DNA of 29,083 nt from a virus. Both the position numbers and the translations under genes were made by a program. The notes beneath the pieces were generated by a model. That model saw only the letters and a list, made by a program, of their open reading frames with translations. It did no database searches and was not told the DNA's origin. Position 1 is the first letter of the stretch. Each line of letters starts with the position of its first letter. Of this stretch, positions 1 to 29,083 are shown one piece after another. The DNA is taken from IMG/VR virus record IMGVR_UViG_3300025301_002241, positions 1 to 29,083 of that record. One strand, written 5' to 3'.

Positions 1-81
1 ACGGAGTGCAAGCTTGCCATTAATGATAAGATTAACGAAAGATTTGACACGCTTATGCAAAAATTGGAGAATAATAAATGA
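1..81 (+). CDS. C-terminal end of an unknown protein (partial)
   Basis: Only the last 26 codons are in the window, reading TECKLAIND...KLENNK and ending at TGA 79-81. The piece is charged and probably helical. Its stop overlaps the start of the next gene in an ATGA arrangement, which supports it as a real translated frame coupled to that gene. No function can be assigned from so short a piece. Confidence 0.6.
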   Translation, partial: TECKLAINDKINERFDTLMQKLENNK

Positions 82-248
82 GCATTGAATCCATGATCAT
101 ACAAAAAGTTATGGATGAATTGGGAATTTCTCAAGAAATGGTTGACAAAGTGAAAGGTATCATCGATAATATTGATATTCAAAGATACGGTGACAAAACT
201 GCTATTGAGATCAACATGAAGAAAATTACCATCACCATTGATAAGTAA
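78..248 (+). CDS. Small unknown protein, 56 aa
   Basis: A 56-residue protein beginning MSIESMIIQ and ending ITITIDK. It starts at ATG 78, overlapping the previous stop by four bases (ATGA), with GGAGA about 8 bases upstream. The N-terminal half looks helical; the C-terminal third alternates polar and hydrophobic residues as in beta strands. It lies directly upstream of the ribonucleotide reductase and presumably shares its transcript. The family is not recognised. Its start region closely resembles the start region of the reductase gene. Confidence 0.65.
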   Translation: MSIESMIIQKVMDELGISQEMVDKVKGIIDNIDIQRYGDKTAIEINMKKITITIDK

Positions 249-268
249 GACGTAGGTTGGAATAATAA

Positions 269-2461
269 ATGTCAATTAAATCACTTATGAATTATAGTTT
301 TGTTTCTAAATATGCTAGATGGATACCTGAAAAAAAAAGACGTGAGACGTGGAGGGAGTCTGTTGATCGTGTTATGAACATGATGTATGAGCAATATCCT
401 GAGACAAATGGTGATATTGCATGGGCCTACGATATGATGTACAAAAAACGTGTTCTAGGTTCCCAGAGAGCCCTCCAGTTTGGAGGTAAGCCCATCTTTA
501 AACATCACGCACGAATGTACAATTGCATCGCCTCTTATATTGATAGATTAAGATTTTTTCAGGAGTGTATGTACTTACTACTATGTGGATGTGGTACTGG
601 ATTTTCAGTACAAAAACACCATGTTGCCAAATTACCCTTTCTTGTCAAATCTAAAAAGGGTACTAAAAAATTTGTTATCCCAGACACCATCGAAGGGTGG
701 TCTGATGCGCTTGGTGTTCTTGTTTACAGCTTCTTTGAACAAGACGAACTGTTTACAGAATATGTTGGAAAAACAGTTGTGTTTGATTATTCCAATATTC
801 GACCAGCAGGTTCATATCTAAGCTCTAGCGGCGGTAAAGCGCCGGGTCCTGAGCCTCTTAAAAAAGCTTTATCTAATATCAAAAAAGTTCTTGATAAAGC
901 TCTCAAAAACTCTGACTTTTCTGCGTCAGAGGTCCGAAAATTGACACCAATAGAAGTATATGATATTGTAATGCATGCAGCCGATGCTGTGATTAGTGGT
1001 GGCGTTAGACGAAGCGCGACTATCTGCTTATTTTCTCCTGATGACGAGGAGATGGCTCAAGCTAAAACAGGTAATTGGTTTCATGATAATCCTCAACGTG
1101 GTAGATCTAATAATTCTGCATTACTACTTAGGGATAAAACTACCAAAGAACAATTTGCTGAATTAATGCAGTCAGTTCGTGAATTTGGAGAACCGGGTTT
1201 TGTGTGGTCAGATTCTACGGAGTTGGTAGTCAATCCTTGTGTAGAAATTGGGTTGTATCCTGTGGACGTGACCACCGGTCACACTGGATGGCAAGCATGT
1301 AATCTAAGTACTATCAATTGTTCTAAAATAGAAACAGAAAAAGATTTTTATGAATCCTGTAGAGCGGCAGCAATTATTGGAACTCTACAGGCAGGTTTTA
1401 ATGATTTTGCTTATTTGGGAGAGGTGACTGAACGCATTATAGCTCGTGAAGCTTTGCTTGGTGTATCAATGACGGGTATCATGGACTGTCCCGAGATATG
1501 CCTTGATCCAACTATTCAGAGACATGGAGCTAAAATTGTTAAAACAACCAATAAAGATATAGCTCGCAAAATTGGTATAAATATTGCTGCTCGCACTACA
1601 TGCATTAAACCCGAGGGAACTACTTCTTGTATATTAGGAACTAGTAGTGGTATTCATCCCCATCACGCAAAGCGATACATTAGAAGAGTACAAGCCAATA
1701 AAATGGAACCTATTTATCAATACTTTCAAGACATTAACGAAAGAGCCTGCGAGGAATCAGTATGGTCGGCCAACGATAGCGATGCTGTGATATCTTTTTG
1801 TATAGAGGTGGCGCCCGGATCAAAAACCAAAAATCAAATTAGCGCCTTAGAGTTGTTGGAGTATGTTAAATCTACCCAAAAAAACTGGGTGACAGGTGGC
1901 ATTAACGAAAAAGCTAATGTGAAACCTTGGCTTACACATAACGTGTCGAATACTATTAATGTTAAAAATGAGGAATGGGATGAGATAGAAAAATTTATTT
2001 ATAAGAATAGAAACTTTTTTTGCGGGATTTCTCTGTTGCCTATTACAGGTGATAAAGATTATCCACAAGCACCGTTTACAGCGATTTATTTGCCCAGTGA
2101 GCAAGTGCGTCAGTATGGAGATGGCTCCTTGTGGGTAAGTGGACTTATTGAAGTGGCTTTAGATCTATGGGAAGACAATCTATGGGCAGCTTGTGATGCA
2201 TTACTTGGACGTGGTAAACGCTCGAAGGGAGGTTCTAAACGACACTGGATATTGAGATGTAAGAAGTTTACTGAAAAATATTTTAACAATGACATCAAAC
2301 AACTAACCTATTGCATGAAAGATGTATATAATTGGAAAGAATGGGTAGATCTCAATCGTGAGTATTGTGATGTAGATTATACACAAGTTATAGAGGAAGT
2401 AGACAACGTAAAACCTGAGCAAGAATGGGCCTGTAGTGGCGGCGCTTGCGAATTACTTTAA
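269..2461 (+). CDS. nrdJ: Adenosylcobalamin-dependent (class II) ribonucleoside-triphosphate reductase
   Basis: Reduces ribonucleotides to deoxyribonucleotides using a B12-generated thiyl radical, feeding phage DNA synthesis in the cytoplasm. At 730 aa it matches the single-chain RTPR type known from Lactobacillus leichmannii (about 740 aa). Visible features in order: Cys86 in a YNCIAS context, likely one of the active-site redox pair; Cys324 with Glu326 in NPCVEI, the expected thiyl-radical cysteine and acidic partner; Cys344 in ACNLSTIN, the likely second redox cysteine; and a C-terminal CSGGAC (Cys722/Cys727) that would shuttle electrons from thioredoxin. No radical-storage small subunit or glycyl-radical tail is present, which fits class II. 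No frameshift or intein is visible. The Shine-Dalgarno is weak (AGGTTGG). Identification is firm; the exact NTP versus NDP preference is inferred from family. Confidence 0.95.
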   Translation: MSIKSLMNYSFVSKYARWIPEKKRRETWRESVDRVMNMMYEQYPETNGDIAWAYDMMYKKRVLGSQRALQFGGKPIFKHHARMYNCIASYIDRLRFFQECMYLLLCGCGTGFSVQKHHVAKLPFLVKSKKGTKKFVIPDTIEGWSDALGVLVYSFFEQDELFTEYVGKTVVFDYSNIRPAGSYLSSSGGKAPGPEPLKKALSNIKKVLDKALKNSDFSASEVRKLTPIEVYDIVMHAADAVISGGVRRSATICLFSPDDEEMAQAKTGNWFHDNPQRGRSNNSALLLRDKTTKEQFAELMQSVREFGEPGFVWSDSTELVVNPCVEIGLYPVDVTTGHTGWQACNLSTINCSKIETEKDFYESCRAAAIIGTLQAGFNDFAYLGEVTERIIAREALLGVSMTGIMDCPEICLDPTIQRHGAKIVKTTNKDIARKIGINIAARTTCIKPEGTTSCILGTSSGIHPHHAKRYIRRVQANKMEPIYQYFQDINERACEESVWSANDSDAVISFCIEVAPGSKTKNQISALELLEYVKSTQKNWVTGGINEKANVKPWLTHNVSNTINVKNEEWDEIEKFIYKNRNFFCGISLLPITGDKDYPQAPFTAIYLPSEQVRQYGDGSLWVSGLIEVALDLWEDNLWAACDALLGRGKRSKGGSKRHWILRCKKFTEKYFNNDIKQLTYCMKDVYNWKEWVDLNREYCDVDYTQVIEEVDNVKPEQEWACSGGACELL

Positions 2462-2472
2462 GGGAAAATTAG

Positions 2473-2649
2473 ATGCAATATAAAAAGAAAACCAAGGACC
2501 AGAGGTTTATAAGTAACCTTAGGAGACGAGGAGCAAGCGAGGTTTGTAAACTACTGGACGCAAATCCTCACATGTCTAGCACAACAGCACAACAGGTTAT
2601 TGAATCTGAGATAAGAAAAAAATATAGGTTAAAAAAATTTAAACTATAA
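2473..2649 (+). CDS. Small basic unknown protein, 58 aa
   Basis: This 58-residue frame fills the space between the reductase and the cyclodeaminase gene. It starts with ATG 2473, preceded by an AGGGA-like site, and reads MQYKKKTKD...RLKKFKL. It is rich in Lys and Arg at both ends with a central SNLRRRGASEVCKLLD segment that could be a helix pair, so nucleic acid binding is possible but unproven. Intact frame, position and upstream purine-rich site support it as a real gene. Family not recognised. Confidence 0.55.
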   Translation: MQYKKKTKDQRFISNLRRRGASEVCKLLDANPHMSSTTAQQVIESEIRKKYRLKKFKL

Positions 2650-2667
2650 ATAAGAAGGAGCCTATAG

Positions 2668-3597
2668 ATGCATGACATACAGCACATTTCAGAAAAAGAC
2701 ATACAATCTCACCTATCTATGGGTCATATAATAGGTGTTATGGAGCAAGTATTTAAACATCCAGAAAAGGGCCAAATGCCCCCCAAGATTTATCTAGAGC
2801 TTGAAAACGACAATGATTTTCGGGCGATGCCCGCTAAATTTGGAGATGCTGTAGGTATTAAATGGGCTTCTATTTTTCCTGCTAATGAAAAAAATAAATT
2901 TGGACCAAGCGTTTCGGCTACCATTATGTTGAATGATATTGAAACAGGATATCCAATAGCCATGATGGACGGGATGCTCATTACTTCTTACAGAACAGCA
3001 GCGGTCACTGGAGTAGCCACAAAACATCTCGCCAAAGATGATGCCAAAACAGCAGCTTTTGTAGGATGTGGTTTTCAAACAGCATATCAAATAGAAGCTA
3101 TTTTAAACGTTAGAAACATTAGACATATAAAGTTGTTTGATTTGGACAGGACTAAATGTGAACATTTGGCGGCTATTTTTGGCAAAACTGTCATAGCATG
3201 TGAAACACTAGAAGAATGTGTACGTGGAAGTGATATATTAACCACACTCACACCATCAAGAAAACCATTAATTAAATTAGAGTGGCTCGAACCGGGAATG
3301 CACATCAATGCTATTGGCGCCGATGCAGAAGGGAAACAAGAATTTGAAGACAATTTAGGAGATGTGTGTCAAATATGTGTTGTTGACGATAAAGCTCAGG
3401 CATTTCATTCTGGAGAATCACAGCACACAAAAAACAAAGAGCATTTTATAAATTTGTCTACAGTGGTAAATCCTCATTTCAAACAACGTGTATCTATGTT
3501 AGATTCTGATATATCTTTTTTTGATTCCACGGGATTAGCTACTGAAGATATTGCAGTTGCTAGTTATATATATAAAAATTTAACTAGCCGGAAATAG
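2668..3597 (+). CDS. Ornithine cyclodeaminase / mu-crystallin family NAD(P)-binding enzyme
   Basis: Family members act on amino acids or imino acids: ornithine cyclodeaminase (ornithine to proline plus ammonia), lysine cyclodeaminase, archaeal alanine dehydrogenase, ketimine reductase and SbnB-type siderophore enzymes. At 309 aa it is close to the usual 320-350. Visible elements: GIKWASIFP with Lys65; TSYRTAAVTGVAT with Arg109; a Rossmann motif FVGCGFQ (Gly133, Gly135, Gln137); LFDLD at 156-160 at the end of the second strand; and GADAEGKQEF with Asp219, matching the family GAD..GKQEL signature and its catalytic Asp. All key positions look intact, so it is probably active, but the substrate cannot be read from sequence. 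Start ATG 2668 has a clear AAGGAG 7 bases upstream. It sits between ribonucleotide reductase and dUTPase, an unusual cargo for a phage nucleotide block. Confidence 0.88.
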   Translation: MHDIQHISEKDIQSHLSMGHIIGVMEQVFKHPEKGQMPPKIYLELENDNDFRAMPAKFGDAVGIKWASIFPANEKNKFGPSVSATIMLNDIETGYPIAMMDGMLITSYRTAAVTGVATKHLAKDDAKTAAFVGCGFQTAYQIEAILNVRNIRHIKLFDLDRTKCEHLAAIFGKTVIACETLEECVRGSDILTTLTPSRKPLIKLEWLEPGMHINAIGADAEGKQEFEDNLGDVCQICVVDDKAQAFHSGESQHTKNKEHFINLSTVVNPHFKQRVSMLDSDISFFDSTGLATEDIAVASYIYKNLTSRK

Positions 3598-3609
3598 GAG
3601 TCAGATAAT

Positions 3610-4116
3610 ATGTTTCACCCGGACCAATTAGCTAGAATGAATCAATTGCAAACAAAACATCCCAATAAATATACAATACAGGTTAAAAAATTATCAGAAA
3701 CAGCTACTATTCCTACAAAAGCCCATAATTCTGATGCTGGATGGGATTTATATGCCAATCATGAATATATGATAGGTCCTCATGAAAGGTTTACTGTGAA
3801 AACAGGTATATCCTTACAAATTCCTGATAGGTATGTGGGATTAATTTGGCCACGATCCGGCTTAGCGGTCAAGCAAGGGGCTGATGTTTTAGCAGGTGTA
3901 ATTGATTCAGGTTATCGTGGAGAAATTATGGTGTGTTTGCTTAACACACAACAACCAAGTGATTTCTTTGGATATGAAGATTATATTAAAATAAAGCGTG
4001 GTGATAGAATAGCGCAAATTTTATTTCAGGAAGTGCCACACTTTGAGTTAACTGAAATTGATAACTTACAAGATACTGACAGATCAGATTCTGGTTTTGG
4101 GAGCAGTGGCAAATGA
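3610..4116 (+). CDS. dut: dUTP diphosphatase, trimeric type
   Basis: Hydrolyses dUTP to dUMP and pyrophosphate, keeping uracil out of DNA and supplying dUMP. All five motifs of trimeric dUTPases are present in order: SDAGWDLY (41-48), PRSGL (81-85), GVIDSGYRGEI (97-107, with catalytic Asp99 and Tyr102), RGDRIAQILF (130-139) and a glycine-rich C-terminal arm RSDSGFGSSG (158-167) that closes over the substrate. At 168 aa it is a little longer than the typical 145-155, owing to an N-terminal extension of about 20 residues. AGGAG lies 9 bases before ATG 3610; a second in-frame Met at residue 10 is possible. The stop overlaps the next gene as ATGA. Confidence 0.96.
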   Translation: MFHPDQLARMNQLQTKHPNKYTIQVKKLSETATIPTKAHNSDAGWDLYANHEYMIGPHERFTVKTGISLQIPDRYVGLIWPRSGLAVKQGADVLAGVIDSGYRGEIMVCLLNTQQPSDFFGYEDYIKIKRGDRIAQILFQEVPHFELTEIDNLQDTDRSDSGFGSSGK

Positions 4117-5429
4117 CGATACCATTCACAACCCCAAATGACAGGATATTTTATGCTTGCGTGGGCGTCCTCGTGGGTCCTGAATTAACAGGACGTAACG
4201 ACATTGATCAAATGTCTGACCCACAAGACCATAAGTATCTTACTGGCGTAACTTCAGTGGGTATTAATGGTGATATGCCCTCTACTTCACTGTTAGACAT
4301 AGGACGCTTTCAGCGCAAATTTCACTACTATGGTCAACAAACATTTGAAATCACTATTGAAAGAAACATTGATCACAATTCACAATTCTTTTATTATGTA
4401 GACCCATCTGATTATGGCACATACACTACCTCACATGTGTTACATGCTAATAACATGCATAGCCAAGGGTATGAAGATAATAACGGTAAATGTTTAAGAA
4501 GCTATGATATCACCATACTATATGGAGGTGACGACACTTCTCGTTTAGGAAGTGGCACCAATGTATATTCTATTACATATCAAAATTGTGTGGTAACTGG
4601 TATCAGTTATTCTATATCCGTAGGTGGTACATTAACTGAATCAATAACCTTAACCACTAAACATGTTAAAAATAACAGCGCCGCTGGTGATACTCTTATT
4701 GCAAGTTATGGCGATTTACCCGGAAGCGCTCAGTCGGGTGATATGGTTAAATGGGCAGATTTTCGTCCTATGCTAGAATCAACTACGGCGGCAGGTTTAC
4801 GTGCATACTGGCCCGATGAAGTAATCTCATTATTTTATCTAGCAAAGATCGAAGGGGGCTTATCTGTATTAGGTATTCAGTCTATTGATATAGATATGAC
4901 CATAGAATATGCAGAGCCTACTGATGTAGGAATTTGGAGAGGCGGTGATAAATCTACTGGAATGTTTCAACCCAAGGAATTGAATAAGTGGAAAACAGTA
5001 GTTACACCCGTTCAGGTAACTGCTTCATTTACAGGAGTAACACGACAGCCCTTTTATGATATTGGATTATCGCGAGGTGGTACTGTAGAGGGTTCGGATC
5101 AGGCGTTGGCTAACGTAGACTTTACGTTTGGTCAACCAGATAGCACTCCTGACGATTTATATCAAAATCCCACATCAGCGCCCTATGATAAATACGCAAG
5201 AACTGATAGGATTATCAAACTTGCTGCCGAAAAATATCCCAGCGGCATTAAGACTTTCTTTGTTATAGACTTGGGACAAAAAAATTATTTAACAAGTATG
5301 AGTTTTTCAGGAGGAGATACGGGAGGTGGAAATCAAGAAGCCACTTTATCATACCAAAACGATTGGAGCGATATAGTATTAGCGAAGGACACAGCCATAC
5401 AGACAACCACTAATAGCGGTCCTTACTAG
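4113..5429 (+). CDS. Probable virion structural (tail-tube-like) protein
   Basis: A 438-residue soluble, beta-rich protein with few Cys and many Thr, Ser, Gly and Tyr. The opening (FYACVGVLVG, then a TGVTSVGIN segment and LLDIGRFQ, followed by FEITIERNID) resembles tail-tube-like proteins seen in marine myoviruses, in which a short strand pair around a VGI motif precedes an acidic beta-strand. The middle ITYQNCVVTGISYSISVGGTL and the following ITLTTKHV look like barrel strands. No enzymatic motif or signal peptide is visible. Translation is coupled to dUTPase through ATGA. Placement between two nucleotide/accessory genes is odd for a structural gene, which usually lies among tail genes. Structural role is likely by composition; tail tube specifically is only a pattern-level guess. 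A neck or decoration protein is the main alternative. Confidence 0.5.
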   Translation: MTIPFTTPNDRIFYACVGVLVGPELTGRNDIDQMSDPQDHKYLTGVTSVGINGDMPSTSLLDIGRFQRKFHYYGQQTFEITIERNIDHNSQFFYYVDPSDYGTYTTSHVLHANNMHSQGYEDNNGKCLRSYDITILYGGDDTSRLGSGTNVYSITYQNCVVTGISYSISVGGTLTESITLTTKHVKNNSAAGDTLIASYGDLPGSAQSGDMVKWADFRPMLESTTAAGLRAYWPDEVISLFYLAKIEGGLSVLGIQSIDIDMTIEYAEPTDVGIWRGGDKSTGMFQPKELNKWKTVVTPVQVTASFTGVTRQPFYDIGLSRGGTVEGSDQALANVDFTFGQPDSTPDDLYQNPTSAPYDKYARTDRIIKLAAEKYPSGIKTFFVIDLGQKNYLTSMSFSGGDTGGGNQEATLSYQNDWSDIVLAKDTAIQTTTNSGPY

Positions 5430-5444
5430 GAGATACAAATACAC

Positions 5445-6122
5445 ATGGGGCGTAGAAAAACATCTAAATCATCTAAGCCATCTAGAGAAACTAGAAAAAA
5501 ACTCAAACCAAAAACAACAAATCAGCAAGAATATATTAGGTCTATCGTCGAATCAGACGTAACTTTCTGCACGGGGCCAGCTGGCTCTGGTAAAACAGCG
5601 GTAGCGGTTGGTTTAGCGTGTGAATATTTACTAGAAAAAAAAGTGGAAAAAATCATTATTACACGACCAGTTGTTGAGTCGGGTGGACGAGGTTTGGGTT
5701 TTTTACCCGGCACTATGAATGAGAAAATACAACCTTGGTTAGTACCTATCATAGAAGAAATGAACTTATATCTTACTAGAGATACCGTGAATTCATTTAG
5801 ATCATCAAATAGGATTGAGCTTTGTCCACTTGAATATATGAGGGGGCGCAATTTTCACAATAGTTTTATGATTTTAGACGAAGCTCAAAACGCGACTTAT
5901 GATCAGATCAAGATGTTTTTGACTAGAATTGGCCAAGAGTCAAAAGCTATTGTCAATGGTGATCTTGATCAAACTGACTTAAATAAATACGAGGGGGCGG
6001 GTTTATATGCATGCGTCGAAAAGCTTGACCAATTAGACGGAGTATCTATTTGTAAATTGTCTTTTGAGGATATTATTAGAAATAGCATTATATCCAAAAT
6101 ACTTACAAGATTACAGGAATAA
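5445..6122 (+). CDS. phoH: PhoH-like P-loop ATPase
   Basis: PhoH-family ATPases are widespread in phages; some have been linked to RNA handling, but the phage role is unsettled. The 225-aa protein has a basic N-terminal tail (about 25 residues of Arg, Lys and Ser), Walker A GPAGSGKT (44-51), the family segment ITRPVVESGGRGLGFLPG with EKIQPWL after it, Walker B MILDEAQN (Asp145, Glu146), and a sensor-like NGDLDQTD. Length and motif order fit single-domain PhoH. AGGAG is 12 bases upstream of ATG 5445, a long spacing. The stop overlaps the next gene as TAATG. Phage PhoH is often discussed as a phosphate-stress gene, but nothing here shows a Pho box. Confidence 0.93.
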   Translation: MGRRKTSKSSKPSRETRKKLKPKTTNQQEYIRSIVESDVTFCTGPAGSGKTAVAVGLACEYLLEKKVEKIIITRPVVESGGRGLGFLPGTMNEKIQPWLVPIIEEMNLYLTRDTVNSFRSSNRIELCPLEYMRGRNFHNSFMILDEAQNATYDQIKMFLTRIGQESKAIVNGDLDQTDLNKYEGAGLYACVEKLDQLDGVSICKLSFEDIIRNSIISKILTRLQE

Positions 6123-6463
6123 TGACAATGTTGAAAAATGGTGTGTTTTATTTGATGCTGTGTGCTATTACTATAGTAGCTGGAATCGATACATTTTGGA
6201 CATCTGAAACCCGAGATATCATATTAGAAACTGAAGAAAACCCAATGTCAAAACTCCTTATACAACAATATGGAGTTAGTTTTTTTTTATCTCTTAAGTT
6301 AATTTTAACCACTTTTGTAATTACTGTGTTGCAATTATGCTACTATCATCTAAAATACAAAAGATGGATCTTGTGGGCCGTTACCAGTGGCCTATTAGTA
6401 TTTCAGGCTATTTTACTACTTCGTATAATGTCGTGGCCCCCTTTTGGTTACAGTTGGAGTTAA
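6122..6463 (+). CDS. Small membrane protein, DUF5658-like
   Basis: A 113-residue integral membrane protein with three predicted membrane segments at about residues 6-23, 50-75 and 82-104, and a positively charged loop (KYKRW) between the last two. After the first helix comes an acidic stretch and an ENPMSKLLIQQYG segment followed by FFLSLKLILT. This order resembles the DUF5658 family, small membrane proteins of unknown function with an NP...GL..F...K pattern. No lysis signature such as a holin-like short tail is visible, though a holin cannot be excluded on topology alone. It is translationally coupled to phoH by TAATG. Function unknown. Confidence 0.75.
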   Translation: MTMLKNGVFYLMLCAITIVAGIDTFWTSETRDIILETEENPMSKLLIQQYGVSFFLSLKLILTTFVITVLQLCYYHLKYKRWILWAVTSGLLVFQAILLLRIMSWPPFGYSWS

Positions 6464-6466
6464 ATT

Positions 6467-6808
6467 ATGCCTCTTTATGACTTTGAATGCGCTCCATGCG
6501 CATACTATACTGAAATACGACAAAGTGTTGATGACCCATCGACCCATAAATGCCCCCACTGTGGTACAGATACACTTGTCAAGGTGTTTATTAATTCTCC
6601 TGCGTTTTTTGTAAGAGGCGAACCAAACACCATAGGGCAATGGGCTGATAAAAATACCCGCAATATGGGCACTTACGAAAAACAAGATAGAGACCAAGAA
6701 AGTGACACAAGTAATAACAAAGAGCATCGCCAAAAACGAGAACTCAATCGTAAAATTAACGCAATGTCTAAGACACAAAAGCTAAAATGGATTAAAGAAG
6801 GAGATTAA
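6467..6808 (+). CDS. FmdB-type zinc ribbon protein
   Basis: The first 45 residues match the FmdB zinc ribbon: MPLYDFEC start, then Cys8-x2-Cys11 and Cys29-x2-Cys32 in a CPHCG knuckle, followed by a VKVFINSPAFF segment as in bacterial FmdB proteins. The remaining 65 residues are charged, low in hydrophobics and end in KLKWIKEGD, probably a disordered or helical tail. FmdB was proposed as a regulator of formamidase genes, but most members have no known role; a nucleic-acid or protein-binding adaptor is plausible. The gene lies in a run of small conserved phage proteins and ends next to the following GTG start. Confidence 0.85.
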   Translation: MPLYDFECAPCAYYTEIRQSVDDPSTHKCPHCGTDTLVKVFINSPAFFVRGEPNTIGQWADKNTRNMGTYEKQDRDQESDTSNNKEHRQKRELNRKINAMSKTQKLKWIKEGD

Positions 6809-6809
6809 T

Positions 6810-7049
6810 GTGTTTGGATCTGAAGACAGTAAAACAGATAGGAGAGAACGTCCCCACCATGCGACGATCACAATGAAAATTGATATTCGTCAGATCAACA
6901 ATGATGGGACATTAGACCATCATGTAATGGGAAATAGGCTTCTAGAAAAATATGGTATTTCAACAAAAGCTCAATTTTGTATATCGGGGAGTAACGAAGC
7001 CGCATGTATCAATAGTTTAAAGAATAAATTGGAGCAATTGAATGGCTAG
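6810..7049 (+). CDS. Small unknown protein, 79 aa
   Basis: A 79-residue protein with a polar, basic N-terminus followed by a MKIDIRQINNDGTL segment and a C-terminal region with AACINSLKNKLEQL, likely helical. The start chosen is GTG 6810, placed 6 bases after AGGAG; the overlapping ATG at 6808 is in another frame and opens only about 22 codons. An in-frame ATG at 6873 would give a 58-residue protein and cannot be excluded. The end overlaps the next gene by 8 bases. Family not recognised. Confidence 0.6.
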   Translation: MFGSEDSKTDRRERPHHATITMKIDIRQINNDGTLDHHVMGNRLLEKYGISTKAQFCISGSNEAACINSLKNKLEQLNG

Positions 7050-7377
7050 ATGGGAAGACGAAGACATAAGTGATCTTAATTTACCTAACCCTGAAGCAAT
7101 TATCACTAATTTTGTAGGTAAAGATGGGGCATCGGTTGAAGAAGGTAAAGCATTTGCAAAAACTGTAACATCATCTTTGGGGTGTCAATATTATATTAAG
7201 TATGGAAGAGGTGAAATCTTGGACCCCTATCAAATAGACTCTTTGAGAATTAATGGAAAATTATTTACGTTTAAAAAAGTGTCCCAACAAGCATTTGTAT
7301 TGTATAACAAATACCTTAACAATAGAAACCGTTTGTACTTTACCCGTGCTAGAAGACTAATAATGGAGAATTCATAA
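7042..7377 (+). CDS. Unknown protein, 111 aa
   Basis: An 111-residue soluble protein, acidic at the N-terminus (ARWEDEDISDLNLP) and strongly basic at the C-terminus (RNRLYFTRARRLIMENS). No catalytic motif, cysteine pair or membrane segment is visible. Start ATG 7042 overlaps the previous gene by 8 bases and follows GGAG in a usable position; the stop overlaps the next start as TAATG. The tight coupling suggests the surrounding small genes are made together. Function unknown. Confidence 0.7.
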   Translation: MARWEDEDISDLNLPNPEAIITNFVGKDGASVEEGKAFAKTVTSSLGCQYYIKYGRGEILDPYQIDSLRINGKLFTFKKVSQQAFVLYNKYLNNRNRLYFTRARRLIMENS

Positions 7378-7673
7378 TGAAAAAAGGCCCGTTGTCAAAA
7401 AAAGACAAACAATTTATTGATGATAATATTTCAATGGACGTAAGCTCTTTGGCGGAAAAATTGGACAGATCTCTGTCCTCTGTAGAAAAATATGTAGAAG
7501 AACATCATGACACTAGTAATATTCCATCGCATTCACTTTTCGCAAGAAAACCGGATCGAGGAGTAACGGTTATGACAGAAGCTGCTTCCATGGCCGCAGA
7601 CGATAACAAAAAAAACCATACCCCCCAACCACCCAAAAGATATACAGACATTATACATAAGATTAAGGACTAA
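7377..7673 (+). CDS. Small HTH-like protein
   Basis: The first 45 residues (LSKKDKQFIDDN, then VSSLAEKLDRSLSSVEKYVEE) have the spacing of a helix-turn-helix: an initial helix, a short helix around SSLAEKL, a turn, and a recognition-like helix RSLSSVEKYV, as in MarR/sigma-region-4-like or small phage regulators. The other half is polar and Pro/Lys-rich, ending in YTDIIHKIKD. This could be a small transcription factor or a DNA-binding accessory subunit; the sequence does not decide. It is coupled to the upstream gene through TAATG. Confidence 0.65.
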   Translation: MKKGPLSKKDKQFIDDNISMDVSSLAEKLDRSLSSVEKYVEEHHDTSNIPSHSLFARKPDRGVTVMTEAASMAADDNKKNHTPQPPKRYTDIIHKIKD

Positions 7674-7674
7674 G

Positions 7675-8190
7675 ATGATTTGTACACATGTTGATGGATA
7701 TATGCACCGGCTCATCACGCAAGAGCTAATGATTAGTTGGCTTATTACTTTAACGGATGGTACTAAAGTATATGGTGATTATGAACGTCCAGACTTTGAA
7801 AATCCTTGGTGTAGACTAAAGGAATATTGTAAAGAAAATCAGGTATATCCTGCTACTGTTGAACTGTATATGTTCGGAACGCCACGTCATGTATTTTTTG
7901 AAGATCCAGACGGATTAGATGGTTTAAAAATTATGCGCGGTATAGCTAAAGAGCAATCTATGGATGGCGGACATTCTCAATCATTCCAAACTCTTACGGC
8001 TATACTTTTGAAAGACGACTGTACGGAATTCGATGTATCAAAATATACATGGCCACATAACGAATTTGAGCAAGCTGTGTCGACCAGATTAACTACGGTA
8101 GATAATTTACAAGATGTGATTTTTAAAAATGACTCCCCCAAAAAAGAACACCCAGAAATACAAAAGTATCTCAACGGGATCTCCGTGTAA
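7675..8190 (+). CDS. Unknown phage protein, 171 aa
   Basis: A 171-residue soluble protein with a beta-rich N-terminal half (LITLTDGTKVYGDYERPDF, then NPWCRLKEYCKEN and VELYMFGTPRHVFF). That segment looks like a compact conserved domain, but I do not recognise a named family. The C-terminal half is less structured. Three starts are possible: ATG 7675, residue 10 and residue 19; the conserved-looking domain begins only at residue 20, so a shorter product is plausible. Its last 62 bases overlap the next gene in another frame. Confidence 0.65.
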   Translation: MICTHVDGYMHRLITQELMISWLITLTDGTKVYGDYERPDFENPWCRLKEYCKENQVYPATVELYMFGTPRHVFFEDPDGLDGLKIMRGIAKEQSMDGGHSQSFQTLTAILLKDDCTEFDVSKYTWPHNEFEQAVSTRLTTVDNLQDVIFKNDSPKKEHPEIQKYLNGISV

Positions 8191-8617
8191 CGCTGCTCAA
8201 TATGTCGCTGAAATGGTGTGCATCAGAAAGCGAGAACGAGATAATACTGGAAGTTTAGAATATAAGTTTTGGAGCAAATCTCATACCGAAGAATATCAAA
8301 CACAGGTAAAAGCCGCATGGAAAATAATTAAGAAATATGGAGAAGGTGCGCTTCTTCATTATCTAAATAGCCCTAATGGAAAAAGAGTATTTTCATTGGG
8401 GTTTTTACATCAGTCGGGAAAATTTGTATTAATCTTAGGTTTTGTTGACAAAGGTGTATCTAAATCTGCTAATGTATTAGAAAAAGAATCCAAACGAGAA
8501 AAAAAGGTGCTTGACGTACCCAAAACACTAGAGTATAAACCAAGATCAGCCCGCAATCAGAAAACGCTTTTTTCACAAATTAGGAATATAGAAGATGGCA
8601 AAAAAAAAGACACCTGA
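8129..8617 (+). CDS. Unknown basic phage protein, 162 aa
   Basis: A 162-residue basic protein. Residues 16-50 (SPCNAAQYVAEMVCIRKRER, then a KFW motif) form a helical segment that looks like the conserved core. A middle region contains YLNSPNGKRVFSLGF and beta-rich ILGFV, followed by a Lys/Glu-rich tail. Start ATG 8129 lies inside the previous gene (62-base overlap); the alternative Met at residue 29 would cut into the likely core, so the longer form is preferred. It overlaps the start of uvsX by 23 bases, suggesting co-translation with the recombination genes. Function unknown. Confidence 0.65.
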   Translation: MTPPKKNTQKYKSISTGSPCNAAQYVAEMVCIRKRERDNTGSLEYKFWSKSHTEEYQTQVKAAWKIIKKYGEGALLHYLNSPNGKRVFSLGFLHQSGKFVLILGFVDKGVSKSANVLEKESKREKKVLDVPKTLEYKPRSARNQKTLFSQIRNIEDGKKKDT

Positions 8618-9677
8618 GTATCTGTCTAAGATTATCAAAGAATATGGTAATATTATAACAAACGGAACTGATGTATTAGCAAATAAAAAAAGCTATAAAG
8701 TTGTATCCATTAGTCCGGCTATAGATATAGCTCTCGGAGGGGGTATAAAAGAGGGTTCATGGTTTATGCTAACAGGAGACCCTAAAAGCGGTAAGACTAC
8801 CACAGCCATGCAGTTGGCAGCCAATTGTCAAAAAGATGGGCGTCCGGTTATTTATTTAGATGTGGAAGGGCGCATTAAGGATATGAACTTTGAGGTGCGA
8901 GATCTCGATCCTAGTAAAATGGAAATTATACACCCTGAAGATAAGCCTATACCCGCTGAAGTCTTCTTAGACGCCGCACACAAGCTCATGAGCCACCCCG
9001 ACTACCATGGCGCACTTCTCATTATTGATTCCATTTCATCCCTACTTCCAGAGAAAGAATTGGTAGGCGATATGACTCCGGGGCGAGCGGGTCTTCCAAA
9101 ACTATTATCTATTTTTACTAAGAAGATGGGGCAAATATTACCTCGACAGAGAGGTATTATAACCTGTATAACCCATTACATAGCTAATACCGCTGGGTTT
9201 GGAACTCCTAAAATGGCAGATGGGGGCAACAAAATTCAATATCAAGCTGATACTAGGATGGAGGTGAGGAGCAATAGTGCCGATAAAATATCTGCTGTTA
9301 CACCATGGTTTAACACTAATAAAGAAAGGATCGGTCAGGCTGTTAACTGGAAAATTGTGTGTTCATCAATGGGTTCTCCCGGTACACAAGCTCAAAGCTG
9401 GATTAGATATGGACATGGTATAGATAAAATACAAGAAGTTCTGATGCTGAGTCAGGATTTAGGAATGGTTATAAAAGCTGGAGCATGGTTAACGTGTGAA
9501 TTTATTCTAAGCCATAAAGAGGCGGCTAAAGAAATAGAACCAACGTTAAACATTGAGGATGATGAGGCTATACTTAAAGCATTTAAGTTTCAAGGACAAG
9601 ATAAGCTTTATGCATTTTTTGCTGAAAATCCTAAACTCGTATCTATATTAGAGCATCAAATTAAGGAGATGTTGTGA
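8595..9677 (+). CDS. uvsX: UvsX/RecA-type recombinase
   Basis: Forms ATP-dependent filaments on single-stranded DNA and drives strand exchange, supporting phage recombination-dependent replication and repair. The 360-aa protein has a short helical N-terminus, Walker A GDPKSGKT (61-68), an LDVEGR segment with Glu91 in the catalytic-glutamate position, Walker B LLIIDSISSL (141-150) and downstream ITCITHY in the sensor region. The loop regions are consistent with RecA-fold proteins. Its length fits UvsX (about 390 aa) and RecA (about 350 aa); the phage context favours the UvsX name. AGGA precedes ATG 8595. The stop overlaps the next ATG as TGATG. Confidence 0.9.
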   Translation: MAKKKTPEYLSKIIKEYGNIITNGTDVLANKKSYKVVSISPAIDIALGGGIKEGSWFMLTGDPKSGKTTTAMQLAANCQKDGRPVIYLDVEGRIKDMNFEVRDLDPSKMEIIHPEDKPIPAEVFLDAAHKLMSHPDYHGALLIIDSISSLLPEKELVGDMTPGRAGLPKLLSIFTKKMGQILPRQRGIITCITHYIANTAGFGTPKMADGGNKIQYQADTRMEVRSNSADKISAVTPWFNTNKERIGQAVNWKIVCSSMGSPGTQAQSWIRYGHGIDKIQEVLMLSQDLGMVIKAGAWLTCEFILSHKEAAKEIEPTLNIEDDEAILKAFKFQGQDKLYAFFAENPKLVSILEHQIKEML

Positions 9678-9874
9678 TGTGTCACCATACCAAAGCGCAC
9701 CTAAAAGATAACTATTATTTTTGTGATGAGTGTAATGATAAGATTGATAGAGACATTTACGAAGCAATCAACCACATACCATCTACACGACTGACTAAAA
9801 GCGAACAAGAAAAAATACGATCTGAATCTCATAAAATAGATATATGGGAAAATGCGCCAATGGTAGAGACTTAA
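9677..9874 (+). CDS. Small Cys/His protein, possible zinc binder
   Basis: A 65-residue protein starting MCHHTKAH with a CDEC pair at residues 16-19, so Cys2, His3 or His4, Cys16 and Cys19 could hold one zinc ion. The rest is charged and helical. ATG 9677 is preferred over the GTG three bases earlier because it follows AAGGAG at 8 bases and overlaps the uvsX stop by one base. No family recognised. Its position among recombination genes suggests a small accessory protein, but that is inference. Confidence 0.6.
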   Translation: MCHHTKAHLKDNYYFCDECNDKIDRDIYEAINHIPSTRLTKSEQEKIRSESHKIDIWENAPMVET

Positions 9875-9875
9875 T

Positions 9876-10283
9876 ATGCAAATACATGGCCTTGATGGCA
9901 AAGAATACTCATGGAACCCTGCGGTTGCACAGGCTCAATCTACGCAACGATCTTCTTTGCATATAAAAGCTAAAGAACTACTTGACAATATTTTTCCACA
10001 TGATACAATTCTGGAAGAGGTTTCCCTAGCGGGCAGCAAAACACAAATTAGACGAACTACTCTGAGGGCAGATTTTTTTATACCAAATCGCAATATAATT
10101 GTAGAGGTACATGGGGAACAGCACTATAAATTTAACACATTCTTTTTTAAGAATAAGCTTAGTTTTTATAAAGCTAAAATGAGGGATGTAGAAAAAAAAG
10201 AGTGGTGTGAATTGAATCAGATTACATTAATAGAATTTAATTATAATGAGGATCTTGATGACTGGCGAAGAAAAATTAAATGA
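9876..10283 (+). CDS. PD-(D/E)XK / Vsr-like endonuclease
   Basis: A 135-residue protein with the core of a restriction-endonuclease-like fold: LRADFFIP (Asp66), then IIVEVHGEQHY with Glu77, Gln82 and His83, followed by a helix holding RDVEKKEWC and a strand ITLIEFNYNED. This order (D, then E-x-x-G-x-Q-H, then D..K and a final L-I-x strand) is typical of small Vsr/DUF559-like nucleases. The classical Lys of E-x-K is replaced by His79, as in relatives carrying EVDG-x-x-H. It probably cleaves or nicks DNA with Mg2+; the substrate is unknown. It lies between recombinase and helicase genes, where T4-like phages carry recombination nucleases. Confidence 0.75.
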   Translation: MQIHGLDGKEYSWNPAVAQAQSTQRSSLHIKAKELLDNIFPHDTILEEVSLAGSKTQIRRTTLRADFFIPNRNIIVEVHGEQHYKFNTFFFKNKLSFYKAKMRDVEKKEWCELNQITLIEFNYNEDLDDWRRKIK

Positions 10284-10719
10284 GTTTTTGGAAGCGATAG
10301 AAACGTGGAAATCATCTAAACAATTACCTCCAGCAGAACCAAACGATCACGTACAAAAGATATTAAGCTTGAAATCAGAGGAAATACAGCAGCTTCGCGC
10401 TGAAGAGTGTGCGTCCCACGCATATGAACTTTATGCATACGCAGAATATTTAGAAGCGGCTAGAACTAAGGAAAAAATAGTATTAGATTGGGCAGAAAAC
10501 AGTATTTGGTATATAATTGCAGATAGAATGTCACAGTATGGTGATAAGTTCACCAAATGGCAAGAGAAATATTATTCTGCTATTAAAGAAAATCCTTTAG
10601 CCTCGGAAATTTTAAAAATTAAGAACCATGCGGAAGCGCGCACAAAAACCCTAGAAGGAACGCCCAACAGAATACAACGCATGGCGGAAATATTAAACAA
10701 TTTATCTAGAAGGAGATAA
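10258..10719 (+). CDS. Helical protein in the position of a recombination mediator
   Basis: A 153-residue (from ATG 10258), nearly all-helical protein rich in Glu, Lys, Ala and aromatic residues. ATG 10258 is chosen over ATG 10246 because GAGG lies about 7 bases before it; both overlap the upstream nuclease gene. Segments such as EECASHAYELYAYAEYLE, WYIIADRMSQYGDKFTKWQEKYY and a C-terminal RIQRMAEILNNLSRRR resemble in general character the recombination mediator UvsY, which loads UvsX onto single-stranded DNA. The resemblance is in size, helicity and genomic place only; no sequence signature proves it. Treat the role as a hypothesis. Confidence 0.6.
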   Translation: MTGEEKLNEFLEAIETWKSSKQLPPAEPNDHVQKILSLKSEEIQQLRAEECASHAYELYAYAEYLEAARTKEKIVLDWAENSIWYIIADRMSQYGDKFTKWQEKYYSAIKENPLASEILKIKNHAEARTKTLEGTPNRIQRMAEILNNLSRRR

Positions 10720-10721
10720 GT

Positions 10722-11138
10722 ATGACCAAGATTGATGAAGCTAAAAAATTACTAAAGAAAGCTATGGAAATAGATGATCCTGAATTAATAGCCATGGCAA
10801 ACAAACTATTGCAAGAATCTTCTCCGTCACCAACCGGACCAAGATTGGTGAATGTAAATGACGACGATTTTCTTGCCCCAATCATGAAGGATGACAAACC
10901 TACCAAGAAGGCGGTTCCAGTAAACGAAATTAAAGGACGTGTTAATCAATTTCATGATGATGGGACTGAAGCATCCGGTATTACTACACCTGATGCTCAA
11001 CCCACAGACCGTCGTCGGAAACCATTTGAAAAAATACAACAAAAATGTCAACAATGCGGAGAAGTGAAAGCTATTAATCCTACGCACAAACGAGAACATT
11101 ACGTATGTGACATGTGCCTTAGAGCAAAGATGAGATAG
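10722..11138 (+). CDS. Protein with C-terminal zinc ribbon
   Basis: A 138-residue protein with three parts: an N-terminal helix pair (1-32, with repeated Lys and Leu), a disordered acidic/proline-rich linker (33-100), and a C-terminal four-cysteine zinc ribbon with CQQC at 109-112 and CDMC at 129-132, ending in a basic tail. A strong AAGGAG precedes ATG 10722. It stands just upstream of the DnaB helicase, so a helicase-loading or single-strand-binding adaptor is possible, but nothing in the sequence proves this. Confidence 0.65.
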   Translation: MTKIDEAKKLLKKAMEIDDPELIAMANKLLQESSPSPTGPRLVNVNDDDFLAPIMKDDKPTKKAVPVNEIKGRVNQFHDDGTEASGITTPDAQPTDRRRKPFEKIQQKCQQCGEVKAINPTHKREHYVCDMCLRAKMR

Positions 11139-11143
11139 GATAT

Positions 11144-12601
11144 ATGAAACGGAAAGTATTGGAAGATTTAGCCGCTGAACGCGCTGTGTTGGCAGGTTTA
11201 TGTCAATATGGTTTAGACTGTTATCTAGAAATAGACTTCGTAGATGCTGATCATTTTAGCAATGAAATGAATCAAATTATATTTCATTGTATACATAAGT
11301 CTATTTCTGAAAATGCTAAAGTAGAATTAGCTTCCATCTTATCAGCAGCCAATAATCTTGGCGTCTACGAAGCAATTCACAATAAAGATGAAATAGCATT
11401 TATTAGATCACTATTCAACTTTCCTATACATCAGGAAAATGTCCAATCGCATGCCGCCAAAATAGCTAAAATTAAATTGGCTAGAGATCTTAAGCAAACA
11501 CTTAAAGCTTGCGAAAAAGAACTCAACTCTATCACGGGTGACGAAGATCTTATTGATCTTATTTCACGAGTTGAAGAACCCATCCTTGATGCCACAGCAG
11601 ATGTATACCAAGCTTCTAATAAGCACACAGAAGTGCTGGGCGAAGATATTGATGAGTATCTCACATATCTTTCTGAAAACGTATCAGACACAGTTGGAAT
11701 ACCAACGGGATTTGATAGATATGATTTAGCTATCGGGGGCGGCCTCCGGCGTAAATGTGTGGATCTCATCGCCGCCCGTCCTAAGATTGGTAAATCTATG
11801 TTTGGAGATGCTGTGGCGCTTAATGTGGCCACCAAACTTAATATACCCGTCTTGATGTTAGACACAGAAATGTCTAAAGAAGACCATCTCAACAGAATGT
11901 TAGCAAATTTCAGTGGTGTCGAGATAAATAAAGTTGCCACTGGTAAATTTAATGAGAATGAAATAGAAAAAGAAAAGGTACATGATGCAGCAGAAAAATT
12001 AAAAAGCATTCCATATCACTATCTAAGTATTGCTGGTCAACCTTTTGAGCATATTCTGGGCATTATGCGTAAGTGGATTTATCAGCACGTAGGGTTTGAC
12101 GGTGAAGGTAGAACTAAGGATTGTTTAATAGTTTATGACTATCTTAAATTAATGGGGTCCGAAAGTATTACCAATGTAATGCAAGAATATCAAGTATTAG
12201 GATTTCAAATTACTAAGCTACATAATTTCTGCGTCAAGTATGACGTACCATGCTTGAGCTTTGTGCAGCTTAATAGAGATGGTATCACTAGGGAGTCTAC
12301 TGATGTTGTTTCTGGATCAGATAGATTGATCTGGTTATGTACAAGTTTCTCTATATTTAAGATGAAGTCAGATGAAGAAATAGCCGAGGATTCTATTGAA
12401 CATGGTAATAGAAAATTAGTTCCCGTAGTAGCGCGACATGGATGCGGCTTAGATGATGGAGATTATATTAGTGTAAAAATGTTTGGAAATATTGGTAAAA
12501 TTGAAGAAGATGAAACCCGTAACGAAATACACCGAAATGCAAGATCAAGATCAGAAGGATTTGAAATACAAGAAGAGCTTGACGAAGACACAGATAGTTA
12601 G
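11144..12601 (+). CDS. dnaB: DnaB-type replicative helicase (SF4)
   Basis: Hexameric 5'-3' helicase that unwinds the fork and works with the primase encoded next. At 485 aa it has an N-terminal helical domain (about 1-150, starting LAAERAVLAGL as in DnaB), a linker, and a RecA-like motor with Walker A ARPKIGKS (211-218), MLDTEMS (the Walker-A-proximal glutamate motif), IVYDYLKL as Walker B, and a SFVQLNRDG motif. No intein is visible at the P-loop, a common intein site in this family. The C-terminal 40 residues are charged and disordered. The gene after it begins just past its stop. Confidence 0.92.
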   Translation: MKRKVLEDLAAERAVLAGLCQYGLDCYLEIDFVDADHFSNEMNQIIFHCIHKSISENAKVELASILSAANNLGVYEAIHNKDEIAFIRSLFNFPIHQENVQSHAAKIAKIKLARDLKQTLKACEKELNSITGDEDLIDLISRVEEPILDATADVYQASNKHTEVLGEDIDEYLTYLSENVSDTVGIPTGFDRYDLAIGGGLRRKCVDLIAARPKIGKSMFGDAVALNVATKLNIPVLMLDTEMSKEDHLNRMLANFSGVEINKVATGKFNENEIEKEKVHDAAEKLKSIPYHYLSIAGQPFEHILGIMRKWIYQHVGFDGEGRTKDCLIVYDYLKLMGSESITNVMQEYQVLGFQITKLHNFCVKYDVPCLSFVQLNRDGITRESTDVVSGSDRLIWLCTSFSIFKMKSDEEIAEDSIEHGNRKLVPVVARHGCGLDDGDYISVKMFGNIGKIEEDETRNEIHRNARSRSEGFEIQEELDEDTDS

Positions 12602-12602
12602 T

Positions 12603-13613
12603 ATGTGTAATCGCCTATTTGAAAGGCTCCCCTCGTTATTAAAATTTCTTCAAGTAGAATATATGGAATTTCCTAACAGATATTCTTTTCCATGTCCGGT
12701 ACATGGTGGTGATAATCCTGAGGGATGTAGTATCTTCACAGATGGAGATTCTTCTAAAGGTAACTGGAGCTGTTGGACACAGCACTGTGAAGAGGATTTT
12801 ACAAGTAATCTATTTGGTTTCGTAAGAGGGGTAATGGCTTATCGTGGGGGACAAAAGGTATCTTTAAATCAAACGGCTGATTTTTGTTTAAAGTTTTTAG
12901 ATGTTGATATAGATAACTTAGAGGTTGCTGAACAACCCCAAAATAAAGATGTACAGTTATTGGAAATATTTGATCGTCATTTAGAGAGACGGGCCAATAA
13001 CATCAACCGAGAAGACATAAGATCCAAAATAGATATTCCGGCCCCCTACTATATTAATAGGGGGTTTTGTACAGATATTCTAAATTTATTTGATATTGGG
13101 GTATGTTTGGAAAAAAATCGACCAATGTCAGGAAGAATTGTTGTGCCAATCTATGATGAAAGCTATAATTACGTAGGATGCATGGGGCGTGCAATTCATA
13201 CCGACATGCAACCAAAATGGCTACATAGCAAAGGTTTTAAAAAGGCTTTCTTGTATGGGCTAAATATAGCCAAAGATTATATACAAAAGAGCCAAACGGT
13301 TATTTTAGTGGAAGGGCAAGGAGACGTATGGCGCATGCATGAAGCGGGATATCAAAATTGTGTTGGAATTTTTGGCTCTAGTATCAATGATGACCAATTA
13401 CTATTACTAGAACAAAGTGGAGCCCTCAATCTAGTTATATTAACAGATTTTGATGAAGCGGGTAAAAAGGCATCCAAACAAATTATCAAAAAATGCGGCA
13501 GAAGATTTAACTATTATCGTCCCACCTTATCCACTAAAGATGTTGGTGATATGGATATTGATACTATTCATCAAGAATTAAAGCCACAATTACAAGAGGT
13601 GAATTTAATATGA
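12603..13613 (+). CDS. dnaG: DNA primase (CHC2 zinc finger and TOPRIM)
   Basis: Synthesises RNA primers for lagging-strand replication. From ATG 12603 the product is 336 aa: a zinc-binding domain with Cys31-x2-His34, Cys57 and Cys62 in a PCPVHGGDNPEG...WSCWTQHCEE setting, a middle basic region, then a TOPRIM fold with LVEGQGD (Glu237) and ILTDFDEAG (Asp282, Asp284), the expected metal ligands. It is shorter than bacterial DnaG and lacks a C-terminal helicase-binding domain, as in many phage primases. The frame stays open upstream to a TTG at 12483 with ATGs at 12510 and 12537, which would overlap the helicase by up to 119 bases; 12603, one base past the helicase stop, is preferred, but no start has a good Shine-Dalgarno. 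Confidence 0.88.
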   Translation: MCNRLFERLPSLLKFLQVEYMEFPNRYSFPCPVHGGDNPEGCSIFTDGDSSKGNWSCWTQHCEEDFTSNLFGFVRGVMAYRGGQKVSLNQTADFCLKFLDVDIDNLEVAEQPQNKDVQLLEIFDRHLERRANNINREDIRSKIDIPAPYYINRGFCTDILNLFDIGVCLEKNRPMSGRIVVPIYDESYNYVGCMGRAIHTDMQPKWLHSKGFKKAFLYGLNIAKDYIQKSQTVILVEGQGDVWRMHEAGYQNCVGIFGSSINDDQLLLLEQSGALNLVILTDFDEAGKKASKQIIKKCGRRFNYYRPTLSTKDVGDMDIDTIHQELKPQLQEVNLI

Positions 13614-14509
13614 CAACCAGAATCTTAGCACTAGCGGGTCACAAACAATCAGGTAAAAGTACTACCTGTAATTTTTTACACGGATACCAATTACGAGCAC
13701 ATCATGTTATCGACGGTTTTGCTATTACTCAAGACGGAAACCTTGTGATTGATACAGCATTAATTGACTCAGAAGGTAAAGAAGAAAAAAGCCAAGCAAT
13801 TCTTGACACTTCTAGAAATGACATGGAGTTTGCAGAATGGGCCGCCTATAGCATGTGGCCTTATATCAAACGTTACTCTTTTGCAGGAACCCTTAAAGAA
13901 ATCGTGACTGGTATATTTGAAATTAAACCAGAACAAGTATATGGAAGTGATATAGAAAAAAATAGTAAAACTTGGTTTTCGTGGGATGATATGCCCGGCG
14001 TAATTACTAATTACAATCTTGCAAAAAAACCGGAAATCAAAAAACTAATCAATGATGGTACCTTAAAATACCATAAACCGGGAAAGATGTCAGCTAGAGA
14101 ATTTTTGCAATTTTTCGGAACTGATGTTTGTAGAAAAATATATGAAGATGTGTGGCAAGCTAGGCTTATGGCCGACATAGCTAGAGAAGGATCTCTTTTA
14201 GCGGTTGTGGATGATTGTAGATTTCCCAATGAAGTTCAAGCTATTCAGGATGCGGGAGGGCACGTTATTCAGCTGACACGAAGTAACCACAAAGATGTTC
14301 ACGCAAGCGAGTGCGCGCTAGATACATATGAAGAATTTGATGCTATAATCGATAACCAAAATATGACCATACACGACACCAACGTTGAAATTATCAGAAT
14401 TCTGGATGAATGGGGATGGTTAGGCAAAGAGTTGCCAGAAACGCTACCCGCTCAAGAAACTGAACCAACATTAGTTGGTGGTATACATAAATTTAAAGAG
14501 GACTCATGA
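13610..14509 (+). CDS. Deoxynucleoside monophosphate kinase, T4 gp1-like
   Basis: Phosphorylates dNMPs to dNDPs for phage DNA synthesis. The 299-aa protein has a P-loop AGHKQSGKST (9-18), the FAGTLKEIV and QVYGSDIEKN segments, MSAREFLQFFGTDVCRK and VVDDCRFPNEV, all landmarks of phage dNMP kinases of the T4 gene 1 type. In T4 this enzyme also accepts the modified nucleotide hydroxymethyl-dCMP. It is longer than T4 gp1 (about 240 aa), with an insertion near 35-70 and a C-terminal 30-residue tail. Start ATGA overlaps the primase stop; stop ATGA overlaps the next gene. Whether it accepts modified nucleotides here cannot be seen. Confidence 0.85.
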   Translation: MTTRILALAGHKQSGKSTTCNFLHGYQLRAHHVIDGFAITQDGNLVIDTALIDSEGKEEKSQAILDTSRNDMEFAEWAAYSMWPYIKRYSFAGTLKEIVTGIFEIKPEQVYGSDIEKNSKTWFSWDDMPGVITNYNLAKKPEIKKLINDGTLKYHKPGKMSAREFLQFFGTDVCRKIYEDVWQARLMADIAREGSLLAVVDDCRFPNEVQAIQDAGGHVIQLTRSNHKDVHASECALDTYEEFDAIIDNQNMTIHDTNVEIIRILDEWGWLGKELPETLPAQETEPTLVGGIHKFKEDS

Positions 14510-15525
14510 TAGTAACATACATTAGAAGTTCATCATATAATAATTATGATTATTGCCAGATGCAATATTTTATAACATATGTTTTGGGCCATAGATCTAT
14601 TTCTGGTAAAAAGGCTCAACTTGGTACCATTGTTCATAAGGTAATGGAATGTTTGGCGTCTTGTAAAAAACGCCTTCAAGATAAAGAACAAAAGTCTATG
14701 TCTATAACCGATGATGCTATAGGAAAGGTTAACTTTACGGCGAAAAGCTTATACACCAAAGCGTTTGTGTGTCGATTACTCAAGCGAAGTTATGAGTATT
14801 ATTCAGAAAATTGTACTCATAATTATACCAATGCTGATTTTAAGTTTTGTCAAAAATCAGTAGAGGATGCGTTGTTATACAATGACGGACAATTTGACCC
14901 CAGACTACGAACAATAGTGGCGCCAGAACCACAGTTTGATATACCAATTGAAAAAGATTGGGCTAAGTTTAAATATAAGATGCCTAATGGGGAAATCATA
15001 AAGGGCCAATTAGCTATTAAAGGTACAATCGACCTAGTGACAGAAGTGTCCGATGGTGTCATCGAGGTTATAGATTGGAAAACCGGTCGACGATTGAACT
15101 GGGCAACAGGAGAGGAAAAAACTTACGAAAAACTTATTGAAGATCCGCAGCTATTGTTGTATAATTACGCCATATCAAAACTGTTCCCTGAATACGAACA
15201 GGCCATTATGTCGATATTTTATATTAGGGATGGTGGCCCATTTAGCATGTGCTTTGATAAAAGTGATCAGGAAAAGTTTCTAGGGATGCTAGAAAAAAGA
15301 TTCAAACAAATAAAACGAAACAATTTCCCACGCCCCATTTCACAAAATAGATCCAGTTTTAAATGTACCAAGTTGTGTCATTTCTATAAAAATAAGTGGC
15401 CCGGCACCAATCAATCAATATGTCACTATGTGGACGATCATTTGCATGCATTGGGTGAAAATGAAACAATAGAAAAATGTACTGCCGAAGGGCACGAAAT
15501 TGGTTTTTATGAGGCGCCGGGATAA
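14506..15525 (+). CDS. Cas4/RecB-family PD-(D/E)XK nuclease with four cysteines
   Basis: A 339-residue nuclease of the RecB/Cas4 group. Visible motifs: GTIVHKVME with His44, KGTIDLV with Asp176, EVIDWKTG with Asp190 and Lys192, and QLLLYNYA (Gln215, Tyr219), the full core of the group. Four cysteines, Cys17 near the N-terminus and Cys286, Cys290 and Cys305 near the C-terminus, are placed like the ligands of the iron-sulfur clasp in Cas4 and AddB. It probably resects DNA ends in recombination or replication. No CRISPR array, cas1 or cas2 lies nearby, so CRISPR adaptation is not implied. It ends in a TAAA repeat. Confidence 0.85.
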   Translation: MIVTYIRSSSYNNYDYCQMQYFITYVLGHRSISGKKAQLGTIVHKVMECLASCKKRLQDKEQKSMSITDDAIGKVNFTAKSLYTKAFVCRLLKRSYEYYSENCTHNYTNADFKFCQKSVEDALLYNDGQFDPRLRTIVAPEPQFDIPIEKDWAKFKYKMPNGEIIKGQLAIKGTIDLVTEVSDGVIEVIDWKTGRRLNWATGEEKTYEKLIEDPQLLLYNYAISKLFPEYEQAIMSIFYIRDGGPFSMCFDKSDQEKFLGMLEKRFKQIKRNNFPRPISQNRSSFKCTKLCHFYKNKWPGTNQSICHYVDDHLHALGENETIEKCTAEGHEIGFYEAPG

Positions 15526-15538
15526 ATAAATAAATAAA
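15523..15538 (+). repeat. TAAA tetranucleotide repeat, four copies
   Basis: Four perfect tandem TAAA units that include the stop codon of the upstream nuclease gene and run into the AAGGA leader of the next gene. Because the period is four, TAA falls in all three forward frames (15523, 15527, 15531), so any readthrough or frameshifted ribosome is stopped before the next start at 15548. It could also act as an AT-rich promoter element; neither role is proven. Confidence 0.8.
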
Positions 15539-15547
15539 GGAATCGAT

Positions 15548-16180
15548 ATGAACCTCTTAAGATTAGATGAATTCAATCATGCAATAGTTCGCGAATTGGC
15601 CCCTTCGTTTCATAATCTTCCTAGTACCGAACACAAGGATGGTAAATATAGATTACGACGATATTCTGTGATAGAGCTTATGTTAGAACCTAAAGCCATT
15701 AAAACCCTTCCCATCAACAGCTTTATGCAAACAGATAAATATAATGATTTTCAAGGTAATGTGGAAAGAAAATTTGAAAATATTGAAGAAGATGTTTTAT
15801 ATGGGGATAGCATGAAAGAGCTTGTATATTCTTTTAGGATGATGGCCAGTCTCCCCACCAACACGCAAGTAGATATACATCAAATGAGAGTCATTACTAC
15901 TTCAGAATCCACCGAGATTTCTCCAGAAGGGGTACATAGGGATGGCTACGATGTTATATCAATGATAGGAATTACTAGACATAATATATTGGGTGGCAAC
16001 TTATTGGTTTATGATAATCAAGATAGTGATCATTTTGTATCATTACCTTTGGACGGAGGCCGAATGGTAACAATAAATGATAAAAAATTATGGCATAATG
16101 GTAGTTCTATTGTTCCCTTAGATAAGAACAATAAGGGATACATGGATGTTTTTGTTTTTACAGCTAATTATAATCTTTGA
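15548..16180 (+). CDS. 2-oxoglutarate/Fe(II) dioxygenase resembling amino acid hydroxylases
   Basis: Uses 2-oxoglutarate, Fe(II) and O2 to hydroxylate a substrate. The 210-aa protein carries SPEGVHRDGYD (His130-x-Asp132) followed by RHNILGGNLLVYD and a distal WHNGS (His183), giving a complete His-x-Asp...His iron site. The PEG-x-HRDG plus GG-x-L-x-x-YD arrangement matches the 2OG-Fe dioxygenase family that includes the L-isoleucine 4-hydroxylase of Bacillus thuringiensis, whose known members hydroxylate free aliphatic amino acids. Substrate here is unknown; a protein, sugar or nucleobase target is possible. AAGGA lies shortly before ATG 15548. It is the second enzyme in the window from an amino-acid-acting family, with the ornithine cyclodeaminase relative. 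Confidence 0.85.
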   Translation: MNLLRLDEFNHAIVRELAPSFHNLPSTEHKDGKYRLRRYSVIELMLEPKAIKTLPINSFMQTDKYNDFQGNVERKFENIEEDVLYGDSMKELVYSFRMMASLPTNTQVDIHQMRVITTSESTEISPEGVHRDGYDVISMIGITRHNILGGNLLVYDNQDSDHFVSLPLDGGRMVTINDKKLWHNGSSIVPLDKNNKGYMDVFVFTANYNL

Positions 16181-16191
16181 AAGGAATGTAA

Positions 16192-16368
16192 ATGCCAACC
16201 AATAATTATGAAGCACGCCAAATATACGGTATCATCAATGAGTTTATTGATGAAGAAACAGCAAGAGCTATCACAATACGCTTATACGAACAGGTAGGTA
16301 AATACACGGAAAATGAATCCTTAGCCACAAGCCTAAAGATGTTAAGAGAGTTATATAGAAATGATTGA
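16192..16368 (+). CDS. Small unknown protein, 58 aa
   Basis: A 58-residue protein reading MPTNNYEARQIYG...LRELYRND, predicted mostly helical and charged. ATG 16192 follows AAGGA by 6 bases, and the stop overlaps the start of the next gene by 8 bases (ATGATTGA). Good Shine-Dalgarno, full use of the gap and coupling to the next gene support it. Family not recognised. Confidence 0.65.
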   Translation: MPTNNYEARQIYGIINEFIDEETARAITIRLYEQVGKYTENESLATSLKMLRELYRND

Positions 16369-16861
16369 AATCAAAATTACAGAACAGATGAAGCAACGAG
16401 CTTGGCGTAAGGCGCGTCAAATGGGAAAACTTAAGCAATCTATTACGAAGGGTGATGGCAATATTGCTGGGTTTTTAGGTGAAGAAGTGGCCAATGCAAT
16501 AGTCAAAGGCGAAATCAGCAATACATATGATTATGATATTACTAAGGACGGTGTTAAATATGACGTAAAAACTAAGCGGTGTACTAGCTCGCCCCGTGAA
16601 CATTACGAGTGCTCTGTTGCTGCCTTTAACACAAAACAAAAATGCGATCATTATATATTTGTGAGAATTGAAAACATTAGTGGGAAGTGGGGACGCGCGT
16701 GGATATTAGGAAGTTATCCAAAACCCGAATATTTTAAAGATGCGCGTTTTCTAAAAAAGGGACAGAGAGATGGAGACAATTGGTTCAAAGTTAAGGCTGA
16801 TTGTTATAATATACCAATTAGTAAATTACAGCCCTTAAAGACCAAAAAGCAAAGGAGATAG
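16361..16861 (+). CDS. PD-(D/E)XK endonuclease-like protein
   Basis: A 166-residue protein whose N-terminal half has a restriction-endonuclease-like core: a helix GNIAGFLGEEVANAIVKG with Glu41/Glu42, then DYDITKDGVKYDVKTKRCT with Asp59 and Asp68-x-Lys70. The E...D-x-K spacing after a glycine-rich helix is typical of small phage nucleases of this fold. The second half has HYIFVRIEN and RAWILGSYP strands that would complete the sheet. DNA cleavage is likely but the substrate is unknown; with two other PD-(D/E)XK proteins nearby a role in recombination, Holliday-junction or host-DNA breakdown is possible. Confidence 0.7.
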   Translation: MIEIKITEQMKQRAWRKARQMGKLKQSITKGDGNIAGFLGEEVANAIVKGEISNTYDYDITKDGVKYDVKTKRCTSSPREHYECSVAAFNTKQKCDHYIFVRIENISGKWGRAWILGSYPKPEYFKDARFLKKGQRDGDNWFKVKADCYNIPISKLQPLKTKKQRR

Positions 16862-16864
16862 TAT

Positions 16865-17278
16865 ATGACAAAGGTGTCTTCACACAATACGCTTATTGTA
16901 GATTGCGATGGTGTTATCGCTGATAAAGCGCACGGAGGAGAATACGGTAAAGCCGACCCTCTTCTACATGGCATAGAACAGGTAAATAAACTATATGATA
17001 TGGGATATACCATTACCTTGTATACTGCTCGTTATGGTGATAGAGAAAGCGGAAATCTACATCGTCAATATGAAAGGGGGTATAAGGAGTGGACGGATTG
17101 GCTCGCTAAGCACGGCGTAAAATATCATCATGCGTTCATGGGAAAACCAGCGGGTGTAATGTATATTGATGATAAAGCTGCCCGCGTCAAAAGTGATAGC
17201 ACAGAGGGCTGGGAACAGGTATGGCATGAAGTAGCAGAATTACAGGGCAAGGATCAATACGGAAATAAATTGAAATGA
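16865..17278 (+). CDS. HAD-superfamily phosphatase, capless
   Basis: A 137-residue minimal HAD phosphohydrolase. Motif I is IVDCDGVIAD with nucleophile Asp13 and acid/base Asp15; motif II is LYTARYG with Thr54; Lys94 (GKPAG) fits motif III; and YIDDKA with Asp102/Asp103 is motif IV. All catalytic residues are present. There is no cap insertion, so it probably acts on a large or exposed phosphate ester. AAGGAG precedes ATG 16865. It is coupled by ATGA to an exostosin-like glycosyltransferase, so a sugar-phosphate or lipid-linked substrate is suggested, but a nucleotide substrate is equally possible in a replication block. Confidence 0.8.
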   Translation: MTKVSSHNTLIVDCDGVIADKAHGGEYGKADPLLHGIEQVNKLYDMGYTITLYTARYGDRESGNLHRQYERGYKEWTDWLAKHGVKYHHAFMGKPAGVMYIDDKAARVKSDSTEGWEQVWHEVAELQGKDQYGNKLK

Positions 17279-18186
17279 CCGCAATAATTGAAGATCTTAA
17301 TAAAGAATTTCATCTTGGTAATAAGTTTACCCTTCATGTCGCTGTGGAATTAGCAAATATTCTAGATAATAATTATAGGATTATTGTTAAATACGATGGT
17401 CAAGAATTGCCGTATTATGACGATACAAAGTTAAACGTAATAATTGCCACCTCCAGAGAAACACATGGGCCACCTAATGAATTTCATAGAGATGACGTAT
17501 TTATCATATTCCAGCACTACTATATGCTTGACCAGTGGGATGATCCGTGGTATAATTCTTTAGTGTATCCACTTCCCATTGGTACATTTGTAGATGGTTT
17601 TGATGATCATATTATTAAACCAATGGCTGAAAGGAAATATGATTTTTCATTTGTGGGACAACTGCCACATACCGGCACTAGAGATTGTTTCAAGAGAAAT
17701 TTAGATGAACTAATGAACACCAGTGGCAAAAAATTTAAATATTTTGTAGAATACACTGATGGTTTTAAAAGGGGGTTAAGTAGCAGCGAATATTTAGAGT
17801 TACTCGGAGACACAAAGATATCTCTCTGTCCACAAGGAGCCTACAGCCAAGAAACATTTCGCTTTTTTGAGTCTATTATGATGGGTGCAATTCCCATGAT
17901 TGAAAATCTGCCAAAATTATGGTATTATGAAGGCGCCCCTTTTTTGAAAAGTAAATGGGTTAAACTAGAACAATCATTGTCCGTTAGTCTCAACACTCTA
18001 CAAACAGAAAAATCACGCAGTGTATTGTATCAGATAGCGCAATATGTCCAAACCATTTTACACCCACCATCTCTTGCTAAAGTGCTTAAAGACAAAATTG
18101 AACATAGACACAAAAATAAGATAGTCGGTCAGCCACATCTTGATCATTTGAGAAAGCTTTTTAACGAACATACTGACTGGGCATAG
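17275..18186 (+). CDS. Exostosin-like glycosyltransferase
   Basis: A 303-residue protein that resembles the C-terminal donor-binding domain of exostosin/GT47-like glycosyltransferases: YDFSFVGQLPHTGTRDCFKR, then a GLSSSEYLELLGDTKISLCP segment, SQETFRFFESIMMGAIPMI and LPKLWYYEGAPF. The ETFRFFE and G-A-I-P elements correspond to the nucleotide-sugar pocket with the conserved glutamates. The N-terminal 100 residues (DVFIIFQHYYMLDQWDDPWY) would form the acceptor side. Donor sugar and acceptor are unknown. It is coupled to the HAD gene by ATGA and lies just before the polymerase, separated from the other glycosyltransferases by the replication genes. Confidence 0.75.
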   Translation: MTAIIEDLNKEFHLGNKFTLHVAVELANILDNNYRIIVKYDGQELPYYDDTKLNVIIATSRETHGPPNEFHRDDVFIIFQHYYMLDQWDDPWYNSLVYPLPIGTFVDGFDDHIIKPMAERKYDFSFVGQLPHTGTRDCFKRNLDELMNTSGKKFKYFVEYTDGFKRGLSSSEYLELLGDTKISLCPQGAYSQETFRFFESIMMGAIPMIENLPKLWYYEGAPFLKSKWVKLEQSLSVSLNTLQTEKSRSVLYQIAQYVQTILHPPSLAKVLKDKIEHRHKNKIVGQPHLDHLRKLFNEHTDWA

Positions 18187-18191
18187 CAACA

Positions 18192-19799
18192 ATGACATTG
18201 AATTGGATACCTATCAACTGTAAAACTCACTTCAGTTTGTTGAGGGGTTTTTGTAAACCGGCCGATCTTGCGGCTACATGCAAAAAGTACGGCTACCAAG
18301 CGTGTGCTATTGCAGATTTTAAAACTGTTTCTGGGGCGGTTGATTTTCATCAGGCGTGTCTCGATAATGACATCAAGCCTTTAATAGGATGTGACTTTGA
18401 TGACTATGTTTTAATAGCAAAAAATAAAGATGGTTGGTTTGATTTAATTAAACTTGTTACCATACATCACCTATCTCCTGATATTGATACCTTAAAACAA
18501 ATAGCCCTTAAGGGAAATTTACTTTGTGTCAGCGCGAATGAAGTATATAAAAGTATCTTTGGAAAACACTTTGTTAAGTATGATTATAATAACTATAAAG
18601 TATATTATGTTAATCGCAAAGACGCAATTCCACATAGGGTTCTTCTGTGTTCTGGAATGAAAACCACACTCCCAAAAGTACAAACCAAAATTAAAAAAAA
18701 CGAAGAGATTGATAATAAAGAATTTTTTATGTCTGATGATTTCTATCTACCGACTCCCGAGGCATTTGACAACAATACCCAAGAAATTGAATTAGTGAAT
18801 AAGATTGCTAATATGTGTGAAGATTATGAAATAACAAAAAAGCCGATGCTCCCACAGTTTAAATGTCCCGATAGTATGGATGAAAATGAATACTTAAAGA
18901 AGCTGTGTCGTCATGGATGGAGGCAAAAGCTAATGGCTTCTGGAAAAGTGGCAAACAAAGAGGACGAAGCGAATTATCTAGCTAGAGTAAAAACAGAATT
19001 TGAGGTCATCTTTAAGGCAGAATTATCTGGGTATTTTTTGATTGTTCAAGATATAGTTAATTATATTAAGGAACAAGGATGGCTTGCGGGACCGGGGCGC
19101 GGTTCAGCGGCTGGATGCCTCGTATCGTATCTTCTTGGTATTACTGAAGTTGACCCTATAGAATATGGGCTTATCTTTGAAAGATTTTACAACGAGGGAC
19201 GCAATACTGAAGACTATGTTTCTTTGCCCGATATTGATGTTGATGTACCCGCTGAACACAGGGACGAAGTAATTGACTATATTCGACAAAAATATAACCC
19301 TGAAAATGTATCACAGATGATCACGTTTGGTAGACTTCAAGGAAGGGCTGCCCTAAAAGAAGTATTACGAATTAATGAAGCTGTATCATTTGCAGAAATG
19401 AACGAAATTACTCAAAACATTCCTAACGAAGCTGATATATCAGATCAATTAGAAATAGCAGACGAAAAGTCAATTATTAGATGGGCTTTGATGAATGAAT
19501 CTGAAAATCTAAAAAAATGGTGTAAAATAAATGAAGATCAAACATTGGATGGCGATCTAGCTAGTATGTTTGAACAGGCTATTAACATAGAGGGAACTAA
19601 TAAATCTCAGGGCAAGCATGCGGCAGGCGTTATAATATCACAACACAAACTAAAGGATGTTTGTCCTATGGTTAAAGATAAAACTGGTAATTTAATTGCG
19701 GCTTTTGAAATGAATGATCTTGAAAGTCAAGGTCATGTCAAGTTTGATATTTTGGGTATTGATCTTTTAAGTAAGATCATGGATATAAAGCTTTCCTAA
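18192..19799 (+). CDS. dnaE: DNA polymerase III alpha, N-terminal piece with the active-site aspartates
   Basis: This 535-aa piece carries the PHP domain (about 1-200) and the palm of a C-family polymerase. The PHP part is shortened and degenerate: the usual first His motif reads NCKTHFS, and PLIGCDF follows. The palm holds GPGRGSAAG, the PDIDVDVP motif (Asp347, Asp349, Asp351), HAAGVIIS and VKFDILGI (Asp519), so all catalytic acidic residues are on this piece. It ends only 16 residues after Asp519 with KIMDIKLS and a TAA. In intact DnaE the chain would continue directly into the segment starting the piece at 20710. No intein residues are visible at the end. ATG 18192 has only a weak upstream site. 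It must assemble with the second piece to be active. Confidence 0.93.
   Translation: MTLNWIPINCKTHFSLLRGFCKPADLAATCKKYGYQACAIADFKTVSGAVDFHQACLDNDIKPLIGCDFDDYVLIAKNKDGWFDLIKLVTIHHLSPDIDTLKQIALKGNLLCVSANEVYKSIFGKHFVKYDYNNYKVYYVNRKDAIPHRVLLCSGMKTTLPKVQTKIKKNEEIDNKEFFMSDDFYLPTPEAFDNNTQEIELVNKIANMCEDYEITKKPMLPQFKCPDSMDENEYLKKLCRHGWRQKLMASGKVANKEDEANYLARVKTEFEVIFKAELSGYFLIVQDIVNYIKEQGWLAGPGRGSAAGCLVSYLLGITEVDPIEYGLIFERFYNEGRNTEDYVSLPDIDVDVPAEHRDEVIDYIRQKYNPENVSQMITFGRLQGRAALKEVLRINEAVSFAEMNEITQNIPNEADISDQLEIADEKSIIRWALMNESENLKKWCKINEDQTLDGDLASMFEQAINIEGTNKSQGKHAAGVIISQHKLKDVCPMVKDKTGNLIAAFEMNDLESQGHVKFDILGIDLLSKIMDIKLS
19780..19794 (+). repeat. Left copy of 15-base direct repeat at the polymerase break
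   Basis: Reads TGGATATAAAGCTTT and matches the copy at 20693-20707 (TGGAGATAAAGCTCT) at 13 of 15 bases. Here it is read in the polymerase frame as DIKL just before the stop codon. The two copies bracket the 73-codon gene and the exonuclease gene. Confidence 0.75.
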
Positions 19800-19812
19800 A
19801 CAGGAGAAAAAA

Positions 19813-20034
19813 ATGGACGCTACAGCGGAAGATTATAAATCAGTAATTTTTTCTGGGTGCTCAATAGAATATAAGGATATTTCTATTTGCGATTTGAGGC
19901 ACCCTCTATCACAAAGTGGTCTTACTAGAGACATGGGATATCAAGTCTGGTCTGATAAGCATCATTGTTACAATATTTACAAAAACATTGACGAGGCGGT
20001 TAAAAAGTTCATAGCTCTCAAGGGACATGTATAA
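19813..20034 (+). CDS. Small unknown protein inside the polymerase break, 73 aa
   Basis: A 73-residue protein with a strong AGGAG 6 bases before its ATG. It reads as an N-terminal SVIFSGCSIEYKDISICDL segment, probably beta-rich, and a C-terminal IDEAVKKFIALKG helix; three cysteines (two in the first half, one in the HHCYN segment) are not arranged as a clear metal site. The stop overlaps the exonuclease start as TAATG, so the two are translated together. Family not recognised. Its place between the polymerase halves suggests it arrived with the exonuclease gene and might be a small partner of either, but that is inference. Confidence 0.65.
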   Translation: MDATAEDYKSVIFSGCSIEYKDISICDLRHPLSQSGLTRDMGYQVWSDKHHCYNIYKNIDEAVKKFIALKGHV

Positions 20035-20717
20035 TGAATTATAGAGATATTATTGTATTCGATTTTGAAACTGGTAGCGCTAATCCACATATAACACAGC
20101 CCACGCAAATTGCCGCAATAGCGATCCATGCTCGAAAATTACAATTGCAACCGGGAGGAACATTTAATAGTGAAATGCGTCCTATTATAGATGATGATAA
20201 GGCTATTAAGGCGGGTGTAGCCCCCTTAGAAGATGAGGCCCTCAAGATCACCAGAAAAAATAGGACCGATTTAGCAAAAGCGCCATTACCAAAAACTGTA
20301 TGGAAAAAATTTGCAAAATTTTGTGATAAGTATAATTTCAAAAAAACCAGTTATTATGCTCCTATCGCCGCAGGATTCAATATTAACCATTTTGATATGC
20401 CTATAGTTCAACGTATGTGTGAGCAATATGGACCATGGGATAATAAGCGAGGAGAACAAAAGATATTTAATCCTATTTTTACCATTGATGTTATGCAACA
20501 TATATACTGTTGGTTTGAAAATAACCAAGATGTCAAGGGTTATAGTATGGATTATTTGAGGGATTATTTTGGTATCGGCAAGGACAATGCTCATGACGCT
20601 TTACAGGATGTAAAAGATACAGCTAATATTTTAATCAAATTCATGCGACTTCAGAGAAGCTTATTGAAGAAAGTGAAGTTTGAAAAGTCTTTTGGAGATA
20701 AAGCTCTATATGTTTGA
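20034..20717 (+). CDS. dnaQ: DnaQ-like DEDDh 3'-5' exonuclease (proofreading)
   Basis: Removes mismatched 3' ends; the likely proofreading subunit for the split polymerase. The 227-aa protein has Exo I IVFDFETGS (Asp10, Glu12), Exo II FNINHFD (Asp121) and Exo III HDALQDVKDT (His187, Asp192), a complete DEDDh set. Residues 130-160 (GPWDNKRG...FTIDVMQHIYCW) form the segment between Exo II and III. The basic C-terminal tail ends in FGDKALYV, encoded across the right copy of the direct repeat and overlapping the start of the second polymerase piece by 8 bases. That overlap and the polymerase context strongly suggest co-translation. Confidence 0.9.
   Translation: MNYRDIIVFDFETGSANPHITQPTQIAAIAIHARKLQLQPGGTFNSEMRPIIDDDKAIKAGVAPLEDEALKITRKNRTDLAKAPLPKTVWKKFAKFCDKYNFKKTSYYAPIAAGFNINHFDMPIVQRMCEQYGPWDNKRGEQKIFNPIFTIDVMQHIYCWFENNQDVKGYSMDYLRDYFGIGKDNAHDALQDVKDTANILIKFMRLQRSLLKKVKFEKSFGDKALYV
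20693..20707 (+). repeat. Right copy of 15-base direct repeat, carrying the GGAG for the second polymerase piece
   Basis: Reads TGGAGATAAAGCTCT and matches 19780-19794 at 13 of 15 bases. In the polymerase frame it reads EIKL; in the exonuclease frame it encodes the final GDKAL. One of the two differences from the left copy turns GGAT into GGAG, which can serve as Shine-Dalgarno for ATG 20710, 12 bases downstream. Confidence 0.75.
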
Positions 20718-22251
20718 TTTATCAAATTTGCATGATGATCACGTCTGGGATTTGATATGTGAGGGTCACACCAAAGGTGTCTTTCAATTAGAATCTCAGC
20801 TAGGAAGATCATGGGCTAAAAAAGTGCGACCTAAAAACATCAATGAATTAGCGGCTCTTATTTCTCTAATTCGTCCCGGATGTTTGAAAGCATTTACGGA
20901 CGGTAAATCTATGACTCAACATTATGTTGATCGTAAAGCTAACATCGATCCTGTAATTTATCCCGATGAATCTTTAGAACATATTCTTAAAGAAACCTAT
21001 GGGGTACTTGTGTATCAGGAACAATCTATGATGATTGCTCAAGAGTTGGCTGGATTCACTCTGAAAGACGCAGATTCGCTCCGTAAGGCCATTGGAAAGA
21101 AAAAAGCTGGTTTGATGTCAGAAGTTAAAGAATCGTTTCTGAGGGGCGCTGAGAGTAAGGGGATAGTCACCAAGGAAATTGCTGAAGAAATATTTTCATG
21201 GATTGAAAAATCCAACAGATATGCCTTCAATAAATCCCACGCTGTTAGTTACGCCATCAATGCTTATTGGAGTGCTTATTGTAAATTTCATAAAAGAGTA
21301 CCATTTTACGTGTCTTACTTAAACCATTCTGATCGGAAACCAGACCCCCAAAAAGAATTAAAAGAGTTGATTATGGACGCTAAGTTATCCGATATTGAAG
21401 TATATCCACCACGCTTACAGCATCTGCACACCAACTTTGTTGCAATAAATAATAAAATTTATTTTGGCTTGCGGCATATTAAACATATTGGTCAAAAGGA
21501 ATGTGATAAAATCGAACAGTTATATAGAGATAACGATGTTTCTAATTATACGTGGATAGATGCATTAATAAATATTATATACAAAGGTAAAATTAACAAA
21601 AGGGCAGCAGTAGCCCTGATTTCAGTGGGTGCTTTTAGTGGCCCAAACAACCAACAACACAGAGAAAAAATGCTATATGAGTTTGATAGCTGGAAAGATC
21701 TTACTGCCAGAGAACAAACATATATCTCAGAAAATTACAATAGTTCTGATAGTTTATCAGAATGTATAGGCAATATGATACAAGATACTAAAATCAATAG
21801 CCGTAGGCTAATTACCGTCCTAGATATTAAACAAATTCTAGATAATCCCCCTCATGAGGTACAGGATAACATTCCATCAATAGCTCAGCACGAGGAAAAA
21901 TACATGGGATGCGCCCTTACATGTAGCAGAATGGATGCTATTAATACTAATTTTTCAACTTATATGTGTAAAGATGTGTCTCGTGGCACTATAAAAGGAA
22001 AGGTGAGTTTAATTGTTCAACTAAATTCTATTAGAACATATAAAACTAAAAAGGGTAAAAATCCCGGCCAACTGATGGCATTTGTATCTGCGGAAGACGG
22101 AAGTGGCGTTTTAGACTCTATTACAGTATTTCCAGAATGTTATCAACAATATCGTGACCTCCTAATTGAAGGAAATACAGTATTTATAAATGGAGAAATT
22201 TCCAAAAAGGACACTACTTCCGTTATAATAAATAAGGTGAGCCAAGTATGA
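20710..22251 (+). CDS. dnaE: DNA polymerase III alpha, C-terminal piece (fingers, tandem HhH, OB fold)
   Basis: The 513-aa second piece begins MFDLSNLHDDHVW and at once enters GVFQLESQ, the DnaE segment that normally follows the last catalytic aspartate. In order: fingers with LIRPGCL, YGVLVYQEQSMMIAQELAG and LRKAIGKKKAG; FNKSHAVSYA; a helix-hairpin-helix region (FGLRHIKHIG) and beta-clamp-side residues; and a C-terminal OB fold (about 420-513, from GKVSLIVQL). There are no catalytic aspartates, so it cannot polymerise alone. The frame is open to a TTG at 20680, but ATG 20710 is preferred: it has GGAG upstream and overlaps the exonuclease stop. The stop overlaps the ssb start as ATGA. Together the pieces make about 1050 aa, near the usual phage length. 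Confidence 0.93.
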   Translation: MFDLSNLHDDHVWDLICEGHTKGVFQLESQLGRSWAKKVRPKNINELAALISLIRPGCLKAFTDGKSMTQHYVDRKANIDPVIYPDESLEHILKETYGVLVYQEQSMMIAQELAGFTLKDADSLRKAIGKKKAGLMSEVKESFLRGAESKGIVTKEIAEEIFSWIEKSNRYAFNKSHAVSYAINAYWSAYCKFHKRVPFYVSYLNHSDRKPDPQKELKELIMDAKLSDIEVYPPRLQHLHTNFVAINNKIYFGLRHIKHIGQKECDKIEQLYRDNDVSNYTWIDALINIIYKGKINKRAAVALISVGAFSGPNNQQHREKMLYEFDSWKDLTAREQTYISENYNSSDSLSECIGNMIQDTKINSRRLITVLDIKQILDNPPHEVQDNIPSIAQHEEKYMGCALTCSRMDAINTNFSTYMCKDVSRGTIKGKVSLIVQLNSIRTYKTKKGKNPGQLMAFVSAEDGSGVLDSITVFPECYQQYRDLLIEGNTVFINGEISKKDTTSVIINKVSQV

Positions 22252-22586
22252 ATAAATGTCACTTTGTAGGAATGTTGGCTGATGATCCTCACTTAGTAAA
22301 TATTAATAATACATATCTAGTTACATTTACTCTAGCGATTGAAGACCACCGCAAAGATAAGGATGGTAGTAAAAAACGTAGAGTAGATTTTTTACGGTTT
22401 GAAGCATGGGCTACAGGCGCTCAAACGATTGATAAACATGCTCATAAAGGTGATTTTATGGCTGTTGAATCTATTGCAAGACAGTCAACATCGCACCAAG
22501 AAAAAAAATCGGACACAATCACTTTTAGGGTCACTAATTTTAAAATCTTTAACAATAATAAGCTAAATGAAGATGACGAAAAATAA
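22248..22586 (+). CDS. ssb: Single-stranded DNA-binding protein
   Basis: Protects single-stranded DNA at the fork. The 112-aa protein follows the bacterial OB-fold SSB pattern: MNKCHFVGMLADDP, TFTLAIED with the basic RKDKDGSKKRRVDFLRFEAW, KHAHKGDFMAVES and a final FRVTNFKIF strand. It lacks the usual long linker and the acidic tip ending in Pro-Phe, finishing instead with NEDDEK. The start is coupled to the polymerase by ATGA. The gene marks the end of the replisome cluster; a glycosyltransferase start overlaps its 3' end by 20 bases. Confidence 0.9.
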   Translation: MNKCHFVGMLADDPHLVNINNTYLVTFTLAIEDHRKDKDGSKKRRVDFLRFEAWATGAQTIDKHAHKGDFMAVESIARQSTSHQEKKSDTITFRVTNFKIFNNNKLNEDDEK

Positions 22587-24219
22587 AAAAGTATTATTCT
22601 GTTCTGAAGCATCATGGTTGCCCACGGGATATGCCGTATATACTAAAGAAGTTTTATCCCGACTTTGTCAGATAGACGGCATTGAAGTGGCTGAATTAGC
22701 TTGCTATGTTGATAGTAATGATGTTAATATTTCTTCTGTTCCATGGAAAGTGTATCCCAATAAACCTTTACCTAATGATCCCACACATGATTCATATAAA
22801 GGTAATATTACAGCTCAGTTTGGGGAACAAGCCTTTAATTCTGTCTTATTAGATTTTCAACCTGATGTAGTCATGGATATTCGTGATTGGTGGATGATTG
22901 AATTTCAGCAACGGTCTCCATTTAGAGACTTTTTTCATTGGGCTATTATGCCTACTGTAGATGCTGCCCCACAGGGTAATCAATGGATCAATACTTATGC
23001 GTCAGCTGATTCGGTGTTCGCATACTCTGAATTCGGGCGAGACATTTTGTTGCAACAATGCGATAATATAAAATTTGTGGATGTAGCATCTCCGGCTGCA
23101 AGTCAACACTTTCAACCACACCCAAACAAACAACAACACAAAATCGATATGGGGATTTCTCCAGAGTCCCTAATTGTAGGCACAGTGATGCGTAACCAAA
23201 AACGCAAACTATATCCTGATCTTTTTCAATCTTTTCGAGCTTTTGTGGATCAAGTTAATGATCCTAATGTATTTTTATATTGTCATACCTATTACCCAGA
23301 TATAGGATGGGATATTCCGGGCTTAATAAACGATAACGGTCTTTCTAATCGCGTACTCATGACTTACAAATGCAAGAATTGTCAAGATATAACTGTAGAC
23401 TTTTTTCAAGATGCTATTAAATATTGCAATAAATGTCAACATTTTAATAGCCACTTAGTAGGTATTAATAATTCAATAGGCGAACCAGATTTAGCCAGCA
23501 TATATAACCTATTTGATATATATGTACAATATGCCAACAGTGAGGGTTTTGGGATGCCGCAACTTGAGGCTGCTAATTGTGGGCTTCCCGTTATATCTAC
23601 TTATTATTCTGCGATGCAGTCTGTGATTGATAAGATTGGCGGCATGGGTATTGTGCCTCTAAGCTTTTATGTGGAATGTGAAACTGGTTGTAATAGGGCA
23701 GTTCCGAATAATGAAGTATTTGTTAATACTCTTGTCGAACTACATAAAAACAAATATAAGTTACGAGACATTGGCGCAGAAACTAAAAAGAATGCTGTGG
23801 CAAATTATAGTTGGGATAAAACGGCGGATGTGTGGGCTAAGCATATTCTACAGTTAGAACCAAAAGATCCGTCAACCACTTGGTTTTCTCAACCCCATAT
23901 CCCACAGCCAGCCACAGAAGTTCCAGAAGAAATAATTTCTATAGTAGACAAGGTTGATTTTATATTTAACAATATACTACATAAACCACAGTGGATAGGG
24001 AGCTATTTGTGGAAGCGTGTGTTGCGAGATATTACATTTGGATATAAATGTGAAAACATAACTAAAGACTTTTACTTTAACGAATCACATATTCAGTCTT
24101 ATACTGGAAATACTCCCTTCTCACTAGAGCAAGCATGCCAAGAAATGGTTAACTTTAGAAATCAAATAAATCAGTGGGAACAGTCGCGCGCCCAAATGAT
24201 GCAACAAGAAGGATATTAA
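22567..24219 (+). CDS. GT4-like glycosyltransferase with an inserted zinc ribbon
   Basis: Transfers a sugar from an activated donor; donor and acceptor unknown. The 550-aa protein has a GT-B layout: N-terminal half beginning KVLFCSEASWLPTGYAVYT with the acceptor loop, a middle strand GTVMRNQKRKLYPDLFQSF that starts the donor domain, and NSEGFGMPQLEAANCGLPVIST with the E-x7-E donor motif. Between those last two lies KCKNC at Cys269/Cys272 and CNKC at Cys287/Cys290, a likely zinc ribbon absent from usual GT4 enzymes. The last 100 residues (after residue 450) form an extra helical tail. Start ATG 22567 or 22573; it overlaps ssb by 20 bases. It opens the glycan block. Confidence 0.88.
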   Translation: MKMTKNKKVLFCSEASWLPTGYAVYTKEVLSRLCQIDGIEVAELACYVDSNDVNISSVPWKVYPNKPLPNDPTHDSYKGNITAQFGEQAFNSVLLDFQPDVVMDIRDWWMIEFQQRSPFRDFFHWAIMPTVDAAPQGNQWINTYASADSVFAYSEFGRDILLQQCDNIKFVDVASPAASQHFQPHPNKQQHKIDMGISPESLIVGTVMRNQKRKLYPDLFQSFRAFVDQVNDPNVFLYCHTYYPDIGWDIPGLINDNGLSNRVLMTYKCKNCQDITVDFFQDAIKYCNKCQHFNSHLVGINNSIGEPDLASIYNLFDIYVQYANSEGFGMPQLEAANCGLPVISTYYSAMQSVIDKIGGMGIVPLSFYVECETGCNRAVPNNEVFVNTLVELHKNKYKLRDIGAETKKNAVANYSWDKTADVWAKHILQLEPKDPSTTWFSQPHIPQPATEVPEEIISIVDKVDFIFNNILHKPQWIGSYLWKRVLRDITFGYKCENITKDFYFNESHIQSYTGNTPFSLEQACQEMVNFRNQINQWEQSRAQMMQQEGY

Positions 24220-24220
24220 T

Positions 24221-24907
24221 ATGAATCACAGTAAACATCCAGCAATACAAAAGTCTATCGATGAGGCCCAAGGTACTATACCGGACAACTTTAATGGACA
24301 GTTATTTCAAGATGTGTTTGTGAATGAAGTATTGGATATTGACAATGGTTTTTTTGTGGATATAGGGGCTGGCACAGATGGTGTTAGAAATATGCCTATG
24401 AGTTTCTTCAGTAATACATATAACCTTGAAAGACGAAGAAACTGGACGGGTATTGCTATAGATTATGATAAAGAATACATAGATACGGCCCAATCTCATC
24501 GCCGTTGTCAGTGTGTGTGTGCTGATTTAATGGCAACCAATATAAATGATATATTAAAAGAATCCAACTGTCCTTCTGATGTAAACTATTTATCATTTGA
24601 TGTGGACGAGGCCCAACCAAAGGTTCTTAGCGAACTCGATCTTTCAAAATACAGATTCCAAATAATTACATATGAACATAATTTGTACCAAGGCTGCGAC
24701 AAAGATCAAAAAATATCGAGAAACAAATTCAAAGAAGCAGGATACGAAATCTTGTGCGGAAACGTGATACTACACGATGTCGGTGTCGTAGAAGACTGGT
24801 ACGTACACTCAGAATTTTTTGATCAATACGCACACTTTCAGTACCACGACATGAATTGTTTAACTATCGTAAACAATATAATTAGAAACAAACGCAAGCC
24901 CAAATGA
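24221..24907 (+). CDS. FkbM-family methyltransferase
   Basis: SAM-dependent O-methyltransferase family often found with glycan genes, where it methylates sugar hydroxyls. The 228-aa protein shows GQLFQDVFVNEVL, GFFVDIGAGTDG (SAM-binding loop, about residues 43-54), NTYNLERRRNWTGIAIDYD, YLSFDVDEAQPKVL and YRFQIITYEHN, all in the order of FkbM proteins. The C-terminal half is Tyr/His-rich, ending NIIRNKRKPK. AAGGA lies just before ATG 24221. A methylated capping sugar is the simplest guess; the substrate is not shown. Confidence 0.87.
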   Translation: MNHSKHPAIQKSIDEAQGTIPDNFNGQLFQDVFVNEVLDIDNGFFVDIGAGTDGVRNMPMSFFSNTYNLERRRNWTGIAIDYDKEYIDTAQSHRRCQCVCADLMATNINDILKESNCPSDVNYLSFDVDEAQPKVLSELDLSKYRFQIITYEHNLYQGCDKDQKISRNKFKEAGYEILCGNVILHDVGVVEDWYVHSEFFDQYAHFQYHDMNCLTIVNNIIRNKRKPK

Positions 24908-24926
24908 AGCAAGAAAGAGAAGTTCG

Positions 24927-26012
24927 ATGAAAGTACTTTACATAGGACATTATAAAGATGGTACCGGATGGGCCAATGCTGCCATTAATAATATACTGGC
25001 GCTCGATTCTGTAGGTGTTGAAGTAGTGCCGCGTGCTATTACATTTGAAACCGAGCCAAAATCATATCCTAACAGAATCCAAGAACTAGAACAAGCTTCC
25101 AGTGAAGGGTGTGATATTTGTATACAACATACATTACCTCACCTATATTCTTATAATTCCAATTTTAAAAACATAGGATTTATTGCCAGCGAGACTAACC
25201 ATTTCAAAGACAGCTCATGGCAGCATTATGCTAACCTAATGGATGAAATATGGGTGCCCAGTATGCATACTAGGGTTGCATGTCGTATGAGTAATATAAA
25301 GGTTCCGGTCAATATTGCTCCTCATTCTTTGGATACTTCATCCTATAGTAAAATGTTAGAGGGAAATAAAATTCAGGAACTGGTTCACACATTCAACTTT
25401 GCTTTTGTTGGAGAGTTTATAGAAAGAAAAAATGTACAAGCATTGATACGCGCATTTCACACAGAATTTGGAGTGTCCGAACCTGTGAATCTATTTATTA
25501 AAACATCCCAACAATCCTTAGATTATGTGCAAAACTATTGTAAGCAAATCAAGAATGGGTTAAAGCTACGAAAAAGATATAAAGAAGAAATTGTTGTATG
25601 TGGATATCTTAGTAAAGAAGATTATGTGTCAGTGTTGTCTCAGTGTCATTCTTTTGTAATGCCCAGTCGAGGAGAGGCGTTTTGTATTCCGGCTCTTGAA
25701 GCTATGGCGCTTGGTATACCAGTAATCTATACTAAAAAAACGGGGATGGACGACTTTTGCTTAGGAACGGCTGTGAAATCTATACAAGTTCCGTGTGTGG
25801 GTGCCATATCTACGCTTCCTAATCTATGTACTGCAAACAATAAGTGGGCAGAAATAAATGTCGAAGAGTTGGCCATTGCCATGCGTAAAGTGTATATGCA
25901 ATGGCAAACTGAAGCATCGCAAAAACAACGTAAGGCATCTATTAAAAAAGCTAAATCATATAGCCACCAAAAGGTTGGAGCACAGTTAAAGGAATTATTG
26001 AATGACAGCTAA
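24927..26012 (+). CDS. GT4-like glycosyltransferase
   Basis: A 361-residue GT-B glycosyltransferase. Begins MKVLYIGHYKDGTGWANAA, the glycine-rich acceptor-side loop; IGFIASETNHFKDSSW and DEIWVPSMHTR lie mid-domain; FAFVGEFIERKNVQALIRAF opens the donor domain; and MPSRGEAFCIPALEAMALG carries the E-x7-E motif. No signal or membrane segment is visible, so it is cytosolic. AGAGAAG precedes ATG 24927. It overlaps the next glycosyltransferase by 11 bases, so the two are made together and may act in series. Confidence 0.88.
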   Translation: MKVLYIGHYKDGTGWANAAINNILALDSVGVEVVPRAITFETEPKSYPNRIQELEQASSEGCDICIQHTLPHLYSYNSNFKNIGFIASETNHFKDSSWQHYANLMDEIWVPSMHTRVACRMSNIKVPVNIAPHSLDTSSYSKMLEGNKIQELVHTFNFAFVGEFIERKNVQALIRAFHTEFGVSEPVNLFIKTSQQSLDYVQNYCKQIKNGLKLRKRYKEEIVVCGYLSKEDYVSVLSQCHSFVMPSRGEAFCIPALEAMALGIPVIYTKKTGMDDFCLGTAVKSIQVPCVGAISTLPNLCTANNKWAEINVEELAIAMRKVYMQWQTEASQKQRKASIKKAKSYSHQKVGAQLKELLNDS

Positions 26013-27021
26013 CGCTACCCCAATGGCCGTTAGGTCTATATTACGGCGTCAACAGCGACAAGAGCCGCTGAATATATTGACATTTTGTACCCATGAAAGA
26101 TATGAACAAAAACTGTGTCAAACGGGTCACAATTTTTATTCAATCAACTATGGTAAAGAATGGGATACTGATTATGGTGACATTCCTGAAAATTATTACG
26201 TTATAAACGAAGTACCGTCTTACATAAATTTTGATTTGATTTTATGTCATACCGCTTGTGATAGACTTCGTGTATCACATAATATTAAAAATGATTTTAA
26301 TATACCCATACTGCTCCATATGCACGTACTACCAGACATAAGAAACGATGTGGCTACACAGGTAAATCAGTTTCAAATCGCTACTGCTAATGTAGACCAA
26401 AAGAGTTTTATTTCTGAATTTAGTATGAAGGCATGGGGATCTACTGTACAGGATGCGACATTTATTGAACATGGCGTAGAGACAGACTTTTGGTCTGTTG
26501 ACACAGAAATAGAACGTGATAATGCTTGTTTGTCGGTTGTAAATGATTGGCCTAATAGAGATTGGTGTTGTGGTTGGGAACTATGGAAAAATACAATAGG
26601 AATTAATACTCCAGAAGCGCTTCCAGTCAAGGTGTTTGGGAAAAGTCCCGGTTTTTCAGAACCCGCTCAATCAATAGAACATCTACGGCAAATTTACCAA
26701 ACGTCTAAGATATTTTATAATACCTCATTACACTCCCCAGTGCCAACATCATTGCTGGAAGCCATGGCGTGCGGATGTGCAGTAGTATCAACAGCTACAT
26801 GCATGATTCCCGAAATTATAGAACATGAGAAAAATGGTTTTATATCTAACGATCCCAATGAGCTACGGCAATTTCTAGAAGTGTTACTTAATGATGATAA
26901 ATTGGCGCAACAGCTTGGCCAAGAAGCTAGAAATACCATGGTAGAAAAATACAATCTACAAAGGCATATAGATAACTGGAACAAAATATTTTATGCAACA
27001 ATTGCAGCCTATAAGGACTAA
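26002..27021 (+). CDS. GT4-like glycosyltransferase
   Basis: A 339-residue GT-B enzyme. The N-terminal domain (NILTFCTHERYEQKL then DLILCHTACDRLRV) is short; IEHGVETDFWSVD marks the domain junction and SLLEAMACGCAVVST the donor site. In that donor motif the first glutamate is replaced (SPVPTSLLE instead of E-x7-E), which could alter donor binding. The 11-base overlap with the previous gene implies coupling. Cytosolic, no membrane segment. Donor and acceptor unknown. Confidence 0.82.
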   Translation: MTANATPMAVRSILRRQQRQEPLNILTFCTHERYEQKLCQTGHNFYSINYGKEWDTDYGDIPENYYVINEVPSYINFDLILCHTACDRLRVSHNIKNDFNIPILLHMHVLPDIRNDVATQVNQFQIATANVDQKSFISEFSMKAWGSTVQDATFIEHGVETDFWSVDTEIERDNACLSVVNDWPNRDWCCGWELWKNTIGINTPEALPVKVFGKSPGFSEPAQSIEHLRQIYQTSKIFYNTSLHSPVPTSLLEAMACGCAVVSTATCMIPEIIEHEKNGFISNDPNELRQFLEVLLNDDKLAQQLGQEARNTMVEKYNLQRHIDNWNKIFYATIAAYKD

Positions 27022-27024
27022 CAA

Positions 27025-27447
27025 ATGAAAATATATCTATCACCACACCAACCTAATGAAACATATAACGCATGGATTTCCAATATAGCGACTCTAGATG
27101 GACAGGTGCTAGATAGCGAAGCTACGCAAATTATTGCATATCAATTTTTATCTATGTTCACTTATGATGAAGTTAGCCAAATTATACCGAAGATCGCTCA
27201 AAAAATGAGACTTAATTGTGAATTAACTATAGTTGAACCTGATTTTAATTTACTAGCACAACAATATATTAGAGATGATTTCTCAATAGGTAATATCAAT
27301 CAGATTATGTTTAATGGAAATTATATCAAGAGCGCCTTGAATCTAGAAGAAGTTGTTAGTTATCTTCCATCAAATTTAACTATTCATGAAAAGTCATTTA
27401 ATGCATCATTGGCTCAAATGATAATCAAATGTAGGAGAGAGTCATGA
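27025..27447 (+). CDS. Truncated methyltransferase-like protein
   Basis: A 140-residue protein resembling the C-terminal half of type-11 SAM methyltransferases: LSMFTYDEVSQIIPKIAQKM, then CELTIVEPDFNLLAQQYIRDD, NQIMFNG and a SALNLEEVVSYLPSNL helix. In complete enzymes these parts follow the glycine-rich SAM loop, which is missing here; the N-terminal 35 residues do not supply it. It may be a degenerate or regulatory partner for the FkbM or glycosyltransferase enzymes, or a remnant kept for folding. It is coupled to the next gene by ATGA. The relationship is suggested by pattern only. Confidence 0.55.
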   Translation: MKIYLSPHQPNETYNAWISNIATLDGQVLDSEATQIIAYQFLSMFTYDEVSQIIPKIAQKMRLNCELTIVEPDFNLLAQQYIRDDFSIGNINQIMFNGNYIKSALNLEEVVSYLPSNLTIHEKSFNASLAQMIIKCRRES

Positions 27448-28220
27448 TAACTACATCGTGTAAAGGGTGTGTCTTTGCGACCTATACTGATAAACAACAA
27501 TCAGGATGCCAATTGGGGCGCGCAGACAAGCTTACATATGAAACTAATGAAGATGGCCATTATATGGTGCAACGATTTTGTAACACATATCGCCCCGAAG
27601 AATGGCTTAAAGAATTGTCACTAGATGAATATGAAAACCGTCACGATGTGGTTCTTAATGAAACTGTTCCGCGTGTAGGGTTTTTTATAATATTTGACCC
27701 CACACACAATATAGAAGACCTAAGAATTACATTGGAAGATATACAACGTCAAACCATACCCCCTCGATATGTGGCTGTTATAAATAGTAAAGTAGAATAT
27801 AATATAGAAATTCAAGCAATCTTTAAAGAGATGTTTGATTTTGATGTTACCATGCACCATATAGTACAAATGTCTTCTTTTCCAGAAGACCACAATCTTT
27901 TAGTAGATGAAGCATTTACGCATGCAAAAAATGGATGGTTATATATAACATATTCTCATGAGAAAATAGATAGAGATTTAGTTTCTAAAATGCATGCTCG
28001 CATTAACATCAACATGAAACCATTGGTTGTTGTTAAGCCGTACGAAGGTATTAAAGGGCTCCTATTTCAAACATCACTTTTTAAATTACTTAATGGCAAT
28101 AAAACAAAAATGTATCACGATCAATCGGTTGACACTAGATCATTTCTAGATAAAGTAGACGAAATGCCTAAAGATAATTCTAATACAGTTATTACGTGGA
28201 GTAAATTTAATGAAGCCTAA
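27444..28220 (+). CDS. Cys-motif protein with degenerate GT-A-like domain
   Basis: A 258-residue protein in two parts. Residues 1-55 hold four cysteines, Cys6-x2-Cys9-x12-Cys22-x23-Cys46 in a CKGCVFA...GCQLGR...RFCNTYRPEEW pattern, probably a metal site (zinc or Fe-S). Residues 75-258 begin RVGFFIIFDP and show IEDLRITLEDIQRQTIPP, then FDVTMHHI and NGWLYITYSHEKI, resembling a glycosyltransferase family 2 fold without an obvious DxD. The second part is therefore likely inactive or binds a sugar only. It overlaps the GT2 gene after it by 11 bases, which suggests a functional pair. Confidence 0.6.
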   Translation: MITTSCKGCVFATYTDKQQSGCQLGRADKLTYETNEDGHYMVQRFCNTYRPEEWLKELSLDEYENRHDVVLNETVPRVGFFIIFDPTHNIEDLRITLEDIQRQTIPPRYVAVINSKVEYNIEIQAIFKEMFDFDVTMHHIVQMSSFPEDHNLLVDEAFTHAKNGWLYITYSHEKIDRDLVSKMHARININMKPLVVVKPYEGIKGLLFQTSLFKLLNGNKTKMYHDQSVDTRSFLDKVDEMPKDNSNTVITWSKFNEA

Positions 28221-29019
28221 TGTTGCGATAATTATAAGTAACTATAACTATAGTGCTTATGTTCTTGAAGCTATTCATAGTGCGCTAAATCAAACTTACG
28301 ATGGCAATTTACAGGTGTATATGTTAGATGATGGCTCATCTGATGATTCATGGGCTAAGATATCATCTATTACATGGGAAAATGAAGGGGATGCTGAGTG
28401 GGGGGCTGAGGAAATAGACACTAAATATTACAAGGGTGTAATCGAGAGACGACAAAAAAACAATTTATATGCCTATCGAATTGATAATTCAGGAGCAAGT
28501 ACGGCTCGCAATGTAGCTATATGGGAGGCGTGGCAATGGGCTGATATATTTGGTATATTGGATGCAGATGATATGTATGAGCCAAACAAAGTGAAAATTC
28601 TAGTAGACAAACTGTTAGAGCATCCTGAAATAGGGGTGGCTTATGCTGACTATAGAATTCACAGACAGATGGATCATCATAATTACACTAAATATGAAAT
28701 CAAACACCCGTATAGTAGAGAGTTGCTGCTACAAAAATGTATCGTACATAGTGGCTCTTTAATCAAAAAAGAATATCTTCAACAAGTCATATTACCGCTT
28801 AATAGCGAAATATTTGACAGTAGGTTACACGGCCCCGGTAGTCAATCCTTTATTGGGTGTACAGAGGATTATGATCTGTGGCTTCGGTTATCTAAGGTCT
28901 GCATGATGACTCATGTGCCAGAACCTTTATCTATTGTGCGCGAAACTGGCCAAAATCAATCATTGAAAATGACTACCGAAACCTTCCAGAGAAATGCGCA
29001 AATTTTACAAACGAGATAA
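28210..29019 (+). CDS. Family 2 (GT-A) glycosyltransferase
   Basis: A 269-residue GT2 enzyme with the full core: NVAIIISNYNYSAYVLEAI with the NYN loop and a following SALNQTY, MLDDGSSDDSW (nucleotide-binding acid), the GASTARN motif, GILDADDMYEPNK with a DxD for the metal and diphosphate, and TEDYDLWLRLS with the catalytic-base acidic pair. An insertion around residues 57-80 is charged. GGAG lies before ATG 28210 and the start overlaps the upstream gene by 11 bases. No membrane segment. The next gene starts immediately after its stop. Confidence 0.9.
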   Translation: MKPNVAIIISNYNYSAYVLEAIHSALNQTYDGNLQVYMLDDGSSDDSWAKISSITWENEGDAEWGAEEIDTKYYKGVIERRQKNNLYAYRIDNSGASTARNVAIWEAWQWADIFGILDADDMYEPNKVKILVDKLLEHPEIGVAYADYRIHRQMDHHNYTKYEIKHPYSRELLLQKCIVHSGSLIKKEYLQQVILPLNSEIFDSRLHGPGSQSFIGCTEDYDLWLRLSKVCMMTHVPEPLSIVRETGQNQSLKMTTETFQRNAQILQTR

Positions 29020-29083
29020 ATGACTAGATTCACAAAAAAAATTACCGAACCTCCAGTTACTACTTTGCATAATAGTATAGCTA
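29020..29083 (+). CDS. Start of an unknown protein (partial)
   Basis: Open frame from ATG 29020, directly after the TAA of the GT2 gene, to the window end: 21 codons, MTRFTKKITEPPVTTLHN... Its immediate follow-on from the previous stop matches the neighbours' spacing. Nothing about function can be read. Confidence 0.5.
   Translation, partial: MTRFTKKITEPPVTTLHNSIA

Follow-up and report, generated by a model that had tools for sequence, protein, structure and literature searches.

The window analysed here, the whole 29,083-nucleotide stretch, is a 29-kb virus record with a replication locus at 18192-22251 on the + strand, where the gene order is dnaE-N, a 73-aa ORF, a DnaQ-like exonuclease gene, dnaE-C and an SSB gene (Table 1). 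An earlier note on this DNA had described a DnaE-type polymerase III alpha gene in two pieces with an exonuclease gene between them, and the ORFs, motifs and domains that we recovered are those it claimed. Elsewhere in the window, at 11144-13613, a DnaB-like helicase ORF and the next ORF, a primase with a TTG start, overlap by ~119 nt, and the true primase start probably lies further downstream than that TTG. Glycosyltransferases adjoin the replication genes at 22567-27021, with Pfam Glycos_transf_1 matches at 24927-26012 and 26002-27021 and an ORF at 22567-24219 that was assigned to this class by eye only.

Table 1. Features of the split dnaE locus, in window coordinates.
Feature	Position	Strand	Basis or remark
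dnaE-N, 535 aa: PHP, palm, thumb, all catalytic Asp (D347, D349, D519)	18192..19799	+	Pfam, alignment, AlphaFold
PDIDVDVP catalytic motif (D347, D349)	19227..19250	+	both Asp invariant in relatives
VKFDILGI catalytic motif (D519)	19737..19760	+	Asp invariant in relatives
73-aa ORF, AGGAG before start	19813..20034	+	homologues in most relatives of the window's own branch
dnaQ-like DEDDh 3'-5' exonuclease, 227 aa (D10, E12, D121, H187, D192)	20034..20717	+	Pfam, PHROG
dnaE-C, 523 aa from TTG 20680 or 513 aa from ATG 20710	20680..22251	+	Pfam fingers, HHH_6, weak OB
FNKSH motif within dnaE-C, no intein present	21226..21240	+	motif position
SSB gene, directly 3' of dnaE-C in most relatives	22248..22586	+	Pfam SSB 2.5e-11

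Evaluating the two pieces individually, we found that PHP, palm-thumb, fingers and HhH follow one another in DnaE order across them. The first piece, said in the earlier note to carry the PHP domain and every catalytic aspartate, does carry them: Pfam matched PHP and DNA_pol3_alpha (9.3e-73), the DnaE-type catalytic triad is present in PDxD and KxDxLG motifs, and its three aspartates are invariant in an alignment of 46 diverse relatives. An AlphaFold model of dnaE-N (pLDDT 92.3) matched Pol III alpha structures with E values of 1e-30 to 1e-36; its final elements are a palm strand at 516-523 and a helix at 524-534, with no ragged end, such that dnaE-N is predicted with high confidence to fold as a self-contained unit.

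The second piece had been assigned the fingers, HhH and OB fold, and here Pfam matched the finger domain (1.5e-44) and HHH_6 (4.3e-11), with the OB fold in its place after the HhH as a weak match (2.9e-4, below the curated Pfam cut-off) at residues 458-519 of the 523-aa reading. A C-terminal tau-binding domain, which is found in E. coli DnaE1 and missing from some DnaE, is absent here, dnaE-C terminating right after the OB region. For comparison, the OB fold of E. coli alpha spans residues 960-1071 and its tail 1079-1160 (PMC4703070). Judged by its sequence context, dnaE-C probably starts at the ATG at 20710 rather than the TTG at 20680; this ATG overlaps the 3' end of dnaQ, shortly ahead of its stop codon, and has GGAG upstream, and a start MFDINNFDD is conserved in relatives. 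Shine-Dalgarno motifs preceded 31 of 117 dnaE-C starts compared with 9.5% of internal Met codons, a modest enrichment.

Mapping the break onto solved structures revealed that dnaE-N aligns up to residue 563 of E. coli alpha, its last 8 residues extrapolating to ~571, and that dnaE-C resumes near residue 585, which together place the break at the palm-fingers connector. We thus recovered the distance that had been given earlier (16 residues past D519) and the resumption of the second piece where an intact DnaE would continue, while the location "in the palm" held only in part, because the break lies near the palm end but, by the E. coli alignment, at the connector and not in the palm proper. 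The FNKSH motif sits well inside dnaE-C, at its residue 173, so the break is not at the cyanobacterial split-intein site, and the absence of intein residues was likewise borne out, as a Pfam search that recovered a Hint domain in the relative L125 returned no intein domain for the break in the window. Palm and fingers of E. coli alpha were fitted as one rigid body in a cryo-EM study (eLife, PMC4703070), which implies that the two phage chains would need to pack across a normally continuous unit.

Between the halves, and in agreement with the claim that the exonuclease is encoded inside the break, lies a dnaQ gene whose product matched Pfam RNase_T (6e-13) and phrog_192 (DNA polymerase exonuclease subunit) and whose five DEDDh residues are invariant in 12 diverse members. 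From its gene position and family, this DEDDh exonuclease would most likely be the proofreading (epsilon-like) subunit of the phage replicase. The PHP metal ligands HxH are replaced in window-type members (N-C-K in the window) and kept as H-x-H in others, and a window-type PHP lacking these ligands suggests that the DEDDh enzyme is the likely proofreader. The 73-aa ORF also lies within the break and has omega mostly <0.12; it returned no Pfam or PHROG match, and its model (pLDDT 82) matched no fold. In the L299 branch the slot between dnaE-N and dnaQ is filled by a 59-aa ORF (6868-7044 in L299, and at other loci of the branch) that has a conserved SCC motif and no apparent relation to the 73-aa ORF. 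A role for the 73-aa ORF as a theta-like subunit was considered and dropped, and we claim no role for it, since it has no family or fold match and an apparently unrelated ORF takes the same slot in another branch.

To describe the breadth of this arrangement, we searched viral contigs with dnaE-N, dnaE-C, the exonuclease, the fused relative described below and a mixed alignment, which returned more than 300 loci, among which 177 distinct exonuclease DNA sequences had both dnaE halves on the same locus. The gene is split at the same place in 176 of these 177, with the exonuclease between the halves in all 176, and a search for an uninterrupted gene thus yielded one fused relative. At 90% amino-acid identity these relatives fall into 101 clusters and at 50% into 6, and they derive from many independent metagenomes. 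The dnaE-N and dnaE-C searches were independent of the exonuclease, and wherever they recovered both halves across the junction on a viral contig, the exonuclease was present too. The same gene order occurs on six MAG contigs, labelled Flavobacteriales (2), Chitinophagia, SAR202 and a Lokiarchaeota bin (2 contigs), labels too mixed for a host to be named. The two contigs binned as Candidatus Lokiarchaeota (L344, L345) carry the split dnaE locus and are most likely phage contigs within that bin. Among 50,697 named-phage records the window's dnaQ had no match, the best dnaE-N matches were ~36% identical, and no cultured member was found. The split is therefore near-universal in a large group of uncultured tailed phages and not confined to a single genome.

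The interval between the halves ranges from ~700 to 3600 nt among relatives, and in places further whole genes are inserted, including methyltransferase-like and glycosyltransferase-like genes (both recognized by eye), Endonuclease VII and HNH_3. No homing-type endonuclease lies between the halves in the window; in several relatives such endonuclease genes (Endonuclease VII, HNH_3) occupy the N/ORF, ORF/dnaQ and dnaQ/C junctions. Further interruptions of the polymerase were seen at other sites. L125 (6700-9020), L054, L119 and L126 have a split intein at FNKSH whose two parts are separated by a NUMOD3/DUF559 endonuclease-like gene; in L054, L119 and L126 this comes in addition to the palm-fingers split. 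In L066 (6568-13256), as in L062, L063 and L065, dnaE is in several pieces with intein-like sequence at a GRGS|AAG site, L066 having a further interruption in N, followed by dnaQ and then C. The endonuclease genes at the junctions, together with the split inteins at FNKSH and GRGS, point to the locus as a hot spot for such elements. The break itself may plausibly have originated through an endonuclease, with the small ORF and dnaQ moving in later, and tandem duplication and loss around an upstream dnaQ would be another route.

The one fused relative (L124/L125) has N and C in one frame, with a homologue of the 73-aa ORF and dnaQ directly upstream. It carries the same domains as its split relatives, and this same domain set, held by one chain here and by two in relatives, lends indirect support to one enzyme being formed from two chains. 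A first tree placed L124 at the base, whereas wider sampling placed it inside the split group, a position with which an unrooted exonuclease tree agrees. On these trees L124/L125 would be a re-fusion; the alternative, in which the fused form is ancestral, appeared in 8% of bootstrap trees and is not rejected (AU p 0.25).

We next considered whether the split enzyme is the replicase. We examined 20 contigs, ten with lengths of 104-176 kb and another ten with lengths of 126-244 kb; each had a single finger domain, which in one case was divided by an additional interruption, and neither PolA nor PolB was matched. The split DnaE is thus the only C-family polymerase in these contigs, which are classed as linear and may be incomplete, so that the absence of other polymerases is no proof. 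Terminase matches in 10 of 12 contigs identify them as tailed phages. A search of 12 contigs for a beta clamp was negative, and the host clamp may be used instead. Pairwise omega was ~0.02-0.09 for dnaE-N and dnaE-C and up to 0.07 for dnaQ, and all three genes are under strong purifying selection.

Taken together, we hold with high confidence that a two-chain replicative polymerase of the C family (DnaE type) is encoded here, its chains joined non-covalently and most likely proofread by the embedded DnaQ. In such an enzyme dnaE-N would provide the PHP, palm, thumb and three catalytic carboxylates and dnaE-C the fingers, HhH and OB fold; the two chains, translated from one gene cluster and perhaps assembled co-translationally, would pair at the palm-fingers connector with no peptide bond between them, and the pair would be active as a polymerase, with the DEDDh exonuclease from the break presumably acting as its epsilon-like proofreader. 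Non-covalent pairing is the economical reading, given that there is no intein, no intron RNA, a variable interval and a conserved dnaE-C start. We can also imagine that the break is itself an adaptation, in which one transcript yields alpha-N, then the exonuclease, then alpha-C, the exonuclease taking its place at the PHP side before the chain with the fingers completes the enzyme, and the replicase core being obligately three-chain. We find this doubtful; if it were true, core assembly would control fidelity or timing and the fused lineage would be a reversal.

Other explanations would restore a continuous polymerase. Group I introns interrupt essential genes in other large phages (PMC12363816), and the break in the window is bordered on either side by a frame-matched repeat, ATAAAGCT (residues IKL), such that dnaE could in principle be one continuous protein with the exonuclease in a spliced or translationally bypassed segment. 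Yet the search for intron families was negative for the whole window at gathering threshold, for the break with E values up to 10 and for eight relatives, and no bypass signal was found at the break. The repeat is missing from relatives, for which reason we rejected it as an insertion scar or hop site, and an interval of variable length that can take up whole other genes, together with the conserved start that dnaE-C has of its own, leaves splicing or bypass improbable. Joining of the halves by split-intein protein trans-splicing has a precedent within this very group in the four relatives with split inteins at FNKSH and endonuclease genes between them. At the window's break, however, the Pfam search that detects Hint in L125 finds no intein domain, and dnaE-N ending 16 residues past D519 and dnaE-C beginning at its own Met leave no space for intein halves, which makes trans-splicing extremely unlikely.

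Doubts of another kind concern whether the pieces work at all. They might be decaying or repurposed, with replication of the phage left to the host polymerase or some other enzyme; the missing beta clamp fits this in that host replisome parts are probably used, and the contigs, if incomplete, could have concealed another polymerase. Against it, both halves have an omega far below 1, the catalytic residues do not vary, retention is almost universal, and the 20 contigs yielded one C-family and no A- or B-family polymerase; we give this explanation little credence. A lone contig could be misassembled, but 176 distinct sequences drawn from many metagenomes, as well as six MAG contigs, show the identical order, which excludes an assembly error for practical purposes.

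Functional split phage polymerases are already known, and the window type is distinct from split-intein DnaE and from minimal jumbo-phage Pol III. The split 43A/43B polymerase of Aeromonas phage 25 co-purifies and polymerises, and the split nrdA of Aeh1 is active (PMC2988022). These cases, 43A/43B occurring in the T4-like Aeromonas phages 25 and 44RR, likewise yield a replication enzyme as two chains from a broken gene; they differ in concerning a B-family polymerase or an RNR, in being found in few phages, and in having a homing endonuclease or an untranslated spacer, and no conserved proofreading gene, between the pieces. In group 2.2 jumbo phages a minimal Pol III alpha is split, and its two standalone proteins are predicted to function as such; this is likewise a C-family module in two proteins, though one without the other Pol III domains, with the genes distant from each other and PolB present (PMC7824862), whereas the window group keeps PHP, HhH and a probable OB fold, has its genes clustered and yielded no PolB. 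Cyanobacterial DnaE is also encoded by two genes, with the break at FNKSH and covalent joining by an intein, according to work cited in PMC3919608; the window has neither that break nor an intein.

Bacterial PolC resembles the window in encoding a DEDDh exonuclease inside the polymerase, inserted in its PHP, and differs in being one polypeptide; an N-Q-N pattern in L346-L347 is presumably such a PolC-type PHP insertion. Fractured genes with split inteins and endonucleases were reportedly described by Dassa et al. in 2009. L125, L054, L119 and L126 resemble these at a second site of the same polymerase, whereas the window's break has no intein and has dnaQ in place of an endonuclease.

The same connector is broken in distant named phages. 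We sampled 60 of 1,345 named-phage records with DnaE, and the palm-fingers junction was uninterrupted in all whose match covers it, with the exception of Corynebacterium phage P1201 (gp59/gp58), in which the first piece ends KLDCLGL...V and the second starts either at MYDLPYDD or, a few codons earlier, at a GTG preceded by GGAGG. In Rossellomorea phage phiT1 (gp20/gp18) the connector is also broken, with a 49-aa ORF between the pieces. Neither break holds an intein-sized sequence or an exonuclease; these phages share the break point of the window group with nothing (P1201) or the 49-aa ORF (phiT1) between. Because their DnaEs are distant from the window group (phiT1 being placed in a tree, P1201 in none), these were probably separate events, and the connector appears to be a recurrent, tolerated break point. 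None of the papers we found, few of them from subscription journals, describes the window's arrangement.

The split polymerase is old, nearly universal in its phage group and built unlike the two-piece enzymes on record, and the locus is real, conserved and probably functional. C-family replicative polymerases are usually treated as a single large chain, whereas a phage group with genomes of at least 100 kb appears to depend on a two-chain form. Annotation pipelines may mislabel the halves as two polymerases or as fragments. The natural split site could be of use for biochemistry, for engineering and for studies of palm-fingers cooperation. The unusual feature is that the exonuclease gene stays between the dnaE halves, and this near-fixed dnaQ position, together with the single fused lineage, makes a role of gene order in the assembly of a proofreading polymerase testable.
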